A stretch of DNA of 64,000 bases from Geoglobus ahangari (GTDB taxonomy: Archaea; Halobacteriota; Archaeoglobi; Archaeoglobales; Archaeoglobaceae): positions 1,364,001 through 1,428,000 of the forward strand of contig NZ_CP011267.1 in assembly GCF_001006045.1 (NCBI RefSeq), in the 5' to 3' direction. Positions 1-64,000 of this stretch are shown here, piece by piece. How positions within the stretch are numbered: position 1 is the stretch's first letter; every line of letters starts with the position of its first letter. The notes under the pieces are model-generated. The model did no database searches and had not been told where the DNA came from. It saw only the letters and a list, made by a program, of their open reading frames with translations. The position numbers and the translations under genes were made by a program.

Positions 1-228
1 TACCTGAAGGATAGGAGAGCGAGGTGCGTGGAGCTCTACGAGATGGGCGAGTCCTGGATGGAGATCTACAGGAAGGTGTTCGGTGAGCCGGGCGAGAAGG
101 CCATGATGTTTGAGGCGGTTAGCGGGGGAGAGTGGTCGAGGGAGAACCTTGTCAGGGCTATGGTCGGGGTGGATGGGCATGAGGGTTATAGTGGGCTCGA
201 AGAATCCAGCGAAGGTTGCCGGAGTTAA
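1..228 (+). CDS. C-terminal end of an unidentified protein (partial)
   Basis: An open frame enters from the left edge and stops at 226-228, giving about 75 residues. The composition is protein-like (many Glu, Arg, Trp and Met residues, e.g. EMGESWMEIYRKVFGEPGEK). Its last 50 bases overlap the start of the next gene in another frame, so either the true end is here with an unusually long overlap, or a frameshift lies nearby. No family is recognised and no function is proposed. Confidence 0.4.
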   Translation, partial: YLKDRRARCVELYEMGESWMEIYRKVFGEPGEKAMMFEAVSGGEWSRENLVRAMVGVDGHEGYSGLEESSEGCRS

Positions 229-709
229 AAGGGCGTTCAGCAGCTTCTTTGGAGATGTGGAGGTTGAGAGCACGGAGGCAGAATCTGGTGTGGGTAATCA
301 GCCGTTCAATGGGGAGACGATACTCGGCGCGGTAAACAGGGCGAGAAACGCCTACAGAAAGGGCTTCGACTTCTCTGTTGGGGTTGAGGCGGGTTTGTTT
401 GAGTTCCCGCACACGCTTACGGGCTACGTGGACTTTCAGGTGGCCTGCGTGTACGACGGAGAGAGGCACACCCTCGGATTCGGCCCGGGATTCGAGTACC
501 CTCCCCAGGTTGTCAGGGATGTTCTCTCTGGCAGGGAGGTGGGCGAGGTGATGGCCGAGCTGACGGGCATCGAGAACCTCGGCAAGAGGTTCGGTGCCAT
601 TGGGTTCCTCACGGGAAAGAGGGTGGTGCGAAGCGATTTGACCGAGATCGCTGTAACCATGGCGCTGATACCCTGGGTAAACAGAGATCTGTACGGAATT
701 GAGCCATGA
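179..709 (+). CDS. DUF84 family NTPase (inosine/xanthosine triphosphatase-like)
   Basis: 176 residues when started at ATG 179, which gives the family's usual N-terminus MRVIVGSKNPAKVAGVKRAF. A longer frame exists upstream but adds unrelated sequence. The GSKNPAKV loop and the later SVGVEAGL segment are typical of DUF84/YjjX proteins, which hydrolyse non-canonical purine triphosphates such as ITP and XTP and so clean the nucleotide pool. The stop overlaps the next start (ATGA at 706-709), so it is co-transcribed with a radical SAM gene. The family call is from pattern recognition; substrate is inferred from the family. Confidence 0.85.
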   Translation: MRVIVGSKNPAKVAGVKRAFSSFFGDVEVESTEAESGVGNQPFNGETILGAVNRARNAYRKGFDFSVGVEAGLFEFPHTLTGYVDFQVACVYDGERHTLGFGPGFEYPPQVVRDVLSGREVGEVMAELTGIENLGKRFGAIGFLTGKRVVRSDLTEIAVTMALIPWVNRDLYGIEP

Positions 710-1551
710 GCCTGATCGCACCCTTTGACCCCTGGAAGTCAAGACTCTGCACATGCCCGCCCAAGTTCTCCCTCAACCCGTACACGGGCTGCGACCACAG
801 GTGCAGGTACTGCTACTCGACCTACATCCCCAACTTCTTCAGGGCGAGACCGAAGAAGATGCTCCTCTCAAGGCTCGAGAAAGAGCTCAGAAAGCTTCCG
901 AGCGGCTCGCTCATATCGATGTCCAACAGCTCCGACCCCTACCCGCCAGCCGAGAGGGAGCTTGAGCTGACAAGGAACGTGCTGAGGCTGATGGCAGAGA
1001 GAGATCTGAGGGTGCTTGTGATAACCAAGAGCGACACGGTTGTGAGGGATGCAGATATTCTCAGGAACATGAGGGCTGCGGTTGCGATAACGGTGACGAC
1101 CCTGAACGAGGAGGTGGCAGAGAAGGTAGAGCCCAACGCTCCTGAGCCGAAGCGGAGGATAAAGGCTCTCAAAAGGCTGAAGGAAGAGGGAATCCCAGTG
1201 ATCCTCAGACTCGACCCGGTGATGCCCGGGATAAATGAAGACGACATCGAGCGCGTGCTTGAAGCTGCAAGCTTTGTTGATCACGTGGTCTCGTCCACCC
1301 TCAAGCTCAGGGGAGACTCCTACTCCAGAATGGTGAGCGCGTTTCCGGAACTCAAAGAGGTTTACAGGAGGATGTACTTCAGGGAGGGGGAGAGGATTGG
1401 TGGCAGCTGGTACCTCAGAAAGGATTTGAGGGAGAATCTTCTGAGAAGGGTTGCGAAAAAGTGCGAGGAGCTTGGCATTAGCTACGCGTTCTGCAGAGAG
1501 GGAATATCTTTCAGGGCGAGAAGCTGCGACGGCTCTCATCTCGTGCCGTAG
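706..1551 (+). CDS. Radical SAM protein, SPL-like (COG1533)
   Basis: 281 residues. Cys29, Cys33 and Cys36 form the CxxxCxxC cluster (GCDHRCRYCYS) that binds a [4Fe-4S] centre for S-adenosylmethionine cleavage. The short spacing, the following STYIPNFF segment and the MSNSSDPYPP motif resemble the spore-photoproduct-lyase-like COG1533 family, common in archaea with no settled function. Two further Cys lie at positions 15 and 17 and one or two near the C-terminus, which could hold another metal site. It overlaps the DUF84 gene by four bases. DNA-lesion repair is a guess from the family name only. Confidence 0.85.
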   Translation: MSLIAPFDPWKSRLCTCPPKFSLNPYTGCDHRCRYCYSTYIPNFFRARPKKMLLSRLEKELRKLPSGSLISMSNSSDPYPPAERELELTRNVLRLMAERDLRVLVITKSDTVVRDADILRNMRAAVAITVTTLNEEVAEKVEPNAPEPKRRIKALKRLKEEGIPVILRLDPVMPGINEDDIERVLEAASFVDHVVSSTLKLRGDSYSRMVSAFPELKEVYRRMYFREGERIGGSWYLRKDLRENLLRRVAKKCEELGISYAFCREGISFRARSCDGSHLVP

Positions 1552-1625
1552 CTATTGTTCAGCTGATAAATCAGCGTCTTGCACCGGGTGTTCGCTCATC
1601 AGTTATCGTCGTGAGTCTGAGAGAC

Positions 1626-2114
1626 TCAGAAGATATTCCAGATCATGCTGCCAGCCACAACAGCGTATGAAACCGCGTTCAGGATCGCTGACATGGAAAG
1701 GCTCCCTGTAATGCCCTGTTTGATGGCCACATGGTAAACAAGCCCCTCGATAACCGTGGATAGCACGTATGCGAGCAAAAACCAGATCGCGATCTCCACC
1801 TTATAGGGGCCAGGAACGATCAGACCCGCGAGGGAGCTGATGATGTTCGCGATGACTATCAGCAGCAAACCCCTGCCGGCTGAGATCCTGATGCCGAGCC
1901 TGTCCTTCAGAGCATAAAAGGCGAGCGCCTCTGAGAGAATAACCGCCGGAATGTAGGGTATGAATGGGAACGCGAGGGGAAATATGACGTCCGCTTTCGC
2001 TCTCGAAATAAGGGTGGAGAGTGAGATTAATATTGGGAATAACCTCGAACGCCTCACAGACTCGGTAAATTGTGGGAGCCACATATATCTTTTCGGTTTA
2101 GTTTTGCAAAACAT
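1626..2114 (-). CDS. Hypothetical multi-pass membrane protein
   Basis: 162 residues from ATG 2114, or 152 from ATG 2084. Four hydrophobic segments are visible: VIFPLAFPFIPYIPAVIL, LLLIVIANIISSLAGLIV, AIWFLLAYVLSTVIEGLV and a C-terminal SAILNAVSYAVVAGSMIW. The N-terminus is basic. It lies directly downstream of the large beta-helix gene on the same strand. An AT-rich stretch (CTTAAAAATTT) about 23 bases before ATG 2114 could be its own TATA box, which favours the longer start. No family recognised. Confidence 0.6.
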   Translation of the reverse strand: MFCKTKPKRYMWLPQFTESVRRSRLFPILISLSTLISRAKADVIFPLAFPFIPYIPAVILSEALAFYALKDRLGIRISAGRGLLLIVIANIISSLAGLIVPGPYKVEIAIWFLLAYVLSTVIEGLVYHVAIKQGITGSLSMSAILNAVSYAVVAGSMIWNIF

Positions 2115-2140
2115 CTAAAAAGAATAAGGAAATTTTTAAG

Positions 2141-5100
2141 TTACCTTTTTGCTGCCCTGAAGGTTGCAGCAAAGATCGCGAGCACTGCCGCCATCAACGC
2201 AAGGCCGGAGAACTCCGGCACTGAGGTCGGTGATCTCACTCCCGGCCCTCCGGGATCTGCTATCACTCCGTTTGCCACTCCATCTCCGTCCCCTATTCCA
2301 CCGTCGGTTATCGTGAACGTCACCGTGTTGCCGTTAACTGTGGCAGGAATGCTGTACCATCTCGGCAGTCCTGCTGAGCTACCATTGCCATCACTCGTGT
2401 ACTTCCAGTACTCCGTGTCCGCAGGAAGATGCACGGGGTTCCCACTGGAATCATACACGTGGACGGTGATGCTAACTGACGAGCCGGGAGTGACGGTCAG
2501 GTTGAAAGAATAAATGCCGTATGGCAGATCTGCTGGAGGCTGCGGAAGCTCGGAGATGTTCTCTGCCCTGACATCGCTGAACTTGTTGTTCTGAGAGCTG
2601 AAAGCAACAATGCTGTCTGCTGTTTCCACACTCGCAACGTCTGACTGCTGGGAATCGGAGATGCCGTCGCCATTCCAGTCCCCTGACTCCTGCCCGTCGC
2701 TGACTCCATCACCGTCAGAATCTCTTGTCACATCTGCGAGGGGGTAGTGGTCGGCATTGTTGCCGTCCAGCTGATAGGTGCTGTCACAGATCCCGTCTCC
2801 GTTCGCATCCCCGCAGGCCTCGCTGAACCCGCTCCAGTAGTTGCCTCCAATGTAGTTGCCTCCGACAATGTTCTCTTCCGGCTCAATCCCCATATTGAAT
2901 GTGTTCGTAGAGTACAGCTGGTAGTGGTTTTCCGGGTTGTTCAGGTAGTTGTTGTAGATCAGATTCCTGCTTGCGGCTTGGAAGTAAAGCCCGCGACCGT
3001 TTGAGGTTATAACCGAATCCTTTACCGTGTTCTGCTCGGAGTAGCTGGTCATTGAAATCCCGATGTTGTTCGCCGAAATTTCTGTTCCCTCTACTATGTT
3101 GTTGCTTGATCCTGTTAGAGATATTCCACTCCTTATGTTTGAGTTTGCAATGCTGCGCTTTACGGAATTGTTCTCCGAACCGGCGATGTCGATTCCGTTA
3201 TCTCCGTTGTCTGAGGCGTTTACGTTTATCACCGACGTGTTGGACGAGGAGGAGATCCGTATGCCGTCGTATCTGTTGTCCGTGAAAACTGAGTCGTAAA
3301 TGCCGTTTCGGTCACTCTGAAATATGCTGAGCCCGAAGTAATTGCTGGTTGAGACGATTTCGTCAAGCGTCGCTCTCGTTGTGTTGGATATGTAAATGCC
3401 AGTGTACCACTTTGAGAACCTTATGTTTTTGATGACGATTTCTCCATTTGAGCCCCTGTCTGAAATCAGCAGCCCTTTCGAGTACATTAGGCTCCTGCCC
3501 TCCACAGTGTGTCCGTTTCCGAAGAGCTTGACCCCATCTGACAGAATTATTATGCATGCGCTGGTGTCTGAGGAGAGAATGTCCTTTACGAGCACGTACA
3601 CTCCCGGCTGGGCTATTGCAGCGCATGAGTCAATTGGTGTGACTGAAAAATCAACCCTGACCGTTCTTGTTTCCGTAGCTGTCCAGTTTCCTGCAAAGTC
3701 CTTTCCCCAAACCTTAAATGAGTACGTCCCTTCACTCAGCCCAGTTATGTTGAAGCTCCACGTTTTCCGGGTTTTGTCGGGGGTCATCGTCACGTTCTGA
3801 CCATTCCACTCGATCATGGCTCTGCTGAGCCGCTTGCTGCTGCTTATCTCGACGAATATGTGGTCCTGCGGCACTATTGATCCGTCTGAGGGGCTGTTTT
3901 CCGTGAAAGTTATGCTGAGTGGAGTGGGATCGAAGGCGTTCAGCGTGAGTGGGAAGTAGTCGAGGTTTCCGATACCTATTTGGTATGCGGCATCGCAAAT
4001 GCCATCCCTATTTACATCCTCGCACAGCTGGCTGAAGCCAGCCCCATCAGGCGTTGCCCAGTAGTTCCCGCCCCTGTATGGCCCTCCAACTATGTTCGTC
4101 CCTAAGACTTTTTGCGTGTTCCAGATGTTCGGCCGGGTCTGGTTTATGAAAAACGCATTGTTCGTGTTGTTCAGGTAGTTGTTGTAGATTCTGTTCCATC
4201 CTTCTTGGGATGAGAGGTTGAGCAGTATCCCGTATTCTCCGTTGGATGTTATGCTGTTCCCTGTGATCATATTCTCAGAAGAGGAAACTTCAATTCCGCT
4301 CTTCCCATTTGAACCAATCTTGTTGCCTATGATGTGGTTTTGACTTGACCGAAGCAGTATACCGTTTGCTCCGTTTGAGCTGATCTCGTTGTCCCTGATG
4401 CTGTTCAGAGTGGACGCGAATACAGCAATTCCATGCTGGGTGTTTGATCTTATGCTGTTCTGCAGTATCATGCTCGATCCGCAGACTGCTATTCCAACTT
4501 CGTTCAGCTCAATGGTGTTGTTGGTGATTTTGTTCCACTGGTACACCCCGCTGTTCACAAAAAGAACTCCGGATGAGTACACTCCGACTCCGTTGTGTGA
4601 GATGTTGTTTTCATGAATTCTGTTTCCGTATGAGTATGACGTTATGCCTATCCCAGACTCGCTGTTCCACCTGACCGTGTTGTTGAACAGGTTGTTGTAT
4701 CTGCTTCCGTCGAGTCTGATGCCATACTCACCGTACTCGAAGCTGTTGTTCGCAATTGAGTTACGCGTTGCGAAGACAACCTCGAGAGACATGTTGGCTG
4801 AGCGCACGTGGTTGCCAGTGATGGAGTTCCAAGATGACTGGTAGAGCCGTATCCCCTTGGTGCCGTTCGATATCTCATTGCCGTGGATTGAGTTTCCTGA
4901 AGACCGACTTAGCTCAATCCCCGATTCTTGGTTTGAATTTATGACGTTCCTCTCGATTGCGTTGCTGGCAGACTGGTTCAGGTATATTCCGGACTCGACG
5001 TTTGAGAGCGTCTGGCTGTCCGTGATCTTAGAACCTCTTGAGAGTTTCAGGTATATCCCGTGTGTGTTGCTCTCAGATCGAACATGTGTGATCTTTGCTC

Positions 5101-7158
5101 CGCTTACTCTATACAGCAGAACCCCCGTTCCAAAGTTGGTGACGGTCATGTTTTTCAGGATGATGTTTGAAATCTCCTTGTCAATCCTGCCAGCGGAGAC
5201 ACCCGTTCCCGTGCCGTATCCAAAGATCGTGTGGAACCTTCCGTCGAGAGTTACGTTGCTCGCTGAGATCACTATGCACAGGTTTCCGCTCAGGTCTGCT
5301 GTTAGATAGTAATAACCATCTGTATCTATGTTCGTGCAGGAGTCTATTCTCGGGCCGACGACTGTGAAGGTTATGAGTCCCGTGGAATTCGTGTTGCCCG
5401 CAAGATCCTCTCCCCAGACTCTGAACATGTATGTGCCCCTCGAAACGTCGAATGTGCTCTCCCAAGCCTTTCCGCTCCCGGACATGCTTTGATTGACTCC
5501 GTTCCACTCTATGGTCGCCCTTTTCAGCTCTTCGCTGCTCTCCAGCCTCACTGTGACTCTCTCTGCCGAAATTCTGGAACCGTCTATTGGGGTTGGGGGC
5601 AGGAGGGTGAGAACAGGTGGAACGGTGTCTCCAACAAGTCCGGAGAGTGGGAGGTAATCGAAGTTCCCAGCACCCAGATCGTAAGGTGAGTCACAAATTC
5701 CGTCGAGGTCTGAGTCTGTGCACGTCTGGCTGAATCCCGTGCCATCAGGCTTCGCCCAGAAATTACCACCAAGGTAAGGGCCACCAACGATGTTCGTGCC
5801 GGATGTTTTGGAGGTGTTCCAGACGTTTTTAAGCCCGTAGGAAATCAGGTTCTGGTGGAGGTTGTGGGTGTTGTTGAAGTTGTTGTTGTAGAATGTGTTG
5901 TTGTTCGCCGAACCACCCCCAGTGGCTTACGCCATACTGGTTTCCTGTCACGATGTTGCCTGAAATGGTGTTGTATGCGGTACCCGCTCTGAGGTCTATT
6001 CCCGTATAGGTGTTGTCCGTGAATCTGTTGCCTGTTATGGTGTTGTTCCTTGATGACCCAATCTGCAGCCCCATCTTGTTGAAGCTGACGGTGTTTCTGG
6101 AGATCGTGTTGTACTTGCTGTCAGCCCCTCCCCATTCAGCTCCAAGACCTATCCCCACTCCCGCAGTATTGTGGGTTACCGTATTGCCAGCCACCGTGTT
6201 GTGACTGGACGAGGCGAGGGCTATGCCTGCGGTGTAGTAGTGGTTGTTGAAGCTCACCGTGTTGTTTGTAATGGTGTTGTAGTTCGAGCGGGAGACCGAT
6301 ATTCCCGTTGTGGCTGAGTGTGTTGCCTGAGATCATGTTTGAGTTTGAAAGCCTGTAGCAGTAGCACGATTGGTCGTATGCGTAGGTTATCTGAATGCCG
6401 TCTCCGGTGTTGGAGCTCACGTTGTTGTTGACTATCGCGTTGTGTCTCGATGCTGCAATCTGGATTCCAACATGGTTTGAGGTTATTAGATTGTCCTCTA
6501 TGGTGTTGTAGTCGTTGTAAGCGGCGAGATAGACTCCGTAGGAGCCGAGGTAGACTCCCACGTTGCTCGAGATTACGGTGTTGTTCTTTATTGTGTTGTG
6601 GGTTGAACGGCCCCACAAGGTAATTCCATTCCCATTTCCTGTTACGCTGTTGTTGTTTGAGGCTTTGAGGATTATCCCCTGCTGAGTGTTTGAGACCACC
6701 TTGTTGTTCACCACTGCAATGTGGTTCGAGGATTCCACATCTATCCCGCGATCGTTCAGGCTTGCGTTAATACCCGCTATGGTTCCACGTTCGGCATTGC
6801 GATATGCAATTCCAGCATACCAGCCACTAACCTTAACATTCCTGACTGTGACGTTTGTGAGGGTTGATGAGCCGTAAACGTGGATTCCGTAATTGCCGTA
6901 GTTTGTGTTTTGCCCTGAGATTGTGTGACCGTTTCCGTCAAAGATGACGTCGCCGGATTTTATCTGGATGCAGGTTGTGCTGCCTGTCAAATCGGCGGTT
7001 AGGCTGTAGTAGCCGGGCTGGTTTATTTCCTGACATGTGCTGACATCTGCGGCGAGTGAATTTTCAGAGATGTGCGGGGTGAGGAATATCAGCAGAAGCG
7101 CCCACATTACCTGAAGAATCCTCTTTACACCCTTATCTGGCTTCAGGATGTGCATCAT
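2141..7158 (-). pseudogene. Large secreted NosD-like beta-helix protein with PEF-CTERM, broken by two frameshifts
   Basis: One gene of about 1671 codons is split over three frames. The 5' part starts at ATG 7158, eight bases after GGAGG, with a signal peptide (VMWALLLIFLTPHISENSLAA). The frame changes near 6304-6306 (CCC on the plus strand) and at 5914-5918 (CCCCC). Removing one base at each site gives an uninterrupted reading, and 5018 minus 2 divides by three. Content: three tandem modules, each an opening (DxCxxIxxPGYYxLxxDL), a run of PbH1/NosD beta-helix repeats (NxIxxNxxxxN), a GGNYW/DGICD segment and, after modules 1 and 2, an Ig-like domain (IEWNGxN...YxFxVWGxDxAGN). Then come a calcium-binding-like DSDGDGVSDG stretch, a C-terminal beta domain and a PEF-CTERM anchor (SVPEF, hydrophobic helix, RAAKR, 2141-2225). 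A cell-surface protein if functional. Confidence 0.8.
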
Positions 7159-7362
7159 AGTTATTTCCTCCAAAAAGTCTCCCAAGAAAAGGTCGTAACA
7201 GAGTCAATTCGGAGAATTGAGCCCATCACAACCTTTTCCACCGGCTTGCTCCTACCGGATTTTAACGAATTATCACCGTTAATACTTAAAATTTTTGGTG
7301 AATATCTAAGTGGTTACAGTATAATAAAACTGCAATCAAAAAATTGGAATTGGAAAGAATGA

Positions 7363-8226
7363 TCACTTCTGGGTGTAGTCGTAGAACCCCCTTCCGGTCT
7401 TCCTGCCGAGCAGACCGGCCTGAACCATCTGCTTGAGCAGCGGACATGGCCTGTATTTGTCTCCGAGCTCTCTGTGGAGGGTTTCAATAGCTGCAAGGCA
7501 GATGTCGAGGCCAATGAGATCGGCGAGCTCTAACGGGCCCATGGGGACGTTCGTGAAGAGCCTCATTCCCCTGTCGATCTCCTCCTTCGTCGCCACACCC
7601 TCGTAGAGCACCCAGATTCCCTCGTTTATCCAGGGCATCAGGATCCTGTTGGAGATGAAACCGGGCGAGTCCCTGCACACAACCGGCTCCTTGCCGAGCT
7701 TCTTTGTGAACTCGACCGCGAACTCGAGGGTCTCGTCACTCGTCAGCAGCCCCCTGACTATCTCAACTCCTTTCATCACCGGCACGGGGTTCATGAAGTG
7801 AATCCCAACGAAGTTCTCAGGCTTCCTCGTCACGGCTGCCATTTCGGTGATGCTGAGCGTGGACGTGTTGGAGGCGAAAATTGCGTCTTCTCTTTTCACG
7901 ATCTCATTGAGCTGTCTGAAGGTCTCCTTCTTTACCTCCATGTTCTCGATTATCGCCTCTATCACGAGGTCAACATCGGCCAGATCCTCAAGCTTCGTGG
8001 TGGGTTTTATCCTGCCCATTATCGTTTCAACATCCTCGCTGAGCTTGCCCTTGGCGGCGAACTTCTCGAGGCTTTTCCTTATGTTGTTAAGCCCTCTCTC
8101 AAGGAACCTGTCCTCTATGTCCCTCAGCACAACCTCAAATCCGGCCATCGCACAGACCTGAGCTATTCCGGCACCCATTGTGCCGGCTCCAAGCACACCA
8201 ACAACCTTTACGTCCTCAACCTTCAT
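7363..8226 (-). CDS. hbd: 3-hydroxyacyl-CoA (3-hydroxybutyryl-CoA) dehydrogenase
   Basis: 287 residues, the usual length for the single-module enzyme. It oxidises L-3-hydroxyacyl-CoA to 3-ketoacyl-CoA with NAD. The N-terminal Rossmann motif is GVLGAGTMGAGIAQ; ASNTSTLSI and GIHFMNPVPVMKGVEIV follow, with the catalytic His in GIHF. The C-terminal helical domain has RDSPGFISNRILMPWINE and ends GLLGRKTGRGFYDY. It is the last gene of an operon with an acyl-CoA dehydrogenase and a dehydrogenase/hydratase fusion, so a beta-oxidation role is well supported. Confidence 0.93.
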   Translation of the reverse strand: MKVEDVKVVGVLGAGTMGAGIAQVCAMAGFEVVLRDIEDRFLERGLNNIRKSLEKFAAKGKLSEDVETIMGRIKPTTKLEDLADVDLVIEAIIENMEVKKETFRQLNEIVKREDAIFASNTSTLSITEMAAVTRKPENFVGIHFMNPVPVMKGVEIVRGLLTSDETLEFAVEFTKKLGKEPVVCRDSPGFISNRILMPWINEGIWVLYEGVATKEEIDRGMRLFTNVPMGPLELADLIGLDICLAAIETLHRELGDKYRPCPLLKQMVQAGLLGRKTGRGFYDYTQK

Positions 8227-8236
8227 TCACACCACC

Positions 8237-9379
8237 TCAAACCCTAATCTTACCGGCAATTCTCCTCGAAATGACAATCTTCTGGGCCTCACTCGTCCCC
8301 TCATAAATCGTCCCAACCCTCGCATCTCTGTAATACCTTTCAACATCGTACTCCTTGCTGAACCCGTATCCTCCAAAGATTTGAACAGCCTCGTAAGTAA
8401 CCCTGATGGCGGTCTCAGTCGCAAACAGCTTTGCAGCTGAGCTCAATGCAGGATCTGGATTGCCCTTGTCAACAAGCCATGCTGCTTTGAAGATGAGGAG
8501 CTTTGCAGCCTCAATGTCCTTGTACATGTCCGCCAGCTTGAAGGCTATTGCCTGGTGCTCGATCAGTGGCTTCCCAAAGGCCTTCCTTTCCTTCGCATAC
8601 TCCAAAGCTCTCTCGTATGCGCCTATGGCCATGCCAAGGTTTATCGCTCCCACGCTAATTCTGCTTTCGTTGAAAAACCTCATCAGCTGGTAGAATCCTT
8701 GGTTCTCTTTGCCAACGAGGTTCTCCAATGGAACGAACATGTTCCTGAAGCTCAGCTCCGCAGTATCGTGACAGCTGAGCCCCATCTTCTCTATCCTCCT
8801 CGCCTCGTAGCCATCCCACGACGTTTCAACAACAAAGGCGGAGATCCCCCTGTAACCCGCGCCTCCAGTCCTCGCGAGCAGGATTATCCAGTCGGAGATG
8901 CTGCCGTTGGTTATGAACACCTTCGAGCCGTTCACAACCCATCCGTTCTCAACCCTCTCAGCCCTCGTTTTTATGCTTGCAGCATCGCTGCCTGCATCTG
9001 GCTCTGTTATCGCTATGCCCGACGTCGTCTCCCCCCTCGGCACCCTCGCCATGTACTGCTCCTTCTGCTCTTCCGTGCCGAAGTACTTGAGCATCGGGCA
9101 GCCGAGAGTTGCTGATGCTATGGCACTGCCAACGTTGCTGTCCGCCCTCGTGAGCTCCATTGCTATGACAATGGAGGACGTGAAGTCCATCCCCGCGCCA
9201 TCGTACTCCTCCGGCAGGTCTGTTCCGACGAAACCGAGCTTTGCGGCCTTCCTGAACAGCTCGAACGGGTACTCTCCCCTCTCGTCGTATTCTCTGCTGT
9301 ATGGCATTATCTCCTTCTCGGCAAACTCCCTCACTGCCTGCTGGATCATCCTGTGCTCCTCGCTCAGCTCGAAGTCCAT
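8237..9379 (-). CDS. Acyl-CoA dehydrogenase
   Basis: 380 residues from ATG 9379, whose A is shared with the stop of the upstream gene (TGATG). A start 15 bases earlier (MEGRVMDFEL) would run into that gene and is less likely. It is an FAD enzyme of the acyl-CoA dehydrogenase fold introducing the 2,3 double bond. Visible motifs: MDFELSEEHRMIQQ at the N-terminus, the flavin loop AITEPDAGSD, VFITNGSISDW, and near the C-terminus IFGGYGFSKEYDVERYYRDAR with YEGTSEAQ, where the catalytic Glu is expected. It catalyses the first oxidation step for the beta-oxidation operon. Confidence 0.93.
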   Translation of the reverse strand: MDFELSEEHRMIQQAVREFAEKEIMPYSREYDERGEYPFELFRKAAKLGFVGTDLPEEYDGAGMDFTSSIVIAMELTRADSNVGSAIASATLGCPMLKYFGTEEQKEQYMARVPRGETTSGIAITEPDAGSDAASIKTRAERVENGWVVNGSKVFITNGSISDWIILLARTGGAGYRGISAFVVETSWDGYEARRIEKMGLSCHDTAELSFRNMFVPLENLVGKENQGFYQLMRFFNESRISVGAINLGMAIGAYERALEYAKERKAFGKPLIEHQAIAFKLADMYKDIEAAKLLIFKAAWLVDKGNPDPALSSAAKLFATETAIRVTYEAVQIFGGYGFSKEYDVERYYRDARVGTIYEGTSEAQKIVISRRIAGKIRV

Positions 9380-11313
9380 CACTCGCCCCTCCACACAGGT
9401 CTCCTCTTCTCGAGAAACGCCCTCATTCCCTCCTCAAAGTCCGCAGTGCCTGACAGGATTATCAGCTCCTCAACAGCACTCTCCAGAGCGGTTCTGACGA
9501 CATTCAGCACGTTTCTCTTGGCCTTCTTGACGGCCTGAATAGACATCGGCGCGAGTTCGGATATCCTCTCTGCCACCTCAACTCCGGCGATCTCAAGCTG
9601 GTCGTCATCCACAACGAGGTCAGCTATCCCGACTTCCAGCGCCTCATCTGCCTGAATCTCCTCGGCCGTGAGACAGTACCTGAGGACTCTCCTGTTCAGG
9701 AAAAATCCGACGGTGGACGCTATGGGTGGGAACGCCCCTATCAGCCCTTCAGGAACGGAGAACGTCGCACCTTTGCTGGCGATTACAATGTCCATCAGCA
9801 GGTTTAGCTCCATTCCCCCTCCGTAAGCATAGCCGTTGACGAGCGAGATTAGAGGTTTAGAGCAGTCAATCATCGTGTCTATGAGGGGTGCAGCAACCCT
9901 CTCGAAGAACTCCTTTCCGTCGCTGACTGACTTCCACGACCTCATCACCGCTATGTCATCTCCCGCGGAGAACGCCCTGCCCTCCCCGGTTATCAGCACG
10001 GCCCTCACGTCCTCATCTCTCTCAGCCTCAAGCAGCGCATCCCTTATCCCGACCCACATCTCCTCGTTGAGTGCGTTCAGCCTCTCCGCCCTCTTCAGCG
10101 TGATTATCGCGTAGCTGTGTCGCTTCTCATAGCTCACGGGGCCGAAGCTCTTTCTCTCATGTCTCCACCTGAAAAAGCCCTCGCCGCTCTTCTTTCCGAG
10201 CTTCTCCGAGTCCACCATGTCCCTCAGCATCTGGTCTGGAGCTATTCCGAGCCTCTCAAGCTCCTCCACAACCCTGTCAAGCCCGTAAACGTCGGCAAGC
10301 TCCAGAACCCCCTTTCTGTACCCCATCCCGAGCTTCATCGCCTTCTCCACGTCTTCAGCGCTCGAAACCTTGTTTCTCACTATCCAGCAGGCCTCGTTTA
10401 TGGCCGGGGCAAGAATGGAGAGCGGGTTTACGGCATATGCCTTCCTCTTGGGTATCCTCGCCCTTCCGTAAAGGCCCTCGTAGGTGTAAAAGCCCCTTCC
10501 CGTCTTCATGCCGAGCCTCCCCTCTCTGACCATCTCCTCGAGGATCGGGCTCAGCTCCACGTCGAAGCCCCTCGCCGACATCTCCCTTATCACGTTGTAG
10601 AGCACGTCGACCCCGCTGAAGTCTATGACCTCGAATAGCCCCATTGGTATTCCTATCCTGTATTTCGCGCACGCGTCTATCTCCTCTACAGAGTAACCAG
10701 ATTCCAGCAGCTTTATCGCTTGTCCGAAAACCCTGAGGTTTATTCTGTTGACAACAAACCCCGGAACGTCCCTCGCGGTTATGTAGTCCATTCCCAGCGA
10801 CTTCACAAACTTCTTGGCGAGCTCAACAGTCTCCTCTGACGTCTTCTCCGCAACAACGATCTCCACGAGGCGTATGAGGGTCGGCGGGTTGAAGAAGTGC
10901 AGACCCAGCACCCTCTCCGGTTTTGAAGTGGCTGAGGCTATCTCGGCTATCGGAATCGTGGACGTGTTGGTCGCGAGGATGACATCATCCCTGCAGTTCT
11001 CGTCCAGAGTCCTGAAGACCTCTTTCTTGACCTCGGTCTTCTCAACCACTGCCTCTATGACGAGGTCGGCGTTTGAGGCTGATGATGGCAAGTCTGTTGA
11101 CGTGGTGATCCTCGAGAGAACCTCATCCTTTTTCACACCCTTTTTCTTCTCAAGCTTCGAAAGGCTCCACGCTATCCTCTCCATGGCCTTTTTCAGAGCC
11201 TCCTCGCTCACGTCAACGAGCGTGACGCTGTATCCTGCAAGTGCGCAGAGCTCGGCTATGCCGTGACCCATCGTGCCAGCGCCGATGACCAGCACGTTGC
11301 GGACATCCTTCAT
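9379..11313 (-). CDS. 3-hydroxyacyl-CoA dehydrogenase / enoyl-CoA hydratase fusion
   Basis: 644 residues with dehydrogenase first and hydratase last, the reverse of bacterial FadB and known in Archaeoglobus. The NAD domain opens with VLVIGAGTMGHGIAEL. The first helical domain has RDVPGFVVNRINLRVFGQ and LGMKTGRGFYTYEG; a second follows with LGKKSGEGFFRWRHER. The crotonase part starts near residue 390 with YAIITLKRAERLNALNEE and contains GRAFSAGDD and NGYAYGGGMELNL. It would hydrate enoyl-CoA and oxidise the product in one chain. It is the first gene of the operon, divergent from an Lrp-type regulator with a palindrome between them. Confidence 0.93.
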   Translation of the reverse strand: MKDVRNVLVIGAGTMGHGIAELCALAGYSVTLVDVSEEALKKAMERIAWSLSKLEKKKGVKKDEVLSRITTSTDLPSSASNADLVIEAVVEKTEVKKEVFRTLDENCRDDVILATNTSTIPIAEIASATSKPERVLGLHFFNPPTLIRLVEIVVAEKTSEETVELAKKFVKSLGMDYITARDVPGFVVNRINLRVFGQAIKLLESGYSVEEIDACAKYRIGIPMGLFEVIDFSGVDVLYNVIREMSARGFDVELSPILEEMVREGRLGMKTGRGFYTYEGLYGRARIPKRKAYAVNPLSILAPAINEACWIVRNKVSSAEDVEKAMKLGMGYRKGVLELADVYGLDRVVEELERLGIAPDQMLRDMVDSEKLGKKSGEGFFRWRHERKSFGPVSYEKRHSYAIITLKRAERLNALNEEMWVGIRDALLEAERDEDVRAVLITGEGRAFSAGDDIAVMRSWKSVSDGKEFFERVAAPLIDTMIDCSKPLISLVNGYAYGGGMELNLLMDIVIASKGATFSVPEGLIGAFPPIASTVGFFLNRRVLRYCLTAEEIQADEALEVGIADLVVDDDQLEIAGVEVAERISELAPMSIQAVKKAKRNVLNVVRTALESAVEELIILSGTADFEEGMRAFLEKRRPVWRGE

Positions 11314-11358
11314 GTTTATTGGTTAACATCCCCTCCTATTTAACGATTGCGTGTAACT

Positions 11359-11382
11359 CGAAATATTTTTAAAATATGTTCG
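11359..11382. promoter_or_regulatory. Palindrome in the fatty-acid operon / Lrp intergenic region
   Basis: The 15-base core ATATTTTTAAAATAT is a perfect 7+1+7 palindrome, extended by CGAA on the left and GTTCG on the right (one extra G). It sits 17 bases before the start of the Lrp gene, beside its probable TATA element (TATATAA at 11384). AT-rich imperfect palindromes are typical Lrp/AsnC binding sites, so this is the natural candidate operator for the neighbouring regulator. Binding is inferred. Confidence 0.55.
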
Positions 11383-11398
11383 TATATAATGCACCATA

Positions 11399-11896
11399 AT
11401 GGATGAAAACTTCCAGAAACACGAACTGAACGACCCGGTGAACAGGAGGATAATAGAGGGGATAATCAACGGACAGACCCTCGAGGAGATCGCAGACAGT
11501 CTCGGCATAGCCGTCAGAACTGTTCAGAACAGGATGAAGGTGCTCGAGAGCAGGGAGTACATAAGGGAGGTCAAGAAGGGAGTCTGGCAGGTGGACTACC
11601 AGAGAATAGGGCTCGACACGATTGGGGTCGTCCTGATTTCCATGAAGAACGACAGGGAGGGGATGAGGAGGCTGATAGACCATCTGAAGAGGCTCGACTA
11701 CGTTGAGAACGTGTTCGAGATCGTCGGGAGCGAGTACGACCTCTGCATAATCGTCAGGTTCTCCGGGCTCGAGGAGGCCATGGACGAGAACGACAAGTTC
11801 ATCTCTTGGCTCAACAGGAACGGGATAAGGGTGGATGAGTTCAAGGCGTTCATAAGCGGAAGGACCCACAAGGATCACAGGAGGACGAGGCTTTAG
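11399..11896 (+). CDS. Lrp/AsnC family transcriptional regulator
   Basis: 165 residues. The N-terminal helix-turn-helix covers about residues 15-55 (IINGQTLEEIADSLGIAVRTVQNRMKVLE). The C-terminal half has the alpha/beta RAM-like ligand domain (VVLISMKNDREGMRRLIDHL, VENVFEIVGSEYDLCIIVRF). It is divergent from the beta-oxidation operon with an 85-base shared promoter region, so it most likely controls that operon and itself, perhaps in response to an acyl-CoA or amino acid. The ligand cannot be read from the sequence. Its last four bases overlap the end of the convergent gene. Confidence 0.88.
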   Translation: MDENFQKHELNDPVNRRIIEGIINGQTLEEIADSLGIAVRTVQNRMKVLESREYIREVKKGVWQVDYQRIGLDTIGVVLISMKNDREGMRRLIDHLKRLDYVENVFEIVGSEYDLCIIVRFSGLEEAMDENDKFISWLNRNGIRVDEFKAFISGRTHKDHRRTRL

Positions 11897-12510
11897 TCCG
11901 CGAAGCCAATCACCTCAGAGCGGGACGTGAACCTGTATCCGTCAGCGAACTCATCCACGTGCCTGTAAACCTCCCCAGTCCTGTACGACCTCGTGCAGAA
12001 CTCAACGACAGGGCGATCACCGAGAGAGACCTTTGGGGTGGGGTCAATTTGCCTGAAAAACACCTCGAACTCCCCGAGGTCTCCGGTTATCTCATGCCAC
12101 CCCCAGTCGGAGTGCTCGAATGTGCATCCAAAGTCTCCCAGCTCTCTCACGAGGATGGAGGCCTGAATGTACGACTCCGGGCTCCCATCGCCTTCAATGA
12201 CCTCCGTGAACTCAACAGCCCCGCACAGCCTTGGCGTTCCGAGCTCATCCTCCAGCCTTTCGCACTCCTCTATCTCGGTTGGAGTGCCCTCCTTTACAGC
12301 CCACACCACCCCGAGGCTCGACACCTCGAAGCCGTAGATGTAGGCCACGAGTTCGTAGCCCTCCCTCACCCACAGCCTGTCGAACAGCCTGACGACCTCC
12401 ATGGGGCTGACCGCTGACCTCTGCCAGCCCCGGCTGAAGCTGCGCCTCCACAGGTCTCCCGCCCTCATGTGGAGGGTCTGGAGGGTTTCCGGGTCAAACC
12501 TGACTTCCAC
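11893..12510 (-). CDS. Hypothetical protein
   Basis: 205 residues, acidic, with many Trp, Phe and Tyr and no membrane segment or signal peptide, so probably cytoplasmic. Stretches such as AGDLWRRSFSRGWQRSAVSP and FEHSDWGWHEITGDLGEFEVFF show no motif I recognise. It is convergent with the Lrp gene (4-base overlap) and its start is close to, but separate from, the LLM oxidoreductase stop. Codon use matches the neighbours, so a real gene is likely. Confidence 0.6.
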   Translation of the reverse strand: MEVRFDPETLQTLHMRAGDLWRRSFSRGWQRSAVSPMEVVRLFDRLWVREGYELVAYIYGFEVSSLGVVWAVKEGTPTEIEECERLEDELGTPRLCGAVEFTEVIEGDGSPESYIQASILVRELGDFGCTFEHSDWGWHEITGDLGEFEVFFRQIDPTPKVSLGDRPVVEFCTRSYRTGEVYRHVDEFADGYRFTSRSEVIGFAD

Positions 12511-12548
12511 ATCTGAACTTCTCTTCAGACTTCAAATACGTTTTCCGC

Positions 12549-13646
12549 TCAGCTTTCGAAATGCCCGATGACTTCGTCTATCAGCGCATACGAACTTCCG
12601 ACCTTGCTGATGTCTCCAAAATACGTCAGGTTCCAGATGACGACGTGCTCCACCCCCAGCTTGCTGTACGCGTCGAGCGTCTGGATAATCTCCTCGGGCG
12701 TGCCGGAGATGAAAGCTGCCTTAACCACATCGTCTGGAACTCTGCTAACCGCCTCGAGGATGTCCCTCTTCGTGAACTTGGTGGGAATGTACTCCAGAAG
12801 GCCGTAGTACCTCCCTAAGGGATGCTGGTAGCTCATTTTCTCGTAAACCTTATAGTGAAGCAGAAGAGCGTGAATTCTCAGTATCGGGGTTCTGAGAAGT
12901 CTCTCCACCTCGCTTTCCCTCTCGTCAATGACCACGCTGGCGAAGAGGGCTCTGGTTATCTCCTCTGGATCTCTGCCCGCGTCTCTCGCGTATCTGTCAA
13001 GCTTTTCGGCCATCTCTCTGTAATCGTCAAGGGTCGTCGAGACCGGGAGCCACCCGTCAGCATACTGGGCTGTTAGCCTCAGCATTCTGTCTCCGTGTGC
13101 CCCGATCCAGATCGGCAGATTTCCGACAGGCTTCAGGTCGAAAACGGCATCCTCAAGCCTGAAGAACTTCCCCTCGAAGTTTATCACCTCTCCGTAATCG
13201 CTCTCGAGCATGACTCTCATCAGCCTGAGCGCCTCCTCGAGCCTCGCAACCGGCCTTTTGAAGTCAATCCCGTACGGAACTATGTTCTCAGCCTCTCCAG
13301 CCCCGAGTCCAAGTATGAACCTCCCTCCCGTGGCGTGGTTTGCAGTTATCGCCTGCTGCAGGAGAACGGCGGGATGCCTGCGGAACACCTCCGAAACGCT
13401 GACGCCAAACCGCATTTTCTCAGCTGAACCTGCGGCGTAGCAAATCTCGCAGAAAGGGTCGAAGAACATGTGGCAGGACGGGTATCTTGCTGCGAAGGGG
13501 GTTTCCTTCCAGAGGTCGTGCGGGTACCACCCCATGAGGTGGTCCGCGAACCACAGGGAGCTGTAGCCCTTCTCCTCGAGCCTCCTCGCTGTCCTCCTCA
13601 CCTCCTCGATTGGAGGGAACGTCGGTGCTACTGTCCCGAACTCCAT
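12549..13646 (-). CDS. LLM-class (probably F420-dependent) oxidoreductase
   Basis: 365 residues from ATG 13646. A TATA element (CTATATATCC) lies about 27 bases upstream, consistent with a leaderless message starting there; a GTG six bases earlier is also possible. The fold is the bacterial-luciferase-like TIM barrel: GYSSLWFADHLMGWYP, ATGGRFILGLGAGEAENIVPYG, LPIWIGAHGDRMLRLTAQYADGW and a C-terminal FISGTPEEIIQTLDAYSKLG. In archaea rich in coenzyme F420 these enzymes usually use F420 rather than FMN. It resembles the methylene-H4MPT reductase/ketoreductase group, but the substrate is unknown. Confidence 0.85.
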   Translation of the reverse strand: MEFGTVAPTFPPIEEVRRTARRLEEKGYSSLWFADHLMGWYPHDLWKETPFAARYPSCHMFFDPFCEICYAAGSAEKMRFGVSVSEVFRRHPAVLLQQAITANHATGGRFILGLGAGEAENIVPYGIDFKRPVARLEEALRLMRVMLESDYGEVINFEGKFFRLEDAVFDLKPVGNLPIWIGAHGDRMLRLTAQYADGWLPVSTTLDDYREMAEKLDRYARDAGRDPEEITRALFASVVIDERESEVERLLRTPILRIHALLLHYKVYEKMSYQHPLGRYYGLLEYIPTKFTKRDILEAVSRVPDDVVKAAFISGTPEEIIQTLDAYSKLGVEHVVIWNLTYFGDISKVGSSYALIDEVIGHFES

Positions 13647-13730
13647 GTCCACACTCTGTCTGCAGGCGGATATATAGGTGTCTGGCGTGTTCAGCGAAAG
13701 TTATTTTTCTATCGAAAACACAAAGTTGAT

Positions 13731-15032
13731 ATGTCTTCCAACGCAGAGGATGTGGTCTATTGTGACACCCTGACCGACGGCATAATCGGGCCGGACGTCA
13801 GGAGGGGTGGCAGGGTTGCCGATGGAGGCAGGATAGTCTTCGTAACCTCTCCGGGATGCTGGGGCCCGATGATAACGCCGAACATCAGGGGAGGCCACGA
13901 GGTGGCCGCTCCCGTTGAGGTTGAGGGAGCTGAGGTTGGGGATGCGATCGTCATCAGGGTGGAGAGTATAAGGGTTCTCTCAAAGGCCGCGAGTTCTGGT
14001 GTTGACGAGCCGGTTGAGGGTGCCTTCACCGGAGATCCCTTTGTCGCAAAGAGGTGTCCGGGCTGCGGGGAGGAGTGGCCGGACTACGATGTGGTCGGGA
14101 CTGGACAGGAGGCGGTGAGGTGTAAGAAGTGCGGCTCACCTGCATCACCGTTCAGAATGGTGCACGGCTACACACTCGTAATCGAGGACGGCTTTGCCGT
14201 TTCGGTTAGCAGAGACGTGGCAGAAAAGATTGCAGAGAATGCGTGGGAGTATGCAGCTCTTCCAAAAAGCTCGAAGCAGGTTCCGGTGCTGATCTTCGGG
14301 AAAGCGGACATTCCCGGGATGGTTTCCCGGGTTCGCCCCCACCTCGGCCAGCTCGGAACGATCCCGTCTGTGAACATCCCCGACTCCCACAACGCCGGGG
14401 ACTTCGGAACATTTCTGATAGGCGCTCCCCACAGGTACGCGATAACGAGGGAGCAGTACCAGACTTCTCTGACCGACGGGCATCTTGACGTGGACTCGGT
14501 GAGGGAGGGGTGCATAGTGATAGCGCCGGTGAAGGTGGACGGAGGAGGGGTGTACGCTGGAGACGTTCACGCCATGCAGGGCGATGGAGAGGTTGCAGGT
14601 CACACGGCAGACGTTTCGGCAGAGACGACGGTCTCTGTCTCGGTGCTGAAGGGTCTTCAGATCGAGGGGCCGATCCTGCTGCCCCCTGAGGAAGACCTCC
14701 CACCCCTCGCGAAGCCATGGAGAAAGGACGAGTGGGATGCAGTGGCCAGAATCGCTGAGAAGAACGGGATAGAGGCCGAGCCTGTTGCCCCTGTTCAGGT
14801 CATAGGATCCGGGCCGACGATAAACGAGGCCGCAGAGAGGGGCTTTGAGAGGGCTGCAAAGCTCTTCGGAATGAGGCTCGAGGAAGTCCTGAACAGGGTG
14901 ACGATAACGGGGGCGGTTGAGATAGGCAGGCTTCCGGGAATCGTTCAGGTGTCGATGCAGGTTCCGCTCAGAATTCTCGAGAGGCTCGGAATAGCAGAGC
15001 TCGCCGTGGAGCACTACAAGCTGCCTTACTGA
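13731..15032 (+). CDS. Acetamidase/formamidase family protein
   Basis: 433 residues from ATG 13731; a longer open frame upstream overlaps the divergent promoter and lacks family similarity. It has FmdA/AmdA features: VTSPGCWGPMITPNIRGGHEV, VNIPDSHNAGDFGTFLIGAP, CIVIAPVKVDGGGVYAGDVHAMQGDGEVAGH and a C-terminal VQVSMQVPLRIL. These enzymes hydrolyse formamide or short amides to ammonia. About residue 105-140 is an insert with two Cys pairs (CPGCGEEW and CKKCGSPA), a probable zinc ribbon. The T-rich stretch after the stop (15047-15066) may end transcription. Confidence 0.85.
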   Translation: MSSNAEDVVYCDTLTDGIIGPDVRRGGRVADGGRIVFVTSPGCWGPMITPNIRGGHEVAAPVEVEGAEVGDAIVIRVESIRVLSKAASSGVDEPVEGAFTGDPFVAKRCPGCGEEWPDYDVVGTGQEAVRCKKCGSPASPFRMVHGYTLVIEDGFAVSVSRDVAEKIAENAWEYAALPKSSKQVPVLIFGKADIPGMVSRVRPHLGQLGTIPSVNIPDSHNAGDFGTFLIGAPHRYAITREQYQTSLTDGHLDVDSVREGCIVIAPVKVDGGGVYAGDVHAMQGDGEVAGHTADVSAETTVSVSVLKGLQIEGPILLPPEEDLPPLAKPWRKDEWDAVARIAEKNGIEAEPVAPVQVIGSGPTINEAAERGFERAAKLFGMRLEEVLNRVTITGAVEIGRLPGIVQVSMQVPLRILERLGIAELAVEHYKLPY

Positions 15033-15036
15033 GGGG

Positions 15037-15066
15037 TTTTGCTAAATGTTTATGTTTTATTTTTTG
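15037..15066 (+). terminator. T-rich probable transcription end after the amidase gene
   Basis: Directly after the amidase stop, several runs of T (TTTT, TGTTTATGTTTTATTTTTT) occur without a hairpin, the usual form of an archaeal terminator. It also marks where base composition changes from GC-rich to AT-rich. Confidence 0.4.
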
Positions 15067-15181
15067 ACACAGCGGGTGAAATAGAGGATGCAAAGGGGTT
15101 TTTGATTGTGTGGTGTGGTATGATAAGCCATTTGATGAATGGGATGTTGAGGACATGGTTGAAGTTGTGAAAAGCAATTGA
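15039..15181 (+). pseudogene. Possible remnant of a small gene
   Basis: From TTG 15039 one frame reads LNVYVLFFDTAGEIEDAKGF and then loses sense; one frame over, the reading continues as VVWYDKPFDEWDVEDMVEVV and stops at a TGA ending near 15181. Both halves look protein-like, and one base change around 15105-15115 would join them into about 47 residues. It lies just before the DUF4258/DUF2283 pair and may be a decayed member of the same island. No family is recognised. Confidence 0.25.
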
Positions 15182-15193
15182 CCGGGTGAAACC

Positions 15194-15436
15194 GTGATTG
15201 AATTCACTCCCCATGCCAGAGAGAGGATGGAAAAGAGAAGTGTTACGGAAGATGAAGTTAGAGATGCCTTAGAGAATCCTGATGAGCTGCTGTATGATAC
15301 GAAGACAGGAAACTTTATAGCGGTAAAAGAGCAGGAAAGCCGCTATTTGATCATTGTTTATGTGCCGATGGAGGTTTACAGAATTGTATCGGTTGTAGTT
15401 ACTACAAAGCTTAATATAAATCGAAAATCGAATTAG
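15194..15436 (+). CDS. DUF4258 protein, probable toxin partner
   Basis: 80 residues starting at GTG 15194 after a GGGTGA ribosome site. The opening IEFTPHARERMEKRSVTEDEV and the end RYLIIVYVPMEVYRIVSVV are typical of DUF4258, small proteins of RelE/HicA-like fold usually encoded with a DUF2283 protein. That partner follows 21 bases downstream. The pair is generally viewed as a toxin-antitoxin-like module; the toxin role for this member is inferred from pairing and size. Confidence 0.75.
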   Translation: MIEFTPHARERMEKRSVTEDEVRDALENPDELLYDTKTGNFIAVKEQESRYLIIVYVPMEVYRIVSVVVTTKLNINRKSN

Positions 15437-15457
15437 AAAAGGCAGGTGGGTGAGGGT

Positions 15458-15643
15458 ATGAAAGTCAGGTATGATCCAGAGGCCGATATCCTTTACATTT
15501 CAATAAAGGATGAGGAAGTCAAAGATATGGACGAGATTGGAGAGGATATATTTGTCGAGCTGAACGAAAAGGGGGAGATCATAGGTATTGAGATCTGGGA
15601 AGCGAGAAAATCTGTTGTTCCTGAGATACTGAAGTTTTATTAA
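15458..15643 (+). CDS. DUF2283 protein, probable antitoxin partner
   Basis: 61 residues from ATG 15458, eight bases after a GGTGGGTGAGGG ribosome site; an in-frame GTG at 15446 is less likely. MKVRYDPEADILYISIKDEE is the standard DUF2283 opening, followed by EIGEDIFVELNEKGEIIGIE. It pairs with the DUF4258 gene just upstream. Base composition is AT-richer than the surrounding metabolic genes. Confidence 0.75.
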   Translation: MKVRYDPEADILYISIKDEEVKDMDEIGEDIFVELNEKGEIIGIEIWEARKSVVPEILKFY

Positions 15644-15742
15644 GTGGCTGTAGGAATGGTTTGGTAGAGTAGTGTCGGTAAATGTAACAAAATCTAAAAT
15701 AAATAATGTTGAGTGGTATTTGTTTAATGGGTGATTAAAGTG

Positions 15743-16657
15743 ATGGGAAATAACAAAGATCATAGAAGAGAGGAGGAGAGAAAACATATCTATTCCAAAA
15801 TAAAAAATAGATATAATACTCATAAAGAGGCTGTTAAAATACCCAAATATATTATTAAAGCAGGTATCGTTCTTTTCTTTGGCCCCCCAATAATCCTAAT
15901 ATTCGTCGGAATTCTATCGGCAATTATTCCAGAATTATCGCAATTCAAAATTCCGGGTGACGTTGCTGTTTGGCTAGATGATGTTATTGCTTGGTCAATG
16001 ATTATTGGGTTTCTTTTAGTTATTGGTGGTAGAATATACTTGGATAAAAAGAAACAATTAGCGCCAGCCCCCAAACCAAATGAGGTAGCCTTACTAAATG
16101 CAATAGAAGCAAAGGAAAAATTGGAGAAATATAAAGCGGAAAGTATCGAATTGCATAAGGTTGAAGCAATAAAAAAAGTTAAAAAAATAAACAAAATACT
16201 CTCGAGATCTCTACAGAATTTACCATATAGAATTAGCGTGATGCCAAATTACAATAAGAACTTCCAGTTGTTAATGGAATTTAAAAAGAATCTTAAAGAA
16301 AGGTTGGTTCCAGCAATTGAGAACTTAAATGAAGATTCTATAGATATGGTTGGAGACATATTAGATAGCATGGCCGATTACTTTTACTCCCCGACTACCA
16401 AAAAACTATTAGAATTAAATTCAAAATTATCTGAGCTAGAGATTATGGCATTACCTAAAATTGATTATTATTTAGCACTTGTTGCTAACTATTTTAGTAG
16501 ATTCAGGGTTCCAATTATTTTAATTTTAGGTTGGTTAATAATATTTTATGGAGGTCCTATTTTGGGAGTTACCAAAGATCAAGCATATATTGCTGCGAGT
16601 GGTTTTCTTGGTGCAGGTTTAGCAGCCTATTTTAGTGGTTTGCTTGGAAAAAAGTGA
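15743..16657 (+). CDS. AT-rich coiled-coil membrane protein of unknown function
   Basis: 304 residues from ATG 15743, eight bases after GGTGATT; an in-frame GTG lies 12 bases earlier. Order: a basic N-terminus (KDHRREEERKHIYSKIKNRY), two membrane helices (AGIVLFFGPPIILIFVGIL and IIGFLLVIGGRIYL), a long charged helical region likely to form coiled coil (EAKEKLEKYKAESIELHKVE and onward), then two more helices near the C-terminus (PIILILGWLIIFYGG and AASGFLGAGLAAYFSGLLG). Codon use is strikingly A/T-biased compared with the rest of the window, a sign of transfer. It lies between a toxin-antitoxin-like pair and tRNA-Met. No family is recognised. Confidence 0.7.
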   Translation: MGNNKDHRREEERKHIYSKIKNRYNTHKEAVKIPKYIIKAGIVLFFGPPIILIFVGILSAIIPELSQFKIPGDVAVWLDDVIAWSMIIGFLLVIGGRIYLDKKKQLAPAPKPNEVALLNAIEAKEKLEKYKAESIELHKVEAIKKVKKINKILSRSLQNLPYRISVMPNYNKNFQLLMEFKKNLKERLVPAIENLNEDSIDMVGDILDSMADYFYSPTTKKLLELNSKLSELEIMALPKIDYYLALVANYFSRFRVPIILILGWLIIFYGGPILGVTKDQAYIAASGFLGAGLAAYFSGLLGKK

Positions 16658-16702
16658 TGTCATTTTTGTTCCTGCCCCTTTATATACCACTTCGCCCCTT
16701 CT

Positions 16703-16726
16703 GTTCCACATGGAACAATCTGGAAC
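16703..16726. repeat. Inverted and direct TGGAAC repeats
   Basis: GTTCCA-CA-TGGAAC (16703-16716) is followed by another TGGAAC at 16721-16726, exactly ten bases after the previous one, i.e. one helical turn. A TATA-like TTTATATA lies about 20 bases upstream. The arrangement looks like a regulator site, but no convincing gene follows before the tRNA. Confidence 0.3.
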
Positions 16727-16831
16727 ACACTCTGAATCAACCTCTATAAAGGAGCTTCCAGCGAAAAACAGCCAGCAGAGAGTTGATTTACACATAAGAA
16801 TTTCAAAATTGAGATTTTCAAAATCGGAGCA

Positions 16832-16904
16832 TGCCGAGGGGGGGATTTGAACCCCCGACCTCCTGATTATGAGTCAGGCGCCCCGCCAGCTAGGCTACCT
16901 CGGC
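16832..16904 (-). tRNA. tRNA-Met (CAU), probably elongator
   Basis: On the minus strand GCCGAGG pairs with CCTCGGC at the 3' end, followed by discriminator A. The anticodon stem CCTGA/TCAGG encloses loop CTCATAA with anticodon CAT, and the T arm GGGGG-TTCAAAT-CCCCC is intact. The body resembles archaeal elongator tRNA-Met rather than initiator or Ile2. No CCA is encoded and no intron is seen. A TATA-like TTTTAATAAT lies upstream (about 16925-16940). Confidence 0.9.
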
Positions 16905-16947
16905 TCAGGTCGGTTTTGACCGAGAGGATTATTAAAATTTTTGGAAG

Positions 16948-17529
16948 CTATATGCTCTCGACGAAGTTCCTCAGCACCTTTAAACCGTTCTTTCCACTCT
17001 TTTCGGGGTGGAACTGCAGACCAACGTAGTTGTCCTTGGCAATTGCGGAGGGAAACCTGATTCCGTAGTCCGTGTACCCAATCACGTTCTCGTCTGAGGT
17101 CTGGTAGTAATAGGAGTGGACGAAGTAGAAGTACCTGCTTTCGAGCCCGTCGAAAACAGGGTGCTCCCTGAACTCGACCTCGTTCCACCCCATGTGGGGA
17201 ATCTTGCCAACCTCGTCTGGAAATCTGACGACCCTGCCCTCGATCACGTTCAGCCCCTCGTGATGTCCACCCTCCTCGCTCACGGTCGCGAAGAGCTGCA
17301 TTCCGAGGCAGATGCCGAGAACCTGAGCGGTCGTGGTTCTGAGGTAGTCCGAGAATGGTTTCAGGTTTTTTATCGCCGTTTCGAACGCCCCGACACCCGG
17401 GAGGACGATCGCGTCCGCGCTCTCCACGTCCTCCATGCTTGATGTGACCTTCACCCTCGCTCCAACTCTCTCCAGAGCCTTGCTTATGCTCTTCAGGTTC
17501 CCGGCGCCGTAGTTGATGATGGCGATCAC
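16948..17529 (-). CDS. hisH: Imidazole glycerol phosphate synthase glutaminase subunit HisH
   Basis: 193 residues, standard length. A class I glutamine amidotransferase that supplies ammonia to HisF in histidine synthesis. Motifs: MIAIINYGAGNLKSI at the start, the nucleophile in GICLGMQLF, and the His-Glu pair in LQFHPEKSGKNG near the end; PHMGWNEV is the usual HisH segment. It stands alone here, although hisC lies 46 kb away in the same window, so histidine genes appear scattered. Confidence 0.95.
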   Translation of the reverse strand: MIAIINYGAGNLKSISKALERVGARVKVTSSMEDVESADAIVLPGVGAFETAIKNLKPFSDYLRTTTAQVLGICLGMQLFATVSEEGGHHEGLNVIEGRVVRFPDEVGKIPHMGWNEVEFREHPVFDGLESRYFYFVHSYYYQTSDENVIGYTDYGIRFPSAIAKDNYVGLQFHPEKSGKNGLKVLRNFVESI

Positions 17530-17654
17530 GTAACTCAGGTTTTTTAGTCAAGATTTAAACCTTTTCATAACCCGTATCAGAATTTCCGGACTCTATTTAA
17601 GCCCCAGAAAAATCTCGCAAACAATAAATACATGCTATCATCATGTTCTGTTGA

Positions 17655-17969
17655 ATGATGAGCCTCGAAGACGAATCCTCGCATGAGGCAGAAAAGGTAT
17701 GCTGCAGCATCTTCCAGAGGTTCAGCGTTGATGAGCTCATGAGACTCGTGAGGGAGAGTCAGGAAGATGTGTACATCCTCCTTCACAGGGAAGACAGGGA
17801 CTTCGTGGACATCTACATCGGAAAGAACAACAAGGACTTCGGAGAGTTCATCGCAATCCCCCTGCCCAAGAGGTTTGCTGTTCTCGAGCCCGACAGGAAC
17901 TATTTTGAGGTGACGCTCAGGGCCAACGTGGCTCTGGCGCTCAAGGGCGAGAAGGACTTCCACACGTAA
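17655..17969 (+). CDS. Hypothetical small cytoplasmic protein
   Basis: 104 residues from ATG 17655 (a second ATG follows at once). The charged sequence has no membrane segment: FSVDELMRLVRESQEDVYIL, then FVDIYIGKNNKDFGEFIAIPL and YFEVTLRANVALAL. A TATA-like AATAAATAC lies about 27 bases upstream, suggesting a leaderless message. Two adjacent Cys (VCCSIF) lie near the N-terminus. I recognise no family. It is convergent with a small membrane protein gene. Confidence 0.6.
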   Translation: MMSLEDESSHEAEKVCCSIFQRFSVDELMRLVRESQEDVYILLHREDRDFVDIYIGKNNKDFGEFIAIPLPKRFAVLEPDRNYFEVTLRANVALALKGEKDFHT

Positions 17970-17984
17970 AAAATTGGGGAGAAT

Positions 17985-18284
17985 TCAGTATTCGAGCTCA
18001 AACGATGACGCAAGCCCGGAGACAGCTCCGAGTATCACTGCGAAGAAGATGCTCAGGTTGAATAGCGTCCCGGTCTGCACCGCCTTGTCGTAAATGCCCG
18101 CACTGGAGAGGTACATGACAAACGCCAGCCACACAACAAGCCCGCCCACCGCACCGAAGGCCAGCTTGGTCTTTATCGATCTTCCGTAAAACGAGAGGCC
18201 GAATCCGGCCACGCATATTCCTATCCAGTGGAACGCTGATATGGCAACGCCGATAACAAAAATTGGGAGAGCGAGCTTCTTCAT
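17985..18284 (-). CDS. Small four-helix membrane protein
   Basis: 99 residues from ATG 18284; its ATGA overlaps the stop of the penicillin-acylase-family gene and GGAGGTGGGAG precedes it. Four hydrophobic stretches: LALPIFVIGVAISAF, IGICVAGFGLSFYG, LAFGAVGGLVVWLAFVMYL and LFNLSIFFAVILGAVSGLA. It is translationally coupled to the hydrolase gene and so probably acts with it at the membrane. Function unknown. Confidence 0.65.
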   Translation of the reverse strand: MKKLALPIFVIGVAISAFHWIGICVAGFGLSFYGRSIKTKLAFGAVGGLVVWLAFVMYLSSAGIYDKAVQTGTLFNLSIFFAVILGAVSGLASSFELEY

Positions 18285-20611
18285 TCTCCCACCTCCGTGA
18301 CTATGTACCTGCAGTCCCTCCACATCTCGATCTGGTCGTCGTAGTGCTTTGAGAAGTAGTTGCCCGAGTTTCCACCCGGAATGACCCCGTACATTATCGC
18401 CTTCGCGTTCTCGAATGTTGTTATCATCCTCCAGCTGCTTCCGGCCTGATCGGGCTTGTAGTTGTACCTGAAGTTGTAGACCGTGTACTTGGAGCCGTTC
18501 ATCTCGAGAACCGGGTAGTTCAGGAACAGCACCTTCGGTGAGAACGGGTGCACGACAACGAGCTTGTTGAGGTCTCCGTACTTCTCGTAGCCGTTCTTCT
18601 CTATCTTCTCAACAGCCCTGTCCATGGCCCTCGCGATTATGTCCCACTTGTTCTCCTTTCCGGGGGTTCTTATGTCGTCGAACCACCTGCTGTTCTCGTC
18701 GAGGTTCTGGAGGACCCACAGCTTCGGGTACTCGTCCTTTCCGAGCCCAGCCTTGCTGAACTCGTCGTAGAAGGTTTCGTTCATGTACTCGTCGAGGAAC
18801 AGCGAGAACACCAAGGCGGCTTTGGAGTCGTACGTCATTCTGTAGTCCCAGTTCAGGAGCTCGTCAACGTACGGCTTGGCCTTCTCTGAGAACGGAATTC
18901 TGTCCAGATTCTCCTTTATGTCTCCGACTATGAACTCTGCCGGCTTGGAGTACACGTCCTTCTGCATCTCCACGAAGTCCTCGACGGTCAGCTTCTTCCC
19001 GCTCCTGATCTTTTCCTCGAGCATCTCGTATATCCTCATCCCCCTGTAGGGGTCTGTGAAGTAGCCGCTGTCCCCGAGGTAGTACTTGAAGTCGAAGATC
19101 GGCCTCTGGTTGGCGGTGGCGACAAAGTCCGGGTTTATGAGGTGGGGTATCTTCTCGAATGGCACGAAGCCCTCCCACGTGGATGTGCCGTAGGGCTTGA
19201 ATCCCTTCCACTCCCCGTCTCCCCTGCTGCCGTTGAATATCACGTTTCCGGCAACAGGCTTTCCGTCAACGTACCTTATCGGGTACTTTCCTGCGGGGTA
19301 GTAGGCGGTGTTGCCCTGCCTGTCAATTATCACGAAGTTCTGCGCGGGCACGTAGAACCACCTGAGGGCCTCGATTGCATCGCTGACACTTTTAGCTTTA
19401 TTCAGCCCGAATATTGCCCTCAGCTCAGTGGTGGCGGAGAATCCAGTCCATGCTACCGCCACTTTAACACCATACTTGTCAATGAGCGGCCCGTGGATTG
19501 TCTTTTCCACAACAACCTCCTTCTCCTTGATCCCCTCGTCAGTTAGCATTCTGAGGGTCTTCACCTCTTTCTGAACCTCAAGCCACTTCCCCTTGTAGAG
19601 GTACCTGTCCCCATCGAACTTGTAGGTGTAGAAGTCTATGACGTCCGCCCCGACATTGGTGACTCCCCACGAGATGTACTTGTTCTGCCCGATTACGATG
19701 ACCGGTATCCCGGGGAATGTAACGCCCCACACCTCGAAGTCTCCGGCCTTCAGGTTCATTCTGTACCAGACCGGAGGCACGCGGAGGCTTAAGTGCGGGT
19801 CGTTGGCGAGCATAGGCTCACCGCTGGCCGTGTACTTGCCGGAGACGATCCAGTTGTTTGAGCCGGCATCATCATCTCTCTCAAAATTCCTCAGCCAGTC
19901 GAGAAGGCTCTTGTTTATGTTGGGTATGTTCTGGTAGATTATGGGGTAGCTGTGGTTCAGCGCTGGTGGGTAGAGCTCTTCCGCTTCTGGCAGGTTCTTC
20001 AGGATGTATGCCCTCTCAAGATCCCAGAAATCTCCGGTAAGCCCCCATGCGATGAGCTTGTTTACCAAAAATGTGTCCACTGGCGTCCAGGGGTCGGGCT
20101 TGTAGTTGAGCAGCTTGAACTCTATGGGGAGCTCTCCGTTGCTGATGTAGTCGTTCACACCGTCGCAGTACGCTTTCAGCAAGGGAGCAAATTCGGAGTT
20201 CTCGAAGTACTTCCAGGTAGCCTCTGCGGCCGAGACGAAGTCCATCTTTATGTAGAACTCGTCCGTCTCGTTGAGCGACTCTCCGAACACCTCGGAAAGC
20301 TCACCCCTCATCAGCCTCCTCTGCAGATCCATCTGGAACAGCCTGTCCTTTGCCTGCACGTAGCCTGCAGCGTAGAACAGGCTCTCCATGTTGTCGGCGG
20401 TTATGGTCGGGTTTCCGTAGTCGTCGTACTCTATTCTCGCCTTCCCGTAAGGTGTGCTCAGCTCGATGCTCTGGAAGTCGCTGTATTTCCAGAACTTCCC
20501 GAATGGGGAGAAAAGATCCAAGTACAGGGTCATCGGCGTTACGATAATCATAAGCAGGGCTATCGAGAGGAGGGCAACGAACTGCCCCCTCCTGAGCGGT
20601 GGCAGTCTCAT
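18281..20611 (-). CDS. Penicillin acylase family Ntn-hydrolase, membrane-anchored
   Basis: 776 residues. An N-terminal hydrophobic helix (FVALLSIALLMIIVTPMTLYL) acts as signal or anchor, placing the enzyme outside the membrane. The family matures by self-cleavage before a Ser that becomes the catalytic nucleophile; here the site is DDAGSNNWIVSG near residue 255. Other family segments: YGNPTITADNMESLFYAAGY, LANDPHLSLRVPPVWYRMNL, FPGIPVIVIGQNKYISWGVTN and FVATANQRP. Such enzymes cleave amide bonds of penicillin-like compounds or acyl-homoserine lactones; the archaeal substrate is unknown. It is divergent from the biotin transporter operon. Confidence 0.9.
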   Translation of the reverse strand: MRLPPLRRGQFVALLSIALLMIIVTPMTLYLDLFSPFGKFWKYSDFQSIELSTPYGKARIEYDDYGNPTITADNMESLFYAAGYVQAKDRLFQMDLQRRLMRGELSEVFGESLNETDEFYIKMDFVSAAEATWKYFENSEFAPLLKAYCDGVNDYISNGELPIEFKLLNYKPDPWTPVDTFLVNKLIAWGLTGDFWDLERAYILKNLPEAEELYPPALNHSYPIIYQNIPNINKSLLDWLRNFERDDDAGSNNWIVSGKYTASGEPMLANDPHLSLRVPPVWYRMNLKAGDFEVWGVTFPGIPVIVIGQNKYISWGVTNVGADVIDFYTYKFDGDRYLYKGKWLEVQKEVKTLRMLTDEGIKEKEVVVEKTIHGPLIDKYGVKVAVAWTGFSATTELRAIFGLNKAKSVSDAIEALRWFYVPAQNFVIIDRQGNTAYYPAGKYPIRYVDGKPVAGNVIFNGSRGDGEWKGFKPYGTSTWEGFVPFEKIPHLINPDFVATANQRPIFDFKYYLGDSGYFTDPYRGMRIYEMLEEKIRSGKKLTVEDFVEMQKDVYSKPAEFIVGDIKENLDRIPFSEKAKPYVDELLNWDYRMTYDSKAALVFSLFLDEYMNETFYDEFSKAGLGKDEYPKLWVLQNLDENSRWFDDIRTPGKENKWDIIARAMDRAVEKIEKNGYEKYGDLNKLVVVHPFSPKVLFLNYPVLEMNGSKYTVYNFRYNYKPDQAGSSWRMITTFENAKAIMYGVIPGGNSGNYFSKHYDDQIEMWRDCRYIVTEVGE

Positions 20612-20646
20612 AAACCAACTCTCCCGCCCAGTGATATATACTTTTT

Positions 20647-20668
20647 GATAAATCGTGATAGATTTATC
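20647..20668. promoter_or_regulatory. Palindrome upstream of bioY
   Basis: GATAAATC-GTGATA-GATTTATC is a perfect 8-base inverted repeat with a 6-base spacer, 37 bases before the bioY ATG and just upstream of its probable TATA element (TTTAAA at 20678). It also lies 36 bases upstream of the divergent hydrolase start. A biotin-responsive repressor site is the obvious hypothesis; no regulator gene is adjacent. Confidence 0.5.
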
Positions 20669-20704
20669 GCAACACCTTTAAACACCTTCGTTAACCGGAA
20701 TCCC

Positions 20705-21319
20705 ATGAAGGTTAACGAGAGCAGGGATCTTTACAGGCTGAGCTTGGCGGTGGTTATGGCTGCTGTGACAGCACTCTCAGCCCAGATAAGCTTCAAAATA
20801 GGCCCGGTTCCCTACACAATGCAGAACTTCGCCGTCATGCTCTCGGGCTTCCTTCTCGGCCCAGCTTATGGATTCCTGAGCCAGCTCATCTACCTCGGCA
20901 TGATCGCCATAGGCCTCCCCTTCGCTGCCGGAGGTGGAGGGATAGGCGTCTTCTTCGGGCACACCGCCGGCTTCCTGATAGCTTTCCCGCTGTCAGCATT
21001 CCTCGCAGGCCTTTTCGCAGAAAAGCTTGGAAACAGGCCTGTGGCTCTGTGGCTCTCAACGCTGATTGCCGCAGTGCCGATCTACCTGCTCGGGTTCGCA
21101 GTCTTCTACAAGTTCGCTGTTGGGAGCGCTGGCCTGTCCGCGTGGGCGCAGAAGGCGGTTGAGATGTTCGGGATTCCTGCGTGGTCTTTCACGTTCGTGA
21201 TCTTCGCTGCGACGGTGCTCATCTACATCCCGCAGGACATGCTCGTCGATCACCTGCTTGCCGTGGTTGTTTACAGGTACGTGAGGGATCTGCTCGTCCA
21301 GAGGGGGATCGAGCTCTGA
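20705..21319 (+). CDS. bioY: Biotin transporter substrate-binding component BioY
   Basis: 204 residues from ATG 20705. It is an integral membrane S-component of an energy-coupling factor transporter with about six helices. BioY hallmarks: QISFKIGPVPYTMQNFAVML, LSQLIYLGMIAIGLPFAAGG, GVFFGHTAGFLIAFPLSAF and, near the end, IPQDMLVDHLLAVVV. It is followed immediately by the ATPase and T component, so a complete biotin uptake system is encoded. TTTAAA about 25 bases before the ATG suggests a nearly leaderless message. Confidence 0.93.
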   Translation: MKVNESRDLYRLSLAVVMAAVTALSAQISFKIGPVPYTMQNFAVMLSGFLLGPAYGFLSQLIYLGMIAIGLPFAAGGGGIGVFFGHTAGFLIAFPLSAFLAGLFAEKLGNRPVALWLSTLIAAVPIYLLGFAVFYKFAVGSAGLSAWAQKAVEMFGIPAWSFTFVIFAATVLIYIPQDMLVDHLLAVVVYRYVRDLLVQRGIEL

Positions 21320-22413
21320 TAGAGTTCAGGGTGGAGAGGTACTGCTATCCCAGCGGAGTCCTCGCCATCTCCGGGGTGGAGGGGGTTATTGAGGACAGCT
21401 GCTTCATCTCCGGAGCCACAGGGAGCGGGAAGAGCACGCTGCTCAGGACGTTCAACGGAATGATCCCGGACTTCTATGGTGGAGAGTTCGCTGGCAGGGT
21501 GAGAGTTTTTGGGGAGAAGCCATCTCCCAAGATCGCGTACTTCATCATGCAGAATCCGGCCGAGCAGGTGACATGCCTGAAAGTCGAGGACGAGCTCATC
21601 TTCCCAGCGGTTCAGCTCGGCACCAGCATCAGGGACGCGAGAACAGACGCAAGGGAGCTCGCTGAGGAGATGGGCGTGGCGCACCTCCTCGACAGAATGA
21701 CGTTCGAACTTTCAACTGGCGAGCTCCAGATTGTCGAGATACTCTCGGCCATGCTCTCCGGCAGGAGGGTTGTGCTCATGGACGAGCCCTTTGCCCATTT
21801 GAGCAGGAGAAACGTGGAGAAGTTGCTTGAGATCCTCGAGGACACATTCGTCATCATCTCCGACCACCGCATCGAGTTCTCCGAGCGCTTTCCCGAGAGG
21901 CTGGACTTTGGGATGAGGGTTGATGAGCTCCCTGAGATTCGCGGTGACGTGGGTGATGTGGTCTTTCAGGGCTCAGTTGTGCTCAGGGAGGGGGAGCTGG
22001 TTGCGGTTGTTGGCGACAACGGGGCGGGGAAGACAACGCTGCTCAAGAGGGTCTCGGAGGAGATGAGGAGGCAGGGGATTGCCCACGGCATCTCCCTGCA
22101 GAATCCCAGCTACCACCTCACCTCCAGAACGGTTCTCGAGGAGGTGGGGAGTGGAGAGCTCATCAGGGACTTCGGGCTTGAGGAGCTGGAGGGCAGGCAT
22201 CCCCAGTCCCTCAGCCAGGGTCAGATGAGGAGGGTGAGTCTGGCGAGGGCATTCAGGCACGATATTCTCCTTCTGGACGAGCCAACAGCAGGACAGGACG
22301 TGAACTTCCGGAATAGGCTCGTTTACCTGCTCAGGAAGTACAGGAAGGCCGCGCTGATAGCAACACACGACGAGAGCCTTGCAGAGAAGTGTGACAGGGT
22401 GGTGGAGCTTTGA
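21316..22413 (+). CDS. ECF transporter ATPase with two fused ABC domains
   Basis: About 365 residues holding two ABC ATPase domains in one chain, replacing the usual pair of EcfA proteins. Domain 1: Walker A GATGSGKSTLLRTFNG, a degenerate signature (LSTGE) and Walker B VVLMDEP. Domain 2: Walker A GDNGAGKTTLLKRV, signature LSQGQMRRVSLARA and Walker B ILLLDEPTAGQD. The family start (MIEFR...) aligns with CTG 21316, whose CTGA overlaps the bioY stop and lies eight bases after GAGGGGG. The first standard codon is GTG 21331 and would remove the first strand. It powers biotin uptake with BioY and the T component. Confidence 0.88.
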   Translation: MIEFRVERYCYPSGVLAISGVEGVIEDSCFISGATGSGKSTLLRTFNGMIPDFYGGEFAGRVRVFGEKPSPKIAYFIMQNPAEQVTCLKVEDELIFPAVQLGTSIRDARTDARELAEEMGVAHLLDRMTFELSTGELQIVEILSAMLSGRRVVLMDEPFAHLSRRNVEKLLEILEDTFVIISDHRIEFSERFPERLDFGMRVDELPEIRGDVGDVVFQGSVVLREGELVAVVGDNGAGKTTLLKRVSEEMRRQGIAHGISLQNPSYHLTSRTVLEEVGSGELIRDFGLEELEGRHPQSLSQGQMRRVSLARAFRHDILLLDEPTAGQDVNFRNRLVYLLRKYRKAALIATHDESLAEKCDRVVEL

Positions 22414-23066
22414 TCCTCGACAGCCTTGTGAGGGGCTTCAGGGAAGGAGATCTGGAGGGCAGGTGCTCCCTCCTTTCAGCGATCCTCCTCTCCTTAGCCA
22501 TCCACACCTCCGGCTTCAGCCCCCTCTACTCCCTCTCGGCAATAGCTATCTCCACTTACTTCTCCTCAGGAAGGAACCTGAGGCTGATCGTCGCGCTGTC
22601 CCCATTCCTGCTCCTCGTCCTGATCTCGGGCGCGTTTTTCAGCTTCGAGTACTCCCTCTCCTCCGCACTGGCATTTGCCGGGGTAATCTCTGCAGGGGCT
22701 GTAGTCTACTCGTCAAGCACATCCGAGGTTGGAGGTGCGATGATCTTCCTTAGAGTTCCGGAGAGGTTTGTGGTGGTCGTTCAGATGGCTGTCGCGACGC
22801 TTCCGCTCCTTGCAAGCGACCTGAAAAACGTGTGGCTCGTCACCGAGGGTAAAGGGATCGGGAGGTACGCGAGGGTTATGAGGGCGCTCATCTCCACAGC
22901 AGTTCTGAGAGCTTTGAACATGTCCGAGGCGCTTTACTCGAAATCCTTCAGCTACCGTGCGGTGTTCACTGTCAGGAGGCCTGATGGAAAGAGTCTCGTC
23001 ATGCTCGGAATATCTCTTCTTTTATTCCTCTCCACTCTTCCTCGAGCTCTCTTCTCTCTGCTGTAA
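22410..23066 (+). CDS. ECF transporter T component (EcfT/BioN-like)
   Basis: 218 residues starting at TTG 22410, with a TTGA overlap on the ATPase stop. It is a membrane protein with hydrophobic stretches SLLSAILLSLAIHTSG, SPFLLLVLISGAFF, ALAFAGVISAGAVV and LVMLGISLLLFL. The cytoplasmic coupling region near residues 140-165 contains VTEGKGIGRYARVMRAL, corresponding to the Ala-Arg-Gly-type coupling helices of EcfT, although the exact motif is diverged. Position after BioY and the ATPase supports the role. The 3' end overlaps the convergent MBL gene by 68 bases. Confidence 0.82.
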   Translation: MILDSLVRGFREGDLEGRCSLLSAILLSLAIHTSGFSPLYSLSAIAISTYFSSGRNLRLIVALSPFLLLVLISGAFFSFEYSLSSALAFAGVISAGAVVYSSSTSEVGGAMIFLRVPERFVVVVQMAVATLPLLASDLKNVWLVTEGKGIGRYARVMRALISTAVLRALNMSEALYSKSFSYRAVFTVRRPDGKSLVMLGISLLLFLSTLPRALFSLL

Positions 23067-23955
23067 CTCTGTACCTCCCGTCGTCTCCCCTCTCCAGAAA
23101 TCCCCTGTTTGCGAGAAAGTCCACCTGAGCGATGGTTTCGGACATTATAAGGAAGAGCTGCCTGATGTCGTCGAAGAGCGTCGTGGCGATCTCGAATGCG
23201 GTCTTTTCATCCGCAATTTCGAGAACCTGAAAGCTCCTGTTCTCGAAGCTCCTGACGTATTCCTCAATCACCTTTCTGTGGTTCTCTATCACTCCTCTGT
23301 GCCCCGGGTAAACCCTGCTCACCTCAAGCCCGTATAGCTTCTTCAGCGTGTTCAGGTACTGCTCGAGAACGGGCATCCTCTCGAACTCGTTCAGCGGCTC
23401 TATCACGGGGTTGGGTGTTATGCCGTCCAGCAGTATGTCTCCCGAGAAGAGCGAACCGCTCTCCCTGTGGTAGAGGGCTATGTGGCCGTAGGAATGCCCG
23501 GGAACGTGGATGACGTCCAGCACGTCACCGTTCGCCTCAATTTTCTCGCCAACCCTCCCACAGCACGTGCATGGTTTTACGAGCCCGGCGTACTTCTTCT
23601 CCGCCCTCTCTCTCATCTTCTCCGCAAGTGCCTCGGGCATGCCCTCAAGGCCGAAGTGGGCGTAGACGAGCTCGAAGTATCTTTTCTCCGCGTCGTAGAG
23701 CTTGTGGCACGCGTTCTCATGGGCCATCACGTTCCTGAACAGGTATGCCGAGCCAAAGTGGTCTGCATGGGGGTGCGAGATCACGAGTCTGGCACCCTCG
23801 AAGTCGAGGTTTGCATCGCTCAAAGCTTTTTTCAGCATGTCAACAGATTGAGGGAGGTTTATTCCAGAATCAAACACGAGCTCGTCGTTTATTATGTAAA
23901 CGTTCGTCTCTCCAGCCGGATAGGGGTTGTAAACCTTGGCAACTCTGACCTCCAT
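22999..23955 (-). CDS. Metallo-beta-lactamase-fold hydrolase with C-terminal helical domain
   Basis: 318 residues. Metal-binding motif HPHADHFGSAY (HxHxDH), then a second His in IHVPGHSYGHIALY, Asp in LFSGDILLDG and His in VYPGHRGVI. Overall layout resembles LACTB2/glyoxalase-II-like proteins with a winged-helix-like C-terminal part (AQVDFLANRGFLERGDDGRYRV). An extra Cys group KPCTCCGRVG lies near residue 150. Substrate is unknown; thioester or nucleic acid hydrolysis are both possible in this family. It is divergent from SRP54 and convergent with the biotin transporter. Confidence 0.82.
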   Translation of the reverse strand: MEVRVAKVYNPYPAGETNVYIINDELVFDSGINLPQSVDMLKKALSDANLDFEGARLVISHPHADHFGSAYLFRNVMAHENACHKLYDAEKRYFELVYAHFGLEGMPEALAEKMRERAEKKYAGLVKPCTCCGRVGEKIEANGDVLDVIHVPGHSYGHIALYHRESGSLFSGDILLDGITPNPVIEPLNEFERMPVLEQYLNTLKKLYGLEVSRVYPGHRGVIENHRKVIEEYVRSFENRSFQVLEIADEKTAFEIATTLFDDIRQLFLIMSETIAQVDFLANRGFLERGDDGRYRVTAERRELEEEWRGIKEEIFRA

Positions 23956-23994
23956 CTAAGGAAAGTTTATAACTTGACATATTAACCTTACCTC

Positions 23995-25293
23995 ATGGCT
24001 CTTGACGCTCTCAAGGATGTTGTGCGAAAAATCGCAAGGTCATCCTCAATTGACAAGCACCTCGTTGATGAGGTTGTTAAGGATATTCAGAGGGCCCTGA
24101 TCAGGGCTGATGTTAATGTAAAGCAGGTTAAGGAGATAACCGACGCCATCAAGAAGAGGGCACTGAGCGATGAGCCCCTGAAGAGCCTGAATCCGAGGGA
24201 GCACATCATCAAGATCGTTTACGAGGAGCTTCTGAAGGGGGTTGGAGAGGGCCTTGAGATCCCCCTCGAGAAGGCCAGAATAATGCTCGTCGGTCTGCAG
24301 GGGAGCGGTAAGACGACAACAACGGCAAAGCTCGCCAAGTACTTCAAGGACAGGGGAATGAAGACCGCCGTAATAGCGGCAGACACCTGGAGGCCCGCTG
24401 CCTATGACCAGCTCAAGCAGCTTGCAGAAAGCATCGGTGTTGGCTTTTACGGCGAGAAGGGGGAGAAGGACGCGGTAAAGATCGTCAAAAAAGGGCTTGA
24501 GGAGCTCAAGGACTACGACATGATAATAATCGACACCGCAGGAAGGCACGCGCTCGAGGACGAGCTGATAAAGGAGATGGTCGAGATCGAGAAGGTCGCG
24601 AAGCCGGACTACAAGTTTCTGGTGCTTGACGCTGCAATAGGCCAGCTCGCGTCAAAGCAGGCGCAGGCGTTTCATGATGCGATAGGCATAGACGGGATAA
24701 TCATCACAAAGTTCGACGGAACCGCCAAGGGTGGAGGCGCTCTATCCGCGGCAAGGCAGATTCAGATACCCATAGCATTCATAGGCTCTGGAGAGAGGGT
24801 TGATGATCTGGATCGCTTCGATCCTGCAGGTTTCATCTCGAGGCTCCTCGGGATGGGAGACATAAAGGCGCTGCTGGAGAAGATAGAGCGGATAACTCAG
24901 GAGGAAGAGCTCGATCCGGAGAAATTCCTCAAGGGTGAGTTCACGCTGAAGGATGTCTACAAGCAGATCGAGGCCATGAACAAGATGGGGCCGATAAGGA
25001 AGATATTCGAGATGCTCCCCTTGGGCATGTCTGTGAAGGTTGACGACGATGCTCTGGAGATGACTCAGGAGAAGATGAAGAGGTTCAGGGTGATAATGGA
25101 CTCGATGACTGAAGAGGAGCTGCTAAACCCGAAGATCATAGACGGCTCGAGGATAAAGAGGATAGCAATCGGCAGCGGAACATCTCCGCAGGAGGTCAAG
25201 GAGCTGCTGAAGTACTACAACACCATGAAGAGCCTGATGAAGAGGATGAAGAAGGGCAGGCTGCCGATGAAGGGGCTGAAGATGGGGTTCTGA
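23995..25293 (+). CDS. srp54: Signal recognition particle 54 kDa protein
   Basis: 432 residues. It binds signal sequences and 7S RNA and delivers ribosomes to FtsY at the membrane. N domain residues 1-90; G domain with P-loop GLQGSGKTTTTAKLA, DTAGRH, and TKFDGTAKGGGAL; M domain from about residue 295, rich in Met (EMTQEKMKRFRVIMDSMTEEE, MKSLMKRMKK). The end is short and basic. No other SRP gene lies adjacent. Confidence 0.97.
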   Translation: MALDALKDVVRKIARSSSIDKHLVDEVVKDIQRALIRADVNVKQVKEITDAIKKRALSDEPLKSLNPREHIIKIVYEELLKGVGEGLEIPLEKARIMLVGLQGSGKTTTTAKLAKYFKDRGMKTAVIAADTWRPAAYDQLKQLAESIGVGFYGEKGEKDAVKIVKKGLEELKDYDMIIIDTAGRHALEDELIKEMVEIEKVAKPDYKFLVLDAAIGQLASKQAQAFHDAIGIDGIIITKFDGTAKGGGALSAARQIQIPIAFIGSGERVDDLDRFDPAGFISRLLGMGDIKALLEKIERITQEEELDPEKFLKGEFTLKDVYKQIEAMNKMGPIRKIFEMLPLGMSVKVDDDALEMTQEKMKRFRVIMDSMTEEELLNPKIIDGSRIKRIAIGSGTSPQEVKELLKYYNTMKSLMKRMKKGRLPMKGLKMGF

Positions 25294-25359
25294 CGTCTTG
25301 TCACCATCTTTTTTCTGGGTTGGAAATATTTAAGTATTAATTAAATGCTACTTAATTAT

Positions 25360-25659
25360 ATGGGTACAATTACGATATCTCTGAACGATGAAATTGAGAG
25401 GAAGCTGAGAGAGCATGCAAGGAATGGTGGTAAAGGAGCGCTGTCAAAAGTCATAGAGCAAGCTCTCAGACTATACTTCTCAAAAATTGAAGAACGTAAA
25501 ACAGTTTTCAGAGCTTTTAAGGGAGATGAGCAGGTTGCAGAGGCAGAAAATCTGGAAGAGCTGGCAGAAATCCTGAAAGCAAAGAAGATAGATCCGAGAG
25601 AAGTAACCATTCTGTCCTCAAAGCCGGTAAAGCCCGTGGTGAGGAGAGGATGGAGATAG
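25360..25659 (+). CDS. Ribbon-helix-helix protein, probable antitoxin or regulator
   Basis: 99 residues from ATG 25360 (GTITISLNDEIERKLREHAR, the usual RHH strand and helix). An upstream ATG at 25345 is in frame, but the TATA-like TATTTAAGTATTA about 30 bases before 25360 favours the later one. The second part (LSKVIEQALRLYF) completes the RHH; a charged C-terminal tail follows. It overlaps the aspartic protease-like gene by ten bases. RHH proteins commonly act as antitoxins or autorepressors, so a partner role is inferred. Confidence 0.7.
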   Translation: MGTITISLNDEIERKLREHARNGGKGALSKVIEQALRLYFSKIEERKTVFRAFKGDEQVAEAENLEELAEILKAKKIDPREVTILSSKPVKPVVRRGWR

Positions 25660-26036
25660 TCGATGGCACACCGCTGATAGAGATTCGCATAGAAAACCCC
25701 CTGCTTTCTACGTCATTCCCAGAAGATGGCAGCGTTCTTGCACTGATTGATACTGGCTTCGAGGGATTCGCAATCGTTCCGGAGGAGGTGTTCAGAAATG
25801 CCCGTTTCAGCGAACTCAAGCTCATCGAGCGAAATCTGTTAATGCCGGACAAGCGACTCATAAAGTCTGTTGGAGCATTTGGCAGGATAATTGTGACTTC
25901 CCTCAACACTTACAGGGATGGGTTTATCGAAACGTCGGAAAATGTTGAGGAAGTGGTTTTGGGGGCCGAATTTCTCAGAGGGTTCAGGATAACTCTCGAT
26001 TACTGTGCAGCTTCGGTTTCCATCGACCAGTGCTAA
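25650..26036 (+). CDS. Clan AA aspartic protease, AF_0612-like
   Basis: 128 residues, ATG 25650 preceded by GGTGAGGAGAGG. The motif VLALIDTGFEGFAIVPEEVF is the retropepsin-type active site (DTGF variant) of the small archaeal/bacterial family typified by A. fulgidus AF_0612. The later EEVVLGAEFLRGFRITLDY is the second conserved block. With one active-site Asp the enzyme would work as a dimer. It is encoded as the second gene of a pair with an RHH protein, an arrangement resembling toxin-antitoxin modules; protease activity and target are not demonstrated. Confidence 0.78.
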   Translation: MEIVDGTPLIEIRIENPLLSTSFPEDGSVLALIDTGFEGFAIVPEEVFRNARFSELKLIERNLLMPDKRLIKSVGAFGRIIVTSLNTYRDGFIETSENVEEVVLGAEFLRGFRITLDYCAASVSIDQC

Positions 26037-26081
26037 AAGCCAACAATAGTTTTATCTTCCATCACACCAGAACCCTTTCGA

Positions 26082-26717
26082 ATGAGAATTGCAGGAATTG
26101 ACGAGGCTGGAAAGGGCCCGGTTATTGGCCCACTTGTGGTTTGCGGTGTTGCGTGTGATGAGGGGCTGCTGAAAAAGCTTTCTGAGCTTGGAGTCAGGGA
26201 TTCGAAGAAGCTCACACCTAAGAGAAGGAAGGAGATTGCTGAAAAGCTGAAGGAACTGCTCGACTGGGAGACTATAGTGATTCAGCCGGCAGAGCTCGAC
26301 AGAATGATGGAGAAGAAGACGATAAACGAGATTCTGAAGGAGGCATGCGTCAGAATAATTTCGAAGCTCAACCCGGACGTGGCTTTCGTGGACAGCTTCG
26401 ACGTGAAGCCCGAGAGGCTTGCGAGAGAGCTCGAGCAGATGACGGGATGCAAGATCGTTGCGAAGCACTGTGGCGAGGAGGAGCCTGTTGTTGCCGCGGC
26501 ATCGATCATGGCCAAGTGCCTCAGAGATGAGATGGTTGAAAGGCTGAAGGAGGAGCACGGCGATTTTGGAAGTGGGTACGCTTCGGACGAGAGAACGAGG
26601 AGGTGGCTGGAGGAGAGGCTGAAAGACGGTGAGGTTCCGGACATAGTCCGGAGAAAGTGGAAGACTGTTGACAGGATGATGAAGGGTTTGAAGCAGAGGA
26701 GCCTGTTCGAGTTCTGA
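26082..26717 (+). CDS. rnhB: Ribonuclease HII
   Basis: 211 residues, normal for the archaeal enzyme that removes RNA from RNA-DNA hybrids and misincorporated ribonucleotides. Catalytic acidic residues are in GIDEAGKGPVIGPLVV at the start (DE), in VAFVDSFDV, and in the C-terminal FGSGYASDERTR segment; VRDSKKLTPKRR is also characteristic. The predicted Mg-dependent site is complete. Convergent with vapC, three bases between stops. Confidence 0.95.
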   Translation: MRIAGIDEAGKGPVIGPLVVCGVACDEGLLKKLSELGVRDSKKLTPKRRKEIAEKLKELLDWETIVIQPAELDRMMEKKTINEILKEACVRIISKLNPDVAFVDSFDVKPERLARELEQMTGCKIVAKHCGEEEPVVAAASIMAKCLRDEMVERLKEEHGDFGSGYASDERTRRWLEERLKDGEVPDIVRRKWKTVDRMMKGLKQRSLFEF

Positions 26718-26720
26718 TTG

Positions 26721-27131
26721 TTATCTATCGAGCACCGTGACCTTTATACCCACTTCCTTCAGCTTCTCAAAGTCCCTGTCGAATGTGAGCACCTCGCAGT
26801 CTGGATCGCTGCAGGCTATGAGAATGTCTATGTCCGGAACGTCTATGCCCTTTAACATGAGCGTCGCCCTAACCTCGGCTGCTCTCTCAACAACTTTCTC
26901 ATCAACCGGCACTTTCGTCAGCGCCTTCAGCATCTCACCTATTTTAATGAACTCCTTCGCGTCTCCGTGCTTCTTCCAAACAAACTTCGCACCAACCATG
27001 AGCTCGTAGACAGTTATTGCGCTCACCAGCAGGTCTTCGCAGGCATTTTTCCGCTCCTCAAGCGCTCTGATTGCCTTCTTGTTTCTCTTTTTGAGCTCTA
27101 TTAGAAATGAGGTATCAAGCAGAAGCTTCAA
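26721..27131 (-). CDS. vapC: PIN-domain toxin VapC
   Basis: 136 residues. PIN-domain RNase with acidic residues in LLLDTSFLIELKK (first Asp), AITVYELMVGA (Glu), GIDVPDIDILIAC (Asp) and VLTFDRDFEKLKEVG. VapC toxins cut tRNA or rRNA to stop growth. Its start overlaps the vapB stop by ATGA, and vapB carries a perfect palindrome over its promoter, so this is an intact autoregulated toxin-antitoxin pair. Confidence 0.92.
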   Translation of the reverse strand: MKLLLDTSFLIELKKRNKKAIRALEERKNACEDLLVSAITVYELMVGAKFVWKKHGDAKEFIKIGEMLKALTKVPVDEKVVERAAEVRATLMLKGIDVPDIDILIACSDPDCEVLTFDRDFEKLKEVGIKVTVLDR

Positions 27132-27340
27132 AGTCTCACCCTGAAGCTCTTTCTGATCTCTCTGGATACTTTCTCCAGCTCTTCCTCGTATCCCGCCTCC
27201 TCCGAAGCTCTGATGAGCAGATCTACCCTCTTTTCCACGTTTCTTGATATCAGCTCGTCTATGATTGCGCTGAAGCTCTTCTTTCCCTTAAGTCTGAGAA
27301 GCTTCTCGTAAACATCATCCGATATTGTTATTGTTTTCAT
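27128..27340 (-). CDS. vapB: Antitoxin VapB (UPF0330/DUF217 type)
   Basis: 70 residues from ATG 27340; a longer frame begins upstream of the promoter and is rejected. MKTITISDDVYEKLLRLKG followed by SFSAIIDELISRN is the standard DNA-binding part of this archaeal antitoxin family. The C-terminal half (EEELEKVSREIRKSFRVRL) would wrap VapC. It overlaps vapC by four bases. TATA (about 27363-27370) is some 25 bases upstream, so the message is probably leaderless. Confidence 0.85.
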   Translation of the reverse strand: MKTITISDDVYEKLLRLKGKKSFSAIIDELISRNVEKRVDLLIRASEEAGYEEELEKVSREIRKSFRVRL

Positions 27341-27341
27341 A

Positions 27342-27362
27342 TTTCGTGTGTTGTACACGAAA
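27342..27362. promoter_or_regulatory. Palindromic operator candidate of vapBC
   Basis: TTTCGTGT-GTTGT-ACACGAAA is a perfect 8-base inverted repeat with a 5-base spacer, lying between the probable TATA box and the vapB start codon. Its position over the initiation region is what one expects for autorepression by VapB/VapC. Confidence 0.6.
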
Positions 27363-27440
27363 ATATTTAAGCTGTTCTGCTGGCAGATAGGTTCGAAATG
27401 CATTCGACAACATTTATAACTCTCCTACCAAAAATTTCCC

Positions 27441-28895
27441 ATGGCCTACGAAGACCTCAGAGAATTCATTGCCAGACTCGAGCAGGAGGGCGAGCTGGCG
27501 AGGATAAGCAGAGAGGTTAGCGTTGAGCTCGAAATCACCGAGATTGCTGACAGGGCTGTCAAGCAGAACGGGAAGGCTCTGCTATTCGAAAATCCAAAGG
27601 GCTATGACATTCCGGTTCTGATAAACGCTTTTGCGAGTGAAAGGCGAATCAAGCTCGCCCTTGAGACTGACAGGCTTGAGAGCATTGGAGAAAAGCTGGT
27701 TGAGCTTGCGAGAATGAAGCCCGAATCAGTTCTCGACGGCCTCAAGGCATTGTCCTCTGCAAAAGACCTGGTGAGCTTCATCCCCAAAAAGGTGAGGAGC
27801 GGGCCGGTTAAGGAGGTCGTGGATCACAACCCCAACCTGCTGAAGTTTCCGATTCTGAAGTGCTGGCCTCAGGATGGCGGGAGGTTCATAACTTTCCCGG
27901 TTGTGATAACCAAGGACCCAGAGACTGGCGTATTGAATGCGGGAATGTACAGGATGCAGGTTTTTGATGAAAGAACAACGGGAATGCACTGGCAGATCCA
28001 CAAGCACGGAGCCCTGCACTACAAGAAGCTGAAGGAGATGGGAGTGGACAGGTTAGAGGTTGCGGTTGCGATTGGCGTCGATCCCGCCACGCTTTACGCC
28101 TCAACCGCTCCATTGCCAGAGAACATGAGCGAGTTCATGTTTGCAGGTTTCATCAGAAAGAAGAGGCTGAAGATGGTTGACTGCGAGACTGTCGATCTGC
28201 AGGTTCCTGCTACTGCTGAGATCGTGCTTGAGGGCTACGTGAAGCTAGACGAGTTCAGAATTGAGGGGCCTTTCGGCGATCACACCGGCTACTACACCCC
28301 ACCCGAGCCTTATCCAGTCTTTCACGTTGAGTGCATAACCCACCGTGAGAACCCGATTTATCATGCTACAGTGGTCGGAAAGCCCCCGATGGAGGATGCG
28401 TGGCTTGGAAAGGCAACTGAAAGAATCTTTCTGCCCATGATTAAGATGATCCATCCCGAGATCGTGGACATGAACCTGCCCATTTCTGCTACATTCCACA
28501 ATCTGGCAATAGTCTCCATAAAGAAGCGCTATCCGGGACATGCGAGGAAGGTCATGTTCTCGATATGGGGCACGGGGATGCTCAGCCTGACCAAGGTCGT
28601 GATTGTGGTGGATGATGATGTGAATGTGCACGACATGAATGAGGTCATCTGGGCTGTTACGAGCAGGTTCGATCCTGCGAGGGATGTGGTGGTTATCCCG
28701 GACTCACCTCTCGACAGCCTTGATCACGCGTCTTACAAACCAAACCTCGGAGGAAAGCTGGGTATTGACGCGACGAAGAAGTGGAGGGAAGAAGGCTACG
28801 AGAGGGAGTGGCCGGACGTCGTCAAGATGGATGAAGAAACTAAGAGGAAGGTGGATGGGTACTGGGATGAGATAAAGAGGCTGATATTCGGCTAA
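27441..28895 (+). CDS. UbiD family decarboxylase
   Basis: 484 residues. It starts with MAYEDLREFIARLEQEGELA, typical of the family that uses prenylated FMN made by UbiX. Prenyl-FMN binding and acid-base residues are expected in the segment MHWQIHKHGALHY and in the later IEGPFGDHTGYYTP (Glu-rich catalytic loop). In archaea a UbiD homologue acts as anhydromevalonate phosphate decarboxylase in the modified mevalonate route to isoprenoids; this is a reasonable assignment but other aromatic substrates cannot be excluded. TATA (TTTATAAC) about 27 bases upstream suggests a leaderless message. Confidence 0.88.
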   Translation: MAYEDLREFIARLEQEGELARISREVSVELEITEIADRAVKQNGKALLFENPKGYDIPVLINAFASERRIKLALETDRLESIGEKLVELARMKPESVLDGLKALSSAKDLVSFIPKKVRSGPVKEVVDHNPNLLKFPILKCWPQDGGRFITFPVVITKDPETGVLNAGMYRMQVFDERTTGMHWQIHKHGALHYKKLKEMGVDRLEVAVAIGVDPATLYASTAPLPENMSEFMFAGFIRKKRLKMVDCETVDLQVPATAEIVLEGYVKLDEFRIEGPFGDHTGYYTPPEPYPVFHVECITHRENPIYHATVVGKPPMEDAWLGKATERIFLPMIKMIHPEIVDMNLPISATFHNLAIVSIKKRYPGHARKVMFSIWGTGMLSLTKVVIVVDDDVNVHDMNEVIWAVTSRFDPARDVVVIPDSPLDSLDHASYKPNLGGKLGIDATKKWREEGYEREWPDVVKMDEETKRKVDGYWDEIKRLIFG

Positions 28896-29401
28896 AGCCC
28901 ATTCAGCCGGTATGTTACAAGGAACCCCTCATCATCTTCTTTGTAATCCACAATCTCCGCATCGACCTCCTGAATCAGGTCTTCGAAGTAGTCGTAAACT
29001 CCACACGTCGTGCACATGTATCCTGAGAACCTGACCCTCACGAGTCCGTCCTCGTATCCCGCATACCTCGCGACAGCTTCTGGCTCGTGGTAGCGATTGA
29101 ACACCTCGGTCTCCTCCTTGAACCTGAGCAGCTCGGTGAACTTGATCCTTTCGCTTCTGTAGCCTCTCTTCTCGATCCACCTCTTTATGTACGGGCAGGA
29201 GATGAGAATCTCGTCGAATCTCTCGGCGTACTTCAACGCGAACTCCACCAACTGTCCGGCATACCCCTTTCCACCGAACCCCTCGGCGGTGTGGGTGTCT
29301 ATCAGGTGGATCCTGCCCTCTTCAGCCTCATAGTTCAGCCATGAGACCGTTTTTCCATCCACTTTCAGCTTGATCTTCCGATCGGAAATTTCGAAATCCA
29401 T
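28892..29401 (-). CDS. GNAT-type acetyltransferase with an added Cys-containing C-terminal domain
   Basis: 169 residues. Residues 1-95 resemble the short NATD1/YjdJ-type GNAT fold: VSWLNYEAEEGRIHLIDTHT, then the acetyl-CoA loop EGFGGKGYAGQLVEFALKYA and ILISCPYIKRWIEKRGY. Residues about 115-169 form a separate domain (VRVRFSGYMCTTCGVYDYF, EVDAEIVDYKEDDEGFLVTY) with a CxxC pair that I do not recognise. Its end overlaps the UbiD stop by four bases. Substrate unknown. Confidence 0.75.
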   Translation of the reverse strand: MDFEISDRKIKLKVDGKTVSWLNYEAEEGRIHLIDTHTAEGFGGKGYAGQLVEFALKYAERFDEILISCPYIKRWIEKRGYRSERIKFTELLRFKEETEVFNRYHEPEAVARYAGYEDGLVRVRFSGYMCTTCGVYDYFEDLIQEVDAEIVDYKEDDEGFLVTYRLNGL

Positions 29402-29434
29402 GCCAGAATTTTACTTGGATCGTAAAAAAGGTTT

Positions 29435-29725
29435 CTACTCCCTTATCATTCTGATTACTTTCCCTATTTCTCTCGCGAGGTCTCCGTTGAAAACTATCTT
29501 CACCGAGCTGTCCCTGCTTTTCACGACGAGCTCGATCCACTCGTCCCCAGCCTCACCTCTAACGGAGTTTATCTCGAGCTTCTCCATCTCGTTGCACCAG
29601 CTCACATAGGTTTCCGGGCTGGATGACCGTATTTCGACTGAGACGAACGGGATGTCCCAGTCAGCGCCCTTCTCGAGCTCCTTGGCGTAGCTGTGAAGTC
29701 TCTCCCTAACTATGACGCACTTCAC
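29435..29725 (-). CDS. Hypothetical small protein
   Basis: 96 residues starting at GTG 29725, about 25 bases after a TATA-like TATTTTATTAG. The mixed alpha/beta sequence FVSVEIRSSSPETYVSWCNE, WIELVVKSRDSSVKIVFNGD and AREIGKVIRMIRE gives a weak likeness to small Pcc1-like proteins, but I would not name it. No membrane segment. Confidence 0.5.
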   Translation of the reverse strand: MKCVIVRERLHSYAKELEKGADWDIPFVSVEIRSSSPETYVSWCNEMEKLEINSVRGEAGDEWIELVVKSRDSSVKIVFNGDLAREIGKVIRMIRE

Positions 29726-29831
29726 CCTGAAAGCTAAGCGGGGCTAATAAAATACCTTTTCTGGTTTTGTTCACCTCTTCAAAATCACCGGGAGGGCTAT
29801 GGTTTTTAAGCAGTCATCCAGACTATGGCCG

Positions 29832-30650
29832 ATGATTAACTACCTCCTCCTGACCATTGCGGTGATGGCGGTCTCATCTGCCTCCATACTCGCGGTTCTC
29901 GCCGGTGCCCCCGGAACTGCAGCGAGCTTCTGGAGGTTCCTGATCTCTTCCCTGATAATGCTCGCAATTTACAGAACACTTCCAGCAAGGAGGGTCATGA
30001 GGTACTCGCTGATCTCGGGCTTCGCCCTCGCGCTTCACATGTCCGCATGGATTGAATCCCTCTTCCACGCCTCCGTTGCGCTCAGCACGGCGATAGTGTG
30101 CACGCACTCAATATTCTCCGGGATCTTCGCGTCCCTTCTCGGGGAAAGGGTAAGGCTCAGGGAGGTGCTCGGGATACTCGTGGCGATAGCGGGCATTTAC
30201 ATGCTGAGCGGAGCTGACTACTACGCAGAGCCAGTCGGCGTTGCGCTCGCGTTTATTGGGGCGGTGGCCGGTGGTGTGTACTTTGTCTCCGCAAAGTTCT
30301 CAGCAGGTGAGAACTTTGGGGAGTACGTGGTCTCCACTTACATAACCGCGGCAATCTTCGCTGGCATATTTGCTGTGCTGAGGGGAGACGCTCTCACCGG
30401 CTACTCTCTCGAGACGTTCACGTACTTTGCCTTGCTCGCGATCATACCGATGTCTGCGGGCCACACGATACTCAACTACCTGATAAGGAGGATGAAGGTC
30501 GTGACTGTAACGGGGAGCGTTCTGGGGGAGGTTGTGGGCTCCACAATCCTCGCCGCCCTAATTCTCGGTCAGAAGCTTACGGTTGAGGCCTACATCTACC
30601 TCTCGGTGATTCTGCTCGGGATATTCATCGCGGTGGCAAAGGTGGATTAG
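29832..30650 (+). CDS. EamA/DMT family transporter
   Basis: About 272 residues from ATG 29832; TTTTTAAG about 25 bases before it supports this start over ATG 29799. Ten hydrophobic helices in two EamA repeats: LLLTIAVMAVSSASILAVLA, SLIMLAIYRTL, ALHMSAWIESLFHASVA, GIFASLLGERVRLREVLGI in the first half, and VALAFIGAVAGGVYFVSAKF through LSVILLGIFIAVAK in the second. These export or import small metabolites; no substrate can be given. Four bases overlap the convergent zinc-protein gene. Confidence 0.85.
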   Translation: MINYLLLTIAVMAVSSASILAVLAGAPGTAASFWRFLISSLIMLAIYRTLPARRVMRYSLISGFALALHMSAWIESLFHASVALSTAIVCTHSIFSGIFASLLGERVRLREVLGILVAIAGIYMLSGADYYAEPVGVALAFIGAVAGGVYFVSAKFSAGENFGEYVVSTYITAAIFAGIFAVLRGDALTGYSLETFTYFALLAIIPMSAGHTILNYLIRRMKVVTVTGSVLGEVVGSTILAALILGQKLTVEAYIYLSVILLGIFIAVAKVD

Positions 30651-30838
30651 AGCAGGGCTCTCCCTCTCGTTTTAAGCTGCTCCTGATTTCTGAGCCACTC
30701 CCTCTTCCACCTGTCGTAGCACTGTCTGCTGCAGAACGCCCTTGGCTTGTTGTTGCAGCAGGTCTTGACGAACATGGGCTCCTTCACTATCTTCCCGCAA
30801 ACGTCACATCTCAGCGCCCTTGCACCGGAAATCTCCAT
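30647..30838 (-). CDS. Small zinc-binding (TRASH-like) protein
   Basis: 63 residues from ATG 30838 (a GTG two codons earlier is possible). CDVCGKIV, the CC pair in VKTCCNNKPRAFCSRQCYDRW and the final FCSRQC motif give a treble-clef arrangement like TRASH domains, which often bind metals in heavy-metal sensing. It is strongly basic at the C-terminus. Function unknown. Confidence 0.65.
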   Translation of the reverse strand: MEISGARALRCDVCGKIVKEPMFVKTCCNNKPRAFCSRQCYDRWKREWLRNQEQLKTRGRALL

Positions 30839-30862
30839 TGGCACGTTCTGGAGTAAACGACG

Positions 30863-31342
30863 TTAATTAATATACTTTTCCATCTCTCCCTCGAGGAACA
30901 GCCTCTTGATGACCTGCATGTGGTACTCCTCATCCCTGCTCTCGAACTCAACCCACACAACCGCGTTCTCGAAGCTGAAGAAGTAGTGAACCCTGCCGTT
31001 GCCGTAGACCCTGTAGGTGTCCAGACCACCAACGCTCACCTTCTCCGGGCTCGAGAAGAACTTTCCAACGTTTTCCGCCATCTTCTCTGTCAGAACGCGA
31101 GCCAAGTCGGTGCTGTTGGCACGTGCAATCCACACCCTCATCTCCCCTCCGTTGAACTCCACGATCGCCGCGCTCTCAACGTCGAACTTCCCTATGTGGA
31201 TTGACTCCACCATCCTGACGGCCTCATCGCCCTCTATGACCTTGGTGACGCTCAGCTCTGACTGTCTGGGCATCAAAAATGATGCCGCGATGACAATGAC
31301 CCCTGCCAGTATGAGCGCGAGTCCGGCTTTTCTGAAGTCCAT
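30863..31342 (-). CDS. Hypothetical membrane-anchored protein
   Basis: 159 residues from ATG 31342 (after GGAGAGGGTGGGC). One N-terminal membrane helix (AGLALILAGVIVIAASFLM) is followed by a soluble domain outside the cell, e.g. VESAAIVEFNGGEMRVWIAR, LARVLTEKMAENVGKFF and YRVYGNGRVHYFFSFENAVV. No lipobox and no known family. Secreted or membrane location is the only safe statement. Confidence 0.6.
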   Translation of the reverse strand: MDFRKAGLALILAGVIVIAASFLMPRQSELSVTKVIEGDEAVRMVESIHIGKFDVESAAIVEFNGGEMRVWIARANSTDLARVLTEKMAENVGKFFSSPEKVSVGGLDTYRVYGNGRVHYFFSFENAVVWVEFESRDEEYHMQVIKRLFLEGEMEKYIN

Positions 31343-31443
31343 GCCCACCCTCTCCTACAAAACACTTAACACTTTCTGTAAAACAAGAAAAGCTGATTGC
31401 TTTTAAGTAAATTTTTATATCCTCTGCTCTCTCCCCAACACGA

Positions 31444-32148
31444 ATGGTTGGGAAGGTCTACATAATCGGCGCTGGCCCCGGAGACCCGGAGCTCATAACC
31501 GTTAAGGGAATGAGGGCGCTCGAGAGCTCTGACGTGATTCTGCACGACGCCCTTGTGAGCAGAGCTTTGATTGAGAGGTTCGAGAAGCTCGGAAAGGAGA
31601 TCATCAACGTGGGGAAGAGGGGGAGGCATGGAGTCAGGCAGGATGAGATAAACGAGCTCATGCTCCTGCACGCTAAAGCCGGAAGGACTGTTGCGAGGCT
31701 CAAGGGTGGAGATCCGCTGATCTTTGGCAGGTGTGGGGACGAGATCGAGTTTCTCAGAAGGCACGGCATACCCTTCGAGATCGTACCGGGTGTCAGCTCG
31801 GTTAACGGAGTCCCGGCTTCTATCTCCCTTCCGCTGACGGACAGGGCTCTCTCGTCCTCTCTCACAGTCATTTCCGGCAGGGAGGATCTATCGCTCAGCA
31901 CGATCCTCGGGGGAACGATAGTCGTTATGATGGGCAGGGACAGGATGGATGTCGTGGCTGAAAGGCTTGTGGAGATTGGCGTTGACCCGGAAACGCCTGC
32001 TGTTGCGGTTGAAAATGGCACGATGAGCAATCAGAGGGCTGTTGCAGGCATCCTCAGGAACATTGGGGAAAAAATTGCCGAGGCGGAAATGTCAGGGCCG
32101 GTGCTCGTGATCATCGGGAGGGTTGCCGGGAGGTTTCACCCACCCTGA
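31444..32148 (+). CDS. cobA: Uroporphyrinogen-III C-methyltransferase
   Basis: 234 residues. It methylates uroporphyrinogen III at C2 and C7 to precorrin-2, the entry to corrinoids and siroheme. SAM-dependent tetrapyrrole methylase motifs: [44 protein letters not shown] and IEIVPGVSS-type loop ([15 protein letters not shown]). Length fits the single-domain enzyme without the CysG reductase part. Convergent with cbiX with a 38-base overlap; first gene of the corrin locus. Confidence 0.94.
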
Positions 32149-32512
32149 ACACGGAGTTCAGCACCGCGTAGGTCAGGAAGATGTCCTCCCCTATGGGCTC
32201 GCAGATGATCACCCTCTTTCCGTCAAACTCGCCCTCCTTCACGCCCTCTCTCCTCTCGAACCCGAAGAAGTCGGGCAGGTCTTCCGTTACGTGCAGACCG
32301 TAGGAGATGAACAGGGGCACGAGGTACACCACGTCGCAGTCCATCCCCCTCACGGCCTCGTCTGGCGAGGGCTTCCTGTTCCTCGCCACGAACGCGATCT
32401 CCACCTCGTCGAATATCCCGAACTTTCTTATCCTCTCTGCATGCAGCTCCATCACCCTGTTGTAGTGGGGGAGCTGGCTGCCGTGCCCTACAATAACAAG
32501 ACCCTTCCTCAT
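32111..32512 (-). CDS. cbiX: Sirohydrochlorin cobaltochelatase, small form CbiX
   Basis: 133 residues, the size of archaeal CbiXS, which works as a homodimer and inserts cobalt into sirohydrochlorin. Motifs: [18 protein letters not shown] with the metal-binding His, [19 protein letters not shown], and [19 protein letters not shown] with the second His. The ATGA region overlaps the cbiE stop (4 bases), so the two are cotranscribed. The 3' end overlaps cobA. Confidence 0.92.
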
Positions 32513-33060
32513 TCCACCACCTCTACAAAGACTATCGTGTAGTCGTCCTCAACCAGAAAGTTCCCATCAACCTCAAACACCCTCTCATCCTCGCTGCACA
32601 ACCTTTCGAGCACCACGATCCTTTTACCGGGAAATTCCACCCTGACTCCCTTCCTCGCGAGAATGAGCAGGTTCCTCCCCGGCACAGCTTTCACATCGTT
32701 CCTGCTGTGGGCGTTTACAACAACGACATCGCACAGATCAACCCCGAGCCTTGAAAGAGCGATTTGCACGCTCGAAATTCCCGGCACAATCCTCGCATTT
32801 CTGAAAAACCTCCCCATGCCGGCAATCATCGGGTCTCCGGTGGAGAGAACAGCAATCTCCGATTCTCTCCCCTCTTCCTCTATTTTTCTGTAGACCTCTT
32901 CGCCGAACCTCTCCATAACTCTGATATCTCCTCTGATGAACCTCTTGGCCACCTCTACTGCCCTCCTACTCCCGTAAACAACATCTGCCCTCGATATTGC
33001 TTTTTTGCCCTCCTCTGTTATGTGTTCCTCCCTGAGACCCACTCCCACGACCCAGAGCAC
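32509..33060 (-). CDS. cbiE: Cobalt-precorrin-7 C5-methyltransferase CbiE
   Basis: 183 residues, typical of stand-alone Cbi[21 protein letters not shown], the SAM-loop [17 protein letters not shown] and [20 protein letters not shown] are diagnostic. In most genomes CbiE and CbiT act on C5 and C15; here cbiT lies on the other strand about 1.1 kb away. It is encoded upstream of cbiX in one transcript. Confidence 0.9.
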
Positions 33061-33092
33061 GTGTCAAGTTTTCTGGACACAATATAAAGTTT

Positions 33093-34067
33093 TCAGTGTG
33101 ATATGAGGTGGCGGATCGGCATCAGCTTTCTGTAATCCGCGTACGTCAGGGCTGTTTCCCAGTGACCCGTGAGCTTGGCCACCACGAAGAACCCGAATAT
33201 TATTCCTGCAATTGCGAGGGCGTAGAGCTCTTTTCTCACACTCTTCCCGGCTATTGCTGGAGTCAGGTAGCCGTAGGGGCATGATTTCACGCACTCGAAG
33301 CACATTATGCACTCCGGACTTTTCATCTCATCAACCTGACTCGGCTTCAGCCCGGAGGGGCAGGTCTCATCGCACCTCAGGCACCCAACACAATCACTCT
33401 TCTTTATTGAAGCTGGTGACAGGTAGGAGAGCAGTGCGAGGAGGGCACCGTAGGGGCAGAGGAACCTGCACCACACGTTCCTTACAAAAAGCGTTGCGAT
33501 AACGATGAGCCCCGTCACGAGGATCGTCAGCGTTCCGGGCTTCAGCCAGAAGTCCAGCAGCTTCACGTCTGCTATCGCCCAGTATGGGGAGAAGAGGAAC
33601 GCGGCCGTTGAGGCGGCGTCCATCGGCAGGATCAGGTAGAGGAAGAACGCCAGCAGGAGGTACTTGATAACCGCGAGGTATCTGCTTCCGAGCATGACCT
33701 TACCGGTAAGCCTCTCTCCGGTTTTCGTCACGACCTCCGAGATGAACCCTATCGGGCAGACCCACCCGCAGAACCCTCGCTTTAGGAGGACAGCGGTCAG
33801 CAGTATTGACGTGAAGATGACGAGCGCTGCGGGGTGGATCGGGTCGATGAACCCGTTCTGGATCAGGTTTTTCAGCGAGACGAGAGCTCCTATAGGGAGG
33901 AAGGCCTCAATGGACGTGGGTCTCTCAACGTATGGCGTGCCGTAGTCGAAGTGGCTCACGAAGAGGTACAGCCTGATCCACGCATAAGCGGTGATTGCAA
34001 AGAAGAACAGCTGGGAGATTCTTCTTAAATGATTATTAAGGAAGTTTCTGGCGCCGTTCAGCTCCAT
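33093..34067 (-). CDS. NapH/NosR-like membrane polyferredoxin
   Basis: 324 residues. Five or six membrane helices (LFFFAITAYAWIRLYLFV, LVIFTSILLTAVLL, YLLLAFFLYLILPM, TLTILVTGLIVIATLF, and one near the C-terminus) carry CGWVCPIGF and CRFLCPYG motifs, then two ferredoxin-type [4Fe-4S] clusters (CVGCLRCDETCP and CIMCFECVKSCP). Such proteins pass electrons from quinol to periplasmic or cytoplasmic acceptors. It sits in the middle of the corrin cluster, head to head with cbiT, but a link is not proven. Confidence 0.85.
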   Translation of the reverse strand: MELNGARNFLNNHLRRISQLFFFAITAYAWIRLYLFVSHFDYGTPYVERPTSIEAFLPIGALVSLKNLIQNGFIDPIHPAALVIFTSILLTAVLLKRGFCGWVCPIGFISEVVTKTGERLTGKVMLGSRYLAVIKYLLLAFFLYLILPMDAASTAAFLFSPYWAIADVKLLDFWLKPGTLTILVTGLIVIATLFVRNVWCRFLCPYGALLALLSYLSPASIKKSDCVGCLRCDETCPSGLKPSQVDEMKSPECIMCFECVKSCPYGYLTPAIAGKSVRKELYALAIAGIIFGFFVVAKLTGHWETALTYADYRKLMPIRHLISH

Positions 34068-34102
34068 GGTGTCATCTCTGGGCGAGATGTGAGATATTGA
34101 TT

Positions 34103-34123
34103 CTCCCTAAGTTCTTAGGGGAG
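34103..34123. promoter_or_regulatory. Hairpin/palindrome between the polyferredoxin gene and cbiT
   Basis: CTCCCTAAG-TT-CTTAGGGGAG: a nine-pair inverted repeat with one bulged G, in the 118-base divergent region. Downstream another repeat, GTGAAG...CTTCAC (34134-34163), flanks the probable TATA of cbiT (AATATTAATAC). One or both may be operators for the corrin operon. The structure is far too small for a cobalamin riboswitch. Confidence 0.4.
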
Positions 34124-34185
34124 TTTTCATCCGGTGAAGAATAGCAAAATATTAATACTTCACGTCAAGCAGATTTGATACTCGA

Positions 34186-34692
34186 ATGGAGAGGGGGAAG
34201 TTCACGAAGGATGAGGTCGTAGGAGTCGTGTTCTCGAAGCTCAGGCCAGATAGGGATTGGGTTGTGGCCGACATAGGCAGCGGGAGCGGTAGGGTCGCGG
34301 AATTTCTGTCAGAATACGTCAGGCTTGTGTACGCGGTTGAGCTCGACCCAAATCTCTCGGAAAGCCTCAGGCAGAAGTTTGCCGGCTCAAACGTGGAGGT
34401 TGTCAACTCGCACGGGTACGACTTTCTGGTGGATCACGAGGTTGATGCCGTGTTCTTCGGGGGAACCAAGGGGATAGAGAGGATGCTGGAGGTCTGCAGG
34501 GCCAAGAGGGTTGTCGTAAACTGCGCGAGGATGGACGTGGCGGTTGCGGTGGTGAGGAAGATGAAGGAACTCGGAATTTTCAGGGAGGTGGTTATGGTGA
34601 GCGCCTCCCATGGCTACGAGCTTGCCGGCGGTATAGCATTCAGGGCGATCAATCCAGTCTTCGTGGTGGTTGGAGATGCTCTACGGAGTTAG
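34186..34692 (+). CDS. cbiT: Cobalt-precorrin-6B C15-methyltransferase (decarboxylating) CbiT
   Basis: 168 residues. Class I SAM methyltransferase fold: VVADIGSGSGRVAEFLSEYV as the SAM motif, then VYAVELDPNLSESLRQKF and DAVFFGGTKGIERMLEV, characteristic for CbiT. It adds a methyl at C15 with loss of the ring C acetate carboxyl. First gene of the seven-gene cbi operon T-L-F-G-H-C-D, with cbiL overlapping by 17 bases. Confidence 0.92.
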   Translation: MERGKFTKDEVVGVVFSKLRPDRDWVVADIGSGSGRVAEFLSEYVRLVYAVELDPNLSESLRQKFAGSNVEVVNSHGYDFLVDHEVDAVFFGGTKGIERMLEVCRAKRVVVNCARMDVAVAVVRKMKELGIFREVVMVSASHGYELAGGIAFRAINPVFVVVGDALRS

Positions 34693-35266
34693 CATTGGCC
34701 CCGGAGATCCAAAGCTCCTCACCGTGAGGGCAGTTGAGGTTATCAGGGGAGCGGATGAGGTCATAGTTCCGGGGAAGCTTGCAGAGAGGGTTGTGAGGGA
34801 GTACAGGAGAGATGTGAGGGTTGTGGAGTTCCCGATGGGGAGGGCAGACGAGGTTGTTGCCGAGCTGTCTGAGGAGCTTGCAGAGAGGTGTATCAGCGAG
34901 GACGTGGCCTTCTGCGCTCTCGGTGATGTTATGTTCTTCTCGACGTTTCAGGACATCTTCCGGGAGGTGAGGAGGAGAAATCCATCAGCCCCGGTGGAGA
35001 TGATTCCGGGGGTTCCGAGCTTCACTGCCGTGTTCTCGAAAATCGGAGTCTTTGTGGACGCGCCCCTCAGAATGGTGACTCAGGACGAGTGGGAGGAGAG
35101 GTTTGTTGTGGTCATGAAGGCCAAAAATAGCGGAGAAATCGCAGAGAAACTCGAAGAACTCGGTTTCAGGGTTGTTGAGGCTGAGAAGATGTACATGGAT
35201 GGGGAGTACATAGGGAAGCCGAAGGAGAAGTCGTCCTACTTCACGCTTGTGGTGGGGTGGAGATGA
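34676..35266 (+). CDS. cbiL: Cobalt-precorrin-2 C20-methyltransferase CbiL
   Basis: 196 residues from ATG 34676, placed right after GGTTGGAG; the in-frame TTG 34670 is less likely. MLYGVSIGPGDPKLLTVRAV, EEVIVPGK-like segment, VAFCALGDVMFFSTFQDIF and EMIPGVPSFTAVFSKIG are CbiL features. It methylates C20 of cobalt-precorrin-2. ATGA overlap with cbiF. Confidence 0.93.
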   Translation: MLYGVSIGPGDPKLLTVRAVEVIRGADEVIVPGKLAERVVREYRRDVRVVEFPMGRADEVVAELSEELAERCISEDVAFCALGDVMFFSTFQDIFREVRRRNPSAPVEMIPGVPSFTAVFSKIGVFVDAPLRMVTQDEWEERFVVVMKAKNSGEIAEKLEELGFRVVEAEKMYMDGEYIGKPKEKSSYFTLVVGWR

Positions 35267-35964
35267 AGGTGCACTTCGTGGGCTTTGGCCCGGGAGACCC
35301 GGAGCTACTGACGGTTAAAGCCTACAGGCTCCTGAAGGAGGCGGACCTGATAATCTACCCCGGCTCCCTCATTGACGAGGAGTTCCTGTCCGATTTTGAG
35401 GGGGAGAAGGTGAGCAGCTACGGCATGAGCCTTGAGGAGATCGCTGACCTGATCGAGGAGGCCGTAAAAAGTGGCAGGAGGGTCGTCAGGGTTCAGAGTG
35501 GGGATCCGAGCATTTATGGGGCTATAAACGAGCAGATACACGAGCTCAGGAAGAGGGGGATTGAGGTGGAGGTTGTTCCGGGTGTCAGCAGCATCTTCGC
35601 ATCTGCCGCAGCCCTGAAGAGCGAGCTCACCTCTCCGGACATTCCGAGCGTTGTTATAACCAGACCCGCCGGAAAAACGCTTGAGAAGGATGAGATTGAG
35701 GAGTTTGCGAGAACGAACTCCACGCTCGTCATTCTGCTCGGGATTGACAGGATAGAGGACATAGCGAGGAGGGTTGCGAGAATAAGGGGTGAAGATGAAC
35801 CGGTGGCTGTCGTCTACAGGGCGAGCAGGGATGATGAGGTCGTGATTGTGGGGACGCTCGGCGACATTGCTGAGAAGGTGAGGGAGGCTGGAATAAGGAG
35901 GACGGCCACCATAATCATTGGCAGGGCGATAAAGCAGGCGAGGAGGTCGGTACTATACGCGTAG
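35263..35964 (+). CDS. cbiF: Cobalt-precorrin-4 C11-methyltransferase CbiF
   Basis: 233 residues from ATG 35263 (ATGA overlap with cbiL). Tetrapyrrole methylase with VHFVGFGPGDPELLTVKAYRL, LIIYPGSLIDEEFLSDF, VVRVQSGDPSIYGAINEQI and VVPGVSSIFASAAALKSEL, diagnostic of CbiF/CobM. It methylates C11 before ring contraction products are opened by CbiG. The last codons overlap the presumed cbiG start. Confidence 0.94.
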   Translation: MKVHFVGFGPGDPELLTVKAYRLLKEADLIIYPGSLIDEEFLSDFEGEKVSSYGMSLEEIADLIEEAVKSGRRVVRVQSGDPSIYGAINEQIHELRKRGIEVEVVPGVSSIFASAAALKSELTSPDIPSVVITRPAGKTLEKDEIEEFARTNSTLVILLGIDRIEDIARRVARIRGEDEPVAVVYRASRDDEVVIVGTLGDIAEKVREAGIRRTATIIIGRAIKQARRSVLYA

Positions 35965-36650
35965 CAGTCGTGGGCTTCGAGAAGGATATGGAGAAGCTTG
36001 AGAAGATAGCCGGGTTCCTCGGGGGAGAGGTTGTTCTCTACCGGAAGGACGTGTGGGGAGACCTCCTCGCCTACGACGTCATCGTCGCCCTTATGCCGTC
36101 TGGAATCGTCGTCAGGGGCATGTGCGGGCTGCTGAGGAGCAAGTGGGAGGATCCGGCGGTGGTTGTGGTGGACAAGGGGATGAGGTACGCTGTGCCGGTG
36201 CTTGGAGGCCACCATGGTGGAAATGAGGTGGCGATGAGGCTCGAGGGGCTCGGGATGAGGGCGGTGATCACAACGGCCATGGAGTACGAGGACGGACTCT
36301 CCGTGGGCGTTGGCTACAGGAAGGGGGTGAGTGCTGAGGAGATCATCTCCGCAATCGAGAGGGCTTTCTCGGAGATCGGGGAGAGTCTGGATGAAATCAG
36401 GGTTATCTCCACGTGGGAGGGGAAGAAGAGGGACGGGGTGATGGAACGGGTGGCAGACCACTTCAAACGGCCGCTGATGTACCTTGGCAGTGAGGAGATA
36501 AACAGCGTGGAGGTGCAGTCTGACTCGAAAGCAAAGGCTCTCGGTTTGAACAGCGTCAGCGAGGCGTGTGCACTGTATTTTTCAAGGGAAAGAAAACTCG
36601 TACTTCCTAAGAGGGTTTACGGAGGTGTGACGGTTGCCATCGCAAGGTAA
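35955..36650 (+). CDS. cbiG: Cobalt-precorrin-5A hydrolase CbiG, with a possible ATA start
   Basis: About 231 residues. It opens the lactone ring of cobalt-precorrin-5A, releasing acetaldehyde. Motifs: VALMPSGIVVRGMCGLL, PVLGGHHGGNEVAMRLEGLG and the C-terminal LGLNSVSEACALYFSRERK. The expected first strand (IRVAVVGFEK) begins at an ATA codon, 35955, eight bases after GGAGG. The first ordinary codon is GTG 35970, which would leave 226 residues and drop half the strand, with the ribosome site 23 bases away. I list the ATA start as likely; the exact start is uncertain. Confidence 0.85.
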   Translation: MRVAVVGFEKDMEKLEKIAGFLGGEVVLYRKDVWGDLLAYDVIVALMPSGIVVRGMCGLLRSKWEDPAVVVVDKGMRYAVPVLGGHHGGNEVAMRLEGLGMRAVITTAMEYEDGLSVGVGYRKGVSAEEIISAIERAFSEIGESLDEIRVISTWEGKKRDGVMERVADHFKRPLMYLGSEEINSVEVQSDSKAKALGLNSVSEACALYFSRERKLVLPKRVYGGVTVAIAR

Positions 36651-37392
36651 GCTCTACGTCGTCGGGATAGGCCCGGGCTGCGAGGAGATGCTCACTCTGA
36701 GGGCCAGAAAGGTCTTGGAGTCCTCGGACTACGTGATCGGGCACAGAACCTACCTGAACTTTGTCAGACACCTTGTTAGGGGCAGCATCGTCGAGAGCGG
36801 GATGGGCAGGGAAGTGGAGAGGGTAAAGATGGCCGTTGAGCTCGCAAGCGGTGGCCATGTGGTCAGTCTGGTCAGTGGAGGGGATCCGAGCGTTTACGGG
36901 CTCGCATCCCTCGTGGCTGAGCTTGTGTACAGGAACGGGCTCGAGCTGGACTACGAGATAGTTCCGGGAATATCCGCCCTGAACTCAGCCTCACCTCTCT
37001 TCGGCTCTGCCATAAGTGGAGATCATGCTGTGATCAGCCTGAGCGATCTGCTCACCCCCTGGCAAGTTATCGAGCGGAGGCTCAGGAAGGCGCTTGAGGG
37101 GGACTTCGTAATCGCGATCTACAACCCCTCCAGCAGGAGGAGAGCTGGAAACCTCAGGAGGGCGATGGAGATAGTCATTGAGTACAGGGGGGACTGCTTC
37201 GTAGGCGTTGCAAAGAACGTGTGCAGGGAGGGGGAGCAGGTTCTCGTCATGAGAGCGAGCGAGGTGGCTGAGAGTGGAGTGGTGGACATGCACACCCTCC
37301 TGATCATCCCCAGCACTGAGTCAATTGTTGATGGAAACTGGATAATCACCCCCCGCGGGTACTCGAGGAAGTACGAGCTTGAGGTGGAATGA
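36634..37392 (+). CDS. cbiH: Cobalt-precorrin-3 C17-methyltransferase CbiH
   Basis: 252 residues from TTG 36634, supported by a strong GGAGGTG seven bases upstream. KLYVVGIGPGCEEMLTLRAR, YVIGHRTYLNFVRHL, VVSLVSGGDPSVYGLASL and IVPGISALNSASPLFGSAIS identify ring-contracting CbiH. The later IAIYNPSSRRRAGNLRRA is also conserved. The start overlaps cbiG by 17 bases and the stop overlaps cbiC (ATGA). Confidence 0.93.
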   Translation: MPSQGKLYVVGIGPGCEEMLTLRARKVLESSDYVIGHRTYLNFVRHLVRGSIVESGMGREVERVKMAVELASGGHVVSLVSGGDPSVYGLASLVAELVYRNGLELDYEIVPGISALNSASPLFGSAISGDHAVISLSDLLTPWQVIERRLRKALEGDFVIAIYNPSSRRRAGNLRRAMEIVIEYRGDCFVGVAKNVCREGEQVLVMRASEVAESGVVDMHTLLIIPSTESIVDGNWIITPRGYSRKYELEVE

Positions 37393-38003
37393 TGCAGGAC
37401 ATGGGCAACTACACCCTCGATGCTGATGAGATTGTGAGGAAGAGCTACGGGATAGTCGGGAGGTACGTGGAAGGAAGGACTCCTGAGGAAAGGATCGTCC
37501 AGAGGTGCATAATCGCAACGGGCGATCCGGAGGTCAGGAATCTCATAGCATTCAGGAATAACGTCGTGGAGGAGGGAATCAGGGCGGTAAGGGATGGTGT
37601 GGATGTTGTGGTTGACGTGAAGATGGTTGCTGCCGGACTAAACCGCAGGAGGTTTCGGGGGGAAGTTCTCGTTGCCGTTGAGCACGCAAGCAGCAGCAGA
37701 ATGACGAGAGCAGCGAGCGGGATGTATGAGCTTGCAGACAGGATCGACGGCGGAATGGCAATCATTGGCAACGCCCCATCTGCAGCCCTCGCACTTGCCG
37801 ACCTCATAAAGCGAGGAGTGAGGCCGAGGGTTGTGATCGCAACCCCCGTTGGCTTCGTGAATGCCGCGGAATCAAAGGAGGTCATAAGGAGCCTCGACGT
37901 CCCGTCCATAACGTCCGTGGGGACGAGGGGAGGGTCTACTTGGGCTGTTGCGATATTCAACGGTCTCGTGCATCTTGCCTATGAGGATCAGCGATCCGAT
38001 TGA
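37389..38003 (+). CDS. cbiC: Cobalt-precorrin-8 methylmutase CbiC
   Basis: 204 residues; ATG 37389 overlaps the cbiH stop, a second ATG follows at once. It moves the methyl from C11 to C12. RTPEERIVQRCIIATGDPEV, IIGNAPSAALALADLI, VIATPVGFVNAAESKEVI and SVGTRGGSTWAVAIFNGLV match the family. The catalytic His is expected in the VEHASSSRM region. Overlaps cbiD by 23 bases. Confidence 0.93.
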   Translation: MMQDMGNYTLDADEIVRKSYGIVGRYVEGRTPEERIVQRCIIATGDPEVRNLIAFRNNVVEEGIRAVRDGVDVVVDVKMVAAGLNRRRFRGEVLVAVEHASSSRMTRAASGMYELADRIDGGMAIIGNAPSAALALADLIKRGVRPRVVIATPVGFVNAAESKEVIRSLDVPSITSVGTRGGSTWAVAIFNGLVHLAYEDQRSD

Positions 38004-38907
38004 GCTCTACACCTATCCCGAGGAGTGGGTGAGAGGGCAGGCGGAGATACATGGAGTGGGCTTCGTCAAAAGCAGGATCTCGAGCGGGCTGTACATCTTA
38101 ACCGAGAACGGGTGGCTCAGGAGGGGGATAACCACAGGAACGACAGCCACGGCAGCTGCTGTTGGGGCGATATCTTCCCTCTTCGGGGAAACGGAGAGCG
38201 TGAGGGTCAGGACGCCTGCTGGCATAGAGGTAGAGGTTGCGGTGGATGCTGAGGACGGTTACGCGAGGGCGAGGAAGTTCTCGGGAGATCACGAGTTTGA
38301 CGTAACCGACGGCATCGAGATTCATGCCAGAGTTTCTGAGGATCTTGAGTTCGGCGAGGGTGTTGGAAGGCTGAGGGGCAGGCCTGCCGTCAGCAGGGCT
38401 GTGGTGGAGCAGTTACTCGAGAACGTTGAAACCGCTCGCAACCAATGGGGCTACGACGGTTCTGTGAGGATATGGATTCCTGCAGGCGAGATGGTTGCGG
38501 AGAGGACTGACAACGCGAGGATGGGAGTTACTGGTGGAATATCTCTGCTCGGGACAACGGGCTTTGTTGAGCCATGGTGCAGGAAGCTGGTTGAGACCAA
38601 GGTTGAGATTGCAAAGCAGTACGACAGAATCGCTATTACGACGGGCAGGAAGGGCTGGAAGTGGGCTCTGGAGAATCTGAGGGAATACCAGCCTTTCGTC
38701 TTCGGCGTGCATTTAGACGAGATTCTGAAGGCTCATGATGGTGAGATAGTCATTGTTGGCCTGCCGTCTCTGCTCGTAAAGTGGGCCGTGCCGGAGCTCA
38801 GGGGAAAGGTTCTGAAGGGGAGGAGGCTGGAGGGCTACAGGAGCAGGGTTCTGGAGAGGGCAAGGGAAATCAACGAGGGAGTTGTGGACGTGATTCTGCT
38901 GGGGTAG
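37981..38907 (+). CDS. cbiD: Cobalt-precorrin-5B C1-methyltransferase CbiD
   Basis: 308 residues from ATG 37981; a longer frame upstream lies within cbiC. LRRGITTGTTATAAAVGAIS near residue 50 and VRVRTPAGIEVEVAVD are the usual CbiD opening, with GVTGGISLLGTTGFVEPWC and ITTGRKGWKWALENL further on. It methylates C1 after CbiG. The first about 45 residues (PIELYTYPEEWVRGQAEIHG) extend beyond many homologues. Last gene of the operon; the convergent deacetylase gene begins its stop one base later. Confidence 0.92.
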   Translation: MRISDPIELYTYPEEWVRGQAEIHGVGFVKSRISSGLYILTENGWLRRGITTGTTATAAAVGAISSLFGETESVRVRTPAGIEVEVAVDAEDGYARARKFSGDHEFDVTDGIEIHARVSEDLEFGEGVGRLRGRPAVSRAVVEQLLENVETARNQWGYDGSVRIWIPAGEMVAERTDNARMGVTGGISLLGTTGFVEPWCRKLVETKVEIAKQYDRIAITTGRKGWKWALENLREYQPFVFGVHLDEILKAHDGEIVIVGLPSLLVKWAVPELRGKVLKGRRLEGYRSRVLERAREINEGVVDVILLG

Positions 38908-39639
38908 TCACTCAAAGCCATTCAGAAACGCCCTGACGTTCTTCCCGAGAACCGCGTGGTTGTAGCCGCCCTCGAGCACAGCAAACCTCCTGCCATCACA
39001 CCTCTCCTCAGAGTAATCCCTGATTATCCTGCCGATCTCCACGTAGTCCTCTCTCGAAAGCAGTCCTCCCCAGTCATCCTTTGCCCTGTCGAATCCGGCG
39101 GAGACGGCTATTATGTCGTACTCAGCCTTTTCAAGAAACTCCGCTATCCTGTTGACGTCTCTCCCGCTCATGTGGAAATACTCGACCCTCTCGTCCTCCC
39201 TAAACGCGTTGGCCGTGCCGTCTCCAAAGTGGAGGTCGAAGTCAACGACCACTGCCCTCTCGATTTTACCCTCTGCGAGGAGCTTTCTAACGGCTATGGC
39301 CACGTTGTTGAAGTAGCAGAAGCCCCATGAGCTGTCGGGGCTTGCGTGATGGCCGGGCGGTCTTATTGCTGCAAATGCAGGCTCGCTGAAGGAGATCTGG
39401 GCTGCGAGGATCGCCCCACCGGCTGCGAGAAGAGCAATCCCATAAACCTCATGCATGCCCTTCACCCACTCGAGGTGCCTTGGCGTGTGGACGAGCAGGA
39501 TGTCTTCTTCTCCAGCAGGCTCAGGCTCAACAAACTCGTAATCCTTGATCTCCTCGACAATCGCCTCCATCCTTCCAGCCTCAGCTGCAGGATCGGAGGT
39601 GTACACCCTGTAGAACTCGGGGTGGAAGACAACCTTCAT
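38908..39639 (-). CDS. Histone deacetylase superfamily protein
   Basis: 243 residues from ATG 39639 (MKVVFHPEFYRVY); an earlier start adds six residues. Zinc-dependent amidohydrolase fold: RPPGHHASPDSSWGFCYFNN with the His pair, VVDFDLHFGDGTANAF with zinc ligands, and VSAGFDRAKDDWGGL. It is shorter than eukaryotic HDACs and similar to AcuC/acetylpolyamine amidohydrolase-type proteins. The next gene on the same strand upstream is a GNAT/acyl-CoA synthetase protein, so lysine deacetylation is plausible; acetylpolyamine hydrolysis is the alternative. Confidence 0.88.
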   Translation of the reverse strand: MKVVFHPEFYRVYTSDPAAEAGRMEAIVEEIKDYEFVEPEPAGEEDILLVHTPRHLEWVKGMHEVYGIALLAAGGAILAAQISFSEPAFAAIRPPGHHASPDSSWGFCYFNNVAIAVRKLLAEGKIERAVVVDFDLHFGDGTANAFREDERVEYFHMSGRDVNRIAEFLEKAEYDIIAVSAGFDRAKDDWGGLLSREDYVEIGRIIRDYSEERCDGRRFAVLEGGYNHAVLGKNVRAFLNGFE

Positions 39640-39720
39640 GCTGAACTCTATGCTCACACGGGCTTAAGCTTTCCGTAAAAAATCGAAAACGTTATCGTCC
39701 CTTCTCCTTCCAGCATTACC

Positions 39721-39966
39721 ATGACGTGGCTGTCTGAGCTTCTGGGCTCGGAAGAGGTCTCGTCAATAGAGCTCCTCAAGTGGTTCAGGGACAGGGCTGC
39801 TGGCATCAAGTGCCCCCACTGCGGAGCGGACTTCGGCAGGGCGGTGTGGTACATCGACTACAGGGAGGGTGACGACATAAAGGTGAAGGACAGGGGAAGC
39901 GTTGGAGTTTTCGTGGTCTGCTGCAGCTGTGGAAAGGAGATCCCCCTGAAGGATCTCGTTGGGTAG
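39721..39966 (+). CDS. Small zinc-ribbon protein
   Basis: 81 residues. Two Cys pairs (IKCPHCGADF and VVCCSCGKEI) separated by about 40 residues form a probable zinc ribbon; the N-terminus is helical (LSELLGSEEVSSIELLKWF). It lies on the opposite strand between the deacetylase and the acyltransferase/synthetase genes. No further function can be read. Confidence 0.6.
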   Translation: MTWLSELLGSEEVSSIELLKWFRDRAAGIKCPHCGADFGRAVWYIDYREGDDIKVKDRGSVGVFVVCCSCGKEIPLKDLVG

Positions 39967-39967
39967 C

Positions 39968-42625
39968 TCACTTTCTGAGCCTGATCCTCACGTCCACGAC
40001 CTCAGAGCCGTCCCTGCTGACCATGACCGGGTTGCAGTCCATCTCGGATATCTCCGGGAAGTCCTCGATCAGGCAGCAGATCCTCAGTATCGTCTCGATG
40101 AACGAGTCGACGTCGACTTTCTCCCTCCCCCTGTATCCTGTCAGCAGCGGGTAGGACTTCAGCTCATGAACCATCTCGCGGGCCTCGCTCTCAGTGATTG
40201 GCGTAACCCTCACCGAGACGTCCTTGAATATCTCCACCAGCGTGCCACCAGCACCGCAGGTTATGAGCGGCCCGAAGTGCGGGTCTTCCACGACACCCAC
40301 GAACATCTCCACGCCCTCAGACATTTTCTGGACAAGGAACCCGTCAACATCACCGAATTTCCTGAGCATGTCCTGAGCAGCTCTGTATGCATCTTCCGGA
40401 GTGAGATTCAGCTTAACGGCTCCGACGTCACTTTTGTGGACAATCTTTTCCGACACGGCCTTGAGTGCAACTCTTCCACCAATCTCCCTCGCCGCATATG
40501 CAACCTCCTCTGGTGTCCGGGCGAACCTGTACTCCGGGAACCTCACCCCGTAGCACCTGAGAAGCTCGAAGGCCCTGTCCATCCTGAGCCACTCCTCGCC
40601 TCTTGAGAGGGCATCCGCAATTATTGACGCCGCCCTTCCCCTGTCAACGTCGAACTGCGGGTAGGGCTCCTCGGGCCTCATCCTCCACTTCGCGTACTCC
40701 ACGACCTTGCCGAGAACCTTCGCTGCCGTGTTGGGGTATATGTAGACGGGAACCTTCACCTTCCCGTTACCGAGCACGCCCTCGCTCGCGTCCTCGCTTA
40801 TGTGGATGTATATGACCGGCTTTCCGAGGTTGTTGGCGTACTCAGCACCCGAGAGAATCGCCCGGTGTATGACCTCTGAACTCTCACCGCTGACGGCCTG
40901 AACGAAGACGACTATTATCGCGTCCACAGACTCATCGTCTGCTATGGTTTTGAGCACAGCCTCGTAGTTCTCCATTTTCGCCGCAGGAGTCATGTCGACA
41001 GGATTTCTGACGCTCGCTATGTCTGGCAGGAGCGCTCTGAGCTTCTTCTGCGTTTCCTCGCTGAGGTCTGGGACACTGAGGCCGACCTTCTCGCACCAGT
41101 CAGACGTGACGGCTCCAAGACCGCCCCCGTTCGTCATTATGCACACGTTCCTACCCTTGGGCAGGGGCTGGTGCAGGAGGAACGAGGATATGGCGAAGAG
41201 CTCGTCGAGGGAGCTGGCCCTGATAACGCCGGTCTGCCTGAACAGCGCCTCCACCGCGATTCCGGATGACGCCACGATCGAGCCGGTGTGTGAGGCAACC
41301 GCCTTGGCCCCGGCAGGGGTGAGCCCGGAGGCGAGCGTCAGTATGGGCTTCTTCTTCGAAACCCTCTTGGCAATTCTCGCGAACCTCCTCGCGTTCCCGA
41401 AGGACTCGAGGTAGAGCATTATGAGCCTCGTCCTCTCGTCCTCCTCCCAGTACTCTATCAGGTCGTTGCTGGATATGTCTGCCCTGTTGCCGAGGGAGAC
41501 GTAGGCGGAGAGCCCGAGGTCGTAGTAGTTTGCCCTGTCCATTATGGCGAGCCCCATCGCACCGCTCTGCGACGCGAACCCTATGTGCCCCTCCACAGGG
41601 GGGTTGGGGGCGAACGTCGCGTGCAGCCTGATCTCTGGGTCTGTGCACAGAATTCCCATGCAGTTCGGCCCTATCAGTCTCATGCCGTACTTCTGACAGA
41701 TCTTTAGGAGCTCCTCCTGCCTTTTCACTCCATCCCCGCCAACCTCGGCAAAACCGCTGGTGATGACGACAAGCGCCTTCACACCCTTCTTCCCGCACTC
41801 CTCAGCCACACTGAGGACGGCATCGACGGGAACGCAGATTATGGCGAGGTCAACCTCATCCGGGATCTCGGAGACAGATCTGTAGGCCTTCACGCCCATA
41901 ACAGCTCTCGAGCGGGCGTTTACCGGGTAGGCTACACCCTTGAAGCCGTACGTGATTATGTTGTAGAACGTCCTCCCTCCGACCTTCTGGGGGCTCGTGG
42001 ATGCCCCGATCACCGCAACTGACTTCGGGTAGAAGAACCTCTTCAGGGCGTTGAGGGTTGCCAGAACCTCCCTCCTCTCGAAGTACCTCATGACCTCCTC
42101 GGTTATGGCCGTGGGCATGCTTATGTAGATCTCACCGGGCATCGGCCTTATGCTCACCGGGAATCCAGAGTCCTTGAACACGTCGACCATCCTGTAGTTG
42201 TCCGATCTGACGTACGCCTCGAACATCTTTATTCCGTTCCTCTCCGCCTCCTCTGCAAGAGCTCCGAGCATTATCGTGGCGAGTCCTTTGCCCTGAAAGT
42301 CCTCGCTCACAACGAAGGCGACCTCCGCCCTGCTGTCTCCACTGGCCCTGTACTCGGCATGACCGACGATCCTGTCTCCAGAAAGGGCAACGATTCCGAA
42401 ACCCTTCCTCCTGTCGTCGAGCTCGACAGCAGTCCTGAGGTACTCCTCTATCTCCTTCTCACATGGCAGGGTGAAAAATCTCATGAGAAGTGATTCTCTT
42501 GACATCGAGGTGTAGAGCCTGCACAGGTCTTCAAAATCTCCCCTCCTGACGGGCCTGAGCGTGACGGCACTGCCGTCCTTCAGTGTGACCTCCACTTCAG
42601 ACTCGGCATCATACAGCTCCACCAT
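39968..42625 (-). CDS. GNAT / ADP-forming acyl-CoA synthetase fusion (Pat-like)
   Basis: 885 residues. Residues about 15-165 are a GNAT acetyltransferase (VTLRPVRRGDFEDLCRLY, VVSEDFQGKGLATIMLGALA). Then the CoA-binding domain (VAVIGASTSPQKVGGRTFYN), a succinyl-CoA-ligase-like part with the phospho-His motif AVASHTGSIVASSG, and a C-terminal ATP-grasp domain (GGRVALKAVSEKIVHKSDVG). Order GNAT first is the reverse of Salmonella Pat and like PatA of Streptomyces. It may be a lysine acetyltransferase sensing acyl-CoA or an active synthetase. Starts close to a pair of ACTTAAGT elements. Confidence 0.88.
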   Translation of the reverse strand: MVELYDAESEVEVTLKDGSAVTLRPVRRGDFEDLCRLYTSMSRESLLMRFFTLPCEKEIEEYLRTAVELDDRRKGFGIVALSGDRIVGHAEYRASGDSRAEVAFVVSEDFQGKGLATIMLGALAEEAERNGIKMFEAYVRSDNYRMVDVFKDSGFPVSIRPMPGEIYISMPTAITEEVMRYFERREVLATLNALKRFFYPKSVAVIGASTSPQKVGGRTFYNIITYGFKGVAYPVNARSRAVMGVKAYRSVSEIPDEVDLAIICVPVDAVLSVAEECGKKGVKALVVITSGFAEVGGDGVKRQEELLKICQKYGMRLIGPNCMGILCTDPEIRLHATFAPNPPVEGHIGFASQSGAMGLAIMDRANYYDLGLSAYVSLGNRADISSNDLIEYWEEDERTRLIMLYLESFGNARRFARIAKRVSKKKPILTLASGLTPAGAKAVASHTGSIVASSGIAVEALFRQTGVIRASSLDELFAISSFLLHQPLPKGRNVCIMTNGGGLGAVTSDWCEKVGLSVPDLSEETQKKLRALLPDIASVRNPVDMTPAAKMENYEAVLKTIADDESVDAIIVVFVQAVSGESSEVIHRAILSGAEYANNLGKPVIYIHISEDASEGVLGNGKVKVPVYIYPNTAAKVLGKVVEYAKWRMRPEEPYPQFDVDRGRAASIIADALSRGEEWLRMDRAFELLRCYGVRFPEYRFARTPEEVAYAAREIGGRVALKAVSEKIVHKSDVGAVKLNLTPEDAYRAAQDMLRKFGDVDGFLVQKMSEGVEMFVGVVEDPHFGPLITCGAGGTLVEIFKDVSVRVTPITESEAREMVHELKSYPLLTGYRGREKVDVDSFIETILRICCLIEDFPEISEMDCNPVMVSRDGSEVVDVRIRLRK

Positions 42626-42646
42626 GATAATATATTCTACCTCAAG

Positions 42647-42676
42647 ATACTTAAGTTTGTTCCAAAATACTTAAGT
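42647..42676. promoter_or_regulatory. Two identical ATACTTAAGT elements 20 bases apart
   Basis: ATACTTAAGT occurs at 42647-42656 and 42667-42676, start to start exactly 20 bases (about two helical turns). The inner ACTTAAGT is its own reverse complement. The element nearer the GNAT/synthetase start lies 22-31 bases before its ATG, where a TATA box would be expected for a leaderless message. The second copy may be a regulator site or a second TATA element. Confidence 0.5.
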
Positions 42677-42818
42677 AGTGATGCCATTGTTTGGTTAATG
42701 TTGGCAGGAGACGGGAGCGCGGTTACGGGCTGTGTGAAAAGGAGTGGAGTAACATTGCAGCTCTCCCCGCAATTCTCAACGTCGAAACGGCTAAATACTA
42801 ATGTCATGATTTTACATT

Positions 42819-45146
42819 ATGGACAGACTTTCCCTTCTTGTCTCCAACATTCAGAAGCCCGCCAGACTGAGCATTGAAAGGGCAGTTCTTTACACTGAAT
42901 CTATGAAGGAAACTGAGGGGGAGCCGATGCCGATCAGGCAGGCGAAAGCTTTGAAACACGTTCTCGAGAACATTCCGATTCAGATTCTGCCCGGGGAGAT
43001 CGTTGTCGGAACGATGCTTCCTGATCCTCCGGGGGCGATCCTCTTTCCGGAGGGCGTTGGTCTCAGGATCATAAACGACCTTGAGAGCCTTTCCGAAAGG
43101 GAGACGAACCGTCTGCTGGTCAGCGAGGAGGATGCGAGAGTTCTCGTGGAGGAAATAGCTCCGTACTGGGAGAACAGGAACATCGAGGCCTTCGCGTCAA
43201 AGCTGATGCCCGACATAATGGAGGTCATGCTGTCAGGCTCGCTATTCGTCCTCACGGAGCTGGCCGGGATATCGCACGTCGCCGTGAACTATCCATATCT
43301 GCTCAAAAGGGGCTTCAGGTGGTTTGTTGAGGAAAGCGAGAGGAGGATAGATGAGATTAGGGAGAGCGGGTGTGAGGATGCAAGAAAGCTCGTTTTCTAC
43401 GAGGCCGCAAAAATCGCCGCAGAGGGGATCATCAGGTTTGCTGAAAGGTATGCTGGGCTTGCGAGGAAGATGGCCGAGGAAGAGGATGACGAGTCGCGTA
43501 GAGAGGAGCTCCTGAAGGTTGCGGAGATCTGCGAGAGGGTTCCTGCTGAACCGCCAGAAAGCTTCCATGAGGCGGTGCAGTTTGTGTGGTTCGTTCAGTG
43601 TGCGCTGCATCAGGAGAACTACGAGCAGGGCATATCAATGGGCAGGATAGACCAGTATCTGCTTCCATACTATCTGAGGGACGTCAGGGATGGGAGGCTC
43701 AGCAAAAAGGAGGCCTTTGAAATCCTCGCGAACCTGTGGGTTAAGCCTAACGAGATCGTGCCCCCGTTCGACTCGCTCTTGGAGCTCTACTTCTCCGGAC
43801 AGGCCACAAATCAGGCCCTGACTATTGGCGGTGTGGACAGCAGTGGCAGCGATGCGACCAACGAGCTGTCCTACCTCATGCTTGAGGTTACGAAGGCTGT
43901 CCCCCTCAGGCAGCCCAACGTCCACGTCAGGGTGAGCTCGAAAACGCCCGACAGCTTTCTCGATAAGCTTGCCGAAATCATCGCCGAGGGGAAGAACAAT
44001 GTCGGGATATTCAACGACGAGGCAGTATTCAGGGCGCTCAGGTTCGCAGGGGTTAAGGAGGGTGATGCCTGGAACTACTCAACCATCGGGTGCGTTGAAA
44101 TCTCTCCCTTCGGAAACGCCTTCACGTCGAGCGATGCGGCGCTGATAAACGTTGCAAAGGCTCTGGAATACGCGCTCAACGGCGGACAGGACATGGTTTT
44201 TGGCTACGAGTTTGGTGTGAGGTCTGAGAGAAGCCTGCAAACCCTTGAAGATGTCATCTCTGCATTCAGGGAGCAGCTTTCTCACATCATAAGGCTCGTG
44301 GTCACAGGCTCGAACATTCTCGAGTATGCAAACGCCTGCGTGAAGCCAACTCCCCTGCTCTCCCTCTGCATAGAGGACTGCTTTGAGAGGGGGAAGGATG
44401 TAACTGAAGGTGGAGCGAGGTACAACTTCACAGGGATTCAGGCCGTGGGAATTGCGGATGTTGCCGACTCTCTCGCTGCGGTAGAGCATGCTCTGAAGAA
44501 GGGTTACACGCTCGAGGAAATCATCGAGGCGTGCAGGAGAGACTTTGATGGGTATGAGGAGCTGCACTCCGTCCTGCTCAGCGCTCCGAAGTACGGGAAT
44601 GATGGCGAGGCCGACAGGTACGCGAGGATGATTCTGGAGATGTACTGCGATGAGGTCTCCAGATACAGGAACTTCAGGGGCGGGAGGTTCACCGCTGGCT
44701 GCTACCCGATGACCACAAACGTGGCCTTCGGCTTCATGACTTCAGCACTGCCATCGGGCAGGAAGCAGGGAACGAGCCTGAACAGCGGAGTCTCTCCATC
44801 GACAGGAATGGACAGGGAGGGCGTGACGGCCGCGATAAAGTCCGTCAGCAAAATCAACTACGATAAGCTCTCGAACGGGACCTCTTTCACCGTCAACCTC
44901 GACTCGGGAGTTCTGGGAGGCAAGGGGAAGGATGTGATCAGGGCCCTGATCAGGAGCTTCGTCGAGCTCGGAGGGATGCACATACAGTTCAACGTGCTCA
45001 ACGAAAACGTGCTGAGGAAGGCTCAGGAAGAGCCGGAGAAGTACAGGTGGCTGCTCGTCAGGGTTGCAGGGTGGAGTGCATACTTCGTGGAGCTTTCGAG
45101 GAACGTTCAGGACGAGCTGATCGCAAGGATCTCCTGCAGGCTGTGA
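42819..45146 (+). CDS. pflD: Glycyl radical enzyme, PflD type
   Basis: 775 residues. Active-site Cys425 lies in TIGCVEISPFGNAF and the glycyl radical Gly751 in VRVAGWSAYFVEL. The single Cys followed by V-E is typical of eliminase, lyase and fumarate-adding members, not of true pyruvate formate-lyase (which has two adjacent Cys). A. fulgidus PflD is the closest named relative I know; it has a solved structure, unknown substrate, and has been proposed to act on n-alkanes. The activating enzyme follows three bases downstream. Probable TATA (CTAAATAC) about 28 bases before the ATG. Confidence 0.92.
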   Translation: MDRLSLLVSNIQKPARLSIERAVLYTESMKETEGEPMPIRQAKALKHVLENIPIQILPGEIVVGTMLPDPPGAILFPEGVGLRIINDLESLSERETNRLLVSEEDARVLVEEIAPYWENRNIEAFASKLMPDIMEVMLSGSLFVLTELAGISHVAVNYPYLLKRGFRWFVEESERRIDEIRESGCEDARKLVFYEAAKIAAEGIIRFAERYAGLARKMAEEEDDESRREELLKVAEICERVPAEPPESFHEAVQFVWFVQCALHQENYEQGISMGRIDQYLLPYYLRDVRDGRLSKKEAFEILANLWVKPNEIVPPFDSLLELYFSGQATNQALTIGGVDSSGSDATNELSYLMLEVTKAVPLRQPNVHVRVSSKTPDSFLDKLAEIIAEGKNNVGIFNDEAVFRALRFAGVKEGDAWNYSTIGCVEISPFGNAFTSSDAALINVAKALEYALNGGQDMVFGYEFGVRSERSLQTLEDVISAFREQLSHIIRLVVTGSNILEYANACVKPTPLLSLCIEDCFERGKDVTEGGARYNFTGIQAVGIADVADSLAAVEHALKKGYTLEEIIEACRRDFDGYEELHSVLLSAPKYGNDGEADRYARMILEMYCDEVSRYRNFRGGRFTAGCYPMTTNVAFGFMTSALPSGRKQGTSLNSGVSPSTGMDREGVTAAIKSVSKINYDKLSNGTSFTVNLDSGVLGGKGKDVIRALIRSFVELGGMHIQFNVLNENVLRKAQEEPEKYRWLLVRVAGWSAYFVELSRNVQDELIARISCRL

Positions 45147-45148
45147 GC

Positions 45149-46042
45149 ATGAAGGGTAGAATCTTCAGAATCCAGAGGTTCTCGATCCACGACGGCCCGG
45201 GAATAAGGACGACTGTCTTCCTGAAGGGCTGTCCTTTAAGCTGCCTGTGGTGCCACAACCCTGAGTCGCAGAGGTTCGAGGTGGAGCTGGCTTACAGGAG
45301 CGAGAGATGTATGTCATGCCACAGATGCGTGGCCGCATGCCCTGTGGGCGCATTAAGGCCGATATCATCAGGAGTGGAGGTGGACAGGAACACCTGCAAC
45401 GGCTGCGGCGAGTGTGTGAAAGTGTGCAGAAGTGGGGCCCTTTTTCTCTACGGGCAGGAGGCTGAGCCGTCTGAGGTTCTTGAAGAGGTCAGGAAGGATG
45501 CTGTTTTTTACAGAAACTCTGGAGGGGGCGTGACCTTCTCTGGAGGGGAACCTTACTCTCAGCCCGATTTTCTTCTTGAGATGCTCAGGCTGTGCAGGGA
45601 GGAGGGAATAGACACTGCTGTGGACACCTCGGGGCATGCGCCCTGGAAGAGCATCGAGGCAACTCTCGATCTCGTGAATCTATTTCTGTACGACCTCAAG
45701 GATTACAACAGCGAGAGGCACAAACAGCTTACGGGCGTGGGGAATGAGCTGATTCTGGACAACCTGAGGAAGATTCTTGACACCTCAGATGTTGTGGTCA
45801 GGATTCCATTCATCCCATCATGCAATTTTCAGAGCCCTGACGACTTTGACGGCTTTCTCAACCTCCTGCTGAGGCTTGATGTGGGGAGGGTGGATGTGCT
45901 GCCCTACCACTCGCTTTCGAGGGACAAGTACAGGTGGCTCGGCAGGGAGTTTTTCGAGGTCGGAGATGGGCCAGATTACAGGGAATTCGTGGAGATGCTG
46001 AGGGAGGCGGGGATTGATGTGAGTGTAGGGGGTTACTTTTGA
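45149..46042 (+). CDS. pflC: Glycyl radical enzyme activating enzyme
   Basis: 297 residues from ATG 45149; the open frame extends upstream within the previous gene but has no family similarity there. Radical SAM cluster Cys28, Cys32 and Cys35 (GCPLSCLWCHNPES), then two ferredoxin-type clusters (CMSCHRCVAACP and CNGCGECVKVCR), as in activases of non-PFL glycyl radical enzymes. GGGVTFSGGEPYSQPDFLLEM is the SAM-binding GGE region. It generates the Gly751 radical on the neighbouring enzyme under anaerobic conditions. Confidence 0.94.
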   Translation: MKGRIFRIQRFSIHDGPGIRTTVFLKGCPLSCLWCHNPESQRFEVELAYRSERCMSCHRCVAACPVGALRPISSGVEVDRNTCNGCGECVKVCRSGALFLYGQEAEPSEVLEEVRKDAVFYRNSGGGVTFSGGEPYSQPDFLLEMLRLCREEGIDTAVDTSGHAPWKSIEATLDLVNLFLYDLKDYNSERHKQLTGVGNELILDNLRKILDTSDVVVRIPFIPSCNFQSPDDFDGFLNLLLRLDVGRVDVLPYHSLSRDKYRWLGREFFEVGDGPDYREFVEMLREAGIDVSVGGYF

Positions 46043-46053
46043 TGCAGGGATTG

Positions 46054-46078
46054 CGATGCATGGGTTAGATCTGCATCG
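46054..46078. promoter_or_regulatory. Inverted repeat between the activase and mntA
   Basis: CGATGCA and TGCATCG form a perfect 7-base inverted repeat with an 11-base spacer. A further direct GATGCA occurs at 46041-46046. The repeat lies just after the activase stop and about 10 bases before the TATA-like TTTATTTAAAG of the MntA gene. It may fold as a hairpin at the transcript end or be an operator of the MntA/HepT pair. Confidence 0.4.
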
Positions 46079-46128
46079 AGTCCGCATTTTATTTAAAGTT
46101 GAATTTCATAATTTTAAATCGGAGAACC

Positions 46129-46425
46129 ATGAACACTCTTGAAGATATCAAAAAGACGCTGTCCAGCCAAAAAGAGGAAATCAGGAGAAAGTACGGGGTA
46201 AGGATTATTGGCATATTTGGTTCTTATGCAAGAGGTGAGCAAAGTGAAGTGAGTGATGTTGACGTGCTGGTTGAAATTGAGAGACCCATCGGGCTGAAGT
46301 TCTTTGAGCTGTGGGATGAGCTTGAGACAACTCTTGGTGTTAAGGTCGATCTGCTAACCGTAAACGCGGTGAAACAGAAGCGAATGCTCTGGGAGAGCAT
46401 AATGGAGGATCTGGTTTATGTCTAA
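46129..46425 (+). CDS. mntA: MntA-type minimal nucleotidyltransferase antitoxin
   Basis: 98 residues from ATG 46129 (after CGGAGAACC). Motif IFGSYARGEQSEVSDVDVLV is the GSxARG...SDxD site of minimal nucleotidyltransferases. In MntA/HepT pairs the nucleotidyltransferase adenylylates the HEPN toxin and so silences it. The next gene is such a HEPN protein, overlapping by eight bases. AT content is higher than in the preceding operon. Confidence 0.88.
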   Translation: MNTLEDIKKTLSSQKEEIRRKYGVRIIGIFGSYARGEQSEVSDVDVLVEIERPIGLKFFELWDELETTLGVKVDLLTVNAVKQKRMLWESIMEDLVYV

Positions 46426-46765
46426 AAGGGACTGGAGGTTGTTTTTGATTGACATGCTGGAGTCTATAGAAAAGATTGAGAGCTACATTTCTGGAGTTAG
46501 CCGAGATGGGTTTCTGAAGGACGAGAAAACTAAGGATGCGGTTGTTAGAAACCTTGAAATAATTGGAGAAGCAGCCAACCAGATACCGGAGGAAAATCGG
46601 AAGAGATATAATGACGTTCCTTGGACTCAAATCGTTGGATTGAGAAATAGATTGATTCATGGTTATTTTGTGGTGGATTACGAAATAGTATGGAATGTAA
46701 TAAGTGGTGAGTTATCCGATCTGAAGATTCGGATAAAGAAGATTCTGGAAAGAGAGGGGTTATGA
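46418..46765 (+). CDS. hepT: HepT-like HEPN-domain toxin (DUF86)
   Basis: 115 residues, all helical. The RNase motif R-x4-6-H appears in VGLRNRLIHGYFVVDYEIVW, with the following Tyr that is the usual target of AMP modification. KDAVVRNLEIIGEAANQIPE is the standard DUF86 helix. Paired with mntA upstream, it completes a toxin-antitoxin module. Confidence 0.88.
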   Translation: MSKRDWRLFLIDMLESIEKIESYISGVSRDGFLKDEKTKDAVVRNLEIIGEAANQIPEENRKRYNDVPWTQIVGLRNRLIHGYFVVDYEIVWNVISGELSDLKIRIKKILEREGL

Positions 46766-46937
46766 TCTAAGTGGAGATTCTGTGCGCTTAAATTATGGGT
46801 GTTTACTCGTTCTTGGGGGACTGAGTGTTAAGAATTGAGGAGATCTAAGGAAAGTTCATAGTTTTGAGATATGGTTTTCTGGCGAGTTTATAAAGCACTA
46901 CATCAACATGCCCTCTTTTACAGAGGGTGGTGGGAAG

Positions 46938-47454
46938 ATGGTGGAAAATATTTGCATTGGTGGTAAGAGTATAAATCTTTATATATTTCCTAGAGATATA
47001 AATTTTAATGACCACGGCAATTTGTCTTGAAAGATCGAGAGGAGTGGTTTTGGATAACGTCAGTATAGTTGGGTTTGAAAAAGGAATCTACGCGAAAGAT
47101 AGTGAGTTTCTTGTGAGAAACTGCTATATTTCAGAGAACAAAATTGGAATTGAGTCAGTTAACAGTTTTGGAAGCATTCACAACTCTGAATTTAGAAAGA
47201 ATGATATCGATTTGATCGTGAATAGGTCGTCAATTCATGTGGTAGATACTATAGCGGAGAAAGTTATGGAAATCACGAGAAATGGATCAAGAATTGAAGA
47301 TATAGAGGCGCATTGGATAGCTTTTAGGATAATAAACGCTACAGATCCTCAGGAGAAGAGGAGGTTATTCAGAAAACTGATCGAATACTCTCAGTACATC
47401 GGGTTAATTTGGACAATTTATCAGATCCTCAAAGAATCGGGAATTCTGAATTAA
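46938..47454 (+). CDS. Short beta-helix-like protein, probably frameshifted
   Basis: The main frame, ATG 47008 to 47454 (148 residues), has beta-helix-like repeats (SRGVVLDNVSIVGFEKGIYA, FLVRNCYISENKIGIESV, GSIHNSEFRKNDIDLIV) and then a helical tail (EKRRLFRKLIEYSQYIGLIW). Another frame starts at ATG 46938 after GGTGGTGGGAAG and reads SINLYIFPRDINFND before shifting out at about 47011. Deleting one C in ACCACGG joins them as FNDTAICLERS, so a one-base frameshift is likely. Alternatively ATG 47008 is a real leaderless start with TATATAT about 25 bases upstream. No signal peptide; strongly AT-rich; function unknown. Confidence 0.5.
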
Positions 47455-47555
47455 GGTTGAACTGAAATTCATATCCTTCACGTTTTCAAACCTTAAATAC
47501 CATTTTTTGACAAATATTTATCTAATTAAACTAAAAAAGCCGGGGAAGCGAGACT

Positions 47556-47786
47556 ATGTTGGCCGGTGATGACTGGATGATCCGAAACGGGTGGAGTTTA
47601 AGAGATGCGGAGAGGTGGTGCAGGGAGAACATGGACCTGCTCAGGAGGTTGGGCTACGACAAGGCAAACCCGCCGAGCTACGTGGCGTTCAAGCGCACGC
47701 TCAGCTCTATGGATCCGAAGATGATTCAGAGGATTACGGCGAAAATCAAGTATTTGAAGGGAGAGGTGAGGACGCTGTGGTTTTAA
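47556..47786 (+). CDS. Hypothetical small protein
   Basis: 76 residues from ATG 47556, or 69 from ATG 47577, which is eight bases after GGTGATG. Contains SLRDAERWCRENMDLLRRLG and PPSYVAFKRTLSSMDPKMIQ, a helical, basic protein that could bind nucleic acid. No motif recognised. It lies in the AT-rich island but has GC-richer codons than its neighbours. Confidence 0.5.
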   Translation: MLAGDDWMIRNGWSLRDAERWCRENMDLLRRLGYDKANPPSYVAFKRTLSSMDPKMIQRITAKIKYLKGEVRTLWF

Positions 47787-47816
47787 GTTTTTAAACCATT
47801 TTTCGATACACACAAT

Positions 47817-48077
47817 ATGAAAGGGAAAACAGTATTTTGGTTAATCTTAGCTATATCTTATCTCATTAATTACAGTGGTTATTCAGAAGTGAAAGAAAAA
47901 GTAGGTGGTATTTACGTGGGAAAAACGAGACTAATAGTGGCTGACCCTTCTGAACTTACTGAAATTGAAAAAGCAAGTTATGTAGACCTGTCATACATAT
48001 TCGAGAGTTCAGCGTTAGTTAATATTACTGGTTTTGTACTTGCTGTTTTAGCAGCAATAATTTCAGCAAAATGGTAA
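47817..48077 (+). CDS. Hypothetical small membrane protein
   Basis: 86 residues. N-terminal hydrophobic stretch (VFWLILAISYLINYSGY) and C-terminal membrane helix (ITGFVLAVLAAIISAKW) with a short polar domain between (GGIYVGKTRLIVADPSELTE), so probably two membrane passes. Strongly AT-rich codon use. No family recognised. Confidence 0.5.
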   Translation: MKGKTVFWLILAISYLINYSGYSEVKEKVGGIYVGKTRLIVADPSELTEIEKASYVDLSYIFESSALVNITGFVLAVLAAIISAKW

Positions 48078-48120
48078 TTAAATTGGCGCCAAGATTCATT
48101 TGAGAAAGTCTCAACCGAAA

Positions 48121-48285
48121 TCAAAACTCCCTCAACGCCTCGAGCACCACATCCGAATCGTACCTCTTGTAAACGTACTTCGTCTTCCTCCCCCTTTTTG
48201 TCGAAGACGAAGTCCACCAGCCTGAGCCTCTCGAGCTTGTTCAAGGTCTCGTAGAAGCGTTGATGCCATGATGCTAAGAGAGGTC
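48121..48285 (-). pseudogene. Fragment of a winged-helix-type C-terminus with a frameshift
   Basis: On the minus strand the reading HQRFYETLNKLERLRLVDFV passes, after a one-base shift near 48195, into RKTKYVYKRYDSDVVLEALR and a stop at 48121-48123. Together this resembles the C-terminal winged helix of a DNA-binding ATPase or regulator; an Orc1/Cdc6-like origin is possible but weakly supported. No start or N-terminal domain remains. It abuts tRNA-Cys, which suggests debris of an inserted element. Confidence 0.4.
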
Positions 48286-48333
48286 GGTGGTATTCACCTT
48301 TCTTAATGGTGAGGATCAGAATTTTAGATAAAA

Positions 48334-48405
48334 AGCCAGGGCCCGGATTCGAACCGGGGTAAAGCGGATCTGCAGTCCGCCGCATAGCCCCTCTGCCACC
48401 CTGGC
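48334..48405 (-). tRNA. tRNA-Cys (GCA)
   Basis: On the minus strand acceptor GCCAGGG pairs with CCCTGGC, discriminator T (U73, the conserved Cys identity base). Anticodon stem GCGGA/TCCGC encloses CTGCAGA with anticodon GCA. T arm CCGG-TTCGAAT-CCGG is intact. TATA-like TTTAAATAAA lies upstream (about 48430). No intron or encoded CCA. Confidence 0.93.
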
Positions 48406-48446
48406 CTACTTAAGCATGGCCAGCAACGTTTATTTAAAAATTTTGG

Positions 48447-49871
48447 TCAGCCGAGGAACCTTCTGAGCTTTCCGGTTTCGATTATCGCGTCGCTTATGCT
48501 GTTCTGCCTTCTGATGGCGTCTATGGTTCTGCTGCTCGCCTCCCTGTAGTCCTCTCTGCTCTCGAAGTCGAAGAACTCCATTGCCCTCCTCACGTCCTCC
48601 TCAAACGGAACTATCTTCAGACTTTCAGGGTTGAAGAGGGACAGGACGAATCTCATCTGCTCTTCGAGGGTAGGAATCACCTCACACAGCTCTTCGTAGT
48701 CCTTGTCTGTTAGTGCCGATAGGCCCATGAGCTCTGGTGGAAAGCCTATGGAGTAGAGGACCGCGCAGAACGTTATGGCCCTCGGGAGCTTCACCCTATC
48801 TCCCCTCGAATACCCGAAGAGGCCGATGTGGAGCTTCCTCATCCTCCTCTTCGGAACGAACCTGCTGGTCTCATTGACGAACTCCGCTATCCGGGGAACT
48901 CTCTTCCTGTACTCGTCGCTCAGCCTCTGTATGATCTCCTCATCCACCTCCACGTTCTGAGGCCTCTCAGGACTGCTGTCCCTGAGCTCCTCGACCGCTT
49001 CCCTGACGGTTCTGAAGTCGTAGTCGTACTTGAACGCAGATTGTGCCGTAAACGTCTGCACAGATGGGTATTCAACGAGGGCGTGCATGTTCTCCGGGTC
49101 GAAAGACCCCCTGAACGGAGGACAGCCAACTCCTATGATCGGGTAGACGTCGATTTCCAGATCGTAGAGCCTCTGAAGGGCTATTTTGGCCGCAAGCGTT
49201 GCAGGTATGAAGCCGTAGTTCAACGCCGGATCGGACCTCGCCAGAAAAACCCTGATCGCCTCGAACCTCCCATCCGCGAATTCCCTGACTATCTCGTCGC
49301 ACCTCAGCATGGTCGGGATGTCCTCAAATAGAGGGATGATTCCGATTGTTTCCGGCTCGAACTCTCCCAGCCACTCTCCCACTTTTGTTCCATCTGCGAG
49401 CACGAGCTTTGACTTTCCCGCGACGAAGTCTCTGTAGAACAGGTATATTCTCTCCAGCTCCTCGCTCTTTGTGACCATCGGGACTATTATCTCGAAGATT
49501 GGGGGAGAGGGATCTTTGTAGAACTTCCTCGCATAGTCATGGCTCCTCGGAATCATCTCAAGTGTTTCGGCCAGAAGCTTTGCTTCGTCCCTCTCAACCT
49601 CGGGGTTTGGAACCCTCGGAGTGATCCTCACGTCCTCTCCGATAACGTGCTCGCTGAAGAAGTTTGGGTATGCGGTCAGCAGCTTTTTGACCACGAAGTC
49701 GTCAACCTCCTTGCCCTCGAAGTCCCACATCTGCTCCTCCATCCCGAAGTGGGAGAAGACGTAGTACGCTTCCCTTATCTCGTCTTCTCCATCGAAGAAG
49801 GACTGCTTTGCGAAGAACGGCATCTCCACGTTGTCCGGGTGCTGGGTGCTCATGACCCTCGGAATACGCAT
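48447..49871 (-). CDS. ppcA: Phosphoenolpyruvate carboxylase, archaeal type
   Basis: 474 residues from ATG 49871, half the size of the bacterial enzyme, as expected for the archaeal form. The conserved start MRIPRVMSTQHPDNVEMPFF, EIIVPMVTKSEELERIY, GFIPATLAAKIALQRL and VGCPPFRGSF are visible. It carboxylates PEP to oxaloacetate. A TATA box (TTTAAATA, about 49893-49900) 25 bases upstream supports a leaderless start at 49871 rather than ATG 49886. Divergent from the lipoprotein gene. Confidence 0.94.
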   Translation of the reverse strand: MRIPRVMSTQHPDNVEMPFFAKQSFFDGEDEIREAYYVFSHFGMEEQMWDFEGKEVDDFVVKKLLTAYPNFFSEHVIGEDVRITPRVPNPEVERDEAKLLAETLEMIPRSHDYARKFYKDPSPPIFEIIVPMVTKSEELERIYLFYRDFVAGKSKLVLADGTKVGEWLGEFEPETIGIIPLFEDIPTMLRCDEIVREFADGRFEAIRVFLARSDPALNYGFIPATLAAKIALQRLYDLEIDVYPIIGVGCPPFRGSFDPENMHALVEYPSVQTFTAQSAFKYDYDFRTVREAVEELRDSSPERPQNVEVDEEIIQRLSDEYRKRVPRIAEFVNETSRFVPKRRMRKLHIGLFGYSRGDRVKLPRAITFCAVLYSIGFPPELMGLSALTDKDYEELCEVIPTLEEQMRFVLSLFNPESLKIVPFEEDVRRAMEFFDFESREDYREASSRTIDAIRRQNSISDAIIETGKLRRFLG

Positions 49872-49947
49872 GATATACGTTGTCATACGTGTGTATTTAA
49901 ATATTTACGTAGGAAGTTTTATGGCGTCATCGCCAGAAGGATTCGAG

Positions 49948-50295
49948 ATGTGGCTCGTTCTGGTTCTGGCAATTGCCCTGCTCGTTCTCGGCTGCTCAGG
50001 GGAAGAGGCGGCAGGGCCCCAAAAGACTCCAACGGCAGGTGAGAGCACTCCGGCACCCCAGTCACTGAACGGGGAGCAGCTGTTCGAGCAGAAGTGCTCC
50101 TGCCACTACAGCTACTACCAGAATCCAGAAGGCTCTCTGGGCTGGCTCGATGTGTGGAGGTCAGAGTACTACGGAAAGCCGTCAGAGAAGTGGAGCGCCG
50201 GTATAGATCTGATGGTCGAGAAGAGGTTCACCAGCGTTACAGATGAGGAGAAGCTCATCATCGCGGAATACCTTGCCGAGAGATTTGCTAAGTGA
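49948..50295 (+). CDS. Small cytochrome c-like lipoprotein with a CXCH motif
   Basis: 115 residues from ATG 49948 (AAGGA seven bases upstream; an in-frame ATG at 49921 lacks one). Signal with lipobox [12 protein letters not shown], so a lipid-anchored extracellular protein. After a Pro/Thr linker the domain reads [20 protein letters not shown], then [20 protein letters not shown], the pattern of small class I cytochromes c. The heme site is CSCH, one residue shorter than the canonical CXXCH, so covalent heme binding is uncertain. Confidence 0.7.
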
Positions 50296-50333
50296 ATCAA
50301 AAAAGATATATTTCTTTTTTAGAACTCCCGACC

Positions 50334-51755
50334 ATGGATGTGGTGATTGGCTTAGAGGTTCACGTTCAGCTCAACAGGCTCAAGACCAAGCTGTTCTGCT
50401 CATGTCCTCTTGACTATCACGGTAAAGAACCCAACACTCACGTCTGTCCCGTCTGCCTCGGGCTTCCCGGGGCCATGCCAGTTGTCAATAAAGAGGCTGT
50501 CAAGGCGGCGATAAAGGTCGCGCTCGCCCTCAATGCAGACATCAACCCCGTAATGAGGTTCGACAGAAAGAACTACTTCTACCCTGACCTGCCCAAGGGC
50601 TTCCAGATAAGCCAGTACGACATGCCCCTCGCGTGGGGAGGTTACGTTACCATAGAGACTGAGAATGGGGAGAAGAAGGTAACGCTCAAGAGGATACACA
50701 TGGAGGAGGATCCGGGTAAGCTGAGCTACAAGGGCTCGATAACCACCGCAAGGTACAGCCTCATCGACTACAACAGGAGTGGAGTGCCGCTTCTTGAGAT
50801 TGTGACCGAACCTGTCCTGAACTCCCCGAAGGAGGCGAGGGCGTTCCTCAACAACCTCAGGATAATTCTGGAGTATCTGGACGTGTTCGATGGGGATCTG
50901 GAGGGCGCGATGAGGGTTGACGCGAACATCAGCATAGCTGGCGGAGGAAGGGTGGAGATAAAGAACATTTCCAGCTTCAAGGGCGTTGAGAAGGCGCTGA
51001 CGTACGAGATAACGCGCCAGAAGAACCTCCTCAGGAGAGGGAGGAAGATAGAGAGGGAGACGAGGCACTTCGACGAGGCGAACAACATAACGGTCTCGCT
51101 GAGGAGCAAGGAGGAGGAGCAGGACTACCGCTACTTCCCCGAGCCCGATCTCGTCCCCATCCACACCCACGAGTTCATCGAGGAGGTTAAGGCAACCCTG
51201 CCTGAGATGCCGTGGGAGAAGAGGGACAGGCTCATAGCCCAGTACGGGCTTAGCATGGAGAAGGCGAAGATACTCGTCCTCGACCCGAAGATGGCGGACT
51301 ACTTTGAGAGAGTTGCAGAGAAGATCGATCCCAAGGTCTCGGCGAGCTGGATTGTTGACGTTCTGAGGGGCGAGCTCAACTACAGGGACATGTCTTTTGC
51401 TAAGGGAGAGAGGAGGCTCACATCAGACGAGCTAATTGAGCTGCTCGGCTATTTCCTTAAGGGAGAGATAACCGAAAAGGGTGTGGTTGAAGTAATAAGG
51501 GCCAAGCTCGACGAGGGTGGAAGTGTAAGGGAGATTATCGAGAGGAAGGGGCTGTTCTCCATACCGAAGGAGGAGATTGACAGGCTCTGCAGGGAGGCGA
51601 TTGAGAAGAACCCGAAGGCTGTGGAGGATTACAGGGCAGGCAAGAAGCAGGCCGCGAACTTCCTTGTTGGTTACGTGATGAAGATGACGCGCGGCAGAGC
51701 TGACCCGGGAGAGACTGCGAAGCGCATCAGGGAGCTCCTCGAGGAGATAACATGA
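50334..51755 (+). CDS. gatB: Aspartyl/glutamyl-tRNA amidotransferase subunit B
   Basis: 473 residues from ATG 50334 ([20 protein letters not shown]). GatB cradle domain with zinc Cys residues (CSCPLDYH and [11 protein letters not shown]), [18 protein letters not shown], and a YqeY-like C-terminal tail ([20 protein letters not shown]). It amidates Asp-tRNA-Asn or Glu-tRNA-Gln with GatA and GatC, which are not adjacent. AGATATATTT about 30 bases upstream suggests a leaderless message. Overlaps coaD by four bases. Confidence 0.96.
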
Positions 51756-52210
51756 GCAGGAAGTACAGGGTGGCTGTTGGAGGCACCTTCGAACCTCTGC
51801 ACGAGGGACACAAGAGGCTAATCGACAAGGCAATTGAGCTCGGTGGAAGGGATGTCACAATCGGAGTTACCAGCGACAGAATGGCGAGGCAGAGGATAAG
51901 GAGCGTTTTGCCGTTCGTGATAAGGGCCGAGAACGTCAAGTGGTACGTGAGGAGGAAGTACGGCTTCGAGCCCTATGTGGTGGAGATAACAACCCCCTAT
52001 GGAAAAACCCTCGATTACGACTTCGAATACCTCGTCGTGAGTCCCGAGACCTACGAGATGGCCAAGAGAATTAACGAAAAGAGGAGAGAGATGGGCAAGA
52101 AGGAGATAAAGATCGTCAGGGTCGACTTCGTGCTTGCCGACGACAACGAGCCGATCTCAGCGACGAGGATAAAGAAGGGGCTTATAGACAGATACGGAAG
52201 AATTATTTAG
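51752..52210 (+). CDS. coaD: Phosphopantetheine adenylyltransferase, archaeal type
   Basis: 152 residues. Nucleotidyltransferase motif [19 protein letters not shown] (HxGH) and ISATRIKKG near the end. It transfers AMP to 4'-phosphopantetheine in coenzyme A synthesis. The ATGA overlap with gatB shows coupling, though the functions differ. Typical archaeal PPAT length. Confidence 0.94.
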
Positions 52211-52244
52211 AAAGGTTTTTGTATTTTCTCAACCTGCACTTGCC

Positions 52245-53213
52245 ATGGAGTTTCGCGTTTTCAGAGAGCACTTCGAGTTTTTCAACCCCGTCACAAAGAA
52301 GAATGAGAGGGTCGAGATTGAGGTGAGAGAGGATCCGCTCACCGGAAAGACCTCGAGGGTTATTGTCAAGCCCCTCCCGCTCTCCAAGGAGCCGGAGCTT
52401 CCGGACTTCAGCAGAGAGTGGTGCCCCTTCTGCGATGACAACGTCTACAGGGTTGGTGCGAGGGATCTGGCAATCGCCAGCGGTGAGCTTTTGGAGAGGG
52501 GAGAGGCTATCCTGATGGCCAACATCTCCCCCTACGCAGAAACCTCGCTGGTCATAAGGCTCAGCAAAGCCCACTACATTCCAATCGACCAGTTCACTCC
52601 GGAGATGCTATATGATGCCTTCGCTCTTGCAAGGGACTACCTCGCGAGGAAAGGCTGCGAGTTCGCGAGCGTGACGATGAACTACCTGAAGCCAGCGGGG
52701 AGCAGCGTCACGCACCCGCACGTTCAGGTTCTCTCCTCTCGGAGGCTGATGGACTATCAGGAGAGGATGGTAGCCTCGGCCGAAAGGCACTGGAGGGAAA
52801 AAGGGAGGAGCTTCTGGGATGACTTCTGGGAAAGCACAGAGGAGCTTAGGGTAGCAGAGGGATCATGGAGGTGGTTTGTGCCATTTGCCCCGAGGGGGTT
52901 CGAGCACGTCAGCGCTTACCTGCATGCGGGCTTTGGGGATATGGATGGGGAGCTGATGGAACTCGCTGAAGGTGTGGTTAGGGTGCTGAGGTTCTACCAC
53001 TCCCTCGGCTTCAACTCATTCAACTTCGGCCTGTTTGCACCCATGGAGGGCAGAGATGACATGCCGGCTGTGTTCGACATGGTGGCGAGGAGCGTCATGG
53101 ACAGGTACTACTGGAACGATGTCTTCGCGATAACGAAGCTTTACGACGAGGCTTACACGAACAGGAAGCCAGAAGAGACTGCAAAAGAAATAAAAGAGTT
53201 CTTTAACGCTTAG
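52245..53213 (+). CDS. Galactose-1-phosphate uridylyltransferase-like protein
   Basis: 322 residues in the HIT-superfamily GalT fold. Zinc pair EWCPFCDDNVYR near residue 65 and the nucleotidyl-His motif SSVTHPHVQVLSS near residue 155, then FAPRGFEHVSAYL and FNFGLFAPMEGRDD. GalT-like proteins transfer a nucleotidyl group between sugar phosphates; in archaea members act on various sugar 1-phosphates. No sugar gene is adjacent, so substrate is open. Convergent overlap of four bases with the following gene. Confidence 0.83.
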   Translation: MEFRVFREHFEFFNPVTKKNERVEIEVREDPLTGKTSRVIVKPLPLSKEPELPDFSREWCPFCDDNVYRVGARDLAIASGELLERGEAILMANISPYAETSLVIRLSKAHYIPIDQFTPEMLYDAFALARDYLARKGCEFASVTMNYLKPAGSSVTHPHVQVLSSRRLMDYQERMVASAERHWREKGRSFWDDFWESTEELRVAEGSWRWFVPFAPRGFEHVSAYLHAGFGDMDGELMELAEGVVRVLRFYHSLGFNSFNFGLFAPMEGRDDMPAVFDMVARSVMDRYYWNDVFAITKLYDEAYTNRKPEETAKEIKEFFNA

Positions 53214-53518
53214 ACCTTCCCTTTCAGCTCCTCTATTAGCTTCTCTATGTCCTCAAGCTCCCTGAACTCCCACTCCTTTTCGCCAACTCCGGCGAGGGCC
53301 CAGAGGAGTCTTGCAGTCACGGCCATCAGCTTGCCCGCGTACCCCGGGCTGTGGGGGAGTAGGTAGGATGCGAGGTCGCCAAGCTTCTCGATCGTCTCCT
53401 TGTCCAGCTCGTTGATCTTCTCACTCGCTGTGCCAAGCAGGGAAATGCCATTTCCGAGTATCCTCTCTCTCATGGCGTAATACTTCGCAGCCTCGCTCGT
53501 TATCCTGTGAACACCCAT
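53210..53518 (-). CDS. Hypothetical helical protein
   Basis: 102 residues from ATG 53518, four bases after GAGGTGAT. Almost all helical: RITSEAAKYYAMRERILGNG, EKINELDKETIEKLGDLASY, MAVTARLLWALAGV and an acidic/basic C-terminal helix. No family recognised; cytoplasmic. Confidence 0.6.
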   Translation of the reverse strand: MGVHRITSEAAKYYAMRERILGNGISLLGTASEKINELDKETIEKLGDLASYLLPHSPGYAGKLMAVTARLLWALAGVGEKEWEFRELEDIEKLIEELKGKV

Positions 53519-53653
53519 CTTTATCACCTCAATAATACTCTGTGAGTTCTCGTATTTATTATTTCTGCTTTTTTATGAATTTTTACCAAAAAATTGGTTT
53601 CGCGAAGGCTGGTTTAGAAAAATGCTGAAAACGGAAAAAATAGTAAAATTTTA

Positions 53654-55099
53654 TTAAATGTCCAGATACTTCATGTACTCCCAGGGCGTGATGTAGAGGC
53701 AGTACTGGTTCCACTCGTCGATCTTGATCTCCATAAACGCGTCGAAGATGTGGCTTCCGAGCACGTCCTGAATGACCTCGTCTGTGGCGAGGTGGTCGAT
53801 CGCATCTCTGAGGGTAGTGGGCAGCTCTCCGATTCCGAGCTCCCTCTTCTTGCTCTCGCTCAGCTCGTAGACGTCCTCCATTATCGGGTCTCCGGGCTCT
53901 ATCTTCTTCTTGATTCCGTCGAGACCGGCGGCAATCATTGCTGAGAGCGAGAGGTACGGGTTGGTGCTCGGGTCAACTCCTCTGTACTCGAGTCTGATCG
54001 CAGATGGCTTCCTGTGGTACATCGGAACTCTTATGAGGGCGCTCCTGTTCCTCGGGCTCCAGCAGATGTATATCGGAGCCTCGAAGCCCGGCACGAGCCT
54101 CTTGTAGCTGTTCACGGTCGGGGCGCAGAGGGCCGTCAAAGCCTTGGCGTGCTCGAGGAGACCACCGATGTAGTACCTCGCCTTCTGGCTGAGCATGTAC
54201 TCGTCATCCGGATCGGCAAAGATGTTCTTGCCCTTGAACGGCTCGCCCTCCCAGAGGCTCTGGTGGACGTGCATTCCGCTTGCGTTGTCGAGGTAGAGCG
54301 GCTTCGGCATGAATGTGGCGATCATGCCGTACATTGCTGCGAGGTTCTTGGCGGCGAACTTGTAGTAGTAGAACGCGTCACCAACGTCGACCAGCGTCTT
54401 GGGCTCGAAGTCAAGCTCCACCTGACCTGCGGTTGCAACCTCGTGGTGGTGGTACTCCACCATCACTCCGAAGGACTCAAGTATCTCGACAAGTTCGTTT
54501 CTGTAGGCCACAGTTGTGTCCTCGGGTGGAGGCCTGAAGTAGCCCTCCTTCGGTCTTATCAGCAGACCACCGGGTGTCATTTCTGGGCTCTCCGGCATCA
54601 CCCTCGGCGGGCCCCAGCTGTCCCCTGCACCTCCGTTGGGGGAGACCCAGAGGTCGTAAACGAGGTTAGTGGGATCAACATTCTCGAACAGGAAGAACTC
54701 TATCTCAGGCCCGAAGATTGCGGAAAGGCCCTGATCAGCGAGCTTCTTCTCGACCCTCTTTGCCACATAGCCTCTCGGATCAACGTCGCTCTGCTCCCTG
54801 CCCCACGCCTCGTAAACGTCTCCAAACATTATCGCGGTCTTCTGAACCGGATCGGTCTCCCATGGCACGATTCTGAGGGTCGAGACGTCCGGCATCCAGA
54901 CCATGTCGCTCTCGTTTATGGACTTGAACCCCCTGATTGACGATCCGTCGAATCCAATTCCCTCAAAAGCGCTTCCCTCAATGAACTTCCTCGCGGGGAT
55001 GCTGAACGTCTGCATGTATCCCCTAACATCCGTAAAAGCGCACAGAACCTGCTTTATCTCATTCTCCTGCAGGAATTTTTTGGCCTGCTCAACGTCCAT
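53654..55099 (-). CDS. glnA: Glutamine synthetase, type I
   Basis: 481 residues from ATG 55099, after AGGTGGTG. It makes glutamine from glutamate and ammonia. Conserved blocks: GFDGSSIRGFKSINESDM, FGPEIEFFLFENV, YHHHEVATAGQVELDFEP, NASGMHVHQSLW, and RSALIRVPMYHRKPSAIRLE (ATP/glutamate region). No clear NLYDLP adenylylation motif is seen, consistent with GS I-alpha. TATA-like TTTATATAAC upstream (about 55141-55150). Confidence 0.96.
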   Translation of the reverse strand: MDVEQAKKFLQENEIKQVLCAFTDVRGYMQTFSIPARKFIEGSAFEGIGFDGSSIRGFKSINESDMVWMPDVSTLRIVPWETDPVQKTAIMFGDVYEAWGREQSDVDPRGYVAKRVEKKLADQGLSAIFGPEIEFFLFENVDPTNLVYDLWVSPNGGAGDSWGPPRVMPESPEMTPGGLLIRPKEGYFRPPPEDTTVAYRNELVEILESFGVMVEYHHHEVATAGQVELDFEPKTLVDVGDAFYYYKFAAKNLAAMYGMIATFMPKPLYLDNASGMHVHQSLWEGEPFKGKNIFADPDDEYMLSQKARYYIGGLLEHAKALTALCAPTVNSYKRLVPGFEAPIYICWSPRNRSALIRVPMYHRKPSAIRLEYRGVDPSTNPYLSLSAMIAAGLDGIKKKIEPGDPIMEDVYELSESKKRELGIGELPTTLRDAIDHLATDEVIQDVLGSHIFDAFMEIKIDEWNQYCLYITPWEYMKYLDI

Positions 55100-55108
55100 C
55101 CACACCAC

Positions 55109-55412
55109 CTGAAGATTTTTTAACGTTCCTCCCTAAACGGTTATATAAATTTTTCTGATATTTGTGTGTTGGTTAAAGATTTTTAATAGCACTTCCGGTG
55201 TGCAGGACGCACTCGACTCCGGTCGCCCTAGCTGGAGTCTCAGGCCGCAACTGATGATGAACTCCTTGGCGATTCATACAATCCTCGGAATGAACTGAAC
55301 ATATTTTCTGCAACCTGCAGCCTCCTCTCGAACATAACGCAATTCGAATTGCTGTGTAAATTAACAGTTTGTCAGTAGGAAGGGATATATAATCACACAG
55401 CATAGTATTTAG
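55109..55412. other. Intergenic region between glnA and the copper operon
   Basis: Contains the glnA promoter at its left side and the TATA (GATATATAAT, near 55386) of the SHOCT gene at its right. In between are short hairpins such as GCAC-TTCCG-GTGTGC, and GACTCC...GGAGTC, and an isolated ATGATGA followed by CTGA, but no complete RNA gene that I can support. No open frame of note. Confidence 0.4.
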
Positions 55413-55739
55413 ATGGAAGCGTATCACATGTGGCCATTCGGCTTCGGATTTTTCGGATTCAGCATGGTGTTCTGGTGGGTGCTCTGGATAATTGTGGCGT
55501 ACCTCGTGTATCAGGACGCCGAGAAAAGGGGGATGAACGGTCTGCTCTGGTTCATACTCGTCCTGATACCCATGGCCGGAATCATCTTTCTGCTCGTCTA
55601 TCTGGCAATAAGAGATCAGCACAGGGCTGAAGAGAAAGGAGAGCGGAGCAAGGCTCTTGAGATTCTGAAGGAAAGGTATGCGAAGGGCGAGATTACGAAA
55701 GAGGAGTTTGAGAGGATGAAGAGCGAGCTTGAGGAGTAG
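55413..55739 (+). CDS. SHOCT-domain membrane protein
   Basis: 108 residues. Two hydrophobic helices ([15 protein letters not shown] and [23 protein letters not shown]) followed by a charged linker and a C-terminal SHOCT domain ([23 protein letters not shown]). SHOCT proteins are short membrane-linked proteins often next to metal transport genes. It precedes copB by eight bases, so it probably belongs to the copper export operon. A TATA box 27 bases upstream suggests a leaderless start. Confidence 0.75.
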
Positions 55740-55746
55740 ATGCCCC

Positions 55747-57801
55747 ATGAAGGAGCATGAGGGGCATGCAGAGCACGAAAAGCACGAGATGACATCCGTA
55801 GATCATCACGGGCATGACACGCCTGCCGGAGAGCATGGAGCCGAGCACAGCAAGGAGAAGGGGCATGCTCACGACCACCACCGGCACATGATGGAGGACT
55901 TCAAGAGGAGGTTTTACGTATCACTCCTGCTCACAATCCCGATCCTCCTGCTCTCCCCCCTGATACAGTCCCTGCTTGGAATCACAGTTGCCTTTCCAGG
56001 GGACGACCTTGTACTCTTTGCCCTCTCGTCCATCGTGTACTTCTACGGAGGGTATCCGTTTTTCAAGGGGTTCATTGAAGAGAACCGGCAGAGAAGGCCG
56101 GGGATGATGACCCTTATAGCCGTCGCCATCTCTGCGGCCTACATCTACAGCAGCGCGGTCGTTTTCGGGCTCAAGGGGAAGTACTTCTTCTGGGAGCTTG
56201 CCACCCTGATCGACATCATGCTTCTCGGCCATTACATAGAGATGAAGTCTGTCCTCGGAGCTTCAAGAGCACTTGAGGAGCTGGTCAAGATAATGCCCTC
56301 CACCGCACACCTGATGAAGGGTGGTGAGGTCGAGGATGTTCCGGTGGAGAGTCTCAATCCGGGAGACAGGGTTCTCGTGAAGCCGGGAGAGAAGATTCCG
56401 GTTGATGGGGTTGTTGTGAAGGGGCAGAGCTACGTGGATGAGTCGATGCTCACCGGAGAAAGCAAGCCTGTCCTCAAAAAGGAGGGGGATGAGGTCATAG
56501 GCGGCTCGATAAACATGGAAGGGTCTCTCATCGTTGAGGTTAGAAAGACCGGAAAGGAAACCTACCTCAGCCAGATTATCGAGCTTGTGAGACAGGCTCA
56601 GGAGAGCAAGTCGAGAACTCAGGACCTCGCAAACAGGGCTGCGTTTTACCTCACCATCATCGCCCTCAGTGCCGGAGCGGTGACGTTCCTCGCGTGGATA
56701 ACTCTCGGCAAGGATCTGGCATTCGCGGTGGAAAGGGCAGTCACGGTCATGGTCATCTCCTGCCCTCACGCTCTGGGGCTTGCGGTGCCTTTAGTTGTGG
56801 CAGTCTCGACATCCCTCGCTGCGAAGAACGGCCTCCTAATAAGGGACAGGCAGGCGTTTGAAAGGACGAAGGACGTTCAGGCCGTGGTGTTCGACAAGAC
56901 CGGCACACTCACTGAGGGGAAGTTCGGCGTTACAGACGTGGTTGCCGTAAATGGAGACACTGACGAGGTTCTGAGAATTGCGGCAAGCATTGAAACACTC
57001 TCCGAGCACCCAATCGCGAGGAGCATAGTTGAGGAGGCTGAGAGGAGGGGGCTGGAGCTCGAAAAGGTGGATGACTTCAGGGCAGTTCCGGGCAAGGGCG
57101 TTGAGGCGAGAATTGGCGGAGTGCTGTACAGAATCGTCAGCCCCGGGCATCTGAGGGAAATGGGTCTTGAGGAGATTGACGAAGCAAGAAGGCTGGCTGA
57201 GCAGGGCAAGACTGTTGTGTTCCTTGTAAGAGAAAACGAGATGCTGGGCGCAATAGCTCTCGCAGATATCGTCAAGCAGGAGTCCAAAGAGGCAATAGCA
57301 AACCTGAAGAGGATGGGGATAAGGTGCATGATGCTGACCGGCGACAACAGGCTCGTTGCGAAATGGGTTTCAGAGGAACTCGGACTGGACGAGTTTTTCG
57401 CAGAGGTGCTGCCGCATGAAAAGGCCGAGATAATAAAGAAGGTGCAGGAGAGGTACGTGACTGCCATGGTGGGGGACGGCATAAACGACGCCCCTGCTTT
57501 AGCTCAGGCCGATGTGGGAATAGCGATTGGTGCAGGGACTGATGTTGCGATAGAAACGGCAGACATAATTCTCGTCAGAAGCGATCCGAGGGATGTTGTG
57601 AGGATCATCGAGCTGTCCAGAAAAACCTACAGGAAGATGATACAGAACCTCCTGTGGGCCACGGGCTATAACGGTGTAGCCATACCCCTCGCAGCGGGAG
57701 TTGCATACGGATTTGGAATCCTCCTGACTCCGGCAATAGGTGCAGCGCTGATGTCTCTGAGCACAGTCATAGTGGCGATAAATGCAAGGCTGCTGAAGTA
57801 A
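55747..57801 (+). CDS. copB: Copper-exporting P1B-type ATPase CopB
   Basis: 684 residues from ATG 55747, after GAGGAG. A His-rich cytoplasmic N-terminus ([20 protein letters not shown]) binds metal. The CPH motif [12 protein letters not shown] in the sixth helix is the P1B-3 signature, DKTGT ([13 protein letters not shown]) the phosphorylation site, SEHPIARS the HP motif, [14 protein letters not shown] the hinge. It exports copper (Cu2+ or Cu+) and matches A. fulgidus CopB. Followed by copA 80 bases later. Confidence 0.94.
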
Positions 57802-57881
57802 CATCATGGCATTTTTCTTTTCTGATTTTTAACATCTTGTTCTTAGTTACCCTTTTATCTTTCCCGGTCGGACTTAACATT

Positions 57882-60323
57882 GTGAAGGAAAAACAGGCCA
57901 AGTTGAAAATTGGTGGAATGACGTGTGCATCTTGTGCGAGGAATGTGGAACTCGCGGTCTCCCAGTTAGAGGGTGTCAAAAAGGCGAGTGTGAATCTCGC
58001 AACTGAAACCCTCCATCTTGAGTTTGACCCTGAGCTGGTCAGGATTGAGGATGTGAGAAAAGCTGTTGAGGAGATCGGATACAGTGTTCCCGAGAACGAG
58101 ACTACTGTGAACGTAAAAATTGGCGGAATGACCTGCGCGTCATGTGCCAAGGCCATAGAAACGGCAGTTGGAGGCCTTCCCGGAGTTAAGTCGGTCAGCG
58201 TAAATCTCGCGACTGAAACTGCGAGGATAACGTACGTTCCAGACATTACAGGACTTGATGAAATCAGGAAGGCTGTGGAGGAAATCGGGTACAGGTACTT
58301 GGGTGTAGGGGGCGAGAAGTCTGAAAAAGATGGGGCGGAGGAGTCGGCTGTAGGGGAGATGAAAAAGAAGCTCCTTGCCGCTGCAGCAGTGGGCTCGGTG
58401 CTGCTTTTCCTTCAGTACGGGGGATACATGGGTGTTCCAGAGATCCCATACAACAGCCTGATTCAGTTTGCCCTCGCGACGCCTGTGATGATCTACTCGG
58501 GCAGGAGCATGTTCTCCTCTGCTCTTCGGGCTCTGAGGCACAGGATGCTCAACATGGACGTGATGTACTCGATGGGTGTTGGGTCCGCTTACGTAGCAAG
58601 CGTCCTGTCAACAATAGGGCTCCTTCCCGAGGACTATCTTTTCTATGAGACTGCAGTTCTGCTTCTCGCTTTCCTGCTGCTTGGCAGAACTCTCGAAGCG
58701 ATAGCCAAGGGAAGGACGAGCGAGGCGATAAAGAAGCTGATCGGGTTGCAGGCGAAGACGGCCATTGTTGTCCGAGATGGCAGGGAGATCGAGGTTCCTG
58801 TGGAGGAAGTGAGAGTTGGAGACATCGTCATAGTGAAGCCGGGAGAGAAGATTCCGGTTGATGGGGTCGTTGTGGAGGGGCAGAGCTACGTGGATGAGTC
58901 GATGATTACCGGAGAACCGATTCCAGCACTGAAAAAGAAGGGCGATGAGGTGGTTGGAGCGACCATAAACAAAAATGGCGTGCTGAAAATCAAAGCCACG
59001 AGAGTTGGCAGCGACACGCTGCTTGCCCAGATAATCAGACTGGTTGAGGAGGCGATGGGAAGCAGACCTCCGATTCAGAAGCTGGCAGACAAGATTGTCG
59101 CGTACTTCATACCTGTGGTGCTGACAATAGCGGTAACCTCGTTCATCTACTGGTACTTCATAGCGGGCGTACCGGAAATCTTCGCATTCACCACTCTTGT
59201 CGCCGTGCTTGTGATAGCCTGCCCCTGTGCTTTTGGACTTGCGACACCTACAGCTCTGACTGTTGGAATGGGCAAGGGTGCTGAGCTTGGAATACTCATC
59301 AAGAACGGAGAGGCACTTGAGATAGCGAGAAGAGTAACGACCGTCGTTTTCGACAAAACCGGAACGCTGACGAAGGGCAAGCCGGAGGTTACGGACATCA
59401 TCGCTTTCGAGGGCGATGAGATGGAGGTGCTGAGGGTTGCGGCGATAGCAGAGAAGAGGAGCGAGCACCCTCTGGCTGAAGCGATAGTCCGGAAAGCAGA
59501 GGAAGCAGGAATGTCTGTTGAAGAACCGGAGAAATTTGAGGTTATTACCGGAAAGGGAGTTATTGCTTCGGTGAACGGAGAGAAAATACTGGTTGGAAGC
59601 AGAAAGCTTATGGCGGAAAATGGAATGGAAGTGAGCAGAGAGGTTGAGGACACCCTTCAGAGACTTGAGAGCGAGGCGAAGACTGCCATACTTGTGTCCC
59701 ACAACGGCAGAATTATCGGTGCGGTAGGCATCGCAGATAACATAAAGCCGTCTGCGAAGGAAGCCATAGAGGAGCTTCACAGAATCGGCAAGAAGGTTGC
59801 GATGATAACGGGAGATAACAGGAGGACTGCCGAGGCGATTGCCAGAAGGCTTGGAATAGATGAGGTTCTTGCTGAAGTTCTTCCCCACCAGAAGGCTGAG
59901 GAGGTTAAGAGGCTTCAGGAGAATGGTGAAGTGGTTGCGTTCGTCGGAGATGGCATAAACGATGCCCCAGCTTTAGCCCAGGCAGACCTTGGCATAGCGA
60001 TTGGAAGTGGAACTGATGTTGCAATAGAGAGTGGAGAGATCGTGCTCATGAGGGATGATCTGCGGGATGTTGTTGCTGCAATACAACTGAGCGAAAAGAC
60101 GCTGAGCAAGATAAAGCAGAACCTGTTCTGGGCAATGATCTACAACACCATACTGATTCCGGTGGCTGCTGGAGCACTTTATCCGGTGTTCGGCATAGTC
60201 TTCAGGCCAGAATGGGCTGGTCTGGCAATGGCGATGAGCAGTGTGAGCGTTGTAACAAACTCGCTGCTGATGAAGAACTACGTTCCACCAGCCTCATCTA
60301 TTTCAGGAAAGCTCAAAAATTGA
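57882..60323 (+). CDS. copA: Copper-exporting P1B-type ATPase CopA
   Basis: 813 residues from GTG 57882, about 25 bases after TTTTATCT, a leaderless start; an earlier in-frame TTG (57837) would give a hydrophobic tail with no homology. Two N-terminal heavy-metal domains, each with GMTCASC (residues about 12-18 and 79-85), the CPC motif [34 protein letters not shown] and [17 protein letters not shown]. CopA exports Cu+. It resembles the A. fulgidus enzyme, which carries one metal domain at each end; here both are at the front. Confidence 0.95.
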
Positions 60324-60344
60324 AGAATTGAATTTTTGGCCTGT

Positions 60345-61598
60345 TCAATCTCTCCTCGTGGCGAACAGCACCACTGCTCCAAGTGCTCCGAGAATTCCAA
60401 CTGCTACAGGTGGGAACTCAGGGATTGACGTGCTGACCCACTTCTTGATGGCCTTTGCCCTGTATACGCTGCCGTTCTCAGAATACTTGGCCACGATCAC
60501 GTCCGTTCCGCTACCACCGCTGCCGGTGTAGCTGAAGGTCGCCTGACCGCTGGCGTTTGTTACGGCACTCTCTGACTCACCCGCGTTGGGGCCGGATATA
60601 ACCTCGAAGTCGACCGTAACTCCCGAGAGGGGTGATCCATCCTTCTGCACGGTCACAGTTACCGTGTGCGTGTCTCCAACCGTGTTCGTTGCAGTTGCCG
60701 GGTCTATGCTGATCGTTATGACAGGCTTGGAGACCGTTATCTCTCCAAACACGGCCAGACCAAACAGGCTGGAACCTCCCTGTCCCGTATCTATGATTGT
60801 CTCAGCGTTTCCGGTTGAGATGTTGAACTTGACAAACTTTCCGTTTGAGAAGTCGCCGCTCCAGAAGGACTTTCCGTCTGGATCGAGGTTAAGCGCAAAC
60901 CACGAGTTGAAACCCGTCAGATCATAGATCTGAACAATTGCCCCGCTCGAGTTCAGTCTCTTCACATTCTCACTGTCTGCCACCAGAACTCCCCCTCCCG
61001 GAAGGATTCTCAGGGCGTACAGTGTACCGTAGCTGCTTACAACTGTCCAGTCAGAGAGCTGAGTATCGTTGCACACGTCGTACCTCATTATCTTCCTTCC
61101 CTCGCTCGTGTAAAACATCGTGCACTGATCTGAGGCGAGATCTATCCAGTCACTCCCCCTGGACTCGGGAGCAACGTCGTAACTGTCCGTCTGCACTCCG
61201 CTCGAGTTGAACTTGCGGATGTCATAGTCTCCACCTGCATGTCCGACGTAGAAGTTGCCAGAGGCGTCGAACACCACCGATTCCGGCTGGGTTCCGGTCG
61301 AAATTGTGCTCAGAACCGTTCCGGTATCTCTCTGCACCTTTACAACCTCAGCTTTCGAAAAACAGGTTACGTACAGGTTTCCGTCCGAGTCAAAGGCCAT
61401 TCCAGTTACGTACTGATATCCACAGACGTCGTACGTGGCTTTCAGCGTTCCATTTGGCGCGTAATGCATTACCTTCCCTCCGTACACTCCGGCAAATACG
61501 TCTCCATACTCAAAATCTGCTGCCGAAACGCCACTTACAAGCGCTGCTAGGCTTACAACAGCCACTAACAATATTTTTTTCACGTTCACAATGTCCAC
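60345..61598 (-). CDS. Secreted PEF-CTERM protein with NHL-like beta-propeller
   Basis: 417 residues from GTG 61598, with alternative GTG starts at 61589 and 61583. Signal peptide ILLVAVVSLAALVSGVSAA. About residues 30-300 carry NHL-like repeats (MAFDSDGNLYVTCFSKAEVV, VVFDASGNFYVGHAGGDYD), a beta propeller. An Ig-like/invasin-type domain follows (VTVTVQKDGSPLSGVTVDFE). The C-terminus SIPEF, hydrophobic helix and ATRRD is a PEF-CTERM anchor for archaeosortase. Cell-surface location is expected; ligand unknown. Confidence 0.82.
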   Translation of the reverse strand: MDIVNVKKILLVAVVSLAALVSGVSAADFEYGDVFAGVYGGKVMHYAPNGTLKATYDVCGYQYVTGMAFDSDGNLYVTCFSKAEVVKVQRDTGTVLSTISTGTQPESVVFDASGNFYVGHAGGDYDIRKFNSSGVQTDSYDVAPESRGSDWIDLASDQCTMFYTSEGRKIMRYDVCNDTQLSDWTVVSSYGTLYALRILPGGGVLVADSENVKRLNSSGAIVQIYDLTGFNSWFALNLDPDGKSFWSGDFSNGKFVKFNISTGNAETIIDTGQGGSSLFGLAVFGEITVSKPVITISIDPATATNTVGDTHTVTVTVQKDGSPLSGVTVDFEVISGPNAGESESAVTNASGQATFSYTGSGGSGTDVIVAKYSENGSVYRAKAIKKWVSTSIPEFPPVAVGILGALGAVVLFATRRD

Positions 61599-61880
61599 CG
61601 TTTTAATTGGTCTATGTTATTTATTTCTACTACTATATTAAATTTTTCACAATAGATTATTAATACATGTTTATTAATTTTGTTTAAAAGAAAAAGCTTC
61701 ACGAACTTTACGGCACATCAGATACGGAGATATGGTGGCTGCAGCATTTCCTGCTATCTCCACACTCAACATCTTCATGCAGTCCAGAATTGCAGGTTCA
61801 CAGTTAATATACCACAAATTTCATAAACCCTTTCCAACGGAAAATGTGTGAACTCCCGCACATCTCACTCGTTGGTGTGG
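61599..61880. other. AT-rich intergenic region before tRNA
   Basis: About 280 bases without a supported gene. It holds the promoter of the minus-strand PEF-CTERM gene (TATTAAATTTTTC, near 61635-61650) and, at the right, a TATA-like TTCATAAAC for the tRNA. Nothing else is recognisable. Confidence 0.4.
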
Positions 61881-61955
61881 GGGCCCGTAGCTTAGCCAGG
61901 TCAGAGCGCCCGGCTCATAACCGGGCGGTCGAGGGTTCAAATCCCTCCGGGCCCA
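61881..61955 (+). tRNA. tRNA with anticodon CAU, probably Ile2
   Basis: Acceptor GGGCCCG pairs with CGGGCCC, discriminator A. Anticodon stem CCCGG/CCGGG encloses CTCATAA (CAT). T arm GAGGG-TTCAAAT-CCCTC. The body with GGGCCCGTAGCT matches archaeal tRNA-Ile2, in which the C of CAU is converted to agmatidine to read AUA; it differs from the elongator Met tRNA in this window. No intron or encoded CCA. Confidence 0.88.
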
Positions 61956-62092
61956 TTTTTGAAAAGCCAGAAGTTGCGCCCCCTCGTTTTGTAGATCTCG
62001 TTTGCTTTTCCTTTCGCGTTCTATTTGTAGCATCCATCATACAGTAAACTATATATATGATTAGCGGCGTTAACTAATATTGGTGATTAATC

Positions 62093-62320
62093 ATGAAGGT
62101 GTTCCTGACTCTGTGGGGCGTCATTTTCGTGGCCCTGTCGGGAATAAACATGGCAATTCTGTCCTACGCCTACGGCGGCTTCCCGGATCCGGTGGTTCAC
62201 ATCAGGGTCATCGGGCTGACTATAATCGCCTCGTTCGCCTTTGCGGGGATCATTGGAGCCATAGCGGGAGTAACCGGAAACATGTCGCTCAGCAGCCCGA
62301 AGAAAAGGGATACTATTTGA
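62093..62320 (+). CDS. Small membrane protein
   Basis: 75 residues. Two hydrophobic helices (FLTLWGVIFVALSGINMAIL and IGLTIIASFAFAGIIGAIAG) connected by a short polar loop (AYGGFPDPVVHIR), with a polar C-terminus. A TATA (TATATATGATTAG, about 62050-62060) lies roughly 35 bases upstream. No family recognised. Confidence 0.65.
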   Translation: MKVFLTLWGVIFVALSGINMAILSYAYGGFPDPVVHIRVIGLTIIASFAFAGIIGAIAGVTGNMSLSSPKKRDTI

Positions 62321-62339
62321 TCAACCAAATTTTTGTTTT
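62321..62339. terminator. T/A-rich shared end of two convergent genes
   Basis: The 19 bases between the two stops are ATCAACC, AAA and long T runs (TTTTTG, TTTTTT). This fits oligo-T termination on the plus strand. Confidence 0.35.
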
Positions 62340-62696
62340 TTAAACCACCTCCACCTCTATTATGTTCCCCTCCGGGTCATAGGCTCTCCAGCATTTTCTG
62401 CAGTAGGGGTAGTGAATGATGATGTGCACCCTGCCGTAAGAGGCGAAGGTCGAGAGATCTTCCGGGGATGGAGTAGGGTTCGAGGAGGGATGGCTGTGGA
62501 CGGTGCCGTAGATCCTCATGCCCAAGGGTATCAGAGACGTGTCGAAGCTCGCGTAGTTCTCGCCCTGCTGGAAGGGGATGTAGACGAACTCCTCTATTAC
62601 TCCCTTCTTTCCCGTGAGCAGCGCGAAGAACTCGTGGGGGTGGTTCTCCCTCGCAATCTCAAGCAAAGCTTCGAGGAGATCTCTTCTGATCTTCAC
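62340..62696 (-). CDS. JAB1/MPN (JAMM) domain metalloprotease
   Basis: 118 residues, the size of AfJAMM of A. fulgidus and clearly related. Zinc site HSHPSSNPTPSPEDL (HxH...SxxD) with the catalytic Glu near HEFFALLTG at residue 21. It would remove ubiquitin-like SAMP proteins or process sulfur carriers. ATGA overlaps the hisC stop, so it is cotranscribed with a histidine gene. Substrate inferred from family. Confidence 0.9.
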   Translation of the reverse strand: MKIRRDLLEALLEIARENHPHEFFALLTGKKGVIEEFVYIPFQQGENYASFDTSLIPLGMRIYGTVHSHPSSNPTPSPEDLSTFASYGRVHIIIHYPYCRKCWRAYDPEGNIIEVEVV

Positions 62697-63706
62697 AACC
62701 CGCTCACCACCTCGAGGAACCTGTCGTTCTCCTCCTTCCTCCCAACCGTAACTCTGAAATGCGGCCCATCAAGCCCCTCCAGACCCGTCACATCCCTCAC
62801 GAGAACTCCCTCTTCCATGAGCCGCTCTGATATGTCTGGAACGTCGTGCTTCACAAGCAGGAAGTTCGCGCTGCTCTCGTAGACGTAGAACCTCTTCTCA
62901 AGTTCCCTTCTCATCCTCTCCCTCTCGCTCAGGATCATCTCTGCAACTCTTCTGTAGTATTCAACGCTTTTGAGAGCCTCTACTGCCGCTATCTGGCCGA
63001 GCATTGAGAGTGAGAACGGGTTTCTGATCTTCTCTATGGCTCTAACCACCTTCTCGTCAGCTATCGCGTAGCCGACCCTCATTCCCGCGAGGCCAAAAAA
63101 CTTTGAGAAGCTCCTGAGCACTATCAGGTTGTCGTAGTGTTCGAGCAGGTCTGCACAGCTCGTCCCGGAGAACTCACAGTAAGCTTCGTCCACCACAACG
63201 TACTCGAAGTTCTGGAGGAACTCCTCGATCACCTTTCTCTCCACAACATTGCCCGTGGGGTTGTTGGGACTGCACAGGAACGCGAGCTTTCCCCTCTCGT
63301 AGCACCCGTCGATCCTGTAGCCCTCATAAACTCTCGTCTCCAAGCTTGCCTCCCTCAGCATAGAATACATGACGTACATGGTGTAGGATGGCATGGGCAC
63401 GAAGACCTTGTCGAGCGGGTCGAGCAGGATGTCTGTGACGAGCCTGATGATGTCTGATGCACCGGATGAGACTGCTATGTTTTCCACACCAAAGCCCGTG
63501 TACTCGGAAATGGCTTTTTTGAGCTCCCGGTAATAGGGAGAGGGGTAGCGGTTTATTTTGAAGATGTTGTTCTTAATCGCGGCTATCACATTTTCAGCCG
63601 GAGGATACGGGTTCTCGTTGGAGGCGAGCTGAATAACCTCCCTGTCAAAGTCCTCGGGAAATGGACCGGGATCGTATTCGTTGATAAAGTCAACAACTCT
63701 GCGCAT
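62693..63706 (-). CDS. hisC: Histidinol-phosphate aminotransferase
   Basis: 337 residues. PLP enzyme of fold type I: LASNENPYPPAENV, VSSGASDIIRLVTD, FLCSPNNPTGNVVE, VVDEAYCEFSG and the PLP-Lys in LRSFSKFFGLAGMRVGYA, then PHFRVTVGRKEEND. It converts imidazole acetol phosphate to histidinol phosphate. First gene before the JAMM gene (4-base overlap). Confidence 0.93.
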   Translation of the reverse strand: MRRVVDFINEYDPGPFPEDFDREVIQLASNENPYPPAENVIAAIKNNIFKINRYPSPYYRELKKAISEYTGFGVENIAVSSGASDIIRLVTDILLDPLDKVFVPMPSYTMYVMYSMLREASLETRVYEGYRIDGCYERGKLAFLCSPNNPTGNVVERKVIEEFLQNFEYVVVDEAYCEFSGTSCADLLEHYDNLIVLRSFSKFFGLAGMRVGYAIADEKVVRAIEKIRNPFSLSMLGQIAAVEALKSVEYYRRVAEMILSERERMRRELEKRFYVYESSANFLLVKHDVPDISERLMEEGVLVRDVTGLEGLDGPHFRVTVGRKEENDRFLEVVSGL

Positions 63707-63822
63707 AGCACTACTCGCTTTAGAGGGTTTTAAGCGTTGCCATACAAAGATGCACGTGTGGTTCTGTATGCGTATAATTCACAATATTTAAATAACCTTC
63801 CCGAGTGTTTTAGCCGATTGTT

Positions 63823-64000
63823 ATGTGCGGGATAGTCGGCATACTCTCTAAGGAGAAGAGGGACGACCTCGGCGCAATCGTCATCGAGATGATGAACAGG
63901 CTGCAGCACAGGGGGCGAGATGGGGCCGGTGTTGCGCTTTACGGAGGCCTTGACCTCAAAGAGAACGAGTACCTGATGAGGGTCGAGATTCAGGGCGAAG
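63823..64000 (+). CDS. Class II glutamine amidotransferase domain (partial)
   Basis: The start of a gene that runs off the right edge, 59 residues seen. MCGIVGILSKEKR has the catalytic Cys2, and MMNRLQHRGRDGAGVALYGG is typical of amidotransferases related to glutamate synthase (GltB N-terminal) or PurF. The spacing looks more like the archaeal stand-alone GltS amidotransferase subunit, but PurF is not excluded. A TATA (ATATTTAAATAAC) about 37 bases upstream may drive it. Confidence 0.85.
   Translation, partial: MCGIVGILSKEKRDDLGAIVIEMMNRLQHRGRDGAGVALYGGLDLKENEYLMRVEIQGE

Follow-up and report, generated by a model that had tools for sequence, protein, structure and literature searches.

The window, meaning the whole stretch of 64,000 nucleotides analyzed here, lies within a complete archaeal genome of 1,770,093 bp and contains two small overlapping genes on the + strand. 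They sit between what we take to be srp54 (23995–25293) and rnhB (26082–26717). The first gene (25360–25659) encodes a partner protein of 99 aa with a ribbon-helix-helix (RHH) N-half and a DUF5678-like C-half, recognized from its open reading frame, the RHH_1 and RHH_6 profiles, a predicted model and profile comparison. The second (25650–26036) encodes a DTGF-type, clan-AA retropepsin-like aspartic protease of 128 aa, recognized from TIGR03698, a predicted model and a structural match. As stated in a preliminary description of this DNA, the genes overlap by ten bases: both frames are found, with nucleotides 25650–25659 in common.

Gene starts, promoter and predicted protein folds

The RHH gene has a second in-frame ATG at 25345, but the 24 aligned intact relatives favor the ATG at 25360 as the start. 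A TATA-like box, TTTAAGTA, lies at 25329–25336 (+), or −31 to −24 of this start codon, and a similar AT-rich box is seen ahead of most of the 26 start sites compared. The promoter-like box precedes the first gene only. Its position and recurrence are consistent with a leaderless promoter, as the preliminary description had proposed for the two genes together. A scan for sigma-70-type promoters and terminators, which does not cover archaeal promoters, found none. As a candidate RHH operator, we considered an 11-nt inverted repeat (25326–25336 and 25349–25359, 91% complementary). It is not significant, as 89 of 1000 shuffles of a 40-nt stretch score equally high, and it is missing from most relatives. 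The protease ATG is preceded by a Shine-Dalgarno-like GAGGAG (25641–25646, +) inside the RHH gene, a putative site called from the letters alone.

The predicted model of the partner has a mean pLDDT of 75.2, indicating moderate confidence. Its first 46 residues align with the RHH domains of PutA, NikR and ParD2 at Z 5–6.5 (for PutA 2gpe, Z 6.5 over 45 residues at 2.0 Å; for ParD2 7r5a, Z 5.2 over 47 residues at 2.2 Å), which places the RHH half at about residues 1–45 (25360–25494). Against Pfam RHH_1 the protein scores 19.7 bits, just below the cut-off of 20.5; RHH_6 is matched by 12 of 14 members of the partner family (best E 2.1e-7), and a profile of the RHH half finds 2k6l in the PDB at E 2.5e-6. 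Together, the model and the profiles point to a strand-helix-helix RHH fold for the N-half. The C-half (about residues 50–87, 25507–25620) is modeled as strand-strand-helix-strand plus a short tail. We looked for a known fold here, and the best structural matches (deaminases, topoisomerases) fall below Z 4, too weak to be adopted. The window partner has no match to DUF5678 (PF18929) at E ≤ 1 and does not reach the Pfam gathering score; three of its 14 relatives match weakly, the best at E 0.11. The C-terminal tail (residues 88–99, 25621–25656), defined from the alignment and the model, has pLDDT below 50 and ends in R-x-G-aromatic-R in most relatives. Overall, the linker and tail are variable and poorly ordered in the model.

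Retroviruses are the most familiar source of retropepsins. The window protease scores 76.6 bits against the NCBIfam model TIGR03698 (clan_AA_DTGF), over the cut-off of 57.35. It has no match in Pfam at E ≤ 1, but weak matches to gag-asp_proteas are seen for 10 of 15 relatives (best E 5.7e-4). The catalytic motif D34-T35-G36 (25749–25757) and 8 further columns are invariant in all 26 aligned proteases, as is G105 of the V-L-G stretch at residues 103–105 (25956–25964), which is presumably the hydrophobic-hydrophobic-Gly motif of the retropepsin fold. A search of the PDB by sequence returned nothing for this protein, and its profile returned a single weak, unrelated match. The model, built from 26 sequences, has a mean pLDDT of 92.8. 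Its best structural match is Rickettsia 5c9f (Z 12.7, 112 residues, 2.3 Å); HIV-1 protease 2rkg (Z 11.6, 98 residues, 2.6 Å) and Ddi1 (Foldseek E 4.2e-4) are also matched. The predicted fold is that of clan AA, that is, retropepsin-like. A copy 55% identical occurs in another archaeal genome, presumably that of A. fulgidus, which makes the label "AF_0612-type" given earlier to the protease a plausible one.

Two possible contexts for the window protease were considered and set aside. Its one weak match in PADLOC (PDLC01052, "protease", E 1.3e-4, 20.3 bits) is read as general fold similarity, not as membership of a known defense gene family. Nor was the window pair taken to stem from a plasmid or phage, as the protease has no match in collections of plasmids, phages or viral contigs.

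Pairing, joint inheritance and transfer

Loci were found by searches with the protease only, and then scanned with profiles of both proteins. TIGR03698 was run on 59 genomes of the class, and 392 genomes of the phylum were searched with its alignment; further searches covered the genome collection and 29 genomes around G396. Four DTGA-type matches (L017–L020) were dropped from the class search, nine repeat loci and the cyanobacterial L060 from the genome-collection search, and L130 (the same as L054) and six distant matches from the search around G396. There are 59 protease matches, 43 of them strong (E < 1e-30) and 16 weak. The preliminary description would have been refuted by a lack of conserved pairing, and the pairing is conserved: all 43 strong matches have an RHH gene immediately before the protease gene and in the same orientation. 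These represent 33 loci without repeats and 32 distinct pairs by sequence, L055 and L131, which are identical in sequence and flanks, being counted once. Conversely, a partner profile run against 383 genomes of the phylum gives 14 near-full-length matches, all of them partners of these pairs; the shorter matches include an RHH half in G015, a fragment cut by a contig end in G012 and, in G031, a match in two pieces. The pairing of RHH gene and protease is thereby confirmed as more than chance.

Thirty of the 32 pairs are intact. In the other two (L013, which equals L052, and L051), an intact protease stands beside a frame-broken RHH gene; both come from metagenome bins, and assembly error is possible. 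Separately, the RHH half in G015 (L153) belongs to the partner family and has neither C-half nor protease; the gene after it reads to us as an IS607-type resolvase, and the locus is perhaps a decayed pair.

Both genes are under purifying selection, with dN/dS of 0.05–0.36 for the protease and 0.06–0.23 for the partner in ten chosen pairs of relatives, with one dS value saturated. Distances among partners correlate with those among proteases (0.881 over 24 pairs, the two with a broken RHH frame being left out), a value reached by 0 of 2000 permutations. This correlation speaks for joint inheritance and is no proof of interaction, since it is expected for any tightly linked genes.

The distribution is patchy. 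Pairs occur in 15 of 59 genomes of the class and in one of seven genomes of the window's genus, and G396 carries two. To judge from record titles, the 32 distinct pairs come from Archaeoglobi, Thermoproteota, Nitrososphaeria, Brockarchaeota, Jordarchaeia and others, although mis-sorting is possible for some bins. A conserved chromosomal place was considered and rejected, as it is mostly only among close relatives that the pairs have related flanking genes. In most relatives having both srp54 and rnhB on the locus, these two are near neighbors. Three congeners (G025, G026 and G027; loci L085, L086 and L087) carry other genes in the gap between them, which makes this variable gap an insertion hot spot in the window's genus. 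Read by eye, the gap contents are a membrane protein in two of the three congeners and a hemerythrin-like protein in one. Just past rnhB in the window lies a VapBC pair (26721–27403, −), whose products match the PIN toxin family PF01850 at E 2.4e-15 and VAPB_antitox at E 1.2e-15; this region of the window thus gathers small two-gene modules.

Direct evidence of movement comes from G005, a genome of the same genus as G001. Its pair and that of G020, a genome of another genus, share 92.8% identity over 764 nt, and the match runs from about 40 nt before the RHH start to about 15 nt past the protease stop. Between these genomes dS is 0.106 for the protease and 0.292 for the RHH gene, and rnhB and srp54 are saturated at synonymous sites. 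The next large gene beside the G005 pair is 96% identical to that of the sister genome G003 and 65% to that of G020, which shows that the G005 contig is correctly placed. In G003, neither protease nor partner searches found a pair; its DNA matches the flanks of the G005 pair on either side but lacks some 0.9 kb between them, and hence presents an empty site (insert at L049 ~1625–2540, against G003 L235 1728–1741). The insertion junction is AT-rich (AATTTTTT), and its length is insufficient to identify a target duplication. The insert ends on the right with a segment of some 60 nt (L049 ~2439–2500) that has 12 copies in G020 and is present in six further genomes besides G005; this segment thus resembles a piece of a repeated element, probably a transposable element. 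We conclude that the RHH-protease pair moves horizontally as a unit.

RHH halves, DUF5678 and other small partners

Outside the partner family, the closest matches of the RHH half in the phylum are short RHH proteins. A PIN-type gene follows the RHH gene in 11 of 13 such loci (L154–L166) and in five of five loci from other archaea (L122–L126); all eight downstream proteins that were scanned (from L154–L166 and L124–L126) score over the Pfam cut-off for PIN. The DNA-binding kind found in the partner is therefore also used by antitoxins of PIN toxins.

The weak protease matches, 16 in all, mostly lack a partner of this RHH type. In each of 15 loci inspected (L081, which has no DTG, being left out), a small gene on the same strand nevertheless ends near the protease start. 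We compared three alignments of partners: the RHH type (A4), a set of 15 cyanobacterial and four archaeal partners (A5), and ten partners of weakly matching proteases (A6). In A6, eight of ten members match DUF5678 at E ≤ 0.1, and one, L137, is over the cut-off with 28.6 bits, RHH_1 being over its cut-off in the same protein. By hhalign, the relationship of A4 to A6 extends over both halves (probability 96.2%, pairwise E 2e-9), and that of A5 to A6 over the C-half (92.1%, E 6e-7). A direct link between A4 and A5 was rejected at a probability of 0.4%; only the two-step chain through A6 holds. DUF5678 is matched by four of the 19 A5 rows, all four archaeal, and by none of the cyanobacterial members. 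The cyanobacterial partners are accordingly linked less firmly to DUF5678. For the window partner, it is the chain of profiles from A4 through A6 to DUF5678, rather than a Pfam cut-off, that suggests a DUF5678-like C-half. The preliminary description missed this DUF5678-like C-half and the modular build of the protein, in which RHH seems to be one N-terminal addition among several.

In cyanobacteria, TIGR03698 has matches in 18 of 59 genomes, seven over the cut-off, with up to 11 per genome. We inspected 29 of 30 loci, leaving out L194. A small partner stands about 90 nt before the DTG codons in 16 of 17 proteases of the DTG[FY] kind, L172 being the exception, and is absent in 11 of 11 of the DTG[AS] kind, two of which have unrelated frames there. 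Archaeal DTGA proteases (L017–L019) likewise have no small partner (three of three). In these samples, then, the small partner goes with the DTG[FY] kind. One cyanobacterial contig (G449:C1, ~1949465–1951208; L177, L189) has three DTGF protease genes in a row at a spacing of about 730 nt, and each of the two protease loci inspected has its own partner gene. Another cyanobacterial relative, L060, matches ten plasmid records. Both of the plasmids inspected are typed conjugative and carry a partner-protease pair with a 4-nt overlap, as well as RelE/ParE-family genes within a few genes of it.

DUF5678 itself occurs in 41 of 383 genomes of the phylum, with up to nine matches in one genome (G174). 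A clan-AA protease sequence, in some cases truncated, lies directly downstream in 24 of 30 loci (L199–L228), 23 being identified by the pattern D[ST]G and L205 by eye; four of the remaining loci read as protease fragments and two have nothing. Of seven downstream proteins that were scanned, six have matches to Pfam aspartyl-protease families at E ≤ 0.01. Most of the proteases are of the DSGA kind, often with a 4-nt gene overlap, and many of their DUF5678 partners are about 70–90 aa long with no evident DNA-binding part. From the 24 of 30 loci and the six Pfam-confirmed proteins, it appears that clan-AA proteases regularly have DUF5678 as their partner, with RHH as one addition. In the open-licence literature, we found DUF5678 mentioned in an unrelated context only and no description of the partner-protease pairing.

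Possible modes of action and known systems

The layout of the pair is that of a type II toxin-antitoxin system: two small co-directional genes, adjacent or overlapping, with the partner first. Toxin-antitoxin-like genetics are supported further by the PIN-antitoxin-related RHH half, the patchiness, the transfer as a unit and the relatives on cyanobacterial plasmids. The reading we favor, tentatively and a little short of an even chance, is that of a mobile two-gene module, consisting of a dedicated partner and a retropepsin-like protease, which works much like a type II toxin-antitoxin system. In such a module, the partner would be translated before the protease. Through its DUF5678-like C-half and the conserved tail at its C-terminus, it would bind and restrain the protease, and its RHH N-half would repress the common promoter. 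Loss or degradation of the partner would free the protease, probably a homodimer like other retropepsins, to cut cellular proteins or a specific target. Dimerization, binding, inhibition, autorepression and any toxicity or benefit are what we infer here. The toxin-antitoxin proposal of the preliminary description is thus supported in part, as regards the genetics, with the protease as a putative toxin. The RHH frame is broken in 2 of the 32 pairs. These two, each with an intact protease, weigh most against a strict toxin role, and a strict poison-antidote role is somewhat disfavored by them. Also counting against the favored reading are the lack of plasmid, phage or viral matches for the window protease, the non-significance of the inverted repeat and the missing DUF5678 match of the window partner. 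Moreover, autorepression by the partner cannot be general, since many DUF5678 partners have no evident DNA-binding part.

It is also possible, if fairly unlikely, that the protease is regulatory and no toxin is involved. The partner would then be an autorepressor that is cleaved by the protease, in a proteolytic switch like ImmR-ImmA. Such a switch would suit a transcription unit that joins an RHH repressor half to a protease, and a partner whose linker and tail are variable and poorly ordered in the model. There is precedent in the available text of PMC2701414, where COG2856 Zn proteases go with Xre regulators and inactivation of ImmR depends on ImmA; these pairs too are mobile, combine a DNA-binding regulator with a protease and are placed among toxin-antitoxin-like systems. 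The protease class and the regulator fold differ, however: ImmR-ImmA consists, in the same text, of a HEXXH Zn metalloprotease and an Xre HTH protein, whereas the window encodes an aspartic protease with an RHH/DUF5678-like partner, and we do not assign the pair to the ImmR-ImmA type. In addition, it is the DUF5678-like part that recurs among related partners, many of which have no evident DNA-binding half, so that repressor cleavage cannot be the common role.

Alternatively, the partner could be an activator, adaptor or chaperone that helps the protease to fold, dimerize or find substrates, in regulated proteolysis useful to the host. We consider this unlikely. Fixed one-to-one pairing and a partner translated first would also fit a folding or targeting partner, and retention of the protease frame without an intact partner in two pairs would fit a non-toxic enzyme. 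According to the available text of PMC11957791, the retropepsin-like protease RimB works with its genomic partner RimK, and the bacterial A2 peptidases so far characterized involve other protein factors. On the other side, selfish or stress modules would more typically show such an RHH half, patchiness and joint transfer than would a host system of proteolysis, a consideration that is not decisive. RHH autoregulators being common, and the promoter-like box standing before the first gene only, the pair might in principle be no more than co-transcribed, with an autoregulator controlling an accessory housekeeping protease that it does not touch; this is improbable, as distant relatives change or lose the N-terminal half yet keep a small partner, which autoregulation alone does not explain.

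To return to the toxin-antitoxin-like reading, a broader form of it may be considered. Here the pairs would make up a new class, in archaea and bacteria, in which a retropepsin-like effector is directly blocked by a DUF5678-like antidote; DNA-binding halves such as RHH would add autoregulation, and DUF5678 as a whole would be the dedicated partner family of prokaryotic clan-AA proteases. This proposal is more doubtful than not, and we offer it as a possibility.

Among known systems, archaeal VapBC resembles the window pair in its small overlapping genes and in an RHH half of the same kind. It differs in its second gene, which encodes a PIN nuclease rather than a retropepsin-like protease, and in its antitoxin tail, whose place is taken here by a DUF5678-like half. 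HicAB has as its toxin the RNA-acting HicA, unlike the protease of the window pair. The constant domain of the HicAB partner is likewise thought, in the available text of PMC2701414, not to bind DNA, with an RHH or Xre fusion in some members only. That survey of toxin-antitoxin systems deals with RHH antitoxins and with pairs of Zn protease and Xre protein; its main text does not contain "aspartyl", "aspartic", "retropepsin" or COG5550. The window protease belongs with the single-domain prokaryotic clan AA peptidases (TIGR03698; COG5550/COG3577 in PMC2642776), which the available text of that paper presents as ORFs of about 120 residues, found also in A. fulgidus, about which little is known. 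The available text mentions no partner gene or operon for them, and "operon" and "toxin" occur 0 times in the main text of PMC2642776. Rickettsia APRc, RimB and other bacterial retropepsin-like proteases share the fold, the Rickettsia structure 5c9f being the best structural match, and an RHH or DUF5678 partner is not described for them in the available text of PMC4140852, PMC12239564 and PMC11957791.

Finally, the fixed, mobile partner provides a direct handle on the function of archaeal single-domain retropepsins, and the role suggested here for DUF5678 would be the first proposed for this family. We know of no aspartic protease that acts as the toxin of a toxin-antitoxin pair. Should the protease prove toxic and the partner protective, an aspartic protease would be the basis of a toxin-antitoxin pair. 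With the partner instead as a substrate or adaptor, the pair would offer a simple model of regulated proteolysis in archaea.
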